Of a DNA stretch of 59,530 bases, positions 1 through 59,530 are shown piece by piece. The position numbers and the translations under genes were made by a program. Below the pieces are notes generated by a model. The model did no database searches and had not been told where the DNA came from. It saw only the letters and a program-made list of their open reading frames with translations. Source of the DNA: Betaproteobacteria bacterium (lineage in GTDB: Bacteria; Pseudomonadota; Gammaproteobacteria; Burkholderiales; SG8-41); NCBI GenBank assembly GCA_900299145.1, contig OMIN01000095.1, forward strand, positions 1 through 59,530, written 5' to 3'. Numbering within the stretch: the stretch's first letter is position 1; each line of letters starts with the position of its first letter.

Positions 1-1099
1 GAGCTGGGTCTACGTGTCGCGCATGAATGGCTGGACATTGACGCGGCTCGACATGACGCACCAACTCATCGAATGCATGGTGGGACATCGCACACGGCTC
101 GCGCAGGAATCGCCAGCGCGCCGCGACGCGCGCGAAGACCAGATAATCCAGGATTACCTGCGCGTGTCGCGCGGCATGGATAATTCCGGCGTGGCAGTGT
201 TCGCGGGCGTGCCCGGTGGCTGGGGTGTGATCGGGCTGCTGGGGCTCGCGCCGGCGTTCGTCGCGGGCAACGCCAGCCCGGCGGGCATGGCGATTGCATT
301 TGGCGGCCTGCTGCTGGCGAGCCGCGCGTTCACCGGTGTGGCCAACGGCATGTCCGCGCTGGCGGGCGCGCTGATTGCGTGGCGGCAGGTGGGGCCGATG
401 TTCCGCGCTGGCGCGGGCGCGGATGACACCGGCAAGGCGCCGTTTTTGAATGCAGCGCAGGTTGACCGTGAATCGGGCCTCGCTCAGCCATCAAAACTGA
501 TAGACGCCAGCGACATGGTGTTTCGCTACCAGGCGCAGGGTGCGCCAGTGTTAAGCGGTGTCGATCTGACGATTCATCACGGCGAACGGCTGTTGCTGGA
601 AGGTCCCTCCGGCGGAGGCAAATCCACGCTGGCGTCGCTGCTTGCGGGGTTGCGCAGGGCGGAATCCGGCCTGTTGCTGTTGAACGGGCTGGACCGCCAC
701 ACGCTGGGCGCGTACTGGCACGCGCTGGCCACCGAAGCGCCGCAGTTTCATGAAAATCATATTCTGAGCGGCACGCTCGGCTTTAATTTGCTGATGGGCC
801 GCAACTGGCCTGCCAGCGAGGCAGAGCTGGACGAAGCGAAAGCGCTGTGCGAGGAACTGGGCTTGGGAGAACTGTTGCAACGCATGCCATCGGGCATGAT
901 GCAAATGGTGGGCGAGACGGGCTGGCAGTTGTCGCATGGCGAGAAGAGCCGCATATTCCTCGCGCGAGCGCTGCTGCAAAAATCGCAGCTCGTCATCATG
1001 GATGAGAGTTTTGCCGCGCTTGACCCGGAATCTTTGAAGCTATGCCTGGAATGCGCGTTCCGGCGTGCGCAAACGCTGATGGTGATTGCGCACCCGTAA
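1..1099 (+). CDS. ABC exporter, fused permease/ATP-binding protein (5' partial)
   Basis: The reading frame is open from base 2, so the gene begins upstream of the window. The visible part holds the end of a membrane domain with hydrophobic stretches (GGWGVIGLLGLAPAFVAG and IAFGGLLLASRAF), then an ATPase domain. That domain has Walker A GPSGGGKSTL, signature LSHGEKSRI and Walker B LVIMDESFAALD. The protein stops two residues after the H-loop histidine motif (VIAHP), so the tail usually found after this point is almost absent. It is probably a half-size exporter acting as a dimer in the inner membrane. The substrate cannot be told. The GTG at 14 is internal, not the start. Confidence 0.8.
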   Translation, partial: SWVYVSRMNGWTLTRLDMTHQLIECMVGHRTRLAQESPARRDAREDQIIQDYLRVSRGMDNSGVAVFAGVPGGWGVIGLLGLAPAFVAGNASPAGMAIAFGGLLLASRAFTGVANGMSALAGALIAWRQVGPMFRAGAGADDTGKAPFLNAAQVDRESGLAQPSKLIDASDMVFRYQAQGAPVLSGVDLTIHHGERLLLEGPSGGGKSTLASLLAGLRRAESGLLLLNGLDRHTLGAYWHALATEAPQFHENHILSGTLGFNLLMGRNWPASEAELDEAKALCEELGLGELLQRMPSGMMQMVGETGWQLSHGEKSRIFLARALLQKSQLVIMDESFAALDPESLKLCLECAFRRAQTLMVIAHP

Positions 1100-1152
1100 C
1101 GGCGAACCGGCGCACATTGCATTGCGCGCCGTACGAGTAAACCGCAGAGCGG

Positions 1153-1830
1153 CTAGCTCTGCAGCGCCGCTTCCTTCGGCTTCATGCCCTGCTTTTCCAG
1201 CACCGATTGCAGCACTTCGTAATAGTGCCAGCCGTTAATCCGCGTGCGGCCGAGGAAGATTGTTGGTGTGCTGGTGATGCCGATGCGGCGCGCCTGATTA
1301 CAGGCTTCGAGCGCGCGTTCGGCGTATTGGCCTTCGGCAAGCGCAGTTTCGAGTTCGTCGACATCAAGGCCCACGCGTTCAGCGGCCTTGAGCAAGGTGT
1401 CGATTTCGCCGATGTCGCCGCCTTCGGTCCACATCACATCGTAGATGGCGGTTTTATAAGCGAAATCCAGCCCATAATCGCAGGCGAATTCGAGCGCCTC
1501 AAAAGCACGGAAGCTGTACTGGCGTTTTTCGGGATACTGCTTGATGCGCGCGAACTGGTCGGGCGCCATTTCCTTCATCCACGCGTTGCGGCGTTCGGCC
1601 TTGGCGAGGGCATCGGCACTGCTGTCGCGCGGGCAGCCTTCGGGCGGGGTGTCAGGGTGCAGCCAGTGCGGGCGCCACATTGGCGTAACGCCGTAGTCGC
1701 GTGCGATGCGGTCGATCTGTTCCACCGCGAGAAAGCTGTAAGGGCACACAAAATCCGCAAATACGGCGACGCGAAACGGTTGTTGCGCGGTTTCTTTTGC
1801 GGGTTCCTTGGTTTCAACGGTTGCTGTCAT
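1153..1830 (-). CDS. DsbA-family (FrnE/HCCA isomerase-like) oxidoreductase
   Basis: This 225-residue protein has a thioredoxin fold of the DsbA/FrnE type. The N-terminal strand is followed by FVCPYSFLAVEQ, with C29-P-Y-S in place of a CXXC pair. The C-terminal part has the cis-Pro region ITSTPTIFLGRTRINGWHYYEVLQ. With a single active-site cysteine it more likely acts as a glutathione-dependent isomerase/transferase or monothiol oxidoreductase than as a disulfide former. There is no signal peptide, so it is cytoplasmic. The ATG at 1830 is preferred over the GTG two codons earlier because GGAGG lies about 8 nt upstream of it. The substrate is unknown. Confidence 0.8.
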   Translation of the reverse strand: MTATVETKEPAKETAQQPFRVAVFADFVCPYSFLAVEQIDRIARDYGVTPMWRPHWLHPDTPPEGCPRDSSADALAKAERRNAWMKEMAPDQFARIKQYPEKRQYSFRAFEALEFACDYGLDFAYKTAIYDVMWTEGGDIGEIDTLLKAAERVGLDVDELETALAEGQYAERALEACNQARRIGITSTPTIFLGRTRINGWHYYEVLQSVLEKQGMKPKEAALQS

Positions 1831-1901
1831 CACAGACCTCCGGTTTGCCAGACTTCCATTCAGTTAAATCGCTCGCGTTCGCTTAAATGACGCGCGTTCC
1901 T

Positions 1902-2684
1902 TCAAATGGCTCGCGCCATGGCCGCCGCAGCTTCCACCGAAAGCGCGTCGCCGGTGATGCCGCCTTCGAGCGCATCCTTGTCGAACGTGAGGAACGCCAC
2001 GGACGCGCCTGCCTCGCCCGTGATTATAGGCTCAACTGGCTCGTCGCTGCGCACGTAGCGAAATCCCGGCGGGCCGATTTCCCGGCCGTCCATGAACACC
2101 GAGCCTTCGAGCACGACTTCAAAGCGCCCGTAAGCCGGCGCTGGCATGCCGAGCGCCGCGTGCGGTGGGTTGCGCGTCACCACGGCTGCGGGGCCGTAAT
2201 CCGGGGGGATCAGAAACTTGAATTCACCGGTATCGGCGTTGTTCTCGCCGCGAGGCAGCGGCTGCCATTGAAAATCCGCCGCCAGCGCGGCATACAGGCG
2301 TCCCTGAAGATTGATCTGCCGCCGCGCTTCCAGATTGCCCATGGCAATAATGCCGCCGGCGCGCGGGTGCAGTACCAGCATGTCGTGGCTGCCAGACACC
2401 GCGAACGGGCCGTAGGGCATGTTGTGATCGGTGTAATGGATCGCCAGCGATTCAAGGTGTTTCACGCCGCGCGGAAAATCCATCGCGCCGTTGAGCAGCA
2501 ACTGGAACTGCGCGGTGAGATGCATGTGCGCGTAGACGGAAGGGCAGTCGTCAAAGCGAAAACGCATCGCTTCCGGCCCGCCGTCTTCGCCGGAGAGCAG
2601 CAACTGACAGGCGAACGTGATCCCTTCGGAAACGCTGCGTTTCCAGGGGGCGTTGGCGGAATCGACTATGTAGCTTTGAGGCAT
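1902..2684 (-). CDS. Cupin-like protein of unknown function
   Basis: A 260-residue soluble protein starting at MPQSYIVDS. The frame stays open 48 codons further upstream, but that stretch does not look coding. Beta-rich segments with HLTAQFQLLLNG, HYTDHNMPYGPF and a second repeat near FEVVLEGSVFMDGREIGPPGFRYV suggest a two-barrel cupin with scattered histidines. No specific family is recognised. It lies 71 nt from the oppositely facing DsbA-family gene and is divergent from the TusA-like gene. A metal-binding or dioxygenase-like role is only a guess from the fold. Confidence 0.65.
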   Translation of the reverse strand: MPQSYIVDSANAPWKRSVSEGITFACQLLLSGEDGGPEAMRFRFDDCPSVYAHMHLTAQFQLLLNGAMDFPRGVKHLESLAIHYTDHNMPYGPFAVSGSHDMLVLHPRAGGIIAMGNLEARRQINLQGRLYAALAADFQWQPLPRGENNADTGEFKFLIPPDYGPAAVVTRNPPHAALGMPAPAYGRFEVVLEGSVFMDGREIGPPGFRYVRSDEPVEPIITGEAGASVAFLTFDKDALEGGITGDALSVEAAAAMARAI

Positions 2685-2886
2685 GGGAATGGAATCGGCG
2701 GTCCGGTTAACCTTACAATCGCAAGACGCATTGTATGCAAGGCGCACGCGGCTTGCAAAAAATGGGAAAACGGGGCATGGAATTCGGGTATGGAATTTAC
2801 GAAGATGCGCTGTAAGGAAACCCGCCACGGCGGCGACCGATGACGTATCATCGTCCCGTCACGTACGCAGATGAAATAGCTTTTGC

Positions 2887-3144
2887 ATGACTGTCATCAA
2901 TGAATCCGGCGATTCATTTGCCACCGACGCGCAGTGGGACGCAGGCGATCTGGGCTGCGGCGATCTGGTGTTGGCATTGCGCTCGCGGTTGAACGCCATG
3001 CCCGGCCAAGTGCTGCTGGTGACCGCGCGCGATGCGGGTGCTCGCGAGGACATTCCAGCATTTTGCCGCATGACGGGGCACCAGTTGCTGAACGCAGATA
3101 CAGCCAGTGCGCGTTACAGGATACGTGCACGCATGCCTAAGTAG
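2887..3144 (+). CDS. TusA/SirA-like sulfur carrier protein
   Basis: An 85-residue protein with the TusA fold pattern. The sequence WDAGDLGCGDLVLALRSRL resembles the family's CPxP helix, but the proline after the active cysteine is replaced by glycine. It is followed by the strand GQVLLVTARDAGAREDIPAFCRMTGH. TusA-like proteins carry persulfide sulfur on this cysteine. It is followed 46 nt later by a DsrE-family gene, a common partner in sulfur relay. The C-terminal arm is short and basic. It may feed sulfur to a molybdenum cofactor or thiolation pathway, but that is inferred only from its neighbours. Confidence 0.75.
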   Translation: MTVINESGDSFATDAQWDAGDLGCGDLVLALRSRLNAMPGQVLLVTARDAGAREDIPAFCRMTGHQLLNADTASARYRIRARMPK

Positions 3145-3154
3145 CTAAGTATTG

Positions 3155-3180
3155 TAAGTATCTGTTTTAATTAATTTATT
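3155..3180 (+). repeat. AT-rich boundary motif, copy 1
   Basis: Reads TAAGTATCTGTTTTAATT and onward. It lies between the TusA-like and DsrE genes, 10 nt before the DsrE start, with the Shine-Dalgarno TGGAGG just after it. Confidence 0.8.
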
Positions 3181-3190
3181 TGGAGGCATC

Positions 3191-3553
3191 ATGGCAGGAA
3201 AATTTGTCATCAGTTTGACGCGCGCGAAAGACGACGCGGATCGTGCGACGGTTGCATTTGTGGTGGCCAACGCGGCAGTGGCCGGCGACAAAGATGTGGT
3301 GATGTTTCTGAGCCTTGAAGGCGTGCGTCTGTCGCAGAAAGGCTATGCCGATGACGTGCACGAATCCGGCTTCGCGCCGCTAAAGGAATTGATGACGAAT
3401 TTCGTCAACGCCGGCGGCAAGATTTACGTGTGCACGCCATGTTTGAAGAAACGCAATCTCGACGAAAACAATCTGGTGCCCGGTGCGATCATGGCAGGTG
3501 GTGCGAAGGTGGTGGAATTCATGGGTGAGGCCTGCCCGAGCTTGAGTTACTGA
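3191..3553 (+). CDS. DsrE-family protein
   Basis: A 120-residue cytoplasmic protein of the DsrE/DsrF-like fold. The N-terminal strand KFVISLTRAKDD is followed by a helix, then VVMFLSLEGVRL, a helix GFAPLKELMTNFVNAGG, and YVCTPCLKKRNL holding two cysteines in a CxxC pair. It ends near GEACPSLSY. The family transfers or holds sulfane sulfur. TGGAGG sits a few nt upstream of the ATG. The phnD-like gene starts 8 nt after the stop, so the two are very likely co-transcribed, an unusual pairing of sulfur relay and an importer. Confidence 0.85.
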   Translation: MAGKFVISLTRAKDDADRATVAFVVANAAVAGDKDVVMFLSLEGVRLSQKGYADDVHESGFAPLKELMTNFVNAGGKIYVCTPCLKKRNLDENNLVPGAIMAGGAKVVEFMGEACPSLSY

Positions 3554-3561
3554 GTAAGTTT

Positions 3562-4443
3562 GTGGTTACGCGTAGAAAATTTGCGACGGCAACCTCGGGC
3601 GCGGTGACTATGTTGGCGCTGGGTGCGCTGCGGCCTGCGTTTGCGCAATCCAGAAAGCCTCTGCGCTTTGCCGTCGGTCCGTTTTTGCCTAGCGCCGAAG
3701 ACACTCGCAAGGCATTTGGCCCGGTGTTCGCGCATGTGGCGAAGGAGCTTGGCGTCGAGCACGAACTTTCGGTCACCACCGACTGGGCAGGCATGGCGGT
3801 GGCGATGGCTTCAGGCAATCTCGATCTTGCGTGGATGGGGCCGTGGGGATACGTGATCGCCAACAACGCGTCGGATTGTCAGGCCATCGCCACGGTCAAG
3901 TATGACGGCAAACCGGTGTATCACGCTATTGTAGTCGGGCGGCCCGAACTGAAAATCGCCAAGTTTCCGCAGGATGCGAAAGGGCTGTCGATGTCGTTCG
4001 CGGATGTCGGCTCGACCTCGGGCTGGCTGGTGCCGACGTGGTACGCCAAGGAAGTTTGGAAAATCGATCCGAAAACGTTTTGGAAATACAGCGAGGGCGC
4101 ATCGCACCCGGCAAATGAAATTGCCGTGCAGGCGGGGCAGACCGATCTGGCCACCGATTTCGACCGCAACCGTAACGCGATGATTGCCAGCGGCCGCATC
4201 AAGGCCGAGAGCACGAAAATTTTCTGGACATCCGACCCGCTGCCCAATGATGCCATCGCGGTGCCCATGGGCGCGCCGCGCGAGTTTACCGACCGCGTGC
4301 GGAGGATTCTGACGGCGATTACGCCGGAACAGGCCAGGACGCTGCTGCCGCCACGCTACACCGGCTTTGTCGCCGCGACCCATAAGTCTTACGAAATGAT
4401 CGAGAAAGCGGGCGTCGCTGTGGGCAAGATCAAGCCCCGGTAA
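3562..4443 (+). CDS. phnD: PhnD-like periplasmic substrate-binding protein
   Basis: This 293-residue protein begins at GTG. It has a twin-arginine-like signal (VTRRKFATATSGAV...RPAFAQ) and then the PhnD fold: LRFAVGPFLPSAEDTRKAFGPV, NLDLAWMGPWGYV and FADVGSTSGWLVP. The SVGSTSG-like anion-binding motif is typical of phosphonate/phosphite/phosphate-binding proteins of ABC importers. It is followed directly by phnE (4-base ATG/TAA overlap style) and phnC. No C-P lyase or phosphite dehydrogenase gene is in the window, so the ligand is uncertain. The operon also carries TusA-like and DsrE genes upstream. Confidence 0.85.
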   Translation: MVTRRKFATATSGAVTMLALGALRPAFAQSRKPLRFAVGPFLPSAEDTRKAFGPVFAHVAKELGVEHELSVTTDWAGMAVAMASGNLDLAWMGPWGYVIANNASDCQAIATVKYDGKPVYHAIVVGRPELKIAKFPQDAKGLSMSFADVGSTSGWLVPTWYAKEVWKIDPKTFWKYSEGASHPANEIAVQAGQTDLATDFDRNRNAMIASGRIKAESTKIFWTSDPLPNDAIAVPMGAPREFTDRVRRILTAITPEQARTLLPPRYTGFVAATHKSYEMIEKAGVAVGKIKPR

Positions 4444-5303
4444 TGGGTCCGGCTGAGTCAAACGTCGGGCCGCGACAGACGGCAAGCGCGAACGCGAATG
4501 TAATCGAAGCCCTGAGCGCGCTCGAGGCGCGGCAAGCCTGGATGGGGCCGCGCGGCCTGCGGCTGACGGCCGTGTTGATTGCGCTCGTCGTGTTCTACAG
4601 CGTGTGTGCGTGGCTGGCGAAAGTCGATCCGGTAAAGCTCGCCAGCGGCTTGCCCAAGCTCGGCCACTGGCTGGCGCAGGCGTGGCCCCCCAAGGTGGAC
4701 GAGTTGCCGCTGTTCATGCTGCGCACGGCGGAAACCGTGGCGATGGCGGCCATCGGCACCACGGCGGCGGTGTTGCTGGCGTTGCCGATGGCGTTGCTCG
4801 GTTGCCGCAATCTCACGCCATTCCCCCGGCTGTATTACCCGGTGCGCTGGTTCCTCAACGGGCTGCGCGGCATTGATTCGTTCGTGTTTGCGCTGCTGTT
4901 CGTGGCGGCGGTGGGGCTGGGGCCATTCGCCGGTGTGTTGGGCATCGCACTGCATACGTGGGGCAGCGCCGCGAAGTTTTTTGCCGATCATCTGGAGAAC
5001 ACACAAATGGGGCCGTACGACGCGGTGCGTGCCACCGGCGCCGGGCGCTTCACCGCGATCAGCTACGCGCTGGCGCCGGACGTGCTGCCGGTGTTCGCGT
5101 CGATTTCGCTCTTCTGGTGGGAATTCAACGTTCGCGCGTCCACCGTGCTGGGTGTGGTGGGTGCGGGCGGCATCGGGCAGGAGTTGAAAAACAGCATGGA
5201 CCTGCTCGACTTCAGCCGTCTGTTCACGATCATCGCGGTGATTCTGATCGTGGTGACGCTGCTCGATCAACTGTCAAACTGGCTGCGCCGCAGACTCACG
5301 TGA
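4443..5303 (+). CDS. phnE: PhnE-like ABC transporter permease
   Basis: A 286-residue inner-membrane permease. After a cytoplasmic N-terminus comes a first membrane helix (LTAVLIALVVFYSVCAWLA). Several further helices follow, and the binding-protein-dependent permease (EAA-type) region is at GPYDAVRATGAGRFTAISYALAPDVLP, followed by FNVRASTVLGVVGAGGIGQEL. These match PhnE. Its ATG shares its first base with the phnD stop codon, so translation is coupled. It pairs with the ATPase PhnC 13 nt downstream. Confidence 0.88.
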   Translation: MGPAESNVGPRQTASANANVIEALSALEARQAWMGPRGLRLTAVLIALVVFYSVCAWLAKVDPVKLASGLPKLGHWLAQAWPPKVDELPLFMLRTAETVAMAAIGTTAAVLLALPMALLGCRNLTPFPRLYYPVRWFLNGLRGIDSFVFALLFVAAVGLGPFAGVLGIALHTWGSAAKFFADHLENTQMGPYDAVRATGAGRFTAISYALAPDVLPVFASISLFWWEFNVRASTVLGVVGAGGIGQELKNSMDLLDFSRLFTIIAVILIVVTLLDQLSNWLRRRLT

Positions 5304-5316
5304 CAGGCCGACTGGC

Positions 5317-6081
5317 ATGAACCCCAACACGCCCCGCTTGCGGCTCGAAAATGTCGGCAAGGCATTCAATGGCCGCGACGCCCTGCGTGACATCGGCTTT
5401 GATGTCGCTGAACATGAGTTCGTGGCCTTGCTGGGCGCCAGCGGCGCGGGCAAGACCACGCTACTGCGTTGTGTGTCGGGTTTGCTGACGCCGGATCACG
5501 GAACGGTCTATGTTTCTGGTACGCGTGTAAGCGACCTGCAGGGCCGCGAACGCCGCCGCGTGTCGGTGATTTTTCAGCAATTTAATCTGGTGGGGCGCAT
5601 GTCCGCGCTGGGCAATGTGCTGGCTGGAAGATTGGGCCATGTGCCGGCGTGGCGCGGCATCACGCGGCGTTTCGAGCGCGCGGATCAGTTGCTCGCGCTG
5701 GAGTGCCTTGAGCGCGTGGGGTTGCTTGATCTTGCCGCGCAGCGCGCTGATACGCTCTCGGGTGGGCAACAGCAGCGCGTGGCGATTGCGCGCGCGCTGG
5801 CGCAGCGGCCAGATTTGATCGTGGCCGATGAGCCGGTGGCGAGCCTTGATCCGGCCAACGGCGCGGGCATCCTCGAATTGCTGCGCACCATTTGCCGCGA
5901 AGAAGGCGTGTCGGTGCTGTGCAGCCTGCATCAGGTGCATCTGGCGCGCCAGTACGCGGACCGGTTGATCGGCCTTGCCAATGGGCAATTGGCGTGGAAC
6001 GTCAAAGCAGCGGATGTCGACGAAGACAGGGCGCAAGCGCTCTATGGTTCAGCCGCTGCATCTGCCGCAACGCGTGGGTAA
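5317..6081 (+). CDS. phnC: PhnC-like ABC transporter ATP-binding protein
   Basis: A 254-residue ATPase with Walker A GASGAGKTT (residues 40-48), Q-loop FQQFN, signature LSGGQQQRV (147-155), Walker B LIVADEP and H-loop SLHQVHLA. It energises the PhnDE importer. The gene order D-E-C differs from the C-D-E order common in phosphonate operons. It ends 64 nt before the ModE-like gene on the same strand, so run-on transcription into the molybdenum block is possible. Confidence 0.88.
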   Translation: MNPNTPRLRLENVGKAFNGRDALRDIGFDVAEHEFVALLGASGAGKTTLLRCVSGLLTPDHGTVYVSGTRVSDLQGRERRRVSVIFQQFNLVGRMSALGNVLAGRLGHVPAWRGITRRFERADQLLALECLERVGLLDLAAQRADTLSGGQQQRVAIARALAQRPDLIVADEPVASLDPANGAGILELLRTICREEGVSVLCSLHQVHLARQYADRLIGLANGQLAWNVKAADVDEDRAQALYGSAAASAATRG

Positions 6082-6145
6082 AATGATGTATCCATTCCGC
6101 GTCTTTTTGCCCGGCAGATTGCTTCACGTAAAAAATTAAACCGCC

Positions 6146-6538
6146 ATGCGTTATCCCGGCCTAACCTTACGCATACTCGGCGGCGCGCAGCCCGCGATGG
6201 GGCCGGGCAAGGCCGCGCTGATCGAGCGCATTGCGGCCAGCGGTTCGATTTCTGCCGCCGCGCGTGACATGGGCATGTCGTACCGACGCGCGTGGCAACT
6301 GGTGGAGGCGATCAACGCCAGTTTCGCCGAGCCGGTTGTGGTTACTGCCACCGGCGGAAAACGTGGCGGCGGGGCGTCGGTGACGCCATTCGGCCGCGAT
6401 TTGGTTGCCCGTTTTCACGCGATGGAAGATAAAGCTTCGGCGGCTATTGCTGACGATCTTGCGCAGTTCAAGGTGCAATTGGCCACGCGCCGGATGCCTC
6501 CAGCGCGCAAACCTGCGGTGCGGCGTAAAACCCGCTAG
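6146..6538 (+). CDS. ModE-like winged-helix regulator (DNA-binding domain only)
   Basis: A 130-residue protein matching the N-terminal LysR-type winged helix of ModE: KAALIERIAASGSISAAARDMGMSYRRAWQLVEAIN, then the wing region GGKRGGGASVTPFGRDLVARF. The paired molybdate-binding (Di-MOP) domain of full ModE is absent, and the protein ends in a basic tail. It sits directly upstream of modABC and of a perfect ModE-type palindrome at 6577-6602, so it probably controls that operon. Without a MOP domain, how molybdate would be sensed is unclear. Confidence 0.85.
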   Translation: MRYPGLTLRILGGAQPAMGPGKAALIERIAASGSISAAARDMGMSYRRAWQLVEAINASFAEPVVVTATGGKRGGGASVTPFGRDLVARFHAMEDKASAAIADDLAQFKVQLATRRMPPARKPAVRRKTR

Positions 6539-6576
6539 ATATTGCGGCTAATCGTAGTTGTGTGCGGGACCGGAAT

Positions 6577-6602
6577 TCGTTATATTCTGGAAAATATAAC
6601 GA
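6577..6602. promoter_or_regulatory. ModE-type operator upstream of modA
   Basis: Perfect inverted repeat: TCGTTATATT (6577-6586), six-base spacer, AATATAACGA (6593-6602). It matches the known ModE-box pattern CGnTATAT-N-ATATAnCG. It ends 5 nt before the ATG at 6608, so a bound regulator would block the start of the modABC transcript. Confidence 0.8.
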
Positions 6603-6607
6603 TTGCA

Positions 6608-7411
6608 ATGAATAGATATAAGTATATGTATTTATTGAGATTTTTGTTGTCGATTGGAGTGGCGTTTAGCCTGTTCGCCGCTTCCGACACCTGGGCGCAA
6701 ACTCGCGCGGACGTCACCGTCTATGCCGCCGCCAGCCTGAAGGAAAGTCTGGATGCACTTGCACGTCAGTTTGAAAAGCAGCAGGCGCTCAGTGTGCGCG
6801 TGTCCTATGGCGCGACCTCTGCATTGGCGCGCCAGATTGAAAAAGGCGCACCGGCGGACGTATTCATCGCCGCCGATCTGGAATGGATGGATTATCTGGC
6901 GCGGCGCCAGTTGCTTCGCGTTGCCACGCGCGGGAATCTGTTGTCCAACCGGCTGGTGCTGATTGCGCCCGCCGACAGCAAGGTGGCGTTAACCATCGCG
7001 CCAAAATTTCCACTGGCCGAAGCACTGGGCGCAAACCGTCTCGCGCTGGCCGACCCGGCGAGCGTGCCCGCCGGCAAATATGCGCGCGCGGCGCTGGAAG
7101 CGCTGGGCGTGTGGCCGGCGGTTTCATCGCGGATCGCGCCGGGCGAAAACGTGCGTGCCGCGATGGCGCTGGTGGCGCGCGGCGAAGCGCCACTGGGCAT
7201 TGTTTACCGCACCGATGTGCTGGCCGAAAGCCGGGTGCGTGTCATCGGCGAGTTTCCCGCCAGCCTGCATTCACCGATTGTTTATCCGGCGGCGGTACTG
7301 GCTGAGAGCCGCTCTCCATCCGCGCAAGTGTTGTTGCAGTTTTTGCGATCCGCCGAAGCGCGCTCGGTTTGGCGCAAATACGGTTTTGTGGTTGAGGCAG
7401 CAGGGCGCTAG
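6608..7411 (+). CDS. modA: Molybdate ABC transporter substrate-binding protein ModA
   Basis: The first section is a signal peptide (YLLRFLLSIGVAFSLFA...TWAQ). It is followed by the ModA signatures VTVYAAASLKESLDALA, VSYGATSALARQIEKGAPADVFIAAD and NLLSNRLVLIAP. It binds molybdate or tungstate in the periplasm. The ATG at 6608 or the in-frame ATG at 6626 could be used; neither has a good Shine-Dalgarno. The frame is also open further upstream through the operator, which is unlikely to be translated. The AT-rich boundary motif at 6619 overlaps the first codons. It is the first gene of modABC. Confidence 0.93.
   Translation: MNRYKYMYLLRFLLSIGVAFSLFAASDTWAQTRADVTVYAAASLKESLDALARQFEKQQALSVRVSYGATSALARQIEKGAPADVFIAADLEWMDYLARRQLLRVATRGNLLSNRLVLIAPADSKVALTIAPKFPLAEALGANRLALADPASVPAGKYARAALEALGVWPAVSSRIAPGENVRAAMALVARGEAPLGIVYRTDVLAESRVRVIGEFPASLHSPIVYPAAVLAESRSPSAQVLLQFLRSAEARSVWRKYGFVVEAAGR
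6619..6645 (+). repeat. AT-rich boundary motif, copy 2 (overlaps modA start)
   Basis: Reads TAAGTATATGTATTTATTGA then GATTTTT. The usual TATTTG is TATATG here, which creates an in-frame ATG (6626) within modA's signal-peptide region. Confidence 0.75.
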
Positions 7412-7413
7412 TT

Positions 7414-8115
7414 GTGTTGACTCCCGAAGAACTCGAAATCGTCAGGTTGAGTGTCAAGGTGGCACTCGTCAGCGTGGCCATCAGCGTGCCGTTCGGCGTA
7501 GCCGTGGCGTACGCGCTGGCGCGCTGGCAGTTTCCCGGCAAGAGTTTGTTTGATGCGCTGGTGCATTTGCCGCTGGTGTTGCCGCCGGTGGTGGTTGGCT
7601 ACTGGCTGTTGTTGCTGTTTGGCCGGCGCGCGCCGCTCGGCCAGTTTCTGGAGCAATGGTTCGGCATAGTCGTGGCGTTTCGCTGGAGCGGCGCGGCGAT
7701 AGCCAGCGCGGTAATGAGTTTTCCGCTGATGGTGCGCGCGATGCGGCTGTCGATGGAAAGCATAGACCCCAAGCTGGAGGCCGCCGCACAGACGCTGGGC
7801 GCGGGGCGCTGGGGTGTGTTACTTACCATCACGTTGCCACTCGCGTTGCCGGGCATACTCACCGGCATGCTGCTGGCGTTTGCGCGCAGCCTCGGTGAAT
7901 TTGGCGCGACGATCACCTTTGTGTCGAATATCCCCGGTGAAACGCAGACCTTGCCGCTGGCGATTTACGCGCTGTGGCAATCGCCCGGGGGCGAAGCGGC
8001 CGCGCAACGGCTGTGCGTGTTGTCACTGGCGCTGTCGCTGGCGGCGCTGCTCGTTTCAGAAGCGCTGGTGCGCCGCGCCAACCGGCGCGTGAGGGGTGAC
8101 GATGCTGAGCGTTGA
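7414..8115 (+). CDS. modB: Molybdate ABC transporter permease ModB
   Basis: A 233-residue inner-membrane permease with about five helices. It has typical ModB text: LPLVLPPVVVGYWLLLLFGRRAPLG, MSFPLMVRAMRLSMESIDPKLEAAAQTLGAGRW, and the EAA-type loop LARSLGEFGATITFVSNIPGETQTLPLAIY. It starts at GTG two bases after the modA stop. The next gene, modC, begins inside its last codons, showing tight coupling. Confidence 0.94.
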   Translation: MLTPEELEIVRLSVKVALVSVAISVPFGVAVAYALARWQFPGKSLFDALVHLPLVLPPVVVGYWLLLLFGRRAPLGQFLEQWFGIVVAFRWSGAAIASAVMSFPLMVRAMRLSMESIDPKLEAAAQTLGAGRWGVLLTITLPLALPGILTGMLLAFARSLGEFGATITFVSNIPGETQTLPLAIYALWQSPGGEAAAQRLCVLSLALSLAALLVSEALVRRANRRVRGDDAER

Positions 8116-9211
8116 CATCCGCCACCCGCAGGGCTCGTTCAACCTCGACGCGCGCTTCGATTGCGGCGCGGGCGTCACCGCGCTGTTTGGCCGTTCCGGC
8201 GCGGGCAAGAGCAGCGTGGTGAATGCCATTGCCGGCTTGACGTGTCCGCGCGCAGGGCGCATCGCCCTAGGTGACGAGGTTTTGTTTGATGCCGCACGCG
8301 GCATCCACGTGCGCGCGGGACGGCGGCGCTTTGGTTACGTGTTTCAGGAGTCGCGCCTGTTTCCGCATTTGACCGTGCGGCAAAATCTGCTGTATTCGCA
8401 CTGGTTCGACCGCACGCTTTATTCAGAGGCGGATTTCGCGCATGTGGTGGATTTGCTGGGCATCGGTGAACTGCTGCAACGGCAGCCCGCCCAGTTATCG
8501 GGCGGCGAAAAACAGCGCGTCGCCATCGGCCGCGCGCTGCTGACCAAACCGCGTTTGCTGTTGCTGGACGAGCCATTGGCGTCACTCGATGCCGCACGCA
8601 AGCAGGAAATTCTTCGGTATCTGCGCCTGCTGCGCGACGAAACGCGCATCCCGATGATTTACGTGAGCCACGCGGTCGACGAAGTGTTGCAACTGGCGGA
8701 TCAGGTGGTGCTTCTGGATGCCGGCCGCGTGGCCGCAAGCGGCAGTGTCGAAGACGTCATGGGCCGGCCGGATTTACGGCCTGGCGGGGGATTATTTGAA
8801 GGCGGCGCGGTCATTGACACACGGGTCGGCGCCATTGATGACCAGGATGGGTTGGCCACGCTGAACTTCGAGGGTGGCGCGCTGACAGCTGGCGCGTCTG
8901 GCGCGAGCGTGGGTGAGCGCGTGCGCGTGCGCATACGCGCGCGAGACGTCTCAATTGCGCTGGAGCCGCCACGGCAAATCAGTATTCAGAACATTTTGTG
9001 CGGCACAATTGCGCGCGTGGATGCGCCCGAAGGCGGTGGGGCGGCTGGGGTGAGCGTGGCGATTACCGTGGGCTCGGCGACGCTGCGCGCGCGCGTGACC
9101 CAGCGCGCCGCGCGGCAACTGGCGCTGGCGCCCGGCATGACGGTCTACGCCTTGATCAAGGCCGTTTCGCTGGATCGCCGCATCGGATCTGATTTACAAA
9201 AAAATCAATAA
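8102..9211 (+). CDS. modC: Molybdate ABC transporter ATP-binding protein ModC
   Basis: A 369-residue ATPase: Walker A GRSGAGKSS (about 30-38), signature LSGGEKQRV (132-140), Walker B LLLLDEP (152-158) and H-loop YVSHAVDEV. The C-terminal part (about 275-360) is a MOP/TOBE domain (VRVRIRARDVSIALEPPRQISIQNILCG), as usual for ModC. The ATG at 8102 is preferred over the GTG at 8096 because GAGGGG at 8091-8096 gives a normal 5-nt spacing. It overlaps modB by 14 nt. The AT-rich motif starts within its last codons. Confidence 0.94.
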   Translation: MLSVDIRHPQGSFNLDARFDCGAGVTALFGRSGAGKSSVVNAIAGLTCPRAGRIALGDEVLFDAARGIHVRAGRRRFGYVFQESRLFPHLTVRQNLLYSHWFDRTLYSEADFAHVVDLLGIGELLQRQPAQLSGGEKQRVAIGRALLTKPRLLLLDEPLASLDAARKQEILRYLRLLRDETRIPMIYVSHAVDEVLQLADQVVLLDAGRVAASGSVEDVMGRPDLRPGGGLFEGGAVIDTRVGAIDDQDGLATLNFEGGALTAGASGASVGERVRVRIRARDVSIALEPPRQISIQNILCGTIARVDAPEGGGAAGVSVAITVGSATLRARVTQRAARQLALAPGMTVYALIKAVSLDRRIGSDLQKNQ

Positions 9212-9224
9212 AAACAAATACTTA
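9198..9224 (-). repeat. AT-rich boundary motif, copy 3
   Basis: On the minus strand it reads TAAGTATTTGTTTTTATTGA then TTTTTT. It spans the modC stop codon and ends 15 nt before the mobB start. Confidence 0.85.
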
Positions 9225-9227
9225 ATT

Positions 9228-9233
9228 TATAAT
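9228..9233 (+). promoter_or_regulatory. Possible -10 of a leaderless promoter for mobB
   Basis: TATAAT followed by exactly six bases and then the mobB ATG; no Shine-Dalgarno is present. The same spacing is seen for moaD. No good -35 is visible. Confidence 0.45.
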
Positions 9234-9239
9234 GACGCG

Positions 9240-9737
9240 ATGAAAATATTCGGATTCGCCGGTTACAGCGGCAGCGGCAAAACGACGCTGATCGAAAAAC
9301 TGATCCCGCTGTTTACTGCGCGTGGCTTAAAAGTGTCGCTGATCAAACACGCGCATCACACCTTCGACGTCGATACGCCGGGGAAAGATTCGTACCGTCA
9401 CCGCCATGCCGGCTGCACCGAAGTGCTGGTTACGTCGTCGCGGCGCTGGGTGCTGATGCACGAACTGCGCGGCGAGGCCGAGCCTGATTTGAACCAGCAG
9501 CTGGTGCACCTGTCGCCTTGTGATCTGGTGCTGGTGGAGGGCTTCAAGCACGACCCGATACCGAAAATCGAGGTTTACCGCGCCGGGGTGGGCGAGCCGT
9601 TGCTGCATCCCAACGACCCGAATATCGTCGCGGTGGCAAGTGACGCGGCGCTGGAAACCCGGCTGCCGCTGCTGGATCTGAACAATCCGACGCAGGTGGC
9701 TGCGTTCGTGCTTAAGCATTTGGGGCTGGGCACGTGA
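9240..9737 (+). CDS. mobB: Molybdopterin-guanine dinucleotide biosynthesis protein MobB
   Basis: A 165-residue GTP-binding protein. The N-terminus FGFAGYSGSGKTTLIEKLI carries the P-loop (residues 8-16). It is followed by VSLIKHAHHTFDVDTPGKDSYRHRHAG, the MobB/MobB-like signature, and LVLVEGFKHDPIPKIEVYR. It assists MobA in building molybdopterin guanine dinucleotide. MobA itself is not in the window. It lies between modC and moaD. No ribosome-binding site is visible; TATAAT ends 6 nt before the ATG. Confidence 0.93.
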   Translation: MKIFGFAGYSGSGKTTLIEKLIPLFTARGLKVSLIKHAHHTFDVDTPGKDSYRHRHAGCTEVLVTSSRRWVLMHELRGEAEPDLNQQLVHLSPCDLVLVEGFKHDPIPKIEVYRAGVGEPLLHPNDPNIVAVASDAALETRLPLLDLNNPTQVAAFVLKHLGLGT

Positions 9738-9761
9738 GCAAGAGGCCGGCGGGCCGGGCGT

Positions 9762-9767
9762 TATAAT
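9762..9767 (+). promoter_or_regulatory. Possible -10 of a leaderless promoter for moaD
   Basis: TATAAT, then six bases (CTCCCC), then the moaD ATG. There is no Shine-Dalgarno and no clear -35. Confidence 0.45.
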
Positions 9768-9773
9768 CTCCCC

Positions 9774-10028
9774 ATGATTACGTTACTGTATTTTGCCCGC
9801 CTGCGTGAGACCTTCGGCAAGAGTTCCGAGACGCTGGCGTTGCCCGCCGGTGCGGCGACACTGGAAACCGTGCGCGCGCTGCTCGCCGCGCGCGGCGGCG
9901 CGTGGGCGGTTGAGCTTGCGCCGGGGCGTGCCTTTCGCGCGGCGGTGATTCAGGATGTCGCCAACGGTGATACGCCAGTGAAAGACGGTGACGAAGTGGC
10001 GTTTTTTCCGCCGGTGACCGGAGGCTGA
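9774..10028 (+). CDS. moaD: Molybdopterin synthase small subunit MoaD
   Basis: An 84-residue ubiquitin-fold protein: ITLLYFARLRETFGKSSETLALP, KDGDEVAFFPPVTGG. The C-terminal Gly-Gly is the residue pair that is adenylated and thiocarboxylated to donate sulfur to precursor Z. The large subunit gene moaE begins 7 nt after its stop. A TATAAT box six nt before the ATG and the lack of a Shine-Dalgarno suggest its own leaderless transcript. Confidence 0.95.
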   Translation: MITLLYFARLRETFGKSSETLALPAGAATLETVRALLAARGGAWAVELAPGRAFRAAVIQDVANGDTPVKDGDEVAFFPPVTGG

Positions 10029-10035
10029 GCCAGCG

Positions 10036-10494
10036 ATGAACGTGCGTGTGCAAATGGAGGATTTTGACGTCAGCCGCGAAATCGCCGCCGTGCGCGCGGG
10101 CAATCCGCGCATTGGCGCCGTTGCCAGTTTTGTTGGCGTGGTGCGCGATCTGAACGATGGCAGTAGCGTGGCCGAGATGACGCTGGAACACTATCCGGGC
10201 ATGACCGAAAAATCCATCGAGGCCATCATCAACGAGGCGCGCGGCCGCTGGGACGTGATGAATGCGCGGGTGATCCACCGCGTCGGCACGTTAAAGCCAC
10301 TGGATCAGATCGTGCTGGTGGTGGTGGCGAGCGGCCATCGCGGTGATGCCTTCGCCGCGTGCGAGTTCATCATGGATTATCTGAAAACCCGTGCGCCATT
10401 CTGGAAGAAGGAAGAGACGCCCAACGGCGGGCGCTGGGTCGATGCGCGCGCGGCGGATGACGCGGCCGCCGAGCGTTGGCAAAAAAATCCATGA
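10036..10494 (+). CDS. moaE: Molybdopterin synthase catalytic subunit MoaE
   Basis: A 152-residue protein with MoaE features: [31 protein letters not shown], the [22 protein letters not shown] core, and the catalytic lysine segment [13 protein letters not shown]. With MoaD it inserts the two dithiolene sulfurs into cyclic pyranopterin monophosphate. Its stop overlaps the crcB start by four bases (ATGA). Confidence 0.95.
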
Positions 10495-10877
10495 ACGCGG
10501 TGGGCTTTGCCGCCGTGGGCGCTGGCGCCGCCATTGGCGCGTGGCTGCGTTGGGCGCTGGGCCTTGGGCTGAATGCGCTGTTGCCGAATCTGCCACTGGG
10601 AACACTGGCAGCCAATCTCATGGGCGGATTTTTGATCGGTGTGGTGGTGGAGCTCTTCACATTACATCCGGTGGTGCCGCCGGAAGTGCGCCTCTTTGTG
10701 ATCACCGGTTTTCTCGGCGGACTCACCACGTTTTCAACGTTCTCGGCGGAAGCGGTCGGGCTGCTGCAGCGTCAGCAGTTCGGCTGGGCATTTGCGCTCA
10801 TAGGCACGCACTTGCTGGGCTCACTGCTGATGACGCTGGCGGGGATCGCTGTCGTGCGGCAGTTCGTAAATTATTAA
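10491..10877 (+). CDS. crcB: Fluoride exporter CrcB (Fluc)
   Basis: A 128-residue four-helix membrane protein: [58 protein letters not shown] and a last helix [15 protein letters not shown]. The [10 protein letters not shown] motif is diagnostic of dual-topology Fluc fluoride channels. The start is the ATG overlapping the moaE stop. No fluoride riboswitch is visible, as expected for an internal operon position. Confidence 0.93.
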
Positions 10878-10893
10878 TTAAAACAAATACTTA
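10872..10893 (-). repeat. AT-rich boundary motif, copy 4
   Basis: On the minus strand it reads TAAGTATTTGTTTTAATTAA. It spans the crcB stop in the convergent gap before the coiled-coil gene. This is one of only two copies not near a gene start. Confidence 0.85.
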
Positions 10894-10994
10894 CGATTTT
10901 CCTGCGGTGCGGCCACGTTGTGCCTGCGTTCCGCCCTTTTCGTGCCTACAGTGCGCCTGCGTGGAATTTCGCCTTGCCGGTCTTGGCGAGCGGG

Positions 10995-13811
10995 CTATTT
11001 CGCGGCGGCTTTATCCGGCGTGGCGCGCACGTTTTGCCATTCGCCATCCAACCGCAAATTGATCGGCGCCCCGGTTGCCATGTCTGCCACGGGCTTTGCG
11101 CCAACCGTTGACTGCGGCGCGCTGGTTGGTGTTTGCGATTTTGAACCCGCGAAATAAGCGCCGCCGCCCACTGCCGCCAGCAATACCGCCGTGGCCGCCA
11201 TGCGCCGGTTTCGCGATCGGCGTTGCGCAATTTCGTAGAAATCCACCGCCTTGCCTTGCAGCGCCAGTTCGGCTGCGCCGCGTTTTTGTGTAGCTTCGGC
11301 CAGCGCTTTCGCTGCGCGCAGGCGGCCTTGTTCTTCGGTGTAGGCGCGGTCTTTGGCTTCCTTGGCCTGACGAGCGGCTTCTTCGGCGGCGGCTTCTTCC
11401 TTGGCGCGTTCCTCTGCGCTGATGCGTGCCTGTGCATCGGCGGCTTCGCGCTCAGCCGCGAGTTGCGCGGCGTGCGTTTCCGCCTGGAAGCGCTGCTCGG
11501 CGGCGAGCCGGGCGGCTTCTTCCTCCGATTGCCGTTTCCTGGCGGCTTCCAGTGCGGCGGCTTCGGCGTCTGCGCGCGCCTGCGCCTGCGCCCGCAGCGC
11601 TTCTTCGTTATTCCTGCTCGCCAGCGCGGCGGCCGCGGCGCGTGAGTCGGCTTCGGCTGCCTCTGTGGCTAAGCGCTGCGCTTCGGTCTCGGCGTCGATG
11701 AGCGATTTTGCCCTGGCGGCAGTGTCCTGCTCGGTGGCGATGCGCAAGACTGCCGCCTGATGCGCGGCGGATTCCGCCTCGGCGCGCGCGCTCGACTGTG
11801 CGGCGGCGGCCTGTTCAGCATCGGCACGGCGCGTGGCCGCTTGCAACGCGGCTGCTTCGGCGTGGGTGAGCGCCTGCGCCGCCTCGATGGCGGCGGCATC
11901 AAGGCGCGCGCGTTCCCGCAACTGGCACTCTAGCGTTTCCTCCGCAATGCGCCGCGCGGTGGCGGCCTCGCTGAACGCCCGTTCGGCTTCCGTTCGGGCC
12001 TTCGCGGCTTGTGTGGCGGCGGCTTCGGCGTCAATCAGCGTACGGGATTTATCAGCGGTGATCTGTTCAGCCGCGATACGTTCGGTTGCGGCCTGTCCCG
12101 CTGCGGCCTCCGCGTCTGCAAGCGCACGCGCTTGCGCGGCAGCAGATTGTTCGGCTTGTTCACGCTGCAGCGCTGCCTGTTCCGCCGCGCGCTCGGCAGC
12201 TTCGCGGCGCAGCGCGGCATCAAGCGCCTGCGCGTCGGCCTGCTGGCGGGCCTGCGCCTGTTGCAGCAACGCTTCCTCGGCGGCCTTGCGTTCGGCCGCC
12301 TCGCGTTCCAGCGCCTGTTCCGCCTGCAGTTTTTGTTGCGCGCTATGTTGCAGTTCGGCTTCTGCCCTGGCTTGTTCCTGCGCTGCGCGTTTTGCGGCGG
12401 CGTTTTCGGACAGGATTTTTTGCGTGGAGCCCAGCGCCAGAATGTTCGACCGCGTGGTGCTTTGCGCGGCCTCGAGCACGCGCCGTGTCTCCGCAATCAC
12501 CGCTTCGACTTTCGCGCGTTCGGCCATGCGTTCATGGGCCTCGGCTTCGGCGGCTTCGCGTTCCTTTGCCAGACGCAACGCTTCGTTTTCGGCCTGTGCG
12601 CGCGCTTCAGCGGCACGCGCAGCCTCTGTTTCGGCAGCAGCGCGCGCCTCGGCCTGCTGTTCGGCTTCGTGTTCGGCGTGGGCGCGCGCTTGCGCAAGTT
12701 CGGCCGCGTCGCGTTCGGCTTCGGCCCGTTCCTTGGCTTGACGTTCGGCTTCCTGTTCGCCCGCCAGACGCGCTTCGGCGGCCTTGAGCGCGGCCTGCTC
12801 GTTGTATTCGCGTTCCTTGGCGGCGGCGAGCAATGCCGCTTCAGCCTCGGCACGTTTGTGGGCTTCGGCTTGCTGTTCGGCTTCCAACTGCTGCTGCCGC
12901 GCGGCGGCTTCGGCGAGTGCGCGTTCAGCTTCGGCGCGTTCGCGTGCGGCGCGTGCTGCTTCGGCCTCCGCGTCCGCTTTGGCCTGCAGTGCATTTCGTA
13001 TCTCGCCGGATTCGGCCAGGGCATGCGCCGATGCCGTGGATGCCTCGGTGTCCGCATGCGCGCGCTGCCTGAGCGTCTCGATTTCCTGCTGCGTTTGCGC
13101 CAGCATCGCTTCCACGGAGGCCTTCACGCCGGCCTGCCGTCGGGCTTCAGCCTCCGCAGCTGCGCGTTCCTCTTCGAGACGCCGCGCTTCGCTTTCTGCG
13201 TGCAGGCGCGCCTCGGTGGCCTGTGCCGCTTCGGTTTCGGCCGTTGCGCGTTTTGCAGCCTGCCTTGCGGCTTCGGCTTCGGCAGCTTCGCGCTCCTTCG
13301 CCACGCGCAGCGCTTCGTTTTCCGCTTTTGCCAGCGCCTCTGCGGCCCGTGCGGCTTGCGCTTCGGCTTCTGCGCGTCTGTTGGTTTCGGCAAGCGCGGC
13401 TTCGTCAGCCTGTTGACGTTCGGCGGCTGCAGCGGCCAATGCCTTGTCGGCCTCGGCTTTTTGCTGCATGACGCGCGCGGCCTCGGCCTCGGCTTTTGCC
13501 TTTTCCTCGGCGAGCGCTTTGGCTTGGGCTTCCTTCTGCTGATCCTCCTGTGCGGCTTGCAGCGCCAGCAGGTTGGCCTGAGTGCGACTTTTCGCGCGTT
13601 CAATTTGCGCCAGTGTGTGCTCTATCATGGCCTCGGCCTTGTGGCGGGCCTCGGTGTTCGTCCTGGCTTCGTTCTCGGCGGCTTCGCGCGCCGATGACAA
13701 CTTGGCCGCTTCGATCTCGGCGGCGGCCCGTTGCTCGGCGGCCTTGCGCGCCGCGGCTTCGGCGGCTGCGCGTTGTTGGGCTTGCGCGAGCAGCGTTTTT
13801 TCCGCTTCCAC
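10995..13811 (-). CDS. Very long Ala/Glu-rich coiled-coil membrane protein
   Basis: At least 938 residues, almost all Ala/Glu/Arg/Lys/Gln heptads (repeats such as AEAEAARxAxERAxAE), predicting one long coiled coil. A basic patch (RRSRNRR) then leads into a single membrane helix (MAATAVLLAAVGGGAYFA) and a 50-residue tail. No known domain is recognised; TolA-, kinetochore- or IgA-binding-like hits would be composition artefacts. The given start is a GTG without a Shine-Dalgarno. The same frame runs 43 codons further upstream to a TAG at 13941 and, beyond it, into the HD-GYP regulator. The two may have been one gene. Confidence 0.65.
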   Translation of the reverse strand: MEAEKTLLAQAQQRAAAEAAARKAAEQRAAAEIEAAKLSSAREAAENEARTNTEARHKAEAMIEHTLAQIERAKSRTQANLLALQAAQEDQQKEAQAKALAEEKAKAEAEAARVMQQKAEADKALAAAAAERQQADEAALAETNRRAEAEAQAARAAEALAKAENEALRVAKEREAAEAEAARQAAKRATAETEAAQATEARLHAESEARRLEEERAAAEAEARRQAGVKASVEAMLAQTQQEIETLRQRAHADTEASTASAHALAESGEIRNALQAKADAEAEAARAARERAEAERALAEAAARQQQLEAEQQAEAHKRAEAEAALLAAAKEREYNEQAALKAAEARLAGEQEAERQAKERAEAERDAAELAQARAHAEHEAEQQAEARAAAETEAARAAEARAQAENEALRLAKEREAAEAEAHERMAERAKVEAVIAETRRVLEAAQSTTRSNILALGSTQKILSENAAAKRAAQEQARAEAELQHSAQQKLQAEQALEREAAERKAAEEALLQQAQARQQADAQALDAALRREAAERAAEQAALQREQAEQSAAAQARALADAEAAAGQAATERIAAEQITADKSRTLIDAEAAATQAAKARTEAERAFSEAATARRIAEETLECQLRERARLDAAAIEAAQALTHAEAAALQAATRRADAEQAAAAQSSARAEAESAAHQAAVLRIATEQDTAARAKSLIDAETEAQRLATEAAEADSRAAAAALASRNNEEALRAQAQARADAEAAALEAARKRQSEEEAARLAAEQRFQAETHAAQLAAEREAADAQARISAEERAKEEAAAEEAARQAKEAKDRAYTEEQGRLRAAKALAEATQKRGAAELALQGKAVDFYEIAQRRSRNRRMAATAVLLAAVGGGAYFAGSKSQTPTSAPQSTVGAKPVADMATGAPINLRLDGEWQNVRATPDKAAAK

Positions 13812-13940
13812 GCGGCCATTGGCCAGCCGTGCGGCTTCCTGTTCGGCGGCGGCGCGTGCTTCCGCAGTACGTTTGAAGGCTTCTTCGGCGAGTTGTTTTT
13901 CGCTCGCCGAGCGGATGGCTTCGAGTTCGGCCTGATTGCG

Positions 13941-13943
13941 CTA
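13941..13943 (-). other. Single in-frame TAG joining two long open frames
   Basis: This stop ends the HD-GYP protein (..ERALRLAR), yet the frame continues at once as RNQAELEAIRSASEKQLAEE into the coiled-coil frame. A CAG-to-TAG change would account for it. Confidence 0.7.
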
Positions 13944-15131
13944 GCGCGCGAGCCGCAGTGCGCGCTCTTCATCGGCGGTGGCTTTTTGCAGACGCGCAAC
14001 GCCTTCAGGGTCACGCTTGGCGGCAGGGTTGGGCGGCACCAGCGACCGTTTGTCTGGCGCGGTGGGCGAGGCGAAATCCAGATCGACCAGATCGCCCAGT
14101 TGATCCGCGTACGTGTCGCGAATCGCGCGCATGTCGGGCAGCACCTGCTTTAACGCGGCGACGATGGCTGGGTCAAATTGCGTGCCTGATGCACGTTCGA
14201 TGAGTGACATCGCGCCATCGATGGGCAAGGGCTCCTGATGAAAACGCGTAACCGTCAGCGCTTCAAACGTATCGACCGCTGCCATGACGCGGCCCGGCCA
14301 CGGAATATCTTCGCCCTTGAGGCCCTTCGGATACCCGTTACCGTCCCAGCGTTCGTGATGGGTCAAGGCCAGCGTGCGCGCCAGCGACAGCAGCGGATCA
14401 TCGTGCACGCCAATGATTTCCGCGCCGATTTCGGCGTGCTTTTTCATCTGCTCCCACTCGGGCGCGGAAAGCCCGCTGGATTTATGCAGCACCTGTGCCG
14501 GAACGCCGAGCTTGCCGATATCGTGCAGAGGCGCCGCCTTCATCATCAAGTCGGCGAGATCGGGTTTGGCACCAGCGGCTTCGGCTATGAGACGCGCGTA
14601 GTGGCCCAGCCGCACCACCCGGTTACCAACCGCCGTGCTCTCGTGATATTCCATGGTGCGCGCGAGACGCCGCACCAGTTGCACACGGGCGGTTTCGAGT
14701 TCTTCGGTGCGTTCGCGCACCAGCGCTTCCTGCTGGCGGCGGCGGTAGGACAGTTCCAGGTGATTGCGCACGCGTGCGCGCAGCACCTCGGCGTTGAGCG
14801 GCTTGATGATGTAATCGGCGGCGCCGATCTGGAAACCCTTGACCACGTCCGCCGGCTCGTCGCGGCCGGTCAGGAAAATCACGGGAATTTCTGCCGTGGC
14901 TGCGGTGACCTTGAGCGCGCGGCAGACATCGTGGCCACTGGAGCCGGGCATGTCGACATCAAGCAGAATCAGGTCCGGCGCGGGCTTTTCCAGTGCGCGC
15001 TTTAGCTCCGAACGGCCGTCAAAAGCGGGCCGCAGGGTGTAGGTATCCTGCAGCACCGACATGATCAGGTCGCGGATGTCCTCCGTATCGTCTACGACAA
15101 GGATGATGGGTTTTGCGGGTTCGTTCGCCAT
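13941..15131 (-). CDS. Response regulator with REC and HD-GYP domains (RpfG-like)
   Basis: A 396-residue protein. The receiver domain (about 8-122) has DD at 14-15, the phosphorylated aspartate D58 in LLDVDMPG, and K110 in YIIKPL. A short coiled linker follows, then an HD-GYP phosphodiesterase domain with H203-D204 (PLHDIGKLG), KHAEIG, THHERWDGNGYP (G266-Y267-P268) and VDTFEALT. It should hydrolyse cyclic di-GMP when phosphorylated. No histidine kinase gene is adjacent. Its C-terminal helix is interrupted by TAG and continues in frame into the coiled-coil gene, suggesting that the enzyme once had, or still makes by readthrough, a membrane-anchored stalk. Confidence 0.9.
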   Translation of the reverse strand: MANEPAKPIILVVDDTEDIRDLIMSVLQDTYTLRPAFDGRSELKRALEKPAPDLILLDVDMPGSSGHDVCRALKVTAATAEIPVIFLTGRDEPADVVKGFQIGAADYIIKPLNAEVLRARVRNHLELSYRRRQQEALVRERTEELETARVQLVRRLARTMEYHESTAVGNRVVRLGHYARLIAEAAGAKPDLADLMMKAAPLHDIGKLGVPAQVLHKSSGLSAPEWEQMKKHAEIGAEIIGVHDDPLLSLARTLALTHHERWDGNGYPKGLKGEDIPWPGRVMAAVDTFEALTVTRFHQEPLPIDGAMSLIERASGTQFDPAIVAALKQVLPDMRAIRDTYADQLGDLVDLDFASPTAPDKRSLVPPNPAAKRDPEGVARLQKATADEERALRLAR

Positions 15132-15390
15132 GCCAGCAATGCCTGGAATATCTGAATGATGTCAGAGTTCTATCGGAAAGTGTCGGCGTAATTCCCGTAT
15201 AACATTAGCGCGATGTGGCGGCGAATTATCTGTTATATCTGTTGTAACCGAGCCCGCTGAACCCATTCCGTGAAATGCACGCCATATTTGCGTCTCCCGC
15301 AGTGCAAATCCGCAGTCAAAAATGCCTTACCTGACAGTTTGGGAATGTATCATACCAATGGCTGATACTGACGAAGGCGAATCAGCTGGC

Positions 15391-16461
15391 ATGCACAAAA
15401 TGAAACATGAAGGAAAAGTGAATCCGAGGGACTTGCGCACAGGCGCGGTGCGGGCAGGGCAATGTGCAGTCGCAGTGGGGTTGATCGCGGCGGCCACAGT
15501 CGCGACGTGGCCGGAAGGGGCGGCGGCGCAGTCCGTGCAGTCGCCACAGTCGGTCTTGCAGGACTTGCGCTCGCGCCCGATACGTCTTGTTGTTGCCGCT
15601 GCGGCGGGCGGCGGCTCCGACATTACCGCGCGCCACGTCGCGAGAACCATGGGCGAACAAATGCGTCATTCAGTGCTGGTGGAAAACCGCCCTGGCGCGG
15701 GCTCCGCCACCGGCACCGAATATGCCGCCAAAGCCACGCCCGACGGCCACACACTGCTGGTGTCGACCGGCAGCTCCATGGTGATGAACGGGTTTCTCTA
15801 CAAGAATTTGCCGTACGACGCGCTTCGAGATTTTGCCGCGGTGGGCTTCATCGCGGCGTACCCGTTTGTGCTGATCGCGCGCAACGACCTGCCCGCGAAC
15901 AATCTCGCGGAGTTCATGAAATTCGCGCGTGAACGCCCCGGCAAACTCAACTATGGCTCGGCCGGCGTGGGCACCTTGCAACATGTGTGGGGCACGATTT
16001 TGCTGAAGGGCATGGGGCTTGATCTGTTGCACGTGCCGTACAAGGGTGCCGCCATGGCGACGCAGGAAATGATCGGCGGGCGCATTGAGGTCATGTTCGA
16101 CAATCTCTCGGCCGCGCGCGGCCCGATAGCCGCCGGGCGGGTGAAGGCGCTGGCGGTGTCGTCGGCGCAGCGCGCGCCGCAACTGCCCAACGTGCCCACC
16201 GTCAACGAAAGTGGTGTCGCGCGCTTCGACGGCGAAAGCTGGATGGGCATGTTTGCGCCGGCGGCAACACCGCCCGCGGTGGTTAACACGCTGCGCTCTC
16301 TATTCCAGGACGTGGTGCGCGATGCGCAATTCGTCGCGCGCATCGAAGCCGCCGGCGGGCGCGTGATGAATATTCCGCCGCAACAGCAGCAGGCGTTTTT
16401 GCGCAGCGAAAGCGAGCGCTGGGGGCGGTTGATCCGGCAATATGAGGTGACGGCGCAGTAG
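15391..16461 (+). CDS. Bug-family (tripartite tricarboxylate) receptor
   Basis: A periplasmic binding protein of the Bug/TctC family. A basic start and signal peptide (VAVGLIAAATVATWPEGAAAQ) lead into RPIRLVVAAAAGGGSDITARHVARTMG, VENRPGAGSATGTEYAAKATPDGHTLLV, the LPYDALRDFAAV motif and KLNYGSAGVGTLQHVWGTILLKGMGLDLLHVPYKGAA. Such proteins bind carboxylates or related small molecules. The frame is open from 15322, but the ATG at 15391 or 15400 best fits a signal peptide. No TctA/TctB genes are adjacent, so it is an orphan receptor. Confidence 0.88.
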   Translation: MHKMKHEGKVNPRDLRTGAVRAGQCAVAVGLIAAATVATWPEGAAAQSVQSPQSVLQDLRSRPIRLVVAAAAGGGSDITARHVARTMGEQMRHSVLVENRPGAGSATGTEYAAKATPDGHTLLVSTGSSMVMNGFLYKNLPYDALRDFAAVGFIAAYPFVLIARNDLPANNLAEFMKFARERPGKLNYGSAGVGTLQHVWGTILLKGMGLDLLHVPYKGAAMATQEMIGGRIEVMFDNLSAARGPIAAGRVKALAVSSAQRAPQLPNVPTVNESGVARFDGESWMGMFAPAATPPAVVNTLRSLFQDVVRDAQFVARIEAAGGRVMNIPPQQQQAFLRSESERWGRLIRQYEVTAQ

Positions 16462-16494
16462 AAGCGCTGTTCGGGATATCAACGAGAGTTTGTT

Positions 16495-16522
16495 TAAGTA
16501 TTTGTTTTAATTGATATTTTTT
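16495..16522 (+). repeat. AT-rich boundary motif, copy 5
   Basis: Reads TAAGTATTTGTTTTAATTGA then TATTTTTT. It ends one base before the ATG of the cNMP-domain gene, leaving no room for a Shine-Dalgarno. Confidence 0.88.
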
Positions 16523-16523
16523 A

Positions 16524-17594
16524 ATGGATGATACCAAGGCTCTAGCCGAGCGCGTGCCACTGTTTGCCGACCTCGATGAAGGGGAACTGCGCTTTGTGCT
16601 GCGCGCGGCGCGGCGGCTCACCTTTGACGCCGGTGCGCGTCTCGTTCGTCAGGGGCAGGCCGCTGACACCGCGCTCATCATGGAACACGGCCGCGCGCGC
16701 GTTATCAGCGTGCTGCCCGGCGGCGGCGAAACCGTGGTGGGCGAGTTGGGGCCGGGCAGCGTACTCGGTGAAATGGCGCTGCTGGATGCCGGCGTGCGCT
16801 CGGCGAGTGTGGTGGCGAGCGAGCCGACAGCGTGTCTTTCCATGGAGCGTGACGCTTTTCGCATGCTGATCGCGCAGGGCAACCGCGCGGTGCTTGCGAT
16901 CAACTACCGCATTACGCTGGCGCTGTGCCAGCGGCTGCGTGTGTTAAATGGCAGAATCCTCGCACACGGCGCGGGCGATGCGCTGGTGGCGACGGGTGCT
17001 GCACGTGCGTTCATCGCGCGCGAGGACACAAATCCTGAAAGCTTGCGTCAGCCCTGCGGTTTTGACTTCCGCGCGTTCTTGCCATTGCTGTCGTCGCTGC
17101 GGGCGTTTGATGATGATGAACTCGACGAACTCGTCAAGGTTTCGCAGGTGTTCGACGTGCCGCGCGGCGCACTGCTGTTTGTGGCAGGTGCGGCAAGCGA
17201 GGCGTGTTACGTGGTGGTGCGCGGCGCGCTGGAAATCAGCCGTGAACATAGCGGCGAGCAGCGGCGCATCGGTATCCTCGGGCCGGGGCGGCTGTCCGGC
17301 ATATTGGGCCTGATTGAAAACCAGCCGCACAGCATGTCGGCCACCGTGCGCGAACATTCAACACTGCTGGCGATTCCGCGCGCGGTGTTTTTGCGCTACA
17401 CCAGCGCCGAAGCGCGCGGCGCGTGGAAATTTCAGCAGGCGGTGAATCAGGAGCTATTGCAGTCGCTTGCGCGCACCAACAATCATCTGACTCGCCTCAT
17501 CAGTCAGGCGCGCATTCGTAATCGCGCGCAGGAAGCGCACGAATTGCAGCAGGCGCTGGCGGAACAGGAGTGCCGGGCCGGGGTGGGTGAATAA
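16524..17594 (+). CDS. Protein with two tandem cyclic-nucleotide-binding domains
   Basis: A 356-residue cytoplasmic protein with two Crp-type cNMP-binding folds. The first (about 8-125) has LAERVPLFADLDEGELRFVLRAARR and GPGSVLGEMALLDAGVRSASVVA, a near-canonical phosphate-binding cassette. The second (about 188-300) has LPLLSSLRAFDDDELDELV and GPGRLSGILGLIENQPHSMSATV, where the cassette is degenerate. No helix-turn-helix, GGDEF or kinase domain follows, only a helical tail rich in Glu and Arg. It may regulate a partner protein. No Shine-Dalgarno precedes the ATG; the AT-rich motif abuts it. Confidence 0.85.
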   Translation: MDDTKALAERVPLFADLDEGELRFVLRAARRLTFDAGARLVRQGQAADTALIMEHGRARVISVLPGGGETVVGELGPGSVLGEMALLDAGVRSASVVASEPTACLSMERDAFRMLIAQGNRAVLAINYRITLALCQRLRVLNGRILAHGAGDALVATGAARAFIAREDTNPESLRQPCGFDFRAFLPLLSSLRAFDDDELDELVKVSQVFDVPRGALLFVAGAASEACYVVVRGALEISREHSGEQRRIGILGPGRLSGILGLIENQPHSMSATVREHSTLLAIPRAVFLRYTSAEARGAWKFQQAVNQELLQSLARTNNHLTRLISQARIRNRAQEAHELQQALAEQECRAGVGE

Positions 17595-17598
17595 CCCG

Positions 17599-18498
17599 TC
17601 AAGCTCTGCCAGACTTTTTCCGCCGCCGCCGCAGTTCCTGAATGACCACCGAGTTGTCCAGTTGCCCTTCGCCGTGCGCGATGCAGCTTTCAACTATCTG
17701 CGTGTAAAGCGTGGCGAGCGGCAGTTCCTGTCCGACACGCGCGGCGACTTCGTGCATCAGCTTAAAATCTTTTAGCGACTGGGTGAGCCACGCGTGCGGC
17801 GTGAAATCCTGCTCAATCATTTTCATGCCGCGCGTGTCCATGGCGCGCGAGTAGACCGCCGAGCCTTTCATGACTTCCAGAAAGGGTGCGAGTTCGAGGC
17901 CCATGGATTCCGCAAATGCCAGGCCTTCAGCCATCACCGCGCGGTTCAGGCCACCGACGAGATTGACCGCGAGTTTGGCGCGGCCGCCAGACCCCGCAGG
18001 GCCGAGATAAAAACTTTGCTTGCATAACGCATCGAGCACCGGCTGCGCCGCCGCCATGTCGTCACGCACGCCGCCGACGAGCGCCACGCCGTTGCCCTTG
18101 GCGATCTGATCACTGTTGCCGGAGAGCGGGGATTCAAGAAAACGAATGCCGTTCGCAGAAGCACGCCGGGCGAGCGCCTCGATGCGATCAGGGTCGCAGG
18201 TGCTGGTGCAAATCAGCAGATGCTCTTTGCCGGGGTTTGCGCCGCCGGCGGATTCCACCACCGATTCCACCTGATCCGTATTAAATACCGCAAGCACGAT
18301 GGTTTTGCAGCGCTCGCCCACATCGCGCGCCGAGTTGCAGGCGATGCCACCCAGCATTGCCAGGTTGGCGCGGCGATCTTCGGCAATATCAAAGCCGGCA
18401 ACGGTAAAACCTGCTTGCAGCAGCCGCTTCGCCAATGAGGTGCCGATGAGGCCCAAGCCTATTACACCAATTGCGGCTACGGGTTGTTGAGGTTTCAT
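17599..18498 (-). CDS. NAD(P)-dependent 3-hydroxyisobutyrate dehydrogenase-like oxidoreductase
   Basis: A 299-residue member of the beta-hydroxyacid dehydrogenase family. The N-terminal Rossmann motif GVIGLGLIGTSLAKRLL is followed by VAGFDIAEDR. The substrate motif is RFLESPLSGNSDQIAKGNGVALVGG, and the catalytic lysine lies in GRAKLAVNLVGGLNRAVMAEGLAF. Likely substrates are small hydroxyacids (3-hydroxyisobutyrate, tartronate semialdehyde and the like). It lies just downstream of a Bug receptor on the same strand, fitting uptake and oxidation of a carboxylate. The AT-rich motif in reverse orientation begins 3 nt upstream of its ATG. Confidence 0.87.
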   Translation of the reverse strand: MKPQQPVAAIGVIGLGLIGTSLAKRLLQAGFTVAGFDIAEDRRANLAMLGGIACNSARDVGERCKTIVLAVFNTDQVESVVESAGGANPGKEHLLICTSTCDPDRIEALARRASANGIRFLESPLSGNSDQIAKGNGVALVGGVRDDMAAAQPVLDALCKQSFYLGPAGSGGRAKLAVNLVGGLNRAVMAEGLAFAESMGLELAPFLEVMKGSAVYSRAMDTRGMKMIEQDFTPHAWLTQSLKDFKLMHEVAARVGQELPLATLYTQIVESCIAHGEGQLDNSVVIQELRRRRKKSGRA

Positions 18499-18501
18499 TC
18501 G

Positions 18502-18530
18502 TAAGTATTTGTTTTTATTAAATTTTTATT
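18502..18530 (+). repeat. AT-rich boundary motif, copy 6
   Basis: Reads TAAGTATTTGTTTTTATTAA then ATTTTTATT. It fills the whole gap between two minus-strand genes, 3 nt from the dehydrogenase start, and overlaps the Bug gene stop. Confidence 0.88.
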
Positions 18531-19512
18531 GCGGTTCAATTTTTGCTGCCTTGATGATCGCGGCAAAGCGCTTCAGGTCTGACTTGAACAGTTTGTCGAA
18601 CTCAGCCGGCGGCGCGGCGGCGGGTTCGTAGCCGGTGCTGGTGAAGGCTTCGCGCAGTGTGCCGCTGGCCTCAAACGATTTGCGAACTTCGGCATGAAAG
18701 CGGTTGATGATGGCCGCCGGCGTTTTAGGCGGGGCGAACATTGCGTGCCAGCCGGTATCGAAGTTGTAATCGGGCAGACCGCTTTCCATCAGCGTGGGCA
18801 AATCCGGCAGCGACGAAATGCGTTTGTTGCCGGTAAAGCCGATGCCGCGCAGCTTGCCTGACTTGATGTGCGGCACGGCCACCGTGGCGCCGGGGAAGTT
18901 CAGATGCACTTCGCCGCCCAGCACGGCGGTCAGCACCGGCCCGCCACCCTTGTAGGGAACGTGCAGCAGTTCGATGCCGGCTTTTTGCGACAACAGCTCA
19001 CCTGCCAGATGCTGGCCGTTGCCGATACCCGCTGAGCCGTACCGTAGCTTTTGCTTTTTGGCGAGCGCGATGAGCTCCTTGATGTTGCTCGCGGGCACTG
19101 ACGGGTGTGCGGCGAGGATGTAGCCGAGGCCATTCGCGTAATTGGTGATGGGCGTAAAATCCTTCTCGCTGTCATAAGGCAGCTTTTTATACATGGCCGG
19201 ATTGACTGCGAACGCAATCGAGGTGGCGAGTATGGTGTAGCCGTCGGGCGCTGCCTTGGCCACGATGTCGCAGCCGACAATGCCGTTGGCGCCGCCACGG
19301 TTATCGACCACCAGCGATTGGCCCATGCCGTTTTCCATCTGCCGCGCGAGCTGACGAATGTAAGTGTCGACATTGCCGCCGGCGGGGAACGGCACCACCA
19401 CCCGGATCGGGCGGGTGGGAAAGGACTGTGCTTGTGCGCCGGTCAGCCATGCTGTGCCCGCTACGCCCGCTGCGATGGCGAGCATCGGGAAGGTGATTTT
19501 GAGCAAGCGCAT
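18526..19512 (-). CDS. Bug-family (tripartite tricarboxylate) receptor
   Basis: A 328-residue periplasmic binding protein. The start at MRLLKITFPM has GAGGAG upstream at good spacing, although the frame stays open to 19641. A signal peptide (MLAIAAGVAGTAWLTGAQAQ) precedes SFPTRPIRVVVPFPAGGNVDTYIRQLARQM, VDNRGGANGIVGCDIVAKAAPDGYTILA, KLPYDSEKDFTPI and LRYGSAGIGNGQHLAGELL. It is probably co-transcribed with the dehydrogenase at 17599-18498. The ligand is unknown. Confidence 0.9.
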   Translation of the reverse strand: MRLLKITFPMLAIAAGVAGTAWLTGAQAQSFPTRPIRVVVPFPAGGNVDTYIRQLARQMENGMGQSLVVDNRGGANGIVGCDIVAKAAPDGYTILATSIAFAVNPAMYKKLPYDSEKDFTPITNYANGLGYILAAHPSVPASNIKELIALAKKQKLRYGSAGIGNGQHLAGELLSQKAGIELLHVPYKGGGPVLTAVLGGEVHLNFPGATVAVPHIKSGKLRGIGFTGNKRISSLPDLPTLMESGLPDYNFDTGWHAMFAPPKTPAAIINRFHAEVRKSFEASGTLREAFTSTGYEPAAAPPAEFDKLFKSDLKRFAAIIKAAKIEPQ

Positions 19513-19641
19513 TCTCCTCGTTGATGATTTTATGTTCGTGAGAAAATGATAACACGTGCAGGCAGCCATCCCGTTCGACCGGTCGATCACCATTAGACGT
19601 ACGCGACATACACGACATACATAACAAAGCAAAAGGTACAC

Positions 19642-20580
19642 GTGACTGATTCACTGCAAATCAAATTCGGCGGCTATCAAAAGCCCGCGTCAATACACAA
19701 TCAGGCTGCCGCGCGATTCGGTAAGCTGTTGCAACAACGCTTGGGTGAGAAAGCCGGCAGGCGGCTCGATTTTCAACTGATCGGCAATGTGCTGGATTTG
19801 GGCCGCAAATCCGGTGATCTGCCATTGATGGTCGAAAGCGGCGAGCTGGCTTGTTGTTACATCTCGACCGTGCGTTTTACGCGTTGGGTGCCGGAGCTGG
19901 CGGTGATTGATTTGCCGTTCGTGGTGAAGGACAGGCCCAGCGTGCAGCATGCGTTGAACCACGCGTTCGGGGCGTTCATGAAAAGGCGTTTCGCAGAGAG
20001 CTCGCCGTTTCGTTTGCTGGGCCTTTGGGACAATGGCTTCCGGCATCTTACCAACCGCGTACGGCCGATACGCACGCCCGCCGATTGCGTGGGCCTCAAA
20101 ATGCGCACGCAGATGAGCGCCTCGCACGGTGAAGCGCTGGCCGCGCTGGGTTTTGTGCCGATTCCGGCGGACGTGAAGGAATTTACGGAGCAGATCGGCG
20201 GCGACCGATTCGAGGCGCAGGACAATCCGCTGACCAACACGTACAACTTTGGCGTGTGTCAGTTTCACCGCTACATCACCTTGTCTGGCCATTTTTTCGG
20301 GGCCAGCGCGATGATCGTCAACGCCGCGTGGTTTGCGCGCCAGCCGCCGGACGTGCAGACTGCCATCGACGCGTGTGCTGTTGAGGCCACCGCGTACCAG
20401 CATCAACTGGCGGCGGCTGAAGACGAGGTGATACTCAAAAAAATCGATCCGCGTGAAAATGAGATCGTGACATTAAACGATGCGGAACGGGCGGCATTCG
20501 TGGCGGCGATGGCTCCGGTGTTGGCAAAGTATCGTGGGACGCTGGATGCGCGGTTGTTTGAGATGCTGGGTGGCCCCTAG
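19642..20580 (+). CDS. TRAP-type (DctP-like) solute receptor lacking a signal peptide
   Basis: A 312-residue protein of the DctP fold (IKFGGYQKPASIHNQAAARFGKLLQQRL, GLKMRTQMSASHGEALAALGFVPIPADVKEF, QDNPLTNTYNFGVCQFHRYITLSGHFF). It begins at GTG with AAAAGG upstream and goes straight into the first strand with no export signal. Either a signal is missing, or the protein works in the cytoplasm. No DctQ/DctM genes are next to it. It is divergent from the Bug/dehydrogenase pair, and the palindromic repeat element begins 3 nt after its stop. Confidence 0.75.
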   Translation: MTDSLQIKFGGYQKPASIHNQAAARFGKLLQQRLGEKAGRRLDFQLIGNVLDLGRKSGDLPLMVESGELACCYISTVRFTRWVPELAVIDLPFVVKDRPSVQHALNHAFGAFMKRRFAESSPFRLLGLWDNGFRHLTNRVRPIRTPADCVGLKMRTQMSASHGEALAALGFVPIPADVKEFTEQIGGDRFEAQDNPLTNTYNFGVCQFHRYITLSGHFFGASAMIVNAAWFARQPPDVQTAIDACAVEATAYQHQLAAAEDEVILKKIDPRENEIVTLNDAERAAFVAAMAPVLAKYRGTLDARLFEMLGGP

Positions 20581-20582
20581 CA

Positions 20583-20680
20583 GTCATTCCAGCGTACGCT
20601 GGAATCCAGTGCGTGTAGTCGCGGCGCGAGGCGCCGCCAGAGTTTACGACTTGGGTTCCAGCTTTCGCTGGAACGACGGC
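20583..20680. repeat. Paired palindromic repeat element (REP/MITE-like), copy A
   Basis: Starts with a perfect 20-bp palindrome ATTCCAGCGTACGCTGGAAT (20586-20605). It ends with an inverted TTCCAGCTTTCGCTGGAA (20656-20673). The intervening region is GC-rich. Related elements lie at 30215 and 38515. Confidence 0.85.
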
Positions 20681-20730
20681 TGTGGTAGGTGCCTAATTTT
20701 GGAAAAGGAAAGTGACTTGAAAGCACAATC

Positions 20731-21690
20731 ATGATCAACGCCGCCATCGTAGGCATCGGCTGGTGGGGCCAGAAAATCGTCACTGCCGTGCAGGGCAAGA
20801 GTGAACGGCTGTGTTTTATTCGTGGTGTCAGCAAGGAGCCGGACGAGGTGCGCGATTTCACCACGCGCCACGGCATCCGGCTGTCGACAGAGCTGAACGA
20901 CGTGTTGCGGGATCCGGACGTGCGGGCCGTGGTGCTGGCGACACCGCACTCGCTGCACACGGAGCAAATCATTGCTTGCGCGCAAGCCGGCAAGGCGGTG
21001 TTTTGCGAAAAGCCGCTGGCGTTGAAAGCCGCCGATGCAAAGCGATCCGTAGAGGCGTGCCAAGCCGCTGGCGTGCTGCTTGGCATCGGCACCAACAAGC
21101 GCTTCTGGCCGTGCATGCGCGAGCTGCGCCGCGTGGTGGATAGCGGCGTGCTGGGCCGGCTGATGCACATTGAGGGGCACTACAGTAACGAGAACACCGG
21201 CAAGCATTTTTCATCGTGGCGCACGGATCCCGCGGAAGCGCCTGCCGCGGGGCTCACCGGCGCGGGCATTCATGTGCTGGATGCGCTGGTGAGCTACGCC
21301 GGCCCCGCGCGCAAAATACACGCGCAGGTGCTTTCGCTGCAGCCGCAGCCCAATCCGCGCGACACCATCACGGTATTGTTCGAATTTGAAAAGGGCATGA
21401 GCGGCACGCTGGCATCGATACGTTCCACCGCTTTCGTCTGGCGCATACACGTGTTCGGCGATCAGGGTTCCGCCGAGGCCGTGGGCGAAAACGAACTGGT
21501 GGTGCGCCTGAACGGTCAGGCGCCGCAGCGCTTTACCTATGAGCCGGTGGATACGCTCGCTGCAGAGTTCGAGGTGTTTGCCGACGCCGTGGCGGGGCGG
21601 TCAGCGTACCCGGTGACCGGAGACGAGATGATTGCCACCATCGCCGCGTTTGAAGCGGTGGTGTCTGCGGTCAAGGGGCCTAATTTATAA
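20731..21690 (+). CDS. Gfo/Idh/MocA-family oxidoreductase
   Basis: A 319-residue NAD(P)-dependent enzyme. The Rossmann N-terminus INAAIVGIGWWGQKIVTAV is followed by VVLATPHSLHTEQIIACAQAGKAVFCEKPLALKAADA, where EKP is the family's catalytic lysine motif. The C-terminal domain has the substrate histidine region GAGIHVLDALVSYAG. The family oxidises or reduces sugars, inositols and related compounds; the substrate cannot be told. An AT-rich boundary motif overlaps its stop codon, and the convergent tex gene follows. Confidence 0.88.
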   Translation: MINAAIVGIGWWGQKIVTAVQGKSERLCFIRGVSKEPDEVRDFTTRHGIRLSTELNDVLRDPDVRAVVLATPHSLHTEQIIACAQAGKAVFCEKPLALKAADAKRSVEACQAAGVLLGIGTNKRFWPCMRELRRVVDSGVLGRLMHIEGHYSNENTGKHFSSWRTDPAEAPAAGLTGAGIHVLDALVSYAGPARKIHAQVLSLQPQPNPRDTITVLFEFEKGMSGTLASIRSTAFVWRIHVFGDQGSAEAVGENELVVRLNGQAPQRFTYEPVDTLAAEFEVFADAVAGRSAYPVTGDEMIATIAAFEAVVSAVKGPNL

Positions 21691-21717
21691 GCATCTGTTT
21701 TTATTGAATTATTTTTG
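21688..21717 (+). repeat. AT-rich boundary motif, copy 7
   Basis: Reads TAAGCATCTGTTTTTATTGA then ATTATTTTTG. It begins at the stop codon of the Gfo/Idh gene, in the convergent junction with tex, and overlaps the tex end. Confidence 0.85.
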
Positions 21718-24102
21718 TTTTAGCTTGGCGAATGCCAGCGCCATGGCGCTGGGTTGTTCCGCGCTCTGACGCGCGTTGTGGCGGGTATCGGCGCGGCCTT
21801 GATTTGGTGGGTTTGAATTGCCACGAGCTGGCCGGTTGTCCGATGCAGGATTTGCGCCGCGCGGCTGCGGCCGGGATTCCGTCGTGTCGGTGAGGCGCAT
21901 GGTGAGCGCGATGCGTTGCCGCTTCACATCGACTTCCAGCACTTTCACCTTGACGATCTGCCCGGCCTTGACCACCTCGTGCGGGTCTTTCACAAAGCGG
22001 TTGGCGAGGGCGGAGACGTGCACGAGGCCGTCCTGATGCACGCCGATATCCACAAACGCGCCGAATGCGGCGACGTTGGTGACGACACCCTCCAGCAGCA
22101 TGCCAGGCTGCAGATCATTGAGGGACTCCACGCCTTCCTGAAATGCGGCGGTCTTAAACTCGGGGCGCGGATCGCGGCCCGGCTTTTCCAGTTCAGCCAG
22201 GATATCGCGCACCGTCGGTTCGCCGAATTTTTCGTCGGTGAATTCGCCGGGTTTCAAGGTCTTCAGCACCTCGCGGTTGCCCATGACCTCCGTGATGTTC
22301 TTGTTGATGCGCGCCAGAATGCGCTCGACCACGGGGTAGGCCTCCGGATGCACCGCCGAGCGGTCCAACGGATGTTTGTCGTTGACAATTCGCAGGAATC
22401 CTGCCGCCTGCTCGAACGTTTTGTCGCCAAGGCGCGGCACCTTTTTGACGGCGTTGCGGCTCGCAAATGGGCCGTTGGTGTCGCGGTATTCGACAATGTT
22501 TTTGGCGAGTGTCGTGTTGAGTCCGGACACGCGTGCCAGCAGTGGCGCGGATGCCGTGTTCAAATCCACGCCCACGGCATTCACGCAATCTTCCACCGTC
22601 GCATCCAGTGCGCGTGCCAGTGCGCGTTGATTCACGTCATGCTGATACTGGCCGACGCCGATGGCCTTGGGCTCGATTTTCACCAGCTCCGCCAGCGGGT
22701 CTTGCAGCCGCCGTGCGATGGACACCGCGCCGCGCAGGCTGACATCCAGGTCGGGAAATTCCGCCGCCGCAAATGCCGATGCCGAATACACCGAGGCGCC
22801 GGCTTCGCTGACGACAATTTTGCTTAACCGCTGATCGGGCTTTTTGTCATGCACGAGTTTCATCAGCTCGCCGGCAAGTTTGTCGGTTTCGCGGCTGGCG
22901 GTGCCGTTGCCGATGGCCATCAGGGACACACCGTGCTGCACCACCATGCGTGCCAGCGTGGCAAGTGCGCCCTGCCAGTCACGACGGGGCTCGTGCGGGT
23001 AGATCGTGCCGGTTTCCAGCAGCTTGCCGGTGGCATCCACGACCGCCACTTTGCAACCCGTGCGGATACCCGGGTCGATGCCCATCACCACCTTGGGGCC
23101 GGCGGGTGCGGCCAGCAGCAGTTCGCGCAGGTTGCGGCCAAAGATGCGTATGGCCTCGGCTTCGGCGGCTTCGCGCAGCGCCAACATCAATTCGCCCGTG
23201 ATGGAGAGTTGCACTTTCACGCGCCAGGTCCAACGGCACACCTCCGCAAGCCAGGCATCGGCGGCACGGCCCTTGTTGGCGATGCCGAAGTGCGCCGCGA
23301 TCATGCTTTCGCACGGATGCGGCGTCTGTTGTTCGAGTTCCGTGCCGAGCGCGATCGTAAGCGTGAGCACACCCAGCGTGCGCCCGCGCAGGAGCGCCAG
23401 CGCGCGGTGCGAGGGCACGGTGCGCAGCGTTTCACTATATGCATAGTAGTCGCGGAATTTTTCTTCTTCGGCCGTTTCTTTGCCGGGCACCACCACGGCG
23501 TTGAGATAGCCTTCGTTCTGCAAGCGCGTGCGCAGCTTGGCCAGCAGGTCCGCCGTTTCCGCAAAGCGCTCGGACAGTATGTCGCGTGCGCCTTCGAGCG
23601 CCGCCTTAGCATCGGGCACGCTAATGGCTTCGGTCGTAGCAGTCGCCGGTTTGCTAACGATATATGTCGCCGCTTCTGCCTGCGGATTCAACGTGGGGTC
23701 GGCGAGCAGCGCATCTGCCAGCGGCTCGAGCCCGGCTTCCCGCGCGATTTGCGCTTTTGTGCGGCGCTTGGGCTTGTAGGGCAGGTAAATGTCTTCCAGC
23801 GCCTGCTTGGTGGCGGCGTTGCCGATGGCGAGCTTTAGCGCATCCGTGAGTTTGCCTTGCTCGCCGATGCTGGTGAGGATGGCGGCACGGCGCTCTTCGA
23901 GCTCGCGCAGGTAGACGAGCCGCTCTTCCAGCGTGCGCAATTGCGTGTCGTCGAGGTTGCCGGTGACTTCCTTGCGGTAGCGTGCGATGAAGGGGACAGT
24001 GGCGCCTTCGTCGAGCAGTGCGACGGCAGCGGAAATCTGGTTCGAGTGGGCGTTGAGTTCTTTTGCCAGGGTTTGCGTGATTTTTTCTTGTGCGGAATTC
24101 AT
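21709..24102 (-). CDS. tex: Tex family transcription accessory / RNA-binding protein
   Basis: A 797-residue protein with the full Tex layout. It has an N-terminal helical region ([45 protein letters not shown]) and a YqgF/RNase H-like core ([17 protein letters not shown]). Helix-hairpin-helix segments ([46 protein letters not shown]) come next, followed by an S1 RNA-binding domain ([31 protein letters not shown]). The tail is low-complexity, rich in Arg/Asn/Pro. The start at MNSAQEK fits homologues; the longer frame to 24171 is unlikely. It binds nucleic acid and influences transcription and RNA turnover. Confidence 0.95.
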
Positions 24103-24200
24103 GAATAGGTAATAGGGCGTGAACTGAAGTGGTGGTGGATGCACCGGTGGGGCGCAAAACGAAAAGACCACGCCGCGGCGTGGTCTAAGAGAAGTTATTT

Positions 24201-24229
24201 TAAGTATTTGTTTTTATTGAATATTTTTC
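24201..24229 (+). repeat. AT-rich boundary motif, copy 8
   Basis: Reads TAAGTATTTGTTTTTATTGA then ATATTTTTC, the best match to the consensus. It lies 98 nt from the tex start and 5 nt from the stop of the dehydrogenase gene. Confidence 0.9.
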
Positions 24230-24234
24230 TGCGG

Positions 24235-25293
24235 CTATTTCATCGCCGCGACTACTGCATCGCCAAACTCGTTGGTTTTGGCCTTGCCGCCGAGATCGCC
24301 CGTCAGATATTTGGCTTCGGCGATGACGCGATCCACGGCGTCGTCCAGCACTTTGGCGGCCGCAGTAGCTGCGGCATCGCTGCGCTTGCGGCCCAGCCAC
24401 GCCAGCAACATCTGCCCGGACATGATCATCGCGTACGGGTTGGCGATGTTTTGCCCCGCGATGTCGGGTGCGGAGCCGTGCGTGGCCTGTGCCATTGCCT
24501 GCTTTTCACCACAGACCAAGCCGGGCGCGAGACCAAGTCCACCGACCAAACCCGCGCCTTCGTCAGTAAGAATGTCGCCGAACTGATTGGTGGTGACGAC
24601 CACGTCGAACTGCTGCGGCTTCATCACCAGTTTCATGGCGAAGCCGTCGACCAGCACTTCGTTCAGCGTCACGTCCGGGTATTCCTTGGCCATCTTGCGG
24701 TGCTCTTCGGCGAACATGCCGCAGACCAGCCGATACACTGGCTCCTTGTGCACGCAGGTGACGATTTTCTTTTTGCGCGTGCGCGCGATTTCGAAGGCTT
24801 CGCGCGCGACACGTGATGCGCCCTTGCGTGTCACCACGCGCATGCCCACGGAGATTTCGTCGTTGGGCCGGAACTCGCCCGACCCCGCATGCACCACGCT
24901 GGAGGACTGCATGCCTTCGGTGGTTTCGCGCAGGAACACGATGTCCACGTCCTTGTGCAGCGACGGCAAATTGGGATACGAACGCACGGGTTTGACGTTG
25001 GCGAAGAGCTCGAATTTCTTGCGCAGCGGCGGATTAATCCACGTCGGATCTTGGCGAGGATAGACGTTGTGCCCGATCGGGCCTTGCACCCAGCCATCGA
25101 CGGTAGCAAGCGTATCCACCGTGATTTGCGGCATGGTGTGGCCGTGGGTTTCGTGGCCGCGCTTGCCGATGGGCAGATCGTGCCACTCGATTTGCAAGCC
25201 GGTTTTTGCGGCCGCGGCTTTCATGCATTTCACGGCCTCGGGGACGACTTCAAGGCCGATGTCGTCGCCGGGCAATATGCCAATTTTCAGCAC
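24235..25293 (-). CDS. Isocitrate/isopropylmalate dehydrogenase family enzyme
   Basis: A 352-residue decarboxylating dehydrogenase. Its GTG start (VLKIGILPGDDIGLEVVPEAVK) has GGAAGGAG at normal spacing; the frame open to 25368 is not needed. It has NVKPVRSYPNL, LRETTEGMQ, the catalytic lysine region TCVHKEPVYRLVCGMF, the metal aspartate region DGFAMKLVMKPQQFDVVVTTNQFGDILTDEGAGLVGGLGLAPG, and HGSAPDIAGQNIANP. It could act on 3-isopropylmalate, tartrate or a homoisocitrate-like acid. There are no leucine-pathway neighbours, so an accessory hydroxyacid role is more likely. It is divergent from the nitrilase-family gene. Confidence 0.88.
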   Translation of the reverse strand: MLKIGILPGDDIGLEVVPEAVKCMKAAAAKTGLQIEWHDLPIGKRGHETHGHTMPQITVDTLATVDGWVQGPIGHNVYPRQDPTWINPPLRKKFELFANVKPVRSYPNLPSLHKDVDIVFLRETTEGMQSSSVVHAGSGEFRPNDEISVGMRVVTRKGASRVAREAFEIARTRKKKIVTCVHKEPVYRLVCGMFAEEHRKMAKEYPDVTLNEVLVDGFAMKLVMKPQQFDVVVTTNQFGDILTDEGAGLVGGLGLAPGLVCGEKQAMAQATHGSAPDIAGQNIANPYAMIMSGQMLLAWLGRKRSDAAATAAAKVLDDAVDRVIAEAKYLTGDLGGKAKTNEFGDAVVAAMK

Positions 25294-25362
25294 TGCGATC
25301 TCCTTCCAATTCAGGGAACCGCGATGATTCCACTTCACGCACTTTCGCGCAATGCTTGACTG

Positions 25363-26211
25363 ATGCAAAATGGCGTCATGGAAAAATACAATATTGCTTG
25401 TTTACAAGCCAATACCACGAACGACCTTGCCGCCAATCTTGCCACTGTCACCGCGATGATTCGCGAGGCTGCGGCTAACGGCGCGCAGTGGATACTCACG
25501 CCTGAATACACGTTGATGATGGACGGCAGCGGGCGCGTGATGCGCGACAACGCATTGCCGGCTGACGGCGGTGCCTCTCTCGTGCGTCTGAGAGAATTGG
25601 CGCGGGATTTGAAAGTATGGCTGCTGATTGGCTCGCTCACGCTTCTAACGGGCGAAGAAGGCGAGGGCGCCGATACTCGCATCGTCAACCGTTCGTTTCT
25701 GGTGAGCGATGCAGGTGTAGTCGTCGCCAGTTACGACAAGATACACATGTTCGATGTCACGCTGCCCGACGGCAAGGTGATTCGCGAATCGTCCGCTTAC
25801 CGGCCTGGTGACAAATCCGTGGTGGTAGATACAGCGTTGGGCAAAGTGGGCCTGACGGTTTGTTACGACCTGCGCTTCCCGCAACTTTTTCGCACGCTGG
25901 CGCAAGCCGGCGCGCAAATCATCACCGTGCCGTCATCGTTCCAGCGCCAGACCGGCAAGGCGCATTGGCACGCGTTGTTGCAGGCGCGCGCAATTGAAAA
26001 CGGCTGCTGGATTATCGCGCCCGCGATGTGCGGCGAGCATGCGGGTAACCGGCAAACGTTTGGGCACTCGCTTGTCGTGAATCCGTGGGGCGAAGTGGTG
26101 GCCGATGGCGGCGATGCGCCGGGGATTGTGTATGCCGAGATTGATGTTGCGCGCGTGGGCAAGGTGCGGGGGATGATTCCTTCACTGACGCATGACCGCG
26201 CTTTTCAATAA
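25363..26211 (+). CDS. Carbon-nitrogen hydrolase (nitrilase superfamily, Nit/omega-amidase-like)
   Basis: A 282-residue hydrolase with the Glu-Lys-Cys triad visible: E48 in LTPEYT, K126 in SYDKIHMFD, and C167 in LTVCYDLRFP. This arrangement (DLRFP and HWHALLQARAIENGCWI) is that of the Nit1/Nit2 branch, which hydrolyses omega-amides or deaminated glutathione. The start may be the ATG at 25363 or the one at 25378. It is followed 18 nt later by the RraA-like gene, likely in one operon with the Bug receptor behind it. Confidence 0.9.
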   Translation: MQNGVMEKYNIACLQANTTNDLAANLATVTAMIREAAANGAQWILTPEYTLMMDGSGRVMRDNALPADGGASLVRLRELARDLKVWLLIGSLTLLTGEEGEGADTRIVNRSFLVSDAGVVVASYDKIHMFDVTLPDGKVIRESSAYRPGDKSVVVDTALGKVGLTVCYDLRFPQLFRTLAQAGAQIITVPSSFQRQTGKAHWHALLQARAIENGCWIIAPAMCGEHAGNRQTFGHSLVVNPWGEVVADGGDAPGIVYAEIDVARVGKVRGMIPSLTHDRAFQ

Positions 26212-26229
26212 TCTTCAACAGGACGCAGA

Positions 26230-26955
26230 GTGAATTCCGAAACCCTCAAGAAACTCAAAGGCGTCTCAGTCGCCACGCTGTGTACAGCGCTCTACAAGCG
26301 CGGGCTGTCGCGGCAGTTTATTCAGAATGTGCATCCGGTCGGCGGCGCAGCACAGCATGCGCGCCTGGGTAATATGGTGGGGCCGGCGTACACGCTGCGC
26401 TACATTCCCGCGCGCGAGGATTTGAATCCGCTCTCGGTGTTTGAAAACCGCTCGCACCCACAACGCAAGGCCGTTGAGGAATGTCCGGCGGGCGCCGTGA
26501 TGGTGATCGATTGTCTGAAAGACGCACGCGCGGCCAGCGCTGGTTCAATCCTGGTTACGCGGTTGATGAAGCGCGGCGTTGCGGGAATCGTCACGGACGG
26601 GGGCTATCGTGATTCCGTCGAGATCGGTCAACTCGACATGCCCAGCTACCACCAGCGCCCCGCTGCGCCGACCAACATCACGCTGTTTCAGGCGGTGGAT
26701 ATCAACGTGCCCATCGGCTGCGGCGACGCGCCGGTGTGGCCGGGCGACATCATCGTGGGCGATGGAGAAGGCGTGGTGGTAATACCCGCGCACATTGTCG
26801 ACGAGGTGGCCGAAGAGGGTTTCCAGATGACGGCCTACGAGGATTTTGTGACTGAAAAAGTGCTGGAGGGGCGTTCTACGTTCGGGCTATACCCGCCGAC
26901 CGACCCGAAGAGCAAGGATGATTTTGCAGTATGGCGGAAGGCGAAAGGCCGATGA
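26230..26955 (+). CDS. RraA-family protein (HMG/CHA aldolase-like)
   Basis: A 241-residue protein starting at GTG. The RraA/aldolase fold is shown by VATLCTALYKRG, GPAYTLRYIPAREDLNPL, GAVMVIDCLKDARAASAGSILVTRLMKRGVAGIVTDGGYRDSVEI and the GDxxVGDGEGVVVIPAHIVDEV tail. The DGGYRD motif carries the metal-binding aspartate of 4-hydroxy-4-methyl-2-oxoglutarate aldolases. It is more likely a catabolic aldolase or decarboxylase than the RNase E inhibitor, given the adjacent Bug receptor whose start overlaps its end. Confidence 0.88.
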   Translation: MNSETLKKLKGVSVATLCTALYKRGLSRQFIQNVHPVGGAAQHARLGNMVGPAYTLRYIPAREDLNPLSVFENRSHPQRKAVEECPAGAVMVIDCLKDARAASAGSILVTRLMKRGVAGIVTDGGYRDSVEIGQLDMPSYHQRPAAPTNITLFQAVDINVPIGCGDAPVWPGDIIVGDGEGVVVIPAHIVDEVAEEGFQMTAYEDFVTEKVLEGRSTFGLYPPTDPKSKDDFAVWRKAKGR

Positions 26956-27950
26956 TATCTAAGTATATGATTTTATTGAAAAATATGAATATTCAAGCGT
27001 GGGTTGTTGCAGTGCTGTTGTTGGGCAACGTGGCTCTGTCCCATGCGCAAACTGATTATCCCAACAAACCGGTCCGGTTGATTGTGCCGTTCCCGGCGGG
27101 TGGTACGTCGGACGTGATGGGGCGCATGCTGGCGGACGAACTGACGCGCATCTTGAAGCAAACGGTAATCGTCGAAAACATTGGTGGGGCGGGCGGGGTG
27201 ATCGGCACCGAGCGCGCGCTGAAAATGCCCGCCGACGGCTATACGCTGATTCAAACTGGCGTCGGGCAAAACGCCGTGGCGCACGGGCTGGAGCCTTTTC
27301 CCAAATACGATTCGAAAAAGGATTTTCAGCACCTCACGCAAGTGCATCATGGTCCCAACGTGCTGGTGGTGAATTCACTCACGCGCTTCAAGACGCTGCG
27401 TGATCTGATCGACTACGCCCGTGCCAACCCGGGCAAGGTGGATTACGGCTACACGCCCGCCGCGTCTGGCCACATGGCGATGGAGTTATTCAAGCAAACG
27501 GCGAACATTGCTCTCACCGGCATCCCATATCGCGGCGGCGGCCCGATGATGATTGACATCATCGGCGGGCAGATACCGCTGATGTTCATCAATCAGGATG
27601 TAGCGCTGCAACACGTGCGCTCCGGCAAACTGCGCTCGCTGGCCGTGACCTCCAGCAAACGCAATCCGCTGTACGCCGAAACGCCGACCATTGCCGAGAG
27701 CGGCTTTCCGGGATTCGAGGCGCTGTCATGGTCGGGCATGTCCATCGTGCGTGGCACGCCCGCGCCGATTGCCGAAAAGATCGAAGCCTCGCTGCTGCAG
27801 GCGATGGGCAGCACCAACATCCGCCAGCGTTTGGAGGCGAACGGTTTCGTGGTGCCGCCGCTGGGGCCGAAAATTTATACGGATTTCGTCAGCAAGGAAG
27901 TGGATCGGTGGACGACGGTGATCAAGAAGGCGGGGATTAAGAGTCTGTAG
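26952..27950 (+). CDS. Bug-family (tripartite tricarboxylate) receptor
   Basis: A periplasmic binding protein with signal peptide (NIQAWVVAVLLLGNVALSHAQ) and core TDYPNKPVRLIVPFPAGGTSDVMGRMLADELTRIL, VENIGGAGGVIGTERALKMPADGYTLIQ and KVDYGYTPAASGHMAMELF. Starts at 26931, 26952 and 26985 are all possible; 26952 has an AAAGG upstream. The AT-rich boundary motif encodes part of the N-terminus before the signal peptide if 26952 is used. It overlaps the RraA gene and is probably part of its operon. Confidence 0.88.
   Translation: MISKYMILLKNMNIQAWVVAVLLLGNVALSHAQTDYPNKPVRLIVPFPAGGTSDVMGRMLADELTRILKQTVIVENIGGAGGVIGTERALKMPADGYTLIQTGVGQNAVAHGLEPFPKYDSKKDFQHLTQVHHGPNVLVVNSLTRFKTLRDLIDYARANPGKVDYGYTPAASGHMAMELFKQTANIALTGIPYRGGGPMMIDIIGGQIPLMFINQDVALQHVRSGKLRSLAVTSSKRNPLYAETPTIAESGFPGFEALSWSGMSIVRGTPAPIAEKIEASLLQAMGSTNIRQRLEANGFVVPPLGPKIYTDFVSKEVDRWTTVIKKAGIKSL
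26960..26987 (+). repeat. AT-rich boundary motif, copy 9 (overlaps Bug gene start)
   Basis: Reads TAAGTATATGATTTTATTGA then AAAATATG. As at modA, TATTTG has become TATATG, giving an in-frame ATG. Confidence 0.8.
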
Positions 27951-27980
27951 TGAGGCGTGTCGGGTCTGTGAGGTTAAAAC

Positions 27981-28940
27981 TCACAACTTCAACCCCATCC
28001 GCTTGATCACCGCTCCTTCCTCCTCATAAATCTTTCGCACAAACTTGGCGTAGTCCTCGCTGTTCAAATACGCCACGTCTTGATCATACCGATCCAGAAT
28101 TTTGTGAAATTCCGGATCATCCAGCGCTTTCTTGAAGGCGTCGTGCAGGATGCGCACGGTGCGCGGGTCCATGTTTTTCGGGCCGGCGATACCGAAGGGG
28201 GAGTTTTGCACGATGTCGTAGCCGAGGTCTTTCAGCGTGGGCACGCTGGGCCAGCGTTTGGTGCGTTGTGCGCCCCACGTCACCAGCAGGCGCATGCGGC
28301 CGGCGTCGACCATTTCGGCCCAGCCGGTTGAATCGGCCGTAGCCATGACGTGGCCGCCGAGCAGCGCCTGTCCGGCCTCGGCATAGCCCTTGTAGGGCAC
28401 TTGTGTCCAGGTGATGCCTTCGCGGCGCGCGATTTCTTCCATGGTGATGTGGAGGCTCGTGCCGTTACCCGGCGTGGAGTAGGTGACTTTGCCGGGGTTG
28501 GCCTTGGCGAAGGCGAGGAATTCCTTCCACGTTTTCCATGGCGCATCGGCGCGCACCACCACGCCGAAGGTGTAGCCGGTGAGGTGAATAATCCAGGTGA
28601 AATCGGTCAGCGGGTTAAACTGGGTTTGCGTCATGTGCGGGTAACGGAAAACGGTGATCGGCATTTGCGCGATGGTGTAACCGTCGGGCTTCTGGTTGGA
28701 GGTCCATAACGGCCCCAGCGTTCCGCCCGCGCCCGCGCGGTTTTCGACGATGACGCGCTGGCCCAGATGTTTACCGGCGATGTCGGCCAGCACGCGCATC
28801 ACGACATCGGTGCTGCCGCCCGCGGTATACGCCACCACGAGGTTGATCGGGCGGTCGGGGAAGGTTTGGGCTAGTGTGGTTGCTGACAACCACAGCAACA
28901 GGGCAAGCAGAGAGCGGGTGATGGTGATGACTCGATTCAT
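27981..28940 (-). CDS. Bug-family (tripartite tricarboxylate) receptor
   Basis: A 319-residue receptor. MNRVITITRSLLALLLWLSATTLAQ is the signal peptide, with GGAGGAA upstream. The core has TFPDRPINLVVAYTAGGSTDVVMRVLADIAG, VENRAGAGGTLGPLWTSNQKPDGYTIAQ and KVTYSTPGNGTSLHITMEEIARREGI. It lies 41 nt after the acyl-CoA dehydrogenase and shares a strand with the CoA-transferase, so it probably binds the organic acid that these enzymes process. Confidence 0.9.
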   Translation of the reverse strand: MNRVITITRSLLALLLWLSATTLAQTFPDRPINLVVAYTAGGSTDVVMRVLADIAGKHLGQRVIVENRAGAGGTLGPLWTSNQKPDGYTIAQMPITVFRYPHMTQTQFNPLTDFTWIIHLTGYTFGVVVRADAPWKTWKEFLAFAKANPGKVTYSTPGNGTSLHITMEEIARREGITWTQVPYKGYAEAGQALLGGHVMATADSTGWAEMVDAGRMRLLVTWGAQRTKRWPSVPTLKDLGYDIVQNSPFGIAGPKNMDPRTVRILHDAFKKALDDPEFHKILDRYDQDVAYLNSEDYAKFVRKIYEEEGAVIKRMGLKL

Positions 28941-28981
28941 GGTTCCTCCGGTGGATGGCGTTTTGCTCTTAAAACGAAGTT

Positions 28982-30148
28982 TCAATAAGACTTCGGCAGC
29001 CCCAGCACACGCTCAGCGATATAGCACAGAATCATTTGCATGCTTACAGGCGCGATTCGCGGGATCATAGCCTCCCTGAAATAGCGCTCGATATGAAACT
29101 CCTTGGCGTAGCCCATGCCGCCGTGGGTGAGCACGGCCGTTTCGCAGGCTTTGAAGCCGGCTTCGCCACCTAAATATTTGGCGGCGTTGGCCTCGGCGCC
29201 GCAGGTTTGTTTGGTGTCATAGAGCCATGCCGCTTTGTACGTCATCAATTCGGCGGCTTCCAGTTCCATCCAGCGTTCAGCCAGCGGGTGCTGGATCGAC
29301 TGGTTCTGGCCGATGGGGCGGTCGAACACCACGCGCTCGCGGGCGTAGTTCGCGGCTTTTTTGAGTGCGGCTTTGCCCAGGCCGATGGCCTCGGCAGCGA
29401 CGAGAATGCGTTCGGGGTTGAGGCTGTCGAGCAGGTAGCGAAAGCCCTTGCCTTCTTCGCCGATGCGGTCTTCAACAGGAACACGCAAGCCATCGATGAA
29501 CACCTGGTTGGAATCGACAGCCTTGCGGCCCATTTTTTCGATCTCGCGCACCTCGACGTGGGTGCGATCCATGTCGGTGTAGAACAGCGTGAGGCCGTCG
29601 ATGGGTCTTACGCCCGATTCAACAGGCGTGGTGCGCGCGAGCAATAATATTTTGTTGGTGACCTGCGCGGTGGTGGTCCAGATTTTCTGGCCGTGGACGA
29701 TGTAGTGATCGCCTTTGCGTTCCGCACGGGTTTTGAGCATTGCTGTGTTAAGCCCGGTGTTGGGTTCGGTAACGCCAAAGCAGGCTTTGTCGCGGCCTTC
29801 AATCAGCGGCGGCAGAAATCGTTTTTTCTGTTCAGGCGTACCATAGACCACCACCGAGTGCAGGCCGAAAATGTTCATGTGCAGGGCAGACGCGCCGGAA
29901 AAACCCGCACCGGATTCGGCCACGGCCTGCATCATCAGCGCGGCTTCGGTGATGCCAAGGCCCGCACCGCCACAATCCTGCGGCATGGCGATGCCCAGCC
30001 ATCCGTCGCGTGCGAACGCCGCGTGGAAGTCCTGCGGATAGCCGCCTTCGCGGTCTTTTTTCAGCCAGTAGGCGTCGTCGAAAGGGACGCAGATCTTTTC
30101 GATGGCGGCGCGGATGGCGCGCTGGTCGTCTGTTAGGGAAAAGTTCAT
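28982..30148 (-). CDS. Acyl-CoA dehydrogenase
   Basis: A 388-residue FAD enzyme: NFSLTDDQRAIRAAIEKICVPFDD at the N-terminus, FGVTEPNTGLNTAMLKTRAERKGDHYIVHGQKIWTT in the middle and a C-terminal FAD/CoA helical domain (YARERVVFDRPIGQNQSIQHPLAERWMELEAAE, THGGMGYAKEFHIERYFREAMIPRIAPVSMQM). The expected catalytic Glu position is occupied within the GGMGYAKEFHIERYFREA region. The start is the ATG at 30148; a TTG three codons upstream is also open. It sits between the class III CoA-transferase and a Bug receptor, in one likely operon for a CoA-activated acid. Confidence 0.92.
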   Translation of the reverse strand: MNFSLTDDQRAIRAAIEKICVPFDDAYWLKKDREGGYPQDFHAAFARDGWLGIAMPQDCGGAGLGITEAALMMQAVAESGAGFSGASALHMNIFGLHSVVVYGTPEQKKRFLPPLIEGRDKACFGVTEPNTGLNTAMLKTRAERKGDHYIVHGQKIWTTTAQVTNKILLLARTTPVESGVRPIDGLTLFYTDMDRTHVEVREIEKMGRKAVDSNQVFIDGLRVPVEDRIGEEGKGFRYLLDSLNPERILVAAEAIGLGKAALKKAANYARERVVFDRPIGQNQSIQHPLAERWMELEAAELMTYKAAWLYDTKQTCGAEANAAKYLGGEAGFKACETAVLTHGGMGYAKEFHIERYFREAMIPRIAPVSMQMILCYIAERVLGLPKSY

Positions 30149-30164
30149 ATAAAACAAATAGTTA
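30146..30164 (-). repeat. AT-rich boundary motif, copy 10
   Basis: On the minus strand it reads TAACTATTTGTTTTATATGA. It runs into the ATG of the acyl-CoA dehydrogenase, with no separate Shine-Dalgarno. Confidence 0.85.
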
Positions 30165-30214
30165 TGTTATGGATCGTTATTGGGACTGCACGGGCGTTCG
30201 TCGCATACTACCTC

Positions 30215-30363
30215 GTCATTCCAGCGAAAGTTGGAATCTAGTGCGTAATCCGGCGCGTAGCGTCTAATTTCAGGCCCTTCGGGCCGCGTTACAACCTGGG
30301 TTCCAGCTTTGCGAGCAGCCGCTACGCGGCTTGCCTGCTTGCCCCTCTTCGCTGGAACGACGG
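30215..30363. repeat. Paired palindromic repeat element (REP/MITE-like), copy B
   Basis: Begins GTCATTCCAGCGAAAGTTGG and ends CTTCGCTGGAACGACGG. The interior carries a second palindrome GGCCCTTCGGGCC-like stretch and extra sequence after TTCCAGCTTT. It resembles copy A but is longer. Confidence 0.8.
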
Positions 30364-30412
30364 GTGTGTGGTAAGGCGGCGCATCTTGGCTTTGGGAATG
30401 TGTGTGTAGATA

Positions 30413-31621
30413 TCACTTGGCATTGGTATTGGTCACGCCAGCCGCACCCAACGCCGCAATCTCCGCATTACTATACCCCGCCTCGCGCAACACTTCCGCG
30501 CTGTGTTCGCCCAGCCGTGGCGCGTGCATCCGAATATCCGGCTGCGATTTTGACCACGTGGTCGGAATTTCCATTTCGCGGATCGTGCCTTCGCTGGGGT
30601 GCTCCATCAGTCTGAAGAACCCGGTTGCCGCATGGTGCGGATCATCGAGCAGTTCATCCAGTGAATTGAGGGGCATCACCGGGATGTCGGCGGCGGTCAA
30701 ATCTTTCAGCCACTCCGCCGATGGGCGTGTCTCTATGACTTCCGCCACCCACGCGTAAAGCGCGTCAAAATGCTTGGCGCGGTCGCTGTGTGTGTTGACG
30801 CGTTCGTCCTGCTCAAAATCCGCGTCGCTCTTGCCGATGAGTTTGAAAAATGCGCGCCACTGTTTGTCGTTATAGATCAGCAGGCACAGGTAGCCGTCGC
30901 GCGTTTTGTAGGGGTTGCGGTGCTGGGTCAGCAGGCGCGGATAACCCATGGGTGCAATCGGCGGCTCGAAAGTGCGTCCGCCCATGTGGTCGCTCAAAAT
31001 GAACTGGGTGACGCCCTCGAACATGGGAATTTCCACCGCCTGGCCCTCGCCAGTGCGCTCGCGATGGAAAAGTGCTGCGAGTACCGCGTGCACGGTGTTC
31101 AGCCCGGTAATACGGTCGGTCAGCGTGGAGGGCGCAAAGCGCGGCCGGTCGGCGCCTGCCTGCACCAGCAGCGAGGGCAGCGCCACCATGCCCTGAATAA
31201 TGTCGTCGTAGGCGGCCTTGGCGGCGTAGGGGCCGCTTTGCTTGAAGCCCGTCGCGCCGGCGTATATGATTTTCGGATTGACTGCGGCGACGTCCTCATA
31301 CGAGAGCTTCAACCGGGCCATTGCCGCAGGGCGCACGTTGTAGACCAGCACGTCGGCGGTTTTGATGAGACGCAACAGCGCTTCGCGGCCTTCGGACTTT
31401 TTGAGATTCAACACAATGCCGCGCTTGTTGCGGTTCAGATGCAGAAAGTTCGCGCCCATGCCGGGGGTGCGGTGGGCGTTGATGTAGCGCGTGTTGTCGC
31501 CTTCGGGCGGCTCGACCTTGATCACGTCGGCGCCATAATCGGCGAGAATTTGCGTGGCGTACGGGCCGAGAATGACCGAAGTCAAATCAATAATGCGTAC
31601 GCCGTGTAATGGACCACTCAT
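30413..31621 (-). CDS. Class III CoA-transferase (CaiB/BaiF family)
   Basis: A 402-residue protein: PLHGVRIIDLTSVILGPYATQILADYGADVIKVEPPEGDNTRYI (the family's N-terminal signature), HLNRNKRGIVLNLKKSEGREALLRLIKTADVLVYNVRP, and a later segment with PIAPMGYPRLLTQHRNPYKTRDGYL. It transfers CoA between acids through an aspartyl-CoA thioester (D in AAYDDIIQG). Its neighbours, an acyl-CoA dehydrogenase and a Bug receptor, suggest uptake, activation and oxidation of one substrate. Confidence 0.92.
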   Translation of the reverse strand: MSGPLHGVRIIDLTSVILGPYATQILADYGADVIKVEPPEGDNTRYINAHRTPGMGANFLHLNRNKRGIVLNLKKSEGREALLRLIKTADVLVYNVRPAAMARLKLSYEDVAAVNPKIIYAGATGFKQSGPYAAKAAYDDIIQGMVALPSLLVQAGADRPRFAPSTLTDRITGLNTVHAVLAALFHRERTGEGQAVEIPMFEGVTQFILSDHMGGRTFEPPIAPMGYPRLLTQHRNPYKTRDGYLCLLIYNDKQWRAFFKLIGKSDADFEQDERVNTHSDRAKHFDALYAWVAEVIETRPSAEWLKDLTAADIPVMPLNSLDELLDDPHHAATGFFRLMEHPSEGTIREMEIPTTWSKSQPDIRMHAPRLGEHSAEVLREAGYSNAEIAALGAAGVTNTNAK

Positions 31622-31760
31622 AAGGGGCCGCTCATGGGTCTATCGTCTCCATCAGACAGTTAATTTACAGGTGATTCACGGGCGATTCGGCATGCGCCGA
31701 AAGGGTGCGGGAATCGTATCATCAAAGGAATATCGGTTCAGGCGGGTAAGAGTGCGATGT

Positions 31761-31766
31761 TATAAT
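31761..31766 (+). promoter_or_regulatory. Probable -10 box upstream of surE
   Basis: TATAAT lies 57 nt before the surE ATG, with a weak TTCAGG (31737-31742) at 18-nt spacing as -35. Confidence 0.45.
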
Positions 31767-31822
31767 CGACGCGTGTACAAGATAACGGTTTCACCCATTA
31801 AATTCTCGCCGCCGGGCCGCGC

Positions 31823-32566
31823 ATGCGCATACTTTTGAGTAACGACGACGGCTATTTTGCGCCCGGCATCGCCGCCTTGGCGCGAGCCTTGTCGGCACTG
31901 GGTACGGTGACGGTGGTTGCGCCGGAACGCGATCGCAGCGGCGCCAGCAACTCGCTCACGCTGGATCGGCCATTGTCGATCAAGAAGGCCGCCAGCGGGT
32001 TTTATTACGTCAATGGCACGCCCACCGATTGCGTGCATCTGGCTGTCACGGGTTTTCTGGCGGAGTTGCCGGACGTGGTGGTGTCGGGTGTTAACCACGG
32101 CGCGAACATGGGCGACGATACGATTTACTCCGGCACGGTGGCGGCGGCGACTGAGGGTTTTCTGCTGGGCATCCCGTCGTTGGCGGTGTCGCTGGCGGCG
32201 CAGGGCATTGACAATTACGATACAGCGGCGGGTATTGCGCGTGATCTCGTTGAGCGTTACATGAAGCACCCGCTGAACGAACCGGTGCTGCTCAACGTCA
32301 ATGTGCCCGATCTCGCACCGCACGCGTTGCAGGGAATCGAGGTCACGCGGCTGGGCAAGCGGCACAAGGCCGAGCCGGTAATCAAAACCAGCGATCCGCG
32401 CGGTGCGCCGATTTACTGGGTGGGCGCGGCGGGCAGCGCTCAGGACGCCGGTGAGGGCACGGATTTTTTCGCGGTGGCGAATCGCAAGGTGTCGATCACG
32501 CCGCTGCAGGTTGATCTCACGCGATTTTCGCAAATGGAGCGCGTGAGTTCGTGGCTCGCGGCGTGA
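31823..32566 (+). CDS. surE: 5'/3'-nucleotidase SurE
   Basis: A 247-residue metal-dependent phosphatase: [23 protein letters not shown] with the metal-binding D8-D9, [36 protein letters not shown] and [26 protein letters not shown]. It removes phosphate from nucleoside monophosphates during stress. It begins the conserved surE-pcm-nlpD cluster. Confidence 0.96.
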
Positions 32567-32585
32567 TTGCGCAATTTCGTTGGCA

Positions 32586-33263
32586 ATGAATACCAGCTAT
32601 ACCGGCATCGGCATGACCTCGCAGCGCACGCGCATGCGCATGGTCGAGCGCCTGCGCCAGCAGGGCATCAAGGACGAAATCGTGCTGTCGGTGATGGGCG
32701 AGGTGCCACGCCATTTGTTTGTGGAGGAAGCGCTGGCGGGCCGCGCCTATGATGATGTGTCGTTGCCCATTGGCTTCGGCCAGACGATATCCAATCCGCT
32801 AACCGTGGCGCGCATGACGGAACTTGCGCGTGCCAGCGCTGCCCAAGGCGAATTGAACAAGGTTCTGGAGATCGGCACCGGCTGCGGTTACCAGTGCGCG
32901 GTGCTGGCGAAAGTGGCGAAAGTGGTGCATTCGGTGGAGCGGCTGGTGCAGTTGACGGCGCAGGCGCGCAAGAATTTGCGCAATGCGCGGGTGACCAACG
33001 CCCGGTTGCGCCACGGCGACGGACACGCGGGCATGCCGACCGAAGCGCCGTTTGATGTGATTTTGCTGACGGCGGCGGCGACGCACGTACCCAATGCACT
33101 GCGGGAGCAGCTTGCGGCGGGGGGTAGAATGATTTTGCCGATGGCCAAGGGTATCCGGGGTGACGAGCAGTATCTGTTGGTGATCGACCGCACCACGCGC
33201 GGTTTCATCGAGAAGCGCATGGACGCGGTGAAATTCGTGCCGCTGTTGCCCGGCACGGGTTAG
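32586..33263 (+). CDS. pcm: Protein-L-isoaspartate O-methyltransferase
   Basis: A 225-residue SAM-dependent methyltransferase: MVERLRQQGIKDEIVLSVMGEVPRHLFVEEALAGRAYDDVSLPIGFGQTISNP is the PCMT signature. VLEIGTGCGYQCAVLAKVAKVVHSVER is the SAM site, and FDVILLTAAATHVPNALREQLAAGGRMILPMA follows. It repairs isoaspartyl residues in aged proteins. The ATG at 32586 is preferred; a TTG two codons earlier is also in frame. It lies between surE and nlpD. Confidence 0.95.
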   Translation: MNTSYTGIGMTSQRTRMRMVERLRQQGIKDEIVLSVMGEVPRHLFVEEALAGRAYDDVSLPIGFGQTISNPLTVARMTELARASAAQGELNKVLEIGTGCGYQCAVLAKVAKVVHSVERLVQLTAQARKNLRNARVTNARLRHGDGHAGMPTEAPFDVILLTAAATHVPNALREQLAAGGRMILPMAKGIRGDEQYLLVIDRTTRGFIEKRMDAVKFVPLLPGTG

Positions 33264-33278
33264 ACGCGGAAGCGAATT

Positions 33279-34298
33279 TTGGATAGACATAAGCATAGCG
33301 GGCATTCGACTCGCCGCATCACAACGCTGCTGGCATTGCTGGCTGCTATTGCTATGGCAGTGATGGCGGGGTGCGCGGCGACACGCCCGGCGCCGGTGGT
33401 GGAGCGCGACGCACCGGCTGGCCGTGTCCCGCCAAAGGTGGTGGTACAGCAGCCCGTGCAGCAGCCCGCGCCCAAGCCGGATGCTGGTGTGGTGGTGACG
33501 CCGCTTGGCGCTGGTGGCGCGGAGGCCTCGCTCTATACCGTCAAGCCGGGCGATACGTTGTTCAGTATTGCCAAGGCCAATGGTGTCAGCGTCCGCGACG
33601 TCGCTGCGTGGAACAATCTTGAAGACCCATCCAGTATCAGGGTCGGCCAGCAACTTCGGCTGACGCCGCCGGGCGGCGTGGTCGCAACGCCCGCACCGGT
33701 GACATCGCCCGAATCACGTCCGGTGGATGCACCGCCTGCCGCAGATGCCAATACCCGCACTGCTCCGCTGGCACAACGCGTGCCGTACAGCGATGAAGCC
33801 TATGCGCGCATGTCAAAGCCGGGGGCAGCCACTGTCGTGGCGGCGGCGCCGGACGGCAAGCCCGACATCAAACCGGAGACCAAGCCGGACGCAAAGCCTG
33901 ACGCCAAGCCCGAAGCGCCCCGTGCCGATGGGGAAGTCGACTGGTCGTGGCCCACCGAGGGCAAGGTTATAGGCAATTTCAATGACAGCACCAACAAGGG
34001 CATTGTGATTTCCGGCAAGCGCGGGCAGGCAGTGAACGCGAGCGCGGGCGGGCGTGTGATATTCAGTGGCACGGGCATACGCGGGCTCGGCAAGCTGGTG
34101 GTGATACGGCACAACGCCAATTACCTGAGCGTTTACGCGCATAACGACAATCTGCTGGTGAAGGAAGGCCAGACAGTGCGCAAGGGGCAGCGCATTGCTG
34201 ACATGGGCAGCTCCGACGCGGATCAGGTTAAGCTGCATTTCGAAATCCGCCGTCAGGGCAAGCCGGTTGATCCGGCAAAGCTGCTGCCGGGAACGTAG
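33279..34298 (+). CDS. nlpD: NlpD-like lipoprotein with LysM and M23/LytM domains
   Basis: A 339-residue lipoprotein starting at TTG. The signal ends in a lipobox (VMAGC, C32). A LysM domain (about 88-132, YTVKPGDTLFSIAKANGVSVRDVAAWNN) binds peptidoglycan. After a Pro/Lys/Asp-rich linker comes a degenerate LytM domain (about 230-335, NKGIVISGKRGQAVNASAGGRVIFSG, VIRHNANYLSVYAHNDNLLVKEGQTVRKGQRIADMG). The zinc ligands of active M23 peptidases are not evident, as in E. coli NlpD, which activates the amidase AmiC at the division site. rpoS, which often follows nlpD, is not here. Confidence 0.93.
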   Translation: MDRHKHSGHSTRRITTLLALLAAIAMAVMAGCAATRPAPVVERDAPAGRVPPKVVVQQPVQQPAPKPDAGVVVTPLGAGGAEASLYTVKPGDTLFSIAKANGVSVRDVAAWNNLEDPSSIRVGQQLRLTPPGGVVATPAPVTSPESRPVDAPPAADANTRTAPLAQRVPYSDEAYARMSKPGAATVVAAAPDGKPDIKPETKPDAKPDAKPEAPRADGEVDWSWPTEGKVIGNFNDSTNKGIVISGKRGQAVNASAGGRVIFSGTGIRGLGKLVVIRHNANYLSVYAHNDNLLVKEGQTVRKGQRIADMGSSDADQVKLHFEIRRQGKPVDPAKLLPGT

Positions 34299-34361
34299 CA
34301 AGCCCAATCGAAAGCCGTGCGGCGGGGCGCGAAAGCGTGTAACATCGGTAAAACTGGCTGA

Positions 34362-34389
34362 CAAAAATATCATATAAAACAAATAGTTA
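34362..34389 (-). repeat. AT-rich boundary motif, copy 11
   Basis: On the minus strand it reads TAACTATTTGTTTTATATGA then TATTTTTG. It lies between nlpD and the SRP RNA gene, 49 nt before the RNA. Confidence 0.85.
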
Positions 34390-34438
34390 TGGAGCATAAG
34401 CTGCAGGAGTGCAAAGCTTATCCCGCGTAAAGCTCAAC

Positions 34439-34534
34439 GGCGGGCCTCCCCGCATTGCATGGTAGTGAACCTGGTCAGGTCCGGAAGGAAGCAGCCAAAG
34501 CTATTCTCTGCAAGTGCCGGGGGTCAGGCTCGCC
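34439..34534 (+). ncRNA. ffs: Signal recognition particle RNA (4.5S)
   Basis: The universal SRP hairpin is present: GGTCAGGTCCGGAAGGAAGC and AGCC follow directly, with the GGAA tetraloop and the asymmetric internal loop. The ends pair: GGCGGGCCT at 34439 with AGGCTCGCC ending at 34534. The length of about 96 nt fits the short bacterial 4.5S RNA that binds Ffh. Exact ends are estimated from the stem. An inverted repeat ATAAGCT/AGCTTAT (34396-34421) lies just upstream. Confidence 0.95.
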
Positions 34535-34624
34535 ACCCTTTGAAGGCCAATCGCCCAGCCGGCTGACCGCTGGCGGGGCGATTGCAAACCGGTAAAACGT
34601 GATCAGACGGAATTGGGGAGAATC

Positions 34625-35161
34625 ATGAATTGGCGTAAGGCGGTGGCGGTGTGCCTGAGTGCGTTGGCGCCGGCGGCGGCGTGTGCAGTGGATGGCGTTT
34701 CCATGGAAGGCGGCCGCGGCAACAACAGCGTTGACATGGTGCGCATCGGCGCGCAATGGAAGTTGGCGAAGCCCTTGTTCAAGCTCGACAACGATTGGCA
34801 GATCAGCAGCTACGTGGATGCCACCGCGGGTTACTGGCGTGCGGACAATGCACCGGCGGGGCGCAATTCCAGCCTGGTTGATATTGGCCTCACGCCATCG
34901 CTGCGATTGAGCCGCGGCGATGGTCCGGGGTTTTTTCTGGATACTGGCGTCGGTGCGCATCTGTTGTCTCACACCTCGATTACCACGCGCTCCTTCAGTA
35001 CCGCATTCCAGTTCGGCAGCCATCTGGGCGTGGGTTACCGCTTCGGCGGCCGGCAATCCTACGAGCTGAGCGCGCGTGTGCAGCATCTGTCAAACGCGGC
35101 GATCAAGCGGCCCAATGGCGGCATCAACTTCGCGCAATTGCGGCTGGCGTATCACTTTTAG
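34625..35161 (+). CDS. pagL: Lipid A 3-O-deacylase, PagL family
   Basis: A 178-residue outer-membrane beta-barrel. The signal peptide (MNWRKAVAVCLSALAPAAACA) is followed by alternating strands and the active-site segment VQHLSNAAIKRPNGG, with H154 and S156 as catalytic histidine and serine, and a C-terminal aromatic residue (AYHF) for outer-membrane insertion. PagL removes the acyl chain at position 3 of lipid A. The start follows GGGGAG. It stands alone; the lipid A modification gene arnD lies 23 kb away. Confidence 0.9.
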   Translation: MNWRKAVAVCLSALAPAAACAVDGVSMEGGRGNNSVDMVRIGAQWKLAKPLFKLDNDWQISSYVDATAGYWRADNAPAGRNSSLVDIGLTPSLRLSRGDGPGFFLDTGVGAHLLSHTSITTRSFSTAFQFGSHLGVGYRFGGRQSYELSARVQHLSNAAIKRPNGGINFAQLRLAYHF

Positions 35162-35295
35162 TCCCTTTAGTTGCCTCCCGGCGCGGGGCGTTCGCCCACT
35201 GTGAGCCGCGCGCCGCGCCCGTGCGTACCGGCTTACAATACGGGTTCCTTTAGGTTTCTGTAGGTTCCTTTATTTTCTGAGGCAGCCGCGCCGCC

Positions 35296-36903
35296 GTGAC
35301 CCAGGTACTCGCCCGCAAGTGGCGCCCCCGATCGTTTACCGAACTCGTTGGACAGGAGCATGTCGTCCGCGCGCTCGGCAACGCGCTGCAGCAGCAGCGG
35401 CTGCATCATGCGTATCTTTTCACTGGGACGCGCGGCGTGGGCAAGACCACGATTGCGCGCATCATCGCCAAGGCGCTGAATTGCGAAACCGGCGTTACTG
35501 ATGCGCCATGCGGCAAGTGTACCGCCTGCACTGAAATCGACAGTGGCCGTTTTGTCGATCTGGTGGAGCTGGATGCCGCGTCGAATACGCAGGTCGACAA
35601 CATGCGTGAGTTGCTGGAAACCGCGATGTACGCGCCCTCCAGCGGCCGCTTCAAGGTGTACATCATCGACGAAGTGCACATGCTGTCGCGCAATGCGTTC
35701 AACGCCATGCTGAAAACGCTGGAAGAGCCGCCGGCGCACGTGAAGTTCATCCTCGCTACTACCGATCCGCAGAAAATTCCGGTGACGGTGCTGTCGCGCT
35801 GTTTACAGTTCAACCTGAAACAGATTCCGCAGCAGCAGATCGCCGGGCGGCTCGCGTACGTGCTGGGCGAGGAAAAAGTGCCGTTCGAAGCACCCGCACT
35901 GGCGCTGATTGCGCGCGCGGCACAGGGCAGCCTGCGCGATTCACTATCGCTGCTCGATCAGGCGATCGCCCACGGTGGCGGCAGAGTTGAAGAAGCCTCC
36001 ACCCGCGCCATGCTGGGTGCGGTGGATCAGCAGCATTTGTTTGCAATCCTCGATGCTCTGGCCAAAGGCGACGGCGCAGCGATGATCGCCAAGGCTGACG
36101 AGATGGCCGCGCGCAGCCTGTCATTCGAGGCGGCGCTGCTCGATTTGGGCACGTTGCTGCATCGTCTTGCGCTGGCGCAACGCATCCCGGCGACAGTGGC
36201 GGATGACGATCCGGATCGCGACACCATGCTGACTCTGTGCAAACAGTTCGCGGCGGACGATCTTCAGCTTTATTATCAAATCGTAGTGCAGGGCCGCGGT
36301 GACATCGGCCTTGCGCCCGATGAATATGCGGGTTTCACCATGACACTGCTGCGCATGCTGGCGTTCGCGCCCGGCGCTGAACCGGGCGTGGCCGCATCGC
36401 CAGCCAGTGCCGCGCCGCGAAGCGCGCGTGCACCGCAACCCGCGACAGCTGCTGCCGCTCCTATGTCTGCATCTGAATCTGCACCGGTAACCGTACCGGT
36501 GGTCTCGGTGCCCGCCAGTGTCAATGTCACTTGGGAAGAACTGGTGCAGCACCTGGGCATATCCGGTTTCGCCAGGCAACTGGCGCAGCACTGCGAGATG
36601 ACGCGGCTCGACGCCACGCAAATCGATTTGAGCATTCCCAAGGCGCAGGAGCATCTGCTGGCCGGCGCCAATCAGGGCAGGCTGAAGGCTGCGCTGCAGC
36701 AGCGCTACGGCGCGGCGTTCAAGGTCAACATCGTCGTGGCCAACGTGGCGGCCAGTGAAGTCAATTCGCCTGCGACAATTGCCAGCCGCGAACAGGAAGC
36801 GCAAAAAGCGCGGGCCCGGAGTGACATCGACGCCGACCCGTTCGTGCAGGAACTGAAAAAGGACTTCGGCGCGCGCGTGCGTGATGTCAGGCCGAACGGT
36901 TGA
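35296..36903 (+). CDS. dnaX: DNA polymerase III subunits gamma and tau
   Basis: A 535-residue clamp-loader ATPase starting at GTG. It has Walker A GTRGVGKT (44-51), a zinc site at C63, C72, C75 and C78, Walker B/DExx (VYIIDEVHML) and sensor motifs ATTDPQKIPVTVLSRC. After the AAA+ and lid domains comes an Ala/Pro-rich linker (about 365-405) and the tau C-terminal domain. No clear slippery heptamer for a gamma frameshift was recognised. In many betaproteobacteria ybaB and recR follow directly; here an M20 peptidase gene intervenes. Confidence 0.95.
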   Translation: MTQVLARKWRPRSFTELVGQEHVVRALGNALQQQRLHHAYLFTGTRGVGKTTIARIIAKALNCETGVTDAPCGKCTACTEIDSGRFVDLVELDAASNTQVDNMRELLETAMYAPSSGRFKVYIIDEVHMLSRNAFNAMLKTLEEPPAHVKFILATTDPQKIPVTVLSRCLQFNLKQIPQQQIAGRLAYVLGEEKVPFEAPALALIARAAQGSLRDSLSLLDQAIAHGGGRVEEASTRAMLGAVDQQHLFAILDALAKGDGAAMIAKADEMAARSLSFEAALLDLGTLLHRLALAQRIPATVADDDPDRDTMLTLCKQFAADDLQLYYQIVVQGRGDIGLAPDEYAGFTMTLLRMLAFAPGAEPGVAASPASAAPRSARAPQPATAAAAPMSASESAPVTVPVVSVPASVNVTWEELVQHLGISGFARQLAQHCEMTRLDATQIDLSIPKAQEHLLAGANQGRLKAALQQRYGAAFKVNIVVANVAASEVNSPATIASREQEAQKARARSDIDADPFVQELKKDFGARVRDVRPNG

Positions 36904-36919
36904 ACCAGGGAGGACAGGA

Positions 36920-38077
36920 ATGAGCAGCGCAAGTGCAATCAACGACATCAAAGCCGATCAGATCGTCGCGGGTATCCGCGAGTGGGTTGCGCTGGAAACG
37001 CCGCCGCACGACGTTAAGTGGCTCACGGAATTTTCCGAGCTTGCCACGCATCAGGCGAAGCAGGCCGGGCTGACGGTTGATACGATTCCTGTCGGTGACA
37101 GCAAACAGCCGCTGGTGCGTATTCGCGCGCCGAGCGACAACAATGAAAAATCCGTGCTGGTGCTGGCGCACTACGACACGGTGCATCCCGTGGGCACGGT
37201 CGAGCGCAACAAGCTGCGCATTGAGTCCGACAAAATGTACGGCCCTGGCACCTATGACATGAAGGCCGGTGGGTATCTGGCGCTGCAGGCAATGGCCGCG
37301 CTTTTCAAAGAGCATCAGCCCGCGCGCCCGGTGGAATTGTTGCTCGTTCCGGACGAGGAAAGCGGCAGCCGGCTGTCGCGTGAGAATATCGAAGCGCTGG
37401 CGAGGAACGCGGCATTCGCGTTGGTGGCTGAGCCCGCGCGAGCGGGCGGTGAATGCGTGACCAGCCGCAAGGGCACGGGCTATATCAGCATGACGGCGAT
37501 TGGCGTACCCTCGCACGCAGGCACCGATCACGCCAAGGGCCGCAGCGCCATCCGTGAACTCGCGCATCAGGTGCTGGCGCTGGAGGCGATGACCAATTAC
37601 ACCGAGGGCACGACGCTGAGCGTGGGGCGCATCGAAGGCGGCACCAACCGCAACGTGGTACCGGAGCGCGCCAGCCTTATCACGGATTTTCGCGTGGTGA
37701 CCAAGGCGCACGGTGAACGTTTGATGGCGGCAGTCAGGGCGTTGACGCCCGTGACCGATGGTGTGCGGCTCGAGATCGAAGCGGACTTTAATCGCCCGCC
37801 ATTCGAGCGCTCCAAACAAGTACAGGCGCTGTTCGAGCGCGCGCAACGCGTGGCGCGTGTGACCGGATTCGATTTGGGCGAAGTGCCGCTCACCGGTGGC
37901 GGCAGCGATGGTAATTTTACGGCTGCGTTTGATGTGCCCACGCTCGATGGCTTGGGCGCGGAGGGTGATGGCGCGCACACGTTGCACGAACACATCGTGG
38001 TTTCCACGCTGCCGTTGCGGCTGCGCTTTTTGCATGGGTTGCTGCGCGATCTGGCGTGGGACAAGGCGCTAGCGTAA
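36920..38077 (+). CDS. M20-family metallopeptidase (carboxypeptidase G2-like)
   Basis: A 385-residue cytoplasmic zinc peptidase. It contains LVLAHYDTVHPVGTVERNKLR (H and D metal ligands), GPGTYDMKAGGYLALQAM, LLLVPDEESGSRLSRENIE (catalytic and metal Glu), and the dimerisation-domain histidine region GVPSHAGTDHAKGRSAIRELAHQVLALE. The C-terminal ligand is in GAEGDGAHTLHEHIV. It resembles glutamate carboxypeptidases. It starts at ATG with GGGAGGACAGG upstream. It is inserted between dnaX and ybaB. Confidence 0.9.
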   Translation: MSSASAINDIKADQIVAGIREWVALETPPHDVKWLTEFSELATHQAKQAGLTVDTIPVGDSKQPLVRIRAPSDNNEKSVLVLAHYDTVHPVGTVERNKLRIESDKMYGPGTYDMKAGGYLALQAMAALFKEHQPARPVELLLVPDEESGSRLSRENIEALARNAAFALVAEPARAGGECVTSRKGTGYISMTAIGVPSHAGTDHAKGRSAIRELAHQVLALEAMTNYTEGTTLSVGRIEGGTNRNVVPERASLITDFRVVTKAHGERLMAAVRALTPVTDGVRLEIEADFNRPPFERSKQVQALFERAQRVARVTGFDLGEVPLTGGGSDGNFTAAFDVPTLDGLGAEGDGAHTLHEHIVVSTLPLRLRFLHGLLRDLAWDKALA

Positions 38078-38092
38078 TTGTGTGAAAGCGAA

Positions 38093-38110
38093 TAACTATT
38101 TGATTTAAAA
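38093..38110 (+). repeat. AT-rich boundary motif, copy 12
   Basis: Reads TAACTATTTGATTTAAAA, followed by GGAAAACGAT and the ybaB ATG. The Shine-Dalgarno AAGG overlaps its end. Confidence 0.8.
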
Positions 38111-38120
38111 GGAAAACGAT

Positions 38121-38462
38121 ATGAATCCCATGAAAGGCCAATTGGCCGGCCTGATGAAGCAGGCGCAGCAGATGCAGGAAAATATGCAGAAAATGCAGGC
38201 GCAGCTAGGCACCATCGAGGTTGAAGGACAGGCGGGCGCGGGCATGGTGAAGGTGACGATGAATTGCCACTTTGGCGTGAAGCGTGTTGCCATCGATGAT
38301 TCTGTGATGAAAGACGTGGCAAACGATAAGGAAATGCTGGAAGACCTGATCGCCGCAGCAATCAACGACGCGGTGCGCAAGGCCGAGGCCACCAAGCAGG
38401 AAAAAATGGGCAGCCTGACGGCAGGCATGCCGATGCCGCCGGGGTTTAAGTTGCCGTTCTAA
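38121..38462 (+). CDS. ybaB: YbaB/EbfC nucleoid-associated protein
   Basis: A 113-residue DNA-binding protein: [54 protein letters not shown], then an acidic helix and [11 protein letters not shown]. The YbaB/EbfC dimer binds DNA as a nucleoid protein. It precedes recR as in many proteobacteria, although a palindromic repeat element now lies between them. Confidence 0.95.
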
Positions 38463-38514
38463 AAGACTGTGCGACGCGGCAAGCGTTTACTCTATGACTT
38501 GCAATACGCGCGCC

Positions 38515-38625
38515 GTCATTCCAGCGAAAGCTGGAATCCAGAGTGTTGATTTACGCGAAGCGTCTGAATTCATGATCCTGCGGATAAATTTACGTGCTGG
38601 ATTCCAGCCTTCGCTGGAATGACGA
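38515..38625. repeat. Paired palindromic repeat element (MITE-like), copy C
   Basis: A 111-bp unit. Its first 27 bases (GTCATTCCAGCGAAAGCTGG and seven more) match the reverse complement of its last 27 bases at 26 of 27 positions, so it has terminal inverted repeats. Each end is itself a hairpin. It lies between ybaB and recR. No transposase is encoded. Confidence 0.88.
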
Positions 38626-38680
38626 CTTTGGGATGTTGCATGAGATGGGCTACGGATAATCTGCGGCGCTAAACGAACAC

Positions 38681-39277
38681 GTGAAACCACCTTCCACCCT
38701 CGACGAACTGATGACGGCCCTGCGTTGCCTGCCCGGCGTCGGTCCTAAATCGGCGCAGCGCATGGCGTATTTCCTGCTGCAACGCGATCAGCCGGGCGCG
38801 GCTCGCCTGTCGGGCGCGTTGCGCGCGGCGCTGGATCGCATCCGCCACTGCGAGAAATGCAATTCGTTTTCGGAAGACGTGTTGTGCGAACTGTGTTCAT
38901 CCACGCGGCGTGACGCAAGTTTGCTGTGCGTGGTGGAGTCGCCCGCCGATCTTTTGATGATTGAACAGACACAGAGTTTCAAGGGCTTGTATTTCGTGCT
39001 GGCTGGTGTGTTGTCGCCGCTTGATGGCGTGGGGCCGAAGGAAATTCACCTGGATCGATTACTTAGACGCGCCACCGACGGCGTAGTCGGTGAAGTGGTG
39101 CTCGCCACCAACTTCACCGCCGAGGGCGAAGCCACCGCGCACTACGTGGCCGAGCTGCTCGCCGCGCGTGGCATCAAGGTCACGCGCATCGCACGCGGGT
39201 TGCCAGTGGGCGGGGAACTCGATCACGTCGATATCGGTACACTGGCGCAAGCCGTGATTGAACGCCGTGCCGTCTGA
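38681..39277 (+). CDS. recR: Recombination mediator RecR
   Basis: A 198-residue protein starting at GTG. The N-terminal helix-hairpin-helix ([20 protein letters not shown]) is followed by the zinc finger C57, C60, C69, C72 ([16 protein letters not shown]), a Toprim domain ([16 protein letters not shown]) and the Walker B-like C-terminus ([29 protein letters not shown] reads close to the family). It loads RecA at gaps with RecFO. The following pseudouridine synthase gene overlaps its last codons. Confidence 0.96.
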
Positions 39278-40235
39278 TACACCACGCCAGCCGCGCCGGG
39301 CGACTCGCCAAGTGTCACGCCGTGATTCAACACAGCCGCCGGGGCCGTTACGTCCGCGCCGTGAGGGCGCAGTAGCGCCCGCCGAGCATGACCCGCGCGG
39401 CTCGCGCGGCCACCGTTCCGACGCCGAGCCCCCTGCGGACAGCCAGAAGCTCCAGAAAATACTGGCGCAGGCAGGTTTGGGTTCGCGCCGATTGATGGAA
39501 ACGTGGATCGAAGCGGGCCGCGTCACCGTCAACGGAAAAGTGGCCAGCATCGGCACGCGCGTGATGCCCGCCGACCGCATACAGGCGGATGGGCGCGACG
39601 TGCGCGTGGCCAATGCGGCGGAACCCGTGCGCGTGTTGCTCTATCACAAGCCTGAAGGCGAAATCGTCACGCGCGAAGATCCGCAGGGCCGCGAAACCGT
39701 GTTCACGCGCCTGCCGCGGCTGCGTGGCGCGCGCTGGCTGTCGATCGGGCGGCTTGACGTCAGCACCAGCGGGCTGCTGATTTTTACCACCTCAGGTGCG
39801 CTCGCCAACGCCATGATGCACCCACGCTTTGCGGTCGAGCGCGAATACGCCGCACGTATTTTCGGCAAGCTCACCGACGAACAGGGCAAACTGCTGTTAA
39901 CCGGCGTGGCGCTCGAAGACGGTCCGGCGCGCTGTGCGTCGCTCATCGACGAGGGTGGAGAAGGCTCGAATCACTGGTATCGACTGGTAATGACTGAAGG
40001 CCGCAATCGCATCGTGCGCCGGCTGTTCGAAGCGGTGGGTTTTACCGTCAGCCGCCTGATTCGCGTGCGCTTTGGCCCGCTGCAACTGCCACCGCGATTA
40101 AAGCGCGGACAGATCGAGGCGCTGGAACCGGCGGAAGTTAAAAGGCTGCTGGCCTGGGTGGAGAAGCCCGTCATTGGCAAGTCGCATAAGTCGCAACGTA
40201 AGGACGCGAAGGGTCGCAGCGGTAACACAGATTAA
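39267..40235 (+). CDS. 23S rRNA pseudouridine synthase, RsuA/RluB family
   Basis: About 322 residues. An Arg/Pro-rich N-terminal extension (about 50 residues) precedes an S4 RNA-binding domain ([30 protein letters not shown]). Then comes the catalytic domain with the aspartate motif [16 protein letters not shown] and the RsuA-family segment [20 protein letters not shown]. RluB is the most likely member because of its length. It may start at GTG 39267 or TTG 39258, both inside recR. It is followed by a basic tail. Confidence 0.9.
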
Positions 40236-40310
40236 GCGCCCGGCGGGGCTCTTGACGGAGGCGAGTGGCTGGCGCACATTGTCATATTGCCCGCTATAGA
40301 GGAGACACTG

Positions 40311-41318
40311 ATGATTCGCCTGTCCGATGTTCAGTATTGGATGGTACTGGCTATGGCGCCTGTCATGTCTATCGGGGCGGTCGTGCCCCTCGTGCCACTC
40401 AGCGCCCACGCGCAATCCGACTATCCCAACAAGCCCGTGCGTATTGTCGTGCCGTATTTTCCTGGCACGCCGTCTGACCTTACCGCGCGCATGCTGGGGC
40501 AGAAATTTTCTGAGGCCTGGGGAAAGGCCGTGGTGATCGAAAACGTCGCCGGCGCCAGCGGCAACATTGGCACCGAACGCGTGGCCAAGGCCAACCCGGA
40601 TGGATATTCACTGGTGCTGCCAGGCAACGCGCCGCTGGCGATCAACCCCAGCCTATATCCCAATTTGCCGTTTCATCCTCTGAAGGACTTCGCGCCAATT
40701 TCCCAGGTGGTGTTATCGGCGAGTCTGCTGGCGGTGCAGAATGCCGTGGCCGCGAAAAATGTGCAGGAACTGGTCGCGCTGGCCAAGGCGCAGCCGGGCA
40801 AGCTTACCTACGGTACGGGCGGCGCTGGCACGCCGCAGCATATGGCGGGCGAGCTCTTCAACACCATGGCGGGCATCCGCATCCTGCACGTGCCGTACAA
40901 AGGCCCGCCGCCGTCACTGCTGGACCTGGTTGGCGGCCGCCTGACCGCAGTGTTTTCCATTTTATCGTCAGCGCTGCCGCTGACGCGCACCGAAAAGATC
41001 CGCGCGCTCGCAGTGACGTCGTTAACGCGTAGCAACGCCGCGCCGGATTTGCCCACCATGCACGAATCCGGCGTCACCGGTTTTGAAGCGACGTCATGGT
41101 TCGCGCTGCTCGCACCGGCAGGCACGCCGCAACCCATCGTGCGCAAAATTCACGCCGAAACCGTGAAGGCGCTGGCGCAACCGGACGTGCGCGCCAAACT
41201 CACCGACATGGGCATGGACATCGTCGGCAGCACGCCGGAACAACTCTCGGCAGTGATGCGCGTTGAGCTGCCGAAGTGGGCGAAGGTGGTTAAAGAATCC
41301 GGGGCGAAGGTAGAGTAA
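40311..41318 (+). CDS. Bug-family (tripartite tricarboxylate) receptor
   Basis: A 335-residue receptor. The ATG has GAGGAG at good spacing. The signal (MVLAMAPVMSIGAVVPLVPLSAHAQ) is followed by SDYPNKPVRIVVPYFPGTPSDLTARMLGQKFSEAWG, IENVAGASGNIGTERVAKANPDGYSLVLPG, LPFHPLKDFAPI and KLTYGTGGAGTPQHMAGELFN. The ligand is unknown. The convergent neighbour is a class II aldolase-like gene. Confidence 0.9.
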   Translation: MIRLSDVQYWMVLAMAPVMSIGAVVPLVPLSAHAQSDYPNKPVRIVVPYFPGTPSDLTARMLGQKFSEAWGKAVVIENVAGASGNIGTERVAKANPDGYSLVLPGNAPLAINPSLYPNLPFHPLKDFAPISQVVLSASLLAVQNAVAAKNVQELVALAKAQPGKLTYGTGGAGTPQHMAGELFNTMAGIRILHVPYKGPPPSLLDLVGGRLTAVFSILSSALPLTRTEKIRALAVTSLTRSNAAPDLPTMHESGVTGFEATSWFALLAPAGTPQPIVRKIHAETVKALAQPDVRAKLTDMGMDIVGSTPEQLSAVMRVELPKWAKVVKESGAKVE

Positions 41319-41413
41319 AGGAAACTACGCCATCGACGTCGTTCCCTGTGCATCGGCAGCATTTCGTGCCTAGGGAAAATGCCCAGTTGTGCTGCAATGC
41401 TGCGAATTTGCGG

Positions 41414-42199
41414 TCAAGTCTTGTATCCCGGGTCGAGCCGCTCCGCCAACCGTAAACACGCCGCCCAGTCACGGCTGCCGCGTTTGCCGCCCCGCTTGAT
41501 CTGGCTATGCGCGTAGGCGCACGCTTCGGGGCTGGGCGTGGTGTAGTTGCCCTGACCCGCGGCGAGTGCGGCAATTTGGCCCGCGCAGGCCATTTCGAGA
41601 AAGTGATGGGTGACCACGCACTCGGCCACACTTTCGCCGCACACCAGCAGGCCGTGGTTGCGCAGGATCATCACCGAGCCGCCCTCCAGATCGCGCAGCA
41701 GTTTCGGAGTCATGTCGTGATCGAATTCGAGACCCTCGAATTCGTGATACTTCACCTCGCCGTAAAAGCCCATGGCGTGCTGGTTGATCGGCAGCAGTCC
41801 GAATTTATGTGCGGCGACCCCCATGCCGTTGACGGTGTGCGTGTGCAGCGTCGCCATAAGATCAGGGCGGCCGCGCATCAGGCCGGCGTGGATGATGAGC
41901 GCGCCGCCGCGGATGGTGTGCACATCTGTGTCCATTACCACGTTGCCGTCAAAATCCACTTTCAGCAGCGAGGAAGCAGTGACTTCGCCAAACATCCATT
42001 CAGAGCGCTTGACCAGCATGTGCTGCGGCTCACCGGGCACGCGCAGGCCGAAATGGTTGTAGGTCATGTCATCCACGCCGTAGTGGGCCAGGATGCGGTG
42101 TCCGGCCGCGAGTTCGACGCGTGCCTGCCATTCGGCAGCGCTACACTGCTCGCGCACGGATTTGCGTTTTTGGGTGTGGGCAACGATGCGGACGGCCAT
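41414..42199 (-). CDS. Class II aldolase/adducin-family protein
   Basis: A 261-residue protein of the araD/fucA-like fold: ARVELAAGHRILAHYGVDDMTYNHFGLRVPG, then THTVNGMGVAAHKFGLLPINQHAMGFYGEVKYHEFEG with zinc-binding histidines, and MILRNHGLLVCGESVAECVVTHHFLEMACAGQIAAL, the third histidine site. These proteins cleave sugar phosphates or decarboxylate hydroxyacids; the substrate cannot be told. There is no sugar kinase beside it, so a non-sugar acid is plausible. Confidence 0.88.
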   Translation of the reverse strand: MAVRIVAHTQKRKSVREQCSAAEWQARVELAAGHRILAHYGVDDMTYNHFGLRVPGEPQHMLVKRSEWMFGEVTASSLLKVDFDGNVVMDTDVHTIRGGALIIHAGLMRGRPDLMATLHTHTVNGMGVAAHKFGLLPINQHAMGFYGEVKYHEFEGLEFDHDMTPKLLRDLEGGSVMILRNHGLLVCGESVAECVVTHHFLEMACAGQIAALAAGQGNYTTPSPEACAYAHSQIKRGGKRGSRDWAACLRLAERLDPGYKT

Positions 42200-42359
42200 G
42201 ATCAGAGTCCTTGTGATTGAGCAGAGTCAAGTATAAGCCTGATCAGGTTGAAACTTGCCGCTGGAATTTCAGCAAGATTTCCGCCTCAGTCACGCCTCTG
42301 CGAAAAGGCGCGGGAACAAATACAAAATCGCAGTGAAGACGGATGCTACAAAGCGGCGA

Positions 42360-42725
42360 TCAATGCGCCGTGTGCTTCCATAAATTGATGGCAAAGCACA
42401 GGAATGCGACGCCGATCACAATGGATGCCAGGCCCAGTACCGGTTCCACGGCTTTGTTGCCGTTGACAAACATCGTCAGAGTAACCATCTGTATCGGAAA
42501 CGCAATGTTGTGCAGCCAGAAGTGCGCCTTGGCGAGCCAAGGCTCGCTTGCCGCCGGAGTGCTGCGGTACCACAGGCCAAACAATGCCATGCTGACCCAC
42601 CCCAAAAGGTTCACGTGAACGTGTACCGGCCTGAACGTGAAGTCGTGACTGGCTGCCATAACGATGCCTAACGATACACCGGCTATCGCGTAAATAGCTG
42701 CCAGCCGCAAAAACCAGTTTCCCAT
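42360..42725 (-). CDS. Small membrane protein resembling haem-copper oxidase subunit I
   Basis: A 121-residue protein with four membrane helices. The segment RPVHVHVNLLGWVSMALFGLWYR resembles the histidine-bearing helix of cbb3/NorB subunit I, and AKAHFWLHNIAF holds two more histidines. These short proteins are usually annotated as cytochrome c oxidase subunit I-like. One copy cannot hold a full binuclear centre, so the function is unknown; haem or NO binding is possible. AAGGAG precedes its ATG. A 17-bp palindrome lies 45 nt upstream. Confidence 0.75.
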   Translation of the reverse strand: MGNWFLRLAAIYAIAGVSLGIVMAASHDFTFRPVHVHVNLLGWVSMALFGLWYRSTPAASEPWLAKAHFWLHNIAFPIQMVTLTMFVNGNKAVEPVLGLASIVIGVAFLCFAINLWKHTAH

Positions 42726-43064
42726 GGATGTCTCCTTTTTGATAATAAAGCCCGGTCGGACGTTTGGTGTTCAAGCGATGCTTGAAGGTGCTTTGAACGA
42801 GCGCATGATGCTGGGGCGATATTACGAATCGGAAAATGTTACGGCAATTGGTGTTGTCCGGTAGTGTGGATACGCCTCGCATCCCGAACCGGAGCCTCGC
42901 GTTGGTGATGGAGACGCATAAGACCACTACGTTCTCCCTTTTTCTGGCGCTGCGCGGACGGCTCGAAATTACATGCGGGTTTTCATCCACGCGTTTCTCG
43001 CGTACATTCGGATATGTAAAGTGTGGTTCCGACATTGCAGTATTGATATTCAAGGAGCGATATC
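42726..43064. other. Intergenic region between divergent genes
   Basis: About 340 bp between the oxidase-like membrane protein (minus) and a VOC protein (plus). It holds the TTCAAGC palindrome at 42770 and presumably both promoters. No gene, RNA or repeat was recognised in the rest; the open frames here have no family features. Confidence 0.5.
42770..42786. promoter_or_regulatory. 17-bp palindrome, possible operator
   Basis: TTCAAGC-GAT-GCTTGAA is a perfect inverted repeat 45 nt upstream of the small oxidase-like gene, followed by the partial repeat GCTTTGAA. The regulator is unknown. Confidence 0.4.
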
Positions 43065-43481
43065 ATGGCCCGCATTCAGCACCTCGCCATTTCCAGTCAG
43101 GATCCGGAAAAACAGGCGGATTTTTTCAAAAACGTTTTCGGCTGGAAGGAAATCCGCCGCCTCGATAATCCGCGCGCGCGCGGCGTGGTATTGACCGACG
43201 GCGCGATCAATATTTCGGTGCTTTATTTCAAGCAGGATCAAATCGACCGCGGCATGGATTTCACCGGGCCGCATCATTTTGGCGTGTACGTCGAAGACCT
43301 CGAAGGTACTGCCAACAAATGTCTGGCCAATGGCGCCGTGGCGTATTCGGAGTTGCCGGAAGACCCCGGCGAAAAGGCGAAGAACTACCGATCGAAACGA
43401 TCAGATAAATTCAAGGGTTTTGAGCAATGCCTGTTCGACATTGCTGATGAGCCGTGGATAGGCGCGGCGGCCGTCAAATAA
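43065..43481 (+). CDS. VOC (glyoxalase/dioxygenase fold) protein
   Basis: A 138-residue protein: ARIQHLAISSQDPEKQADFFKNVFGWKEIRRLDNP, then GVVLTDGAINISVLYFK, DFTGPHHFGVYVEDLEGTANKCLANG. The histidines H6 and HHFG fit the VOC metal site. It starts at ATG with AAGGAG. The family includes lyases and dioxygenases; the substrate is unknown. It is convergent with the SDR gene. Confidence 0.88.
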   Translation: MARIQHLAISSQDPEKQADFFKNVFGWKEIRRLDNPRARGVVLTDGAINISVLYFKQDQIDRGMDFTGPHHFGVYVEDLEGTANKCLANGAVAYSELPEDPGEKAKNYRSKRSDKFKGFEQCLFDIADEPWIGAAAVK

Positions 43482-43493
43482 AGCGCTCGGCGC

Positions 43494-44252
43494 TTACATC
43501 AATATCCGTCCACCGTTGATGTCCAGCGACACGCCGTTGAGATACGCGGCAGCATCCGACGCGAGAAACACCATGGCGTTGGCGTGATCTTCCGGGTCGG
43601 GCAGCCGGCGCAGCGGAATTTGCGAGGCGATCTGCTGGATGTTGGCTTCCGTGCGCAGTGCTTTTACACGGGGCGTGAGCGTGGTGATCGGGGCGATAGA
43701 GTTGGATGTAATGCCCGAAGGCCCCAGTTCAATCGCCAAAAAGCGCGTGAGCTGAATTACGCCGGCCTTGGATGCTGCGTAGGCGGGCGAGGTTGAGCCA
43801 AACAGTGTGCGGCCGGAAATCGACGACACGTTGATAATGCGCCCGGCCTTGGATTTTTTCAGATAAGGGATCGCGCGCTTGCACATCAGAAACGTGCCGC
43901 GCAGATTGAGCGTGACGGTGCGATCCCAGTCGTCCACCGGCAATTCCTCTACGCCGGTGAGTTTGCCGTAACCGCCGGCGCTGTTGACCAGAATATCGAT
44001 GCCGCCGAATTCGCCCGCCACACGCGCCAGTGCATCGGTGACGGATTGATCGTCGGTGACATCGGTGCGCACGCACATCAGGCGCGCGCCGCTAATGTCT
44101 GCCGCTACTTTTTTTGCGCCGGCTTCATCAATATCGAGCAATGCCACCGCCGTGCCCTGCTGCGCGAATTCGCGCGCGGTGGATGCGCCGATGCCTTGCG
44201 CAGCGCCGGTGACGACAGCGACGCGGCCTTTGAGTTCGGGATAGATAGCCAT
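43494..44252 (-). CDS. SDR-family oxidoreductase
   Basis: A 252-residue short-chain dehydrogenase: GRVAVVTGAAQGIGASTAREFA (the TGxxxGIG cofactor motif), LVNSAGGYG, the active-site serine and tyrosine in NVSSISGRTLFGSTSPAYAASKAGVIQLT, and a C-terminal HANAMVFLASDAAAYLNGVSLDINGG. It interconverts an alcohol and a carbonyl group with NAD(P)H. It is last in a minus-strand row with VOC, DUF1330 and TRAP transporter genes, probably a catabolic operon. Confidence 0.9.
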   Translation of the reverse strand: MAIYPELKGRVAVVTGAAQGIGASTAREFAQQGTAVALLDIDEAGAKKVAADISGARLMCVRTDVTDDQSVTDALARVAGEFGGIDILVNSAGGYGKLTGVEELPVDDWDRTVTLNLRGTFLMCKRAIPYLKKSKAGRIINVSSISGRTLFGSTSPAYAASKAGVIQLTRFLAIELGPSGITSNSIAPITTLTPRVKALRTEANIQQIASQIPLRRLPDPEDHANAMVFLASDAAAYLNGVSLDINGGRILM

Positions 44253-44264
44253 GAGTGTGTTTTG

Positions 44265-44292
44265 TAAGTATTTGTTTTATATAGGTTATTTA
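44265..44292 (+). repeat. AT-rich boundary motif, copy 13
   Basis: Reads TAAGTATTTGTTTTATATAG then GTTATTTA. It lies 12 nt from the SDR start, between the SDR gene and the VOC gene. Confidence 0.85.
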
Positions 44293-44315
44293 ATGCCGTT
44301 CATCCATCAATTGCA

Positions 44316-44774
44316 CTACGCCGGCAGCGCAGCCGCCATCAATTCCGGCGCGATGCCTTGCGCCTCGGCGTTGGCGAAATTGAGTTCAATTTTGACGCCG
44401 TTCGGATCCAGCATGAACAACTGAAACAGGCCCTGGTCGTCGACCATGCGCTTGTGAAATTTTACGCCGAGCTTTTGCAGCCGCTCCATGGTCTCGCGCA
44501 GGCCTGTAGCGCGAAATGCGATGTGATCGACCACGCCCGAGCCGTGTGTCGCCTCGCTTTGCTGGCCGAGATACGCTTTGCGGTTTGCACTGACGTTCGC
44601 GCCACCGGCCGTGAGATGCAGCACGTCAGTGCCGCCGATGTAAAGCCAGATCACCGGAAACTTGAAATCCGGGTTGGGGCCGACGCGCAGCCCCAGTGCA
44701 TTGACGTACCAGTCGCGCGTGCCTTCGAGGTCAGTGGTTTGAATCAGAAAGTGTTCGAGATGATGTAGTGGCAT
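44316..44774 (-). CDS. VOC (glyoxalase/dioxygenase fold) protein
   Basis: A 152-residue protein: PLHHLEHFLIQTTDLEGTRDWYVNALGLRVGPNPDFKFPVIWLYIGGTDVLHL, then GSGVVDHIAFRATGLRETMERLQKLGVKFHKR and LFQLFMLDPNGVKIELNF. Metal ligands are probably the early His, the His of DHIAF and the Glu of IELNF. It is related to extradiol-type dioxygenases or fosfomycin-resistance-like folds, but the function is unknown. It sits in the TRAP-transporter row. Confidence 0.88.
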   Translation of the reverse strand: MPLHHLEHFLIQTTDLEGTRDWYVNALGLRVGPNPDFKFPVIWLYIGGTDVLHLTAGGANVSANRKAYLGQQSEATHGSGVVDHIAFRATGLRETMERLQKLGVKFHKRMVDDQGLFQLFMLDPNGVKIELNFANAEAQGIAPELMAAALPA

Positions 44775-44822
44775 GATTAGCGCTCCTGCGCCGTGCGTGT
44801 TTCCGTCAATTCGTCTTGTCCA

Positions 44823-45128
44823 TTACTTCGTGGCATCCCCGCCATCGACAATGATCTGATCGACTTCGCCTGCACCGGGTGCACGGCGAAACGCGGCGGC
44901 AGCCTGATATTCTGGCGACTGATTGCATTTCACCGCCTGCTCAAAGGTATCAAATTCGATCACCACGAAGCGATGAAATCTGTCCGTGCCTTCCATGATC
45001 TGAAAGCGCCCGCCGCGCGCCAGCACACGCCCCCCATATTTGGCGATGATGCCGGGCACGAGGTCTGTGTACTTCTTGTATTCAACGGGATCGTCGACTT
45101 TGCAGCGGGATATCCAATACGCAGCCAT
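44823..45128 (-). CDS. DUF1330-family protein
   Basis: A 101-residue dimeric ferredoxin-like fold protein: AAYWISRCKVDDPVEYKKYTDLVPGIIAKYGGRVLARGGRFQIMEGTDRFHRFVVIEFDTFEQAVKCNQSPEYQAAAAFR is a clear DUF1330 pattern. The function is not known for the family. It starts at ATG with GGAGAA upstream (an earlier in-frame start at 45173 is unlikely). It lies 35 nt after the TRAP large permease. Confidence 0.88.
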   Translation of the reverse strand: MAAYWISRCKVDDPVEYKKYTDLVPGIIAKYGGRVLARGGRFQIMEGTDRFHRFVVIEFDTFEQAVKCNQSPEYQAAAAFRRAPGAGEVDQIIVDGGDATK

Positions 45129-45162
45129 GTGTATTTTCTCCAGACTTACAGACTCTTGCCGC

Positions 45163-46506
45163 TCATTTTGCAACTACGTTGCCCAGATTCGGCAACCATG
45201 TCGCGAATTGCGGGAACGCGGCGATGACCACGATCACGCACAGCAGGCAAATCCAGTAGGGCACACAGCCCTTGAAAATATCGCCGAGCGAGGCCTCTTG
45301 CGGCAGGGCGGCTTTGACCGTGAACACCAGTATGCCAAAGGGCGGCGTAAGCAGGCCGGTTTCGATGGCAAGGATGCCGAGGATGGCGAACGCGAGCGGG
45401 TCCATGCCCAGCGCTGCCGCCACCGGCGCGAACACCGGCACCGTCAGCAGAATGATCGAGATCGAATCGATCAGCATGCCGAGGATGAACCAGATCAGCA
45501 CCATCACCGCCAGCACGCCCCAGATGCCGAGGCCGGAGGTGAGGAAAAACTCTTTCGCCATGCCGGTGATGCCGGTCATCGACAGCACCCGCGAATATAG
45601 TTGCGCGCAGAACAGGAGGATCAGCAGTGGTGCGGAGGTGCGGCCGACGGAGAGAATGACCTCGAACAATTCCTTGGGCTTCATGCGCTTCCACATCGCC
45701 AGCAGCAGGGCGAGCGCGGCCCCCACGCCCGCGCCTTCCGTCGGCGTGAAAAAGCCCAGCCAGATGCCGCCCAGCGTGATGCCCACCAGCAGGAATACGA
45801 GGCCGGTGCTGATCAGCAGTTCGCGGAATTCGGCGTCGCTGATTTCGACTTCGCTCTGCACTTGCGCGAGCTTCGTGCCCGCACCGACCAGTTCCGGCTT
45901 GAGATACGAAGCGCCGATAATGTAAGCGCAGTAGAAAAACACCAGGATGAAGCCTGGAATGATGCCAGCGATAAAAATCTTGCCGATGGCCTGTTCAGTC
46001 AGCACGCCCCACACGATCATCAATACACTGGGTGGAATCAGCATGCCCAGGCATGCGCTACCTGCGATACAGCCCAGTGCGAACTTGCGGTCGTAGCCAT
46101 AGCGTTTCATTTCCGGATACGCAATGCGGGAAAACGCTGCCGCCGCCGCAATGGAAACACCGGTGACGAACGCGAACACCGCATTGGCCAGCACCGTGGC
46201 AATGCCCAGCCGCCCCGGAATTTTTTGCGTCAAACGATTGGTGAGCGCAAACAGATCACGCGCCGCACCGCACTTGGCAAGAAACTCGCCCATGAGCATG
46301 AACAGCGGTATCACCGCGAACACATAATCGCGCAGCGCTTCGTAAGCGGTAGTGCCGATGAATGACTGCACCACTTCCATATTGCCCTGCATCAGATAGA
46401 TGCCCAGCACGCTGGCCATGCCCAGCGCAACGGCGATATGCACGCCGGCAAACACCATCACCAGCAGCGCAGTGAGAAGTATCGCGACTTCGGTTGTTCC
46501 GAACAT
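45163..46506 (-). CDS. dctM: TRAP transporter large permease DctM
   Basis: A 447-residue membrane protein with about twelve helices. The DctM signature is clear: VAILLTALLVMVFAGVHIAVALGMASVLGIYL, PLFMLMGEFLAKCGAARDLFALTNRL, FVTGVSIAAAAAFSRIAYPEMKRYGYDRKFALGCIAGSACLGMLIPPSVLMIVWGVLTEQAIGKIFIAGIIPG. It is the channel part of a sodium-driven importer. It pairs with dctQ and dctP upstream. The AT-rich motif touches its start codon. Confidence 0.95.
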   Translation of the reverse strand: MFGTTEVAILLTALLVMVFAGVHIAVALGMASVLGIYLMQGNMEVVQSFIGTTAYEALRDYVFAVIPLFMLMGEFLAKCGAARDLFALTNRLTQKIPGRLGIATVLANAVFAFVTGVSIAAAAAFSRIAYPEMKRYGYDRKFALGCIAGSACLGMLIPPSVLMIVWGVLTEQAIGKIFIAGIIPGFILVFFYCAYIIGASYLKPELVGAGTKLAQVQSEVEISDAEFRELLISTGLVFLLVGITLGGIWLGFFTPTEGAGVGAALALLLAMWKRMKPKELFEVILSVGRTSAPLLILLFCAQLYSRVLSMTGITGMAKEFFLTSGLGIWGVLAVMVLIWFILGMLIDSISIILLTVPVFAPVAAALGMDPLAFAILGILAIETGLLTPPFGILVFTVKAALPQEASLGDIFKGCVPYWICLLCVIVVIAAFPQFATWLPNLGNVVAK

Positions 46507-46531
46507 TTTCTCTTTTAAAAACAGATAGTTA
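46507..46531 (-). repeat. AT-rich boundary motif, copy 14
   Basis: On the minus strand it reads TAACTATCTGTTTTTAAAAG then AGAAA. It abuts the dctM ATG and supplies the purine stretch in front of it. Confidence 0.85.
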
Positions 46532-46542
46532 TGAGGCGATGC

Positions 46543-47070
46543 TCAATTGAGTGTTTCGTTCGGACTGGAAGGGCCGCGCGCGGGCTCATTCAACGGCGCA
46601 CGCACGCGTTCAAGACACAGCAGCAGATAGTTAAACGCCGCTAGAAACGTGCCCAGAATAATCACAAAGCGCGCCGGCCACACCGGGACGCGCAGCGCGC
46701 CTTCCCCCTCAAATTCGTTGGAGTTCCACGCGTGCAGGGCCGGATCGAGACTGCCCCAGCATACGATGGCGAAAAACGCGGCGCCCAGCAGATAACCGGC
46801 CAGTTCCAGTACGCGTTGCGCCCACAATGGCAGACGCGTGGTAACTGCGTCGACGTAAATCATGCCGCCAGAGCGGATGGCGAATGGCGCCTGCAAAAAA
46901 CAGATCACCACGATGGAAAACGACACGATTTCCGGCGTGCCCTTGACCGGGCTGTTAAATACCACTCGGCCGATTACATCGGCGCACACCAGAAAGCAGA
47001 TGAGGAAGGCGAGGGTGGCCGCGACCGCAAGCAGTGCACGGGCCAGCCATTCAGTGAGTTTGGAGATCAT
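46543..47070 (-). CDS. dctQ: TRAP transporter small permease DctQ
   Basis: A 175-residue protein with four membrane helices: WLARALLAVAATLAFLICFLVCADVIGRVVFNSPVKGTPEIVSFSIVVICFLQAPFAIRSGGMIYVDAVTTRLPLWAQRVLELAGYLLGAAFFAIVCW. This is a typical DctQ. It lies between dctP and dctM. The C-terminal Arg/Pro tail is short. Confidence 0.93.
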   Translation of the reverse strand: MISKLTEWLARALLAVAATLAFLICFLVCADVIGRVVFNSPVKGTPEIVSFSIVVICFLQAPFAIRSGGMIYVDAVTTRLPLWAQRVLELAGYLLGAAFFAIVCWGSLDPALHAWNSNEFEGEGALRVPVWPARFVIILGTFLAAFNYLLLCLERVRAPLNEPARGPSSPNETLN

Positions 47071-47176
47071 TTGAAAAAGGGGGGGCGCGTAATATCCCCT
47101 CTCACGCCCTGCAAGAGAGGGGATGGTATGCGCGCTGGAATGAATGGGTGGTAAGTGTGACCACCATAAGTGGCGG

Positions 47177-48247
47177 CTACTTCACCGCATACCGCACAGG
47201 CCACTTGTGTCCAAGCTTTTCTGCTTCCTCCAGCGCGAGTTTCAACACCTGACTCGCGGGCAGACCCTGCTTGTCGAGCTCAGCCGCTTTTTGCTGTGGC
47301 CAGTCTTTCAGCGAATTGGCCCAGTCCTGTTTCACCGATGGCGGTACGGATTTGATATTGGTGCCCAACCCTTTGAGCTGTTCAAGCTGCTTGGGATAGT
47401 TTTCCTTGTTAACGGTGCCGGTGCGGGCTTCGAACTCGCGCGCGACTTCAACAATGATCTGCTGCACGTCTTTTGGTAACTTGTTAAAGCGCGCGCTGTT
47501 GATGGTAAGGCCGTGCCAGGTAATCGCACCGAAGCCAACCTCCGTGTAGTACTTGCCGACTTCGTGCAGTTTGAAGTTCACCCAGCCCGACGGGAACATG
47601 ATCCAGCCGTTGTAAACGCCAGTCTGCATCGAGGTATACGCTTCCGGCAGCGACGATTGCACTGGGGTTGCACCCGCAAATTCAAGCCATTTGAGATTGA
47701 GCCCCGCGCCGGCGAGCTTGCGGCCTTTGAGATCGGCGACGGTGTTCCAGTCGAAGGTGGTGCCCAGGTTGTAGCCGTTATCGGCGATCAGCGCCAGCAG
47801 CTTTTGGCGGTATTTGTCTTCGAATACTTTGCTCATGTACGGCACTTTGTCGTACACCGCGCGCGCCATTTTCACGCTGGTATCCGGATCCATGGTGCCA
47901 AAAGGCAGCATCACCTGAAACGCATGCAGCGGCAGGTTCGACGGCTCAAAGCAGAAGCAATAACCACCGATGTCGATTATGCCCGACTGCACGCCTTCCA
48001 GTGTGTCGGCCACCTTGACCATTGCGCCGCCGTAGCCCTCGATAAATTCGACTTTGTGTTGTGTCTTCGCAGCCACGCGTTTGGTGACTTCGGGCACGAA
48101 AAAGTTTTGCATCAAGTTGACGTAAGTGTTCGCGGCGGGGTGCCCGGACGCGATACGCAATTTGATGTCTTCGGCCCGTGCGGCGGTGATCGTAAATGCA
48201 GTAGCGGTAGCGAACGCAACACCGGTCAGAATGCGATGGAATTTCAT
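47177..48247 (-). CDS. dctP: TRAP transporter substrate-binding protein DctP
   Basis: A 356-residue protein. It starts at MKFHRILTG with GGAGGAG upstream and has a signal peptide ending AARAED. The DctP features are IKLRIASGHPAANTYVNLMQNFFVPEVTKRVAAKT, the ADTLEGVQSGIIDIGGYCFCFEPSNLPLHAFQVMLPFG segment and GRKLAGAGLNLKWLEFAGATPVQSSLPEAYTSMQTGVYNGWIMF with the substrate-carboxylate arginine. It delivers an organic acid to DctQM. The enzymes downstream hint at the substrate's fate, but its identity is unknown. Confidence 0.92.
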   Translation of the reverse strand: MKFHRILTGVAFATATAFTITAARAEDIKLRIASGHPAANTYVNLMQNFFVPEVTKRVAAKTQHKVEFIEGYGGAMVKVADTLEGVQSGIIDIGGYCFCFEPSNLPLHAFQVMLPFGTMDPDTSVKMARAVYDKVPYMSKVFEDKYRQKLLALIADNGYNLGTTFDWNTVADLKGRKLAGAGLNLKWLEFAGATPVQSSLPEAYTSMQTGVYNGWIMFPSGWVNFKLHEVGKYYTEVGFGAITWHGLTINSARFNKLPKDVQQIIVEVAREFEARTGTVNKENYPKQLEQLKGLGTNIKSVPPSVKQDWANSLKDWPQQKAAELDKQGLPASQVLKLALEEAEKLGHKWPVRYAVK

Positions 48248-48372
48248 GTTTGCTCCTCCAGCAAGTATGAAAATGGGGTGAACTGCGGAAGCCCATCGTA
48301 TCACGCCGGGTAGAGCGGCGGTGAACCGAAGTCTTCCCTGACAATGCTACTCAGATACCGCGAAGCTGGCCG

Positions 48373-49227
48373 TCAATCCGGAGCATAGAATTCTTCCTTG
48401 TCATTGCGCCGGTAGCCGGTCTGCTCAAACCATTGCGGTCCCAGTTCGCCTTCGTTGCGTCCATTGCACTTGAGGTTGGCTATGGTCTTGCCGTTGTTTG
48501 CAACGGCCAAGCCTTGCTTGACCACCGTTTCCCCTTTTGCGCCCCAACGCCCTGCGCCGCCGTAAACCGTGTAGCTGTAGCCGCCGCGCTTGAAGCGCAG
48601 CCAGCTCATGCCGCCGCCGGCGTAAGGCTCATACTGGCCATGCGCCGCCTTGAGCGGATGGACCTCGCCTTCGGGCAAGGTGATCTCCAGTGGCTGGCCA
48701 GGAGTGCCGAAGCGATACTGCAGGTAGCCGGATTTGGCTGTGATCGTGCGTGAGGCACACACCGAAACCAGCTTGCTGCCCGTTGCGCAGGTGAATATCA
48801 CGCTCTCTTGCGGCGTGCAGAACGATTTTTGGCTGGGCGAAGTGCCAGTGGCAGACGCAGCTTTCCCCAAGGACGTCAATCGGGTTACCAGCGCGATGCG
48901 GTCAGTTTTCTTGCAGTCCGGATTGCCCTGACACGAAGTCGCCAGCACGTTTGCCATGCGGTATTCCAGTTGCACGCGCTGCCCCTTCCATTTGTCGTCG
49001 CACAAATCGAAGGCGGCAGGCTCCTGAAATTCCTTTCCCGCATCATCCTTGAGCGTGAGGTAACAGGCGATATCACCCTGAGTCGCGCCGACGACGGTGC
49101 CGATGGTGGTTTTGTTTTGACCGCCGATGAGAATGGTGGCTTCTGGCGCCGCAGCCCAGACCGTCAGTGCCAATAGTGCTGACAAGCCCAAGCCGCAGCG
49201 CAGTATAGTGGTTAATAGGAATTTCAT
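48373..49227 (-). CDS. Secreted protein of unknown function
   Basis: A 284-residue protein with signal peptide MKFLLTTILRCGLGLSALLALTVWAAA. The mature part has many cysteines, several probably forming disulfides (CYLTL, FDLCDDKW, SCQGNPDCKKT, SFCTPQESVIFTCATGSKLVSVCASR). Two regions follow: an OB-like N-terminal part and a C-terminal part (LKAAHGQYEPYAGGGMSWLRFKRGGYSYTVYGGAGRWG). No family is recognised. It stands between the TRAP operon and a Bug receptor. The frame is open further upstream, but the signal peptide fixes this start. Confidence 0.7.
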   Translation of the reverse strand: MKFLLTTILRCGLGLSALLALTVWAAAPEATILIGGQNKTTIGTVVGATQGDIACYLTLKDDAGKEFQEPAAFDLCDDKWKGQRVQLEYRMANVLATSCQGNPDCKKTDRIALVTRLTSLGKAASATGTSPSQKSFCTPQESVIFTCATGSKLVSVCASRTITAKSGYLQYRFGTPGQPLEITLPEGEVHPLKAAHGQYEPYAGGGMSWLRFKRGGYSYTVYGGAGRWGAKGETVVKQGLAVANNGKTIANLKCNGRNEGELGPQWFEQTGYRRNDKEEFYAPD

Positions 49228-49255
49228 AAGTCTTTGTTTTATTTGAGATATTTTG
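49227..49255 (+). repeat. AT-rich boundary motif, copy 15
   Basis: Reads TAAGTCTTTGTTTTATTTGA then GATATTTTG. It begins at the start codon of the secreted-protein gene (opposite strand) and fills the gap to the Bug gene. Confidence 0.8.
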
Positions 49256-49261
49256 TTCCGT

Positions 49262-50203
49262 CTATTCCGCCTTGGCGCCGGAAATTTTAATGACGCGTGC
49301 CCATTTTTCGTGTTCGGTCTTGATGTAGGCCGCGAATTCCATGGCACTGCCACCCGCGATTTCCGCGCCGATGGCGGCGTAGCGTTCTTTCAGTTCCGGC
49401 AACGCCCTGTTGGTGACGGCGTTGAGTCTGTCGACCAGCGCGCGCGGCGTCCTGGCGGGTGCCCCGAGGCCATACCAGCCGATGACTTCAAAGCCTGGCA
49501 CGCCGGATTCGGCGATGGTGGGAATATCCGGCGTGGCCGACGCGCGTCTTGATGAAGTAACACCGAGCGCACGCACGCGGCCCGATTTGATGTGCGGCAC
49601 CAGCCCGCCGATGGCGGTAAAGCTGACATGCACTTCGCCTGCGATCAGCGCGCTATTGGCCTGTGAGCCGCTTTTGTATGGCACGTGAATCATGTCGACG
49701 CCGGCCATGTGCTTGAACAATTCTCCCGTCAGATGATTTGAGCCACCGATGCCGCTGGAGGCATAGGTGAGCCGTTGCGTTTTTGCCAGCGCGATGAGTT
49801 CTTTCACATTCACGGCCTGCACCGACGTGCGCACGGAGAGCACATACGGCGTGAACACGGTGAGAATGATCGGCGCAAAATCCCGCAGCGGATCGTAGCC
49901 GATATTCGGGCGCAGGCTGGGCGTGACCACATGCGTGGGCGACATCGCCAGCAGCGTGTAACCATCGGGCGCGGACTTGGCGACGATTTCAATGGCGATA
50001 ATGCCGCCCGCGCTGGGGCGGTTATCCACCACAAACGATTGGCCCAGCATGTCGGTGAGCCGGGTCGTCAACAGCCGTGCGATGGTATCCGAGCCGCCGC
50101 CCGGGCCGAGGCCTACGACCAGGCGAACGGGGCGCGTGGGGTAGTCCTGCGCGCGCACGGCAGATGTGATGGCCAGCAGCAACAGGGCGGGGAGCAACTT
50201 CAT
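49262..50203 (-). CDS. Bug-family (tripartite tricarboxylate) receptor
   Basis: A 313-residue receptor with signal peptide MKLLPALLLLAITSAVRAQ, then DYPTRPVRLVVGLGPGGGSDTIARLLTTRLTDMLG, VDNRPSAGGIIAIEIVAKSAPDGYTLLA, IGYDPLRDFAPI and RLTYASSGIGGSNHLTGELFKHMAGVDMIHVPYKS. The longer open frame to 50302 is not used because the signal fixes the start. It stands 34 nt upstream of the secreted-protein gene on the same strand. Its ligand is unknown. Confidence 0.9.
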   Translation of the reverse strand: MKLLPALLLLAITSAVRAQDYPTRPVRLVVGLGPGGGSDTIARLLTTRLTDMLGQSFVVDNRPSAGGIIAIEIVAKSAPDGYTLLAMSPTHVVTPSLRPNIGYDPLRDFAPIILTVFTPYVLSVRTSVQAVNVKELIALAKTQRLTYASSGIGGSNHLTGELFKHMAGVDMIHVPYKSGSQANSALIAGEVHVSFTAIGGLVPHIKSGRVRALGVTSSRRASATPDIPTIAESGVPGFEVIGWYGLGAPARTPRALVDRLNAVTNRALPELKERYAAIGAEIAGGSAMEFAAYIKTEHEKWARVIKISGAKAE

Positions 50204-50322
50204 GGCGTTCCGGATTCGCGAATGGCGGAGAGTATTGATCTTATACCGTCCTATGCGATGGACGCGCAAGCGGTTTGGCGCTAAGGTTGCATGAGCTGCC
50301 AAAAAATATTGAGGAGCGTGAC

Positions 50323-50865
50323 ATGGACAAACCCGTAGACGGCAACAATCTGCCCGCCGAAGTGGGCCAACGCATCATTGATAAACCGGAGCTGCCGCCG
50401 CAGGGCGTCACCACCGACAATGAAGTGTTCACCGAGGTTGTGCTGGGCAAAGGGCAATTAAAGCGTGGCACCTTTCGCCATTTTGAAGTGTTCTGCGACG
50501 AAGCACAGCGCATCGGTGGTGACGATTTGTATCCATCGCCGATGACTTATCTGGCGATGGGCGTGGGGTTCTGACTGCTGACTCAGGTTGCGCGGTACGC
50601 GCACATGATGAAGCTGACGATCAAGGACGCCAAGGTGAAAGTGCGTTTTCGAAAATTCCTTGGCGGCTCGGTGCTGAAAGGCACGGTATATAACCGCTGG
50701 GACGGCGTGGATACGCATCTGATGGTGGAAAGCGACGCGCCGGAAGAAAAGCTGCGTCACCTGATCAAAAATGCGAAGGCGGGTTGTTTTGCCGAGGGGT
50801 TAATCGAGCAGAAAGTGCCGTTGAACAGCACGATTGAGGTGAATGGCAATGCGTTCAGTCTGTGA
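50323..50865 (+). CDS. OsmC-family protein with in-frame UGA (probable selenoprotein)
   Basis: Read through the TGA at 50572-50574, this is a 180-residue OsmC-family protein with Sec at residue 84. Before the TGA the text is YPSPMTYLAMGVGF, and after it LLTQVARYAHMMKLTI. In ordinary OsmC proteins PSP is followed by ten residues and then the peroxidatic cysteine (pattern PSPLEYLLAALAGC); here ten residues follow PSP and then comes TGA. The second conserved cysteine is C155 (KNAKAGCFAEG). OsmC proteins reduce organic hydroperoxides through these two residues. The start at ATG has GAGGAG upstream. Annotated without recoding, it would appear as two short ORFs. The SECIS-like hairpin follows. Confidence 0.85.
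50572..50574 (+). other. In-frame UGA, predicted selenocysteine codon
   Basis: TGA at codon 84 of the OsmC frame, at the family's cysteine position. Downstream sequence stays in frame and codes for the rest of the domain. Confidence 0.82.
50586..50604 (+). promoter_or_regulatory. SECIS-like stem-loop
   Basis: RNA sequence GGUUGCGCGGUACGCGCAC. Pairs: G587-C604, U588-A603, bulged U589, then four G-C pairs (590-602 to 593-599), loop GGUAC. The hairpin starts 11 nt after the UGA. The E. coli fdhF SECIS has the same 11-nt distance, the same bulged U and a GGU loop. Confidence 0.8.
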
Positions 50866-50890
50866 AGATGCTGCGTTGCTGTTGATTCGA

Positions 50891-50919
50891 TAAGTATTTG
50901 ATTTAAAATGGTTTTTTTA
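50891..50919 (+). repeat. AT-rich boundary motif, copy 16
   Basis: Reads TAAGTATTTGATTTAAAATG then GTTTTTTTA. It lies 25 nt after the OsmC stop and 127 nt before the cupin-rubredoxin gene. Confidence 0.85.
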
Positions 50920-50951
50920 TAATGTGGACTGATGGGGGGCAGCTGAGCCTC

Positions 50952-50981
50952 TTCACAGTTACACACTTGCACGAGTAGAAT
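50952..50981 (+). promoter_or_regulatory. Possible promoter of the cupin-rubredoxin gene
   Basis: TTCACA (50952-50957), 18-nt spacer, TAGAAT (50976-50981), 65 nt before the ATG at 51047. Confidence 0.4.
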
Positions 50982-51046
50982 GCCGTATCGCCCATTCGTG
51001 CATTTCTCGTCTATCCTCGTGTTTATCCTCGTATAAGGAACCTGCC

Positions 51047-51967
51047 ATGCCGCGCATCGAAGCCTACGAAAACGTCAAACACAAGAAGCTCACGCGCAAT
51101 CCGCCAGGCGGTGGCACGGCGTGGCGTACGGATTTCATGCGTCCGGCACAGGGCGAGAAAGAGCCGATGGCGTTTCTGGCGGAAGGTACGCCGCATCGCG
51201 TGATTAAGCCGCATTTTCATGAAGTCGACCAATTTCAGGTGATCGTCAGCGGTGGCGGTGTTATCGGCAAGCATCCGTTGTCGCTGAATGCGGTGCATTT
51301 TTCGCGTGCGCATACGCCTTATGGCCCGTTGACCGGCGCCGAGGAAGGCGTGGGCTTTTTGACGCTGCGCGCCGAGTGGGATCCGGGGGCGCAGTACATT
51401 CCTGCGGCCAAGGAAAAGCTGGTGTCGGTGCCCAACCGCAAGCCGTGGCAGGTGACCGAAGCGCCGAAGTTCGAGGGTAACGCCGATGTCAACATTCACG
51501 CTTTTGAGCAGATCAAGGACGATCGTGGCCTCGCGGCGTATTCGCTAAAGCTCGCGCCAAACGTGCAAATTGCCGGGCCGGATGCGTCCAAGGGCAATGG
51601 CCAGTATCTGATTGTCACCAAGGGCAGCGTGAATTATCAGGGCAAGGAATACAAGGCGATTTCCATTGCCTTTACCAAGCCGGATGAAGGCAGCTTCCCG
51701 ATCATCGCCGGGCCGGAGGGCCTTGAAGCGCTGGTGCTGAATTTCCCGCGCCTTGAGACCGCCAAGGCGTTCGTTCCGGAAGTCACACAGCCCAAGGCGT
51801 ATCGCGTGTGGCAATGCCTGCTGTGCGCGTTTGCCTACGATGAAGCCAAGGGCATGCCGGAAGAAGGCATCCCCGCCGGCACTCGCTGGGAAGATGTGCC
51901 CGACACCTGGACCTGCCCTGATTGCGCTGCGAGCAAGGCGGATTTTGATATGGTGGTTGTGGCCTGA
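51047..51967 (+). CDS. Cupin protein with C-terminal rubredoxin domain
   Basis: A 306-residue cytoplasmic protein. The N-terminal part is a cupin (HRVIKPHFHEVDQFQVIVSGGG, with H56, H58 and E59 as possible metal ligands) and continues as a second cupin-like half. The C-terminus is a full rubredoxin fold: YRVWQCLLCAFAYDEAKGMPEEGIPAGTRWEDVPDTWTCPDC, with C257, C260, C290 and C293 binding one iron. Such a fusion could pass electrons to an iron-dependent oxygenase in one chain. It is followed by a strong terminator and is located near the OsmC selenoprotein. Confidence 0.85.
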   Translation: MPRIEAYENVKHKKLTRNPPGGGTAWRTDFMRPAQGEKEPMAFLAEGTPHRVIKPHFHEVDQFQVIVSGGGVIGKHPLSLNAVHFSRAHTPYGPLTGAEEGVGFLTLRAEWDPGAQYIPAAKEKLVSVPNRKPWQVTEAPKFEGNADVNIHAFEQIKDDRGLAAYSLKLAPNVQIAGPDASKGNGQYLIVTKGSVNYQGKEYKAISIAFTKPDEGSFPIIAGPEGLEALVLNFPRLETAKAFVPEVTQPKAYRVWQCLLCAFAYDEAKGMPEEGIPAGTRWEDVPDTWTCPDCAASKADFDMVVVA

Positions 51968-51994
51968 CGTAGGGTAGCCGTATTGTTGAATCAT

Positions 51995-52020
51995 AAAAAG
52001 GCCGCGTTTGCGGCCTTTTT
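51995..52020 (+). terminator. Rho-independent terminator
   Basis: Perfect 11-bp stem AAAAAGGCCGC/GCGGCCTTTTT with loop GTTT, ending in a T-run. It follows the cupin-rubredoxin stop and precedes a Bug gene. Confidence 0.9.
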
Positions 52021-52054
52021 TGTCGGTGAATGGGTTGTGAAACCGGGAGGGTGT

Positions 52055-53017
52055 ATGCGGAATGTTTACGCTTTCGTGATGGCAGGCTGCATGCTGGCCG
52101 GAGCATCATCAGCTGCCGCGCAGAACTATCCCAACAAGCCCATACGCTTTATAACGCCCTATGCGCCGGGTGGCAGCACGTCGGTGATGGCGCGCATGAT
52201 CGGCCAGCATCTGACCGAATGCTGGGGGCAGAACGTGATTATCGACAACCGGCCCGGCGGCAACACCATTATCGGCACGGAAACCGTGGCGCGATCCGCC
52301 CCCGACGGCTACACGATACTGCTGGTGACCAGCACACTGTCGATATTGTCGAGCCTGACCAAAACGCCGTACGATCCGGTGAAGGATTTCGCGCCGGTGG
52401 CGACCATCGGCGTCAGTCCGCAGGTGCTGGTGCTGAATACCGCCGTGCCGGCCAACACCCTGCAGGAAGTCATTGCGCTGGCCAAGGCCAAGCCGGGGCA
52501 GCTCAACTATGGCTCGTCGGGCGCGGGCGGACCCACGCATCTCTCGGGCGAGGTGTTCAATATTGTCGCCGGCGTCAAAACACAGCACGTGCCGTACAAG
52601 GGCGCGGGGCAGGTAATGGTCGATCTCATCGGCGGGCATGTGCAAATGTTTTTTTCCGTGCCGGTGAATATCGTCAATCACGTCAAGGGCGGCAAGCTCA
52701 AGGCCATCGCCGTAACGGGGGCCAACCGCGTGCCAGCTTTGCCTAACATGCCGACATTTGCAGAAGCCGGCCTGCCGGGGTTTGATGTCAAAACCTGGAA
52801 CGGTGTAGTCGCGCCAGCCGCAACGCCCAAGCCCATCGTCGACAAGCTGTCCGCCGAGATCGCCGCGATGCTGGTGCTGCCCGCCATCAAGGAAAAGCTC
52901 GACGCGCTTGGGACCACCACAATGATTTCCACGCCTGAGCAATTCAGCGCGATGATCAAATCCGAAATCGCGCTTTATCTCAAGGTGATCAAGTCGGCGA
53001 ATATTCGCATCGAATGA
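52055..53017 (+). CDS. Bug-family (tripartite tricarboxylate) receptor
   Basis: A 320-residue receptor, preceded by GGGAGG. The signal peptide (MRNVYAFVMAGCMLAGASSAAAQ) leads to NYPNKPIRFITPYAPGGSTSVMARMIGQHLTECWG, IDNRPGGNTIIGTETVARSAPDGYTILLV, KTPYDPVKDFAPVATIG and QLNYGSSGAGGPTHLSGEVFN. It is the seventh receptor of this family in the window, again without tctAB neighbours. Confidence 0.9.
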   Translation: MRNVYAFVMAGCMLAGASSAAAQNYPNKPIRFITPYAPGGSTSVMARMIGQHLTECWGQNVIIDNRPGGNTIIGTETVARSAPDGYTILLVTSTLSILSSLTKTPYDPVKDFAPVATIGVSPQVLVLNTAVPANTLQEVIALAKAKPGQLNYGSSGAGGPTHLSGEVFNIVAGVKTQHVPYKGAGQVMVDLIGGHVQMFFSVPVNIVNHVKGGKLKAIAVTGANRVPALPNMPTFAEAGLPGFDVKTWNGVVAPAATPKPIVDKLSAEIAAMLVLPAIKEKLDALGTTTMISTPEQFSAMIKSEIALYLKVIKSANIRIE

Positions 53018-53083
53018 AAGCGTATTCGCCCGGTTTTCTTGCGGCCAGAGTTGTAGCAGTTACCGCTGACCGGCAATTTTTGC

Positions 53084-53111
53084 TTGAAAATTCAGCGGTT
53101 TACTGTAGAAT
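53084..53111 (+). promoter_or_regulatory. Probable promoter of the rpsF operon
   Basis: TTGAAA (53084-53089), 16-nt spacer, TAGAAT (53106-53111), about 130 nt upstream of rpsF. Confidence 0.65.
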
Positions 53112-53149
53112 CCGCGCCTCGGCACGCCTTCGGGCGGCCGAGTTCACTA

Positions 53150-53176
53150 TAAGTATTTGATTTTAAATACTTATTT
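53150..53176 (+). repeat. AT-rich boundary motif, copy 17
   Basis: Reads TAAGTATTTGATTTTAAATA then CTTATTT; here AAGTATTT and AAATACTT form an inverted repeat. It lies in the rpsF leader, 63 nt before the gene. Confidence 0.85.
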
Positions 53177-53239
53177 CCTTGCCTCACCGTCTCGCATAAC
53201 GGGAGGCCTCAGTTTATAAGCCCAAAAGGAGCCTATTAC

Positions 53240-53620
53240 ATGCGGCATTACGAAATTGTTTTTATTGTCCATCCGGACCAGAGTGAGCAGGTGCCCGGCA
53301 TGGTCGATCGCTATCGCCAGATGATTACCGGGCGCGGCGGCAAGATTCACCGGCATGAGGATTGGGGGCGTCGCCAGATGACATTCCCGATTCAGAAAAT
53401 GCACAAGGCGCACTACGTTCTGCTCAATATCGAGTGCGACAACGAGACGCTGCAGGAACTCGAACACGCGTTCAAGTTTAACGATGCGGTGCTGCGTCAC
53501 CTGATCGTTTCGATGAGCGAGGCGGTTACCGCGGCTTCGCCGATGATGCGCGAGGAACGGCCGCGCACGGCACCGGACGAGCGGCCTGCCGTGGCGCCCG
53601 CCCCCGCCGCTGCTGCGTAA
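53240..53620 (+). CDS. rpsF: 30S ribosomal protein S6
   Basis: A 126-residue protein: [90 protein letters not shown] is a clear S6. The tail is Ala/Pro-rich. It leads the operon rpsF-priB-rpsR-rplI. AAAAGGAG precedes the ATG. Confidence 0.97.
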
Positions 53621-53641
53621 GGTTGAGCGCCTGACGCCCCA

Positions 53642-53959
53642 TTGACCAATTCGGTTACGCTTACCGGAGAAATCACCGCCATAGAGCCATTGCGCCACAC
53701 GCCTGCCGGGTTGCCGCTAGTGAATTTCAGGCTATTGCATCGTTCGATGCAGCTTGAAGCCGGGATCCAGCGGCAGACTGAAGCGGAGGTGAGCGCGGTT
53801 GCCATTGGTGACATTGCCGTTGCGGCCTCAGCGTTTGTGGCCGGTGGCAAGGCAGCGGTAAAAGGCTTTCTCGCAGGCCGGCGCCGCATGGGCACGCAAC
53901 AGGGCGCGCAACTCGTACTGCACGTGACGCATATCAAACCCATTCAGCATTCAGATTAA
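53642..53959 (+). CDS. priB: Primosomal replication protein PriB
   Basis: A 105-residue OB-fold protein, starting at TTG: NSVTLTGEITAIEPLRHTPAGLPLVNFRLLHRSMQLEAGIQRQTEAEVSAVAIGDIA and HVTHIKPIQ. PriB binds single-stranded DNA and PriA during restart of stalled forks. It is located between rpsF and rpsR, its usual place. Confidence 0.94.
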   Translation: MTNSVTLTGEITAIEPLRHTPAGLPLVNFRLLHRSMQLEAGIQRQTEAEVSAVAIGDIAVAASAFVAGGKAAVKGFLAGRRRMGTQQGAQLVLHVTHIKPIQHSD

Positions 53960-53998
53960 CTTTCAGACTAACGAAATTTCGGATAAAGGAAACTCATC

Positions 53999-54292
53999 AT
54001 GGCGATGGGAGGCAAAGGCAGGTTCGGCAAAGGCAAGGGCAAGCCCAACGACAAGAACAAGCGCCGCGGTAACGCGCTGTTCCGCCGCAGAAAATTCTGC
54101 CGCTTTACCGCGGAGAAAATCAAGGAAATCGATTACAAGGACATCGCACTCCTCAAGGATTTCATCAACGAAAACGGCAAGCTGATTCCGGCGCGCATTA
54201 CCGGTACCAAGGCCAAATATCAGCGCCAATTGAGCGTGGCGGTGAAGCGCGCGCGCTTTCTCGGCCTGCTGCATTACACCGACCTGCATTAA
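53999..54292 (+). CDS. rpsR: 30S ribosomal protein S18
   Basis: A 97-residue basic protein: [66 protein letters not shown] is typical S18. It has a longer Gly/Lys N-terminus than E. coli. AAAGGAAAC precedes the ATG. It binds S6 in the 30S platform. Confidence 0.97.
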
Positions 54293-54301
54293 GGAACCGA
54301 C

Positions 54302-54754
54302 ATGCAAATCATACTGCTCGAAAAAGTGGTCAATCTCGGCGCGCTCGGCGATGTCGTCAAAGTGAAAGACGGCTACGCGCGCAATTTTCTGATCCCGCAC
54401 GGCAAGGCGAAGCGCGCCACCACGGCGAACCTCGCCGAGTTTGAAACGCGCCGCGCCGAACTGGAAAAGGCGCAGAACGACGCGCTGGCCGCGGCGCAAG
54501 CCTCAGGCGCCAAGCTCGATGGGTTGATGGTACAAATCACGCAAAAGGCTGGCGTCGACGGCAAGCTCTTCGGTTCCGTCACCAACAGCGATATTTCGGA
54601 AGCGCTCAAGAAGCAGGGCTTCGATGTCGCCAAGGCGGCGATTCGCATGCCTGCCGGGCCGATCAAATCGGTCGGTGACACGCCGCTGAAAATCGCACTG
54701 CACGCGGACGTGGTGGTTGGGATTACCGTTTCGGTGCTGGGCGAGGCTGCGTAA
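54302..54754 (+). CDS. rplI: 50S ribosomal protein L9
   Basis: A 150-residue protein: [40 protein letters not shown], then a long helix and the C-terminal domain [28 protein letters not shown]. It starts 10 nt after rpsR. A rho-independent terminator lies about 85 nt after the stop, closing the ribosomal operon. Confidence 0.97.
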
Positions 54755-54839
54755 GTTTGGAAATATGCGGCAATACCATGCAAGACGTTTCATGCGGTCA
54801 TTTGTAATGCTCTAATTTGAAACGGTTTTTTCGCACAGG

Positions 54840-54867
54840 AAAAAAGGGCTGGTGACAGCCCTTTTTT
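54840..54867 (+). terminator. Rho-independent terminator after rplI
   Basis: 11-bp stem AAAAAAGGGCT/AGCCCTTTTTT, six-base loop GGTGAC, then further Ts. It separates rplI from dnaB. Confidence 0.9.
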
Positions 54868-54913
54868 TTATGTAGATTCAATGGCTCCGGCTGCGTAGCG
54901 CAAGACAGTTATT

Positions 54914-54943
54914 TAAAAATTATTCAATAAAAACAAATAGTTA
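54914..54943 (-). repeat. AT-rich boundary motif, copy 18
   Basis: On the minus strand it reads TAACTATTTGTTTTTATTGA then ATAATTTTTA. It lies between the rplI terminator and dnaB, 38 nt before the dnaB start. Confidence 0.88.
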
Positions 54944-54981
54944 CGTAAAATCTTCAATAACTTACCCGAGCGACTGATTTG

Positions 54982-56394
54982 ATGTGCGCCATGCAAGCCG
55001 TGAGCAATTTTCCGACCATTGCGCCTGACCCGCAGGTACAGGCGCTGCGTGTGCCGCCGCAGTCGGTCGAGGCCGAACAGTCGGTGTTGGGCGGGCTGCT
55101 GCTCGATAACACGGCGTGGGACCGCATTTCTGACATTGTCAGTGAGACGGATTTTTATCGTGCCGATCACCGGCTGATTTTTCAGCACATCATGCTGCTG
55201 ATTGAAGCCAACCGGCCGGCTGACGTGCTGACTGTGGCTGAAAGCCTGGAGCGCAGTGCCAAGCTGGAGGAAGCCGGCGGGCAGGCGTATCTTGGTTCGT
55301 TGTCAATGAACACACCGAGTGCGGCGAATATCCGGCGCTATGCCGAGATCGTGCGCGAGCGGGCGATCATGCGCCAGTTGGCGCAGGCCGGCACCGAAAT
55401 CGCCGATGCCGCCTATAACCCGGAAGGGCGCGAGGCCAAAGATCTCATTGACGAGGCCGAAGCCAAGGTGTTCCAGATTGCCGAGGCGGGCATCAAGGCG
55501 AATCAGGGTTTCGTCAAAATCGATCCGCTGCTGACGGAAACCGTCGAGCGTATCGACATGCTCTACAGCCGCGAAAACAAGGACGACGTAATTGGTCTTG
55601 CCACGGGCTATGTCGATCTGGATCGCATGACATCCGGCCTGCAGGCGGGCGAGCTTATCGTGATCGCTGCCCGCCCTTCGATGGGCAAGACCGCTTTGGC
55701 GATGAACATCGTCGAACATGTCGCGCTCAATCTCAAAAAGGCGGCAGCGGTATTCAGCATGGAGATGTCAGGCTCGCAACTGGCGCTACGCATGATTGGC
55801 TCGGTGGGACGCGTGGATCAGCACAAGCTGCGCACCGGCACGTTCGAGGAAACCGAATGGCCCAAACTGGTGGATGCCGTGGGCAAGCTCAACGACTCGC
55901 AGATTCACATTGACGACACGGCGGGGCTTAACTCACTTGAAGTGCGTTCGCGCGCGCGGCGTTTGCACCGGCAATGTGGCGGCTTGAGTCTCATCGTGGT
56001 GGATTACCTGCAACTGATGAGCGGTACGGCAGGGGGCCGAGAGGAAAATCGTGCGACCGAGGTTGCAGAAATTTCACGTGGGCTCAAGAGTCTGGCGAAG
56101 GAACTCAAAGTGCCAGTGATCGCGCTCTCGCAGCTAAACCGCAGTGTCGAATCACGCACGGACAAGCGGCCGATGATGTCCGACTTGCGCGAATCCGGCG
56201 CCATCGAGCAGGACGCCGACTTGATCCTGTTTATCTACCGCGACGAGGTTTACAACCCGACCAACGAAGCGAGCAAAGGCAAGGCCGAAATCATTGTCGC
56301 CAAGCAGCGTAACGGCCCGACTGGTCCGGTGACGCTGACGTTCCTGGGTAGACACACCCGATTTGAGAACTACGCGGGCGGCGATCAGTACTAG
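54982..56394 (+). CDS. dnaB: Replicative DNA helicase DnaB
   Basis: A 470-residue helicase. The N-terminal domain PPQSVEAEQSVLGGLLLDNTAWDRISDIV is followed by a linker and the RecA-like domain with GELIVIAARPSMGKTALAMNI (Walker A), LSLIVVDYLQLM (Walker B) and the arginine finger region near KRPMMSDLRESGAIEQDADLILFIYRDE. It unwinds DNA at the fork. The start could be the ATG at 54982 or 54991; the TTG at 54979 is less likely. It follows the ribosomal operon, as in most betaproteobacteria. Confidence 0.97.
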   Translation: MCAMQAVSNFPTIAPDPQVQALRVPPQSVEAEQSVLGGLLLDNTAWDRISDIVSETDFYRADHRLIFQHIMLLIEANRPADVLTVAESLERSAKLEEAGGQAYLGSLSMNTPSAANIRRYAEIVRERAIMRQLAQAGTEIADAAYNPEGREAKDLIDEAEAKVFQIAEAGIKANQGFVKIDPLLTETVERIDMLYSRENKDDVIGLATGYVDLDRMTSGLQAGELIVIAARPSMGKTALAMNIVEHVALNLKKAAAVFSMEMSGSQLALRMIGSVGRVDQHKLRTGTFEETEWPKLVDAVGKLNDSQIHIDDTAGLNSLEVRSRARRLHRQCGGLSLIVVDYLQLMSGTAGGREENRATEVAEISRGLKSLAKELKVPVIALSQLNRSVESRTDKRPMMSDLRESGAIEQDADLILFIYRDEVYNPTNEASKGKAEIIVAKQRNGPTGPVTLTFLGRHTRFENYAGGDQY

Positions 56395-56421
56395 GTCGAA
56401 AGCTTGTAAGGCTGATGTACG

Positions 56422-56474
56422 CAGATAAGCGCAGATCAAACGCGTGAAACCCCGCGTTCATCCGCGCAAATCTG
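56422..56474. repeat. Imperfect inverted repeat between dnaB and phoH
   Basis: Left arm 56422-56444 (CAGATAAGCGCAGATCAAAC then GCG) and right arm 56453-56474 pair imperfectly around an 8-nt loop. It sits in the convergent gap, so it may be a two-way terminator or a dispersed repeat. Confidence 0.5.
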
Positions 56475-56493
56475 AGTCAAAGGTTGTCGCCGT

Positions 56494-57984
56494 TCAAAGC
56501 ACCTCGCCCGCGTGATCCGCCAGCCGCGACCGCTCACCGCGCGTGAGCGTAACATGGCCGCTGTGCGCCCAACCCTTCATGCGGTCGACCACGTAGGTGA
56601 TGCCTGAGCTGCCCTCGGTGAGATAGGGTGTGTCGATTTGCGAGATGTTACCCAGGCATACCACCTTGGTGCCGGGGCCGGCCCGGGTGATGAGGGTTTT
56701 CATCTGTTTGGGCGTGAGGTTCTGCGCCTCGTCGATTACCAGGAATTTGTTCAAGAACGTGCGCCCCCGCATGAAGTTGAGCGACTTCACCTTGATGCGA
56801 GAGCGGATGAGATCGCGCGTGGCTGCACGGCCCCATTCGCCGGCTGCGTCATCGGTTTTGTTGAGCACATCGAGATTGTCCTCGAGCGCTCCCATCCACG
56901 GATTCATTTTTTCTTCTTCGGTGCCGGGCAAAAACCCGATGTCTTCGCCCACCGGTACGGTGACACGTGTCATGATGATTTCGGTGTAGTGCTTGTTTTC
57001 CAGCGTCTGATGCAAGCCCGCGGCAAGCGTCAGCAGCGTTTTGCCGGTACCGGCCTGCCCAAGCAGCGTGACGAAATCGATTTCCGGATTCATCAGGAGA
57101 TTCAGTGCGAAATTCTGCTCGCGGTTGCGTGCCGAGATGCCCCACACGTTGTTGCGCGCATGGCTGAAATCCTTCAGAGTTTGCAGGATCGCCGTTTTTC
57201 CACTGACTTCGGCCACCTTGGCCTGAAATGGTTTGTCGTCAGCATGGCCGTCGATGTACACCATTTCATTCACCACAAGGCTCGCGCACAGTGGACCGTG
57301 AACGCGGTAATAAGTGTGTCCCGCCTGCTGCCACGATTCCATGTTTTTGCCGTGGGACTCCCAAAATCCTTTTGGTAGCGCGCGCGTGCCGGTGTACAGA
57401 AGATCAGTATCTTCCAGCACCTTGTCGTTGAAATAATCTTCCGCAGCAAATCCCAAAGCACGCGCCTTGATGCGCATGTTGATGTCTTTCGACACGAGTA
57501 TCACCTGCCGTTTCGCGTGCCGTTCCTGCAAGTGCTTGACCACAGCAATGATTTGATTGTCCGCTTTGCCGCCGGGCAGCTTGGCGGGCAATTCGGCGCT
57601 GATGGCTTCGGTCTGAAAGAAAAGGCGACCGTTGGCATTTTTGTCGCCATGCGTGGCAAGTGCGATACCCTGCATGATATCGGCAGACGCGTGACCGATG
57701 AGTTCATCGAGATAACGGCTCGCCTGGCGCGCATTGCGCGAGACCTCGGACATGCCTTTCTTGTGATCGTCGAGTTCCTCGAGGGTTGCCATGGGAATGA
57801 ACAAATCGTGCTCCTCGAATCGGAACAGACTCGTCGGGTCATGCATCAACACGTTGGTGTCGAGCACGAAGAGCTTGGTGGCGTGCAGGCGGGTAATGCT
57901 GGTGCTGGTGGAACCGGAGGTAGACGAGGCTGAAGCCGTGGGCGAAGCAGAATGCGAGGAGGCGGCGGGCTTGCGCTGGAACAT
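56494..57984 (-). CDS. PhoH-family protein with PIN domain (PhoH2-like)
   Basis: A 496-residue protein. A Ser/Thr-rich N-terminus is followed by a PIN domain (LFVLDTNVLMHDPTSLFRFEEHDLFIPMATLEELDDHKKG, with acidic metal ligands such as D42) and then a PhoH ATPase domain (LLMNPEIDFVTLLGQAGTGKTLLTLAAG Walker A, FLVIDEAQNLTPKQMKTLITRAGPGTKVVCLGN Walker B and sensor). This layout is the PhoH2 type, thought to be an RNA helicase-nuclease. It lies convergent to dnaB, 85 nt downstream of the peroxiredoxin stop. Confidence 0.93.
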   Translation of the reverse strand: MFQRKPAASSHSASPTASASSTSGSTSTSITRLHATKLFVLDTNVLMHDPTSLFRFEEHDLFIPMATLEELDDHKKGMSEVSRNARQASRYLDELIGHASADIMQGIALATHGDKNANGRLFFQTEAISAELPAKLPGGKADNQIIAVVKHLQERHAKRQVILVSKDINMRIKARALGFAAEDYFNDKVLEDTDLLYTGTRALPKGFWESHGKNMESWQQAGHTYYRVHGPLCASLVVNEMVYIDGHADDKPFQAKVAEVSGKTAILQTLKDFSHARNNVWGISARNREQNFALNLLMNPEIDFVTLLGQAGTGKTLLTLAAGLHQTLENKHYTEIIMTRVTVPVGEDIGFLPGTEEEKMNPWMGALEDNLDVLNKTDDAAGEWGRAATRDLIRSRIKVKSLNFMRGRTFLNKFLVIDEAQNLTPKQMKTLITRAGPGTKVVCLGNISQIDTPYLTEGSSGITYVVDRMKGWAHSGHVTLTRGERSRLADHAGEVL

Positions 57985-58032
57985 GAAAGTCCTTGTGGAA
58001 CTGCTGATAAAAGTTTGCCGGAACGGATTGTA

Positions 58033-58059
58033 TAAGTTTTTATTTTTAAAGTGTTTTTA
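58033..58059 (+). repeat. AT-rich boundary motif, copy 19 (weak)
   Basis: Reads TAAGTTTTTATTTTTAAAGT then GTTTTTA. It is the most divergent copy, 48 nt from the PhoH start, and overlaps the end of the peroxiredoxin gene. Confidence 0.5.
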
Positions 58060-58501
58060 TGAATTCCAGCACTTCCTGTGCGTGCCCCGGGACTTTCACG
58101 CCGCGCCACTCTCGACGTACTATGCCCTTGGCGTCAATTGCAAACGTACTACGCTCGATGCCACGCACTTTTTTACCGTACATGTTTTTCATTTTAATGA
58201 CATCGAACGTTTTGCAAGCGACTTCTTCGATGTCTGACAGCAGGTCAAACGGAAAACTCATTTTGGTTCTGAAGTTTTCGTGCGACTTCAGACTGTCGCG
58301 AGACACGCCATAAATCGCGCAGCCGGCTTTTTTGAACTGCGCGTGCAAGTCGCGAAACTGCTGGCCTTCGGCAGTGCAGCCAGGTGTGTTGTCCTTCGGG
58401 TAAAAGTAGATGACCCACGCTTTCCCCGTGGCAGTCCTGCTGTTAAACGGCTGCCCTGACGTGGATGGAATTTCAAATTCAGGAACGGGTGTATTGAGCA
58501 T
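58046..58501 (-). CDS. bcp: Bcp/PrxQ-type peroxiredoxin
   Basis: A 151-residue thiol peroxidase. The peroxidatic cysteine C42 is in FYPKDNTPGCTAEGQQFRDLHAQF. The resolving cysteine found five residues later in many Bcp proteins is absent; C61 (KKAGCAIYG) may serve instead. It reduces hydroperoxides with thioredoxin. It starts at MLNTPVPEF, with GGGAGG upstream; the frame to 58537 is not needed. Here the key position is an ordinary cysteine, not UGA. Confidence 0.93.
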   Translation of the reverse strand: MLNTPVPEFEIPSTSGQPFNSRTATGKAWVIYFYPKDNTPGCTAEGQQFRDLHAQFKKAGCAIYGVSRDSLKSHENFRTKMSFPFDLLSDIEEVACKTFDVIKMKNMYGKKVRGIERSTFAIDAKGIVRREWRGVKVPGHAQEVLEFIKTL

Positions 58502-58581
58502 GATTTCGATTACCTCCCTTGGCGACATCGCGAGCATGCGCGCTTAATAGTGGAACAAATACTGCCATTGTGCAACCGATG

Positions 58582-59481
58582 CTATGTTACCTTCGGCCCT
58601 TGGAGTGCCAGCGTGCCGCTGCGGCCGGCGATTTCACCATTGACGACCGTATGTCTGGGTAACGCGGAAAAATTGAGGGACTGTGAATAGTGATGCATGC
58701 TTCCGAGCGTATAGCCTTGCGTGCGCCAGCCCGCCAGCAAGCTATCAAACACGGTGCTCAGACGATTGCCTTCGAGTTCTGCGTGCAGCGTATAGACGTG
58801 CGCGGCAGGTGTTTCGGTGAGCCGCAGCAGATGGCGCGCGACGTTTTGTTCGTCGATGCCGTCCCGACCGATAAGTTCGTCAAGTGTCGGCAGAGTGGTG
58901 GGTAGCTGCGGGCAGTCTACCGTGTGACCCTCGAAAACCGGCAGGAAGGGATGCGTGCCGCGTGTATCGGAACAGTACCGAAAGCCCATTTTGGCGGTGA
59001 GATGGAACGCGCGTGCGTTCATTTGCCAGCCTGCAGCGCCGTGGGTTTGGGCTGGCGCGCCGAACACCGCCTGAAAGCGCTCATTGGCGCCGCGCATTTC
59101 GCGTTCAGTCCAATCGTCGTTGGCTGTCACCACGCGATCCTGCCATTCGACGTGGTCATTGGTGTGGATGCCGACCTCGTGGCCCGCATCGCGCACGGCG
59201 CGCATCAATGGAGCGCATCGCTTGCCGATGTCCGGGCCAGGCAACAGTGTTCCATAAAGCAGTGTCTTGATTCCATAGTTGGATACCACCGAAGTGCGCG
59301 ACACTTTTTGCAAAAATCCGGGCCGGAATACGCGCCGCAGCGCGCGGCCGGTGTGATCGGGGCCAAGGCTGAACAGAAAGGTCGCCCGAACATTGTGGCT
59401 ATCAAGCAGGTCCATGAGCCTGGGCACGCCATTCAGTGTGCCGTGATAGGTGTCGACGTCGATCTTCAGGGAGAGGTACAT
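58582..59481 (-). CDS. arnD: ArnD-like polysaccharide deacetylase (formyl-Ara4N-lipid deformylase)
   Basis: A 299-residue NodB-fold enzyme. The N-terminus YLSLKIDVDTYHGTLNGVPRLMDLLDSHNVRATFLFSLGPDHTGRALRRVFRPGFLQKV and the segments SVVSNYGIKTLLYGTLLPGPDIG and AGHEVGIHTNDHVEWQD are characteristic of ArnD, which deformylates 4-formamido-arabinose on undecaprenyl phosphate so that Ara4N can be added to lipid A. The arnABCT partners must lie outside the window, if present. Adding Ara4N confers cationic-peptide resistance in other species. Confidence 0.9.
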   Translation of the reverse strand: MYLSLKIDVDTYHGTLNGVPRLMDLLDSHNVRATFLFSLGPDHTGRALRRVFRPGFLQKVSRTSVVSNYGIKTLLYGTLLPGPDIGKRCAPLMRAVRDAGHEVGIHTNDHVEWQDRVVTANDDWTEREMRGANERFQAVFGAPAQTHGAAGWQMNARAFHLTAKMGFRYCSDTRGTHPFLPVFEGHTVDCPQLPTTLPTLDELIGRDGIDEQNVARHLLRLTETPAAHVYTLHAELEGNRLSTVFDSLLAGWRTQGYTLGSMHHYSQSLNFSALPRHTVVNGEIAGRSGTLALQGPKVT

Positions 59482-59530
59482 GGCGAGAGTATTGCACGAT
59501 GCTAGTATGTGTGCTCGTTTCGCTATCCAA

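Follow-up and report, generated by a model that had tools for sequence, protein, structure and literature searches.

An OsmC-like gene with an in-frame TGA in a betaproteobacterial genome very probably encodes a selenoprotein

A TGA codon lies inside a single OsmC-like reading frame

The window, i.e., the whole stretch of DNA analyzed (59,530 nucleotides; contig OMIN01000095.1 of the Betaproteobacteria bacterium assembly GCA_900299145.1), carries an OsmC-like gene with a TGA at codon 84. The gene starts with the ATG at 50323 and runs in a single frame throughout to a terminal TGA stop at 50863-50865. The features of the locus are as follows.

50312..50316, + strand: AGGAG, ribosome-binding-like, 6 nt 5′ of the ATG (direct sequence reading)
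50323..50865, + strand: predicted OsmC-like selenoprotein gene, 180 codons plus stop, Sec at codon 84 (NF041052, 170.3 bits; Pfam OsmC, 47.4 bits)
50572..50574, + strand: in-frame TGA, predicted to be read as selenocysteine, U84 (TGA in 79/80 loci and in 69/69 family matches)
50581..50583, + strand: Thr87 of the U-x-x-T motif (T in 85/85 distinct sequences; UxxT in Table 3 of PMC1088965)
50584..50607, + strand: putative bSECIS-type hairpin within the CDS (folds, pair counts, codon constraint, published bSECIS limits)
50593..50595, + strand: Arg91 codon CGG, overlapping the hairpin loop (CGG in 85/85 against a background of 0.19)
50785..50787, + strand: Cys155 (TGT), candidate resolving cysteine (invariant in the 17-sequence alignment; C in 85/85, or, row by row, in 84/85 of the residue count, where the remaining row stops short of the site)

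The initial annotation had joined two open frames, 50323-50574 and 50605-50865, into one OsmC domain. The coordinates agree, with ten sense codons (50575-50604) in the same frame between TGA-84 and the ATG at 50605, and so does the Pfam score of the product read through. The TGA was also rightly placed ten residues past the PSP motif (residues 71-73), and the second conserved cysteine is intact at codon 155. A GGAG lies within 20 nt upstream of 15 of 18 homologue starts, the window's gene counted in. Applying one length rule, we find 62 in-frame TGAs in the window with long open frames on either side, this one included, and the open frame across the TGA is therefore weak evidence by itself. 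What is not expected by chance is that a single protein family extends through the TGA.

The read-through product belongs to a known selenoprotein family

The first half alone, 5′ of the TGA, matched no Pfam family at E values up to 1, and the second half alone reached 23.5 bits against Pfam OsmC, under the cut-off of 27.5. The read-through product scored well above the cut-off of 95 for the NCBIfam model NF041052, "OsmC-related (seleno)protein" (OsmC_like_Se). Seventeen sequences, including the window's own, align through the TGA site; all 17 match NF041052, and no other model at E 0.001. The UxxT motif appears in the window protein as U84-L-L-T87. The expectation that such a gene would be missed by standard annotation holds in part: a pipeline without a Sec-aware model would yield two fragments for this OsmC-like selenoprotein (OsmC-Se) gene, but NCBIfam already has NF041052.

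Could the TGA instead be a stop, so that the real product is an 83-residue short protein, or two proteins with a restart at 50605? An ATG does stand at 50605, past the TGA, and the frame of the first half is open. However, neither half does well against Pfam by itself, and few codons of the protein are as conserved as those between the TGA and this ATG: in a count over 85 distinct sequences (of 96 records), L85, L86, T87, Q88, R91, Y92, and A93 are each invariant, 85/85. We consider a shortened product or separate products very improbable and prefer a single read-through protein.

The protein family has been known since 2005, and the window gene adds a member. Three Sec-OsmC sequences with the UxxT motif are tabulated from the Sargasso Sea set (PMC1088965) and five OsmC-like selenoprotein sequences from GOS (PMC2398784), in line with the marine-metagenome proteins mentioned in the initial annotation; an OsmC selenoprotein is also listed in tables of two reviews (PMC9312934 and PMC13188914). 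As far as the Sargasso Sea family is described in the table of PMC1088965, it shares with the present gene the OsmC domain, the Sec in U-x-x-T, and a predicted SECIS hairpin past the UGA. The Sargasso Sea and GOS entries come from marine metagenomes, whereas here the family is present in Betaproteobacteria MAGs, with more than one copy to a genome, and is also seen in records of Nitrospinota and Tectomicrobia.

The TGA recurs in nearly all close relatives

For a collection search blind to the residue at the TGA, the query was an alignment of the part 3′ of the TGA only (17 sequences), so that residue 84 could not bias the result. This search found 89 relatives, of which nine were dropped, leaving 80 loci. 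Site 84 was TGA in 79 of them and broken in one (L140). Among the 79 readable sites there was no Cys codon, a count that applies to close relatives, since the patterns used ([LM]LTQV[AS]RYA, GCFAE...) reach only these and Cys orthologues with altered query motifs would escape. By record title, most of the kept loci come from Betaproteobacteria, Burkholderiales, and Nitrospinota; Tectomicrobia and one Acidimicrobiales are also represented, and the records span several phyla. Because the TGA recurs in 79 of 80 loci drawn by a query without residue 84, we consider sequencing error excluded as its source.

Some record titles look wrong (Bordetella, Chitinophaga, Devosia). Twelve MAG records are titled Bordetella parapertussis (L073, L076, L083, L104, L107, L112, L117, L119, L126, L129, L140, and L150). 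Two of these, L073 and L112, correspond to contigs of G322, a genome of the window's genus, down to the position of the gene, so that the organism names look wrong.

Two genome surveys gave the same picture. In the order (399 genomes), ten genomes had matches over the cut-off, and all 19 matches carried one TGA. In the family (74 genomes), surveyed independently of the motif patterns of the blind search, 44 genomes were positive, with one TGA in 69/69 matches over the cut-off. Two further family matches fell under the cut-off, one in G399 (81 bits, no stop) and one at a contig end (G448:C37, 75.9 bits, one TGA). In the window's own genus OsmC-Se was present in 14/14 genomes. The highest copy number was five TGA matches per genome (G455 and G401), as counted in MAGs with contamination of 3% for G455 and 7% for G401; the matches on G322:C91 and C225, which may be two ends of one gene, were counted unjoined. 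Viral contigs gave 2 weak matches covering 22 residues.

The alternative that the TGA is an error, or that an ordinary Cys-OsmC gene has recently become a pseudogene through a nonsense change, draws on the split that plain annotation would make and on the decayed or broken copies seen in relatives (L070, L140). Against it, the TGA is kept in 79/80 loci of several phyla, the protein is conserved on both flanks of the TGA, a second copy in the same genome has the same TGA, and the codons past the TGA are under synonymous constraint (see below). We regard this alternative as already refuted by the recurrences and give it next to no probability; a TGA maintained as a sense codon remains the preferred reading.

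Some arrangements of the copies may be noted. L070 (G169:C98) and L140 are broken OsmC-Se copies with no alignable TGA site. L058 (5068-8299; G131:C21) carries a facing pair of OsmC-Se paralogues, separated by about 2.1 kb that contains Bug genes, and further close pairs lie on G453:C507, G457:C37, and G458:C12.

The genome encodes a complete Sec system

We checked the source genome (5.5 Mb, 158 contigs, 99.69% complete) for the Sec machinery. The genes for selA (568.6 bits), selB (442.7 bits), and tRNA-Sec (74.5 bits, over the gathering score) cluster at C110:61967-66572, and selD lies on contig C129 (422.6 bits) with one in-frame TGA of its own. All four of selA, selB, selC, and selD, which the initial annotation had named as the genes to look for, are thus present, as in a Sec-decoding organism. 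A gene for FdhA (formate dehydrogenase alpha) on contig C32 (1438.8 bits) has one TGA, in the motif ARIUHAPTV. A second OsmC-Se gene of the same genome, at C58:4597-5019 (155.8 bits in one scoring and 164.1 bits against NF041052 in another), has its TGA in the same column.

Across the order, selA was detected at E 1e-60 or better in 109/399 genomes, including 9 of the 10 with OsmC-Se; those ten also had selB (9/10) and tRNA-Sec (10/10). In one OsmC-Se genome, G144 (an 84% complete assembly with two OsmC-Se), neither selA nor selB was found.

Beside selA on contig C110 (L068, about 1995-3760, - strand) lies a divergent gene with an in-frame TGA in GIGAUGACTP. Read through, it matches Pfam UGSC at 83.8 bits (cut-off 25) and NCBIfam UGSC_fam at 54.4 bits, under the cut-off of 125. 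It has UGAC in place of the UGSC of the family name and a long C-terminal extension, and it is likely a further selenoprotein variant. The genome therewith has four TGA-bearing candidates besides FdhA: two OsmC genes, SelD, and the UGSC-family gene. A 2006 survey, in the passage concerned, gives FdhA as the sole selenoprotein in Sec-decoding Alphaproteobacteria, Betaproteobacteria, and Pseudomonadales (PMC1794560). With four candidates besides FdhA, betaproteobacterial selenium use in uncultured lineages would therefore be wider than in that account.

A constrained hairpin follows the TGA

Folding the sequence 3′ of the TGA, we find a hairpin that spans the 10th to the 33rd nucleotide past the TGA, with nine pairs as drawn and a bulged U. 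The apical loop is GUA, closed by a G-C pair, and GGUA lies at 50594-50597. The fdhF SECIS of E. coli presumably resembles this hairpin in its distance of about 20 nt past the UGA, its GGU loop, and a bulged U in the 5′ arm, and presumably differs from it in sequence and stem length.

The published bSECIS model, as given in the legend of Fig. 2 of PMC13188914, has an apical loop of 3-9 nt, an upper stem of 4-16 bp, an energy of at most -7.5 kcal/mol, a G at one or both of the first two loop nucleotides, and 16-37 nt from the UGA to the loop. In the window hairpin the loop is GUA, with its G in first position, the upper stem has five (minimum energy) or six (centroid) pairs, and 20 nt separate the UGA from the apical loop. 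All five 45-nt stretches folded lie below the energy limit (-14.3, -13.9, -9.3, -9.4, and -11.1 kcal/mol), with weak z-scores. Folded as a single sequence, the window hairpin is itself unexceptional (z -1.43, 17 of 200 shuffles as good), and the four other stretches gave z -0.77, -1.38, -1.16, and +0.51 (L053).

Pair counts were made over 60 distinct 45-nt stretches from the codon-analysis set. GGUA is unchanged in 60/60, and 96.9% of the pair cells hold. Breaks occur in outer pairs, in 8/60 sequences at 18-32, 5/60 at 16-33, 3/60 at 19-31, and 1/60 at 20-30. Pair 18-32 is UA in 38, GC in 13, CG in 1, and unpaired in 8; pair 19-31 is GC in 43, GU in 7, UA in 7, and unpaired in 3. The covariation score was matched by 0/500 shuffles. 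Only two pairs change on both sides, a number reached by 387/500 shuffles, and the number of pair types was reached by 262/500.

Codon choice was analyzed in 85 full-length sequences (of 86 distinct among 98 records), which overlap as records and are not independent. The strongest constraint falls on codons +5 to +10 past the TGA. Arg91 is CGG in 85/85 (background 0.19) and Tyr92 is TAC at 0.99 (0.50); Ala90 is GCG at 1.00 of 73 sequences and Ala93 is GCG at 0.99 (background 0.38 for both), and His94 is CAC at 0.97 of 70 (0.60). At other codons the commonest synonym mostly takes 0.4 to 0.8, with single columns higher. These observations point to a bSECIS-type element that is under constraint.

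Cys relatives carry cysteine at the TGA site

We compared stop-free matches of the order survey. Of 22 loci scanned, 20 gave matches; the two without, L020 and L021, come from the window's own genome. Thirteen domains belong to a fused double-OsmC kind, twelve of them second domains and one a single domain, and all 13 have Cys at both site 84 and site 155 and Thr at +3. In a further seven single-domain relatives, site 84 is Cys in 7/7 and site 155 in 6/7, and 3cje, the nearest solved structure, has Cys at both. The suggestion that Cys homologues have C at residue 84 is borne out by all three groups. In the first domains of the fused proteins, site 84 is Asp in the 11 of 11 rows that cover it, the twelfth falling short; these domains (L031, L036, L045, and others) have Asp and Ser where the second domains keep the redox cysteines.

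It might be argued that UGA-84 is read by ordinary suppression, or as Trp under a TGA=Trp code, since any code in which TGA specifies an amino acid would leave the frame open. But the genome has a complete Sec system with FdhA and SelD as clients, the gene and several of its homologues use TGA as their terminal stop, the stop-free relatives have Cys at the site (Asp in first domains) and not Trp, and the hairpin fits the bSECIS limits. Such decoding is extremely unlikely, and Sec is, from sequence comparison, almost certainly inserted at UGA-84.

In a tree with midpoint root, in which long branches were flagged, 85 Sec rows are parted from 8 Cys rows by one branch with a support of 89/70 (not starred). 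The tree omits L140, L073, and 12 of 19 rows of one locus set, these being copies of other rows or fragments (L066, L067). The topology is compatible with a single origin of Sec in OsmC-Se. The two OsmC-Se copies of the genome sit in different supported sets, one of 62 rows (98/99) and one of 8 rows (96/89), the latter also taking in Nitrospinota and Tectomicrobia rows; the two copies are therefore not recent duplicates of each other.

Both OsmC-Se and the Cys OsmC-like proteins (3cje and the fused second domains) combine the reactive residue at site 84 with T at +3, Q at +4, and Cys at 155. The latter proteins differ in having Cys rather than Sec and are distant in the tree, and the fused ones carry a first domain with neither residue. 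Since T and Q are common to the 13 fused-kind Cys domains and 3cje, the change in the active site would be older than, or independent of, selenium use.

Taking the conserved TGA, the Sec machinery, the constrained hairpin, and the NF041052 match together, we uphold the proposal of a probable selenoprotein. The gene very probably encodes one single-domain OsmC-fold selenoprotein in which TGA-84 is read as Sec, the best explanation of the whole.

A redox role of U84 and C155 is proposed

The AlphaFold model (pLDDT 82.6) places residue 84 in the middle of a long helix, 73-95. In Foldseek the leading matches were Ohr/OsmC structures (best E 3.2e-9). The canonical pair of Ohr/OsmC is present: U84 lies in the central helix, U84 and C155 each fall opposite a Cys of 3cje, and by sequence the two are homologous to the pair of redox cysteines found in OsmC relatives. 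Compared with the Ohr/OsmC peroxidases, OsmC-Se has the same fold (TMt 0.68 to 3eer) and, like them, combines a second Cys with a reactive residue borne on the central helix; it differs in having Sec and no Glu at -10, and identity is 10-18% among the 50 Foldseek matches listed.

Xylella Ohr has catalytic Glu51 and peroxidatic Cys61 (stated in PMC5962072). Ten residues before the reactive residue, with the register assumed gap-free, the 85 sequences have Met (71) or Leu (14), and none has Glu. For the catalytic Arg, which comes from the Arg19 loop in Ohr and a Gly-rich loop in OsmC, the candidates are R91, present in 85/85 but helix-borne, and R63, present in 65/85. The initial annotation had a conserved catalytic, peroxidatic cysteine at this site; Cys homologues do have Cys there, but the catalytic role is drawn from homology, and the Ohr Glu is not conserved. 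The part played in Ohr by the Arg-Glu network may fall here to T87, Q88, R91, and Y92, which sit on the same helix as U84.

We propose the following sequence of events. SelD, the product of a gene that itself has an in-frame TGA, would supply selenophosphate, and SelA would convert Ser-tRNA-Sec to Sec-tRNA-Sec. SelB would bind the hairpin just 3′ of UGA-84 and deliver Sec, giving a protein of 180 residues. U84, as the redox-active (peroxidatic) residue, would attack an organic hydroperoxide, and C155 would resolve it as a selenenylsulfide; we infer these two steps by analogy with Ohr as presented in PMC5962072. The selenenylsulfide would presumably be re-reduced by a cellular dithiol. Going by this analogy, we lean slightly toward hydroperoxide reduction as the activity of OsmC-Se.

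A selenoprotein with another thiol/selenol redox activity on the OsmC fold (e.g., YhfA-like) and no hydroperoxidase function is a serious alternative, one that we hold to be somewhat short of probable. Consistent with it, the Ohr catalytic Glu is absent while T87, Q88, R91, and Y92 are invariant, and no conserved operon partner points to a substrate. YhfA, of no known activity, is counted in the Ohr/OsmC family in the relevant part of PMC5962072, and the OsmC-like selenoprotein is assigned to COG1765 (YhfA) in a table of PMC9312934. On the other side, both redox positions are kept, and the top fold matches are Ohr and OsmC structures. Sec may also require less activation than Cys.

Some features of these data are less expected: the family is spread in Betaproteobacteria MAGs, close Cys orthologues are lacking, and the catalytic Glu of Ohr is missing. 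We tentatively suggest, as a minority view, that OsmC-Se is an obligately Se-dependent OsmC branch with Sec-only orthologues and up to five paralogues per genome in uncultured Betaproteobacteria, in which a helix-borne U-x-x-T-Q-x-x-R site replaces the Ohr Arg-Glu network; it would then be a new mechanistic class and not an improved Ohr. Because no Cys codon occurs at the 79 readable sites, the family is well suited to asking why selenium is retained.

Searching open-licence papers, we found no report of a multi-copy OsmC-Se expansion in the portions of text covered, nothing on selenoproteins with Nitrospinota, and nothing of use on selenoproteins with NCBIfam or Burkholderiales. The titles and abstract openings of this literature yielded no experiment on an OsmC selenoprotein, and the portion of the deep-Sep paper (PMC12013277) that was covered has 0 occurrences of OsmC.

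Bug-type and rubredoxin-tailed genes lie nearby

Clustering neighbors by BLAST with TGA as a stop, whereby selenoprotein neighbors would be split, we find a Bug-type (Bug/TctC) gene cluster near OsmC-Se in 40/81 loci, 77 genes in all. Apart from Bug, no neighbor family occurs in more than 10 of the 81 loci, i.e., a conserved operon was not seen among them. The 5.5 Mb genome has a large expansion of Bug/TctC solute-binding proteins, with members in the window at 49262-50302, 51983-53017, and elsewhere. At least 150 TctC matches were scored from 707 first-look candidates, the weakest listed having 232.9 bits against a cut-off of 27. The 150 correspond to about one per 37 kb and the 707 to one per 8 kb, the latter matching the rate near OsmC-Se. 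A functional link between Bug/TctC and OsmC-Se was not counted, as the background density of the 707 candidates would match the rate near the gene.

Downstream of OsmC-Se lies one further gene.

51047..51967, + strand: gene with a C-terminal rubredoxin domain (PF00301, 70 bits)

Its N-terminal part looks cupin-like by eye. Kin of this gene occur near OsmC-Se in 6/81 loci, within 1.7 kb in 4; we do not claim an operon. The rubredoxin-tailed protein is a possible electron donor to OsmC-Se.
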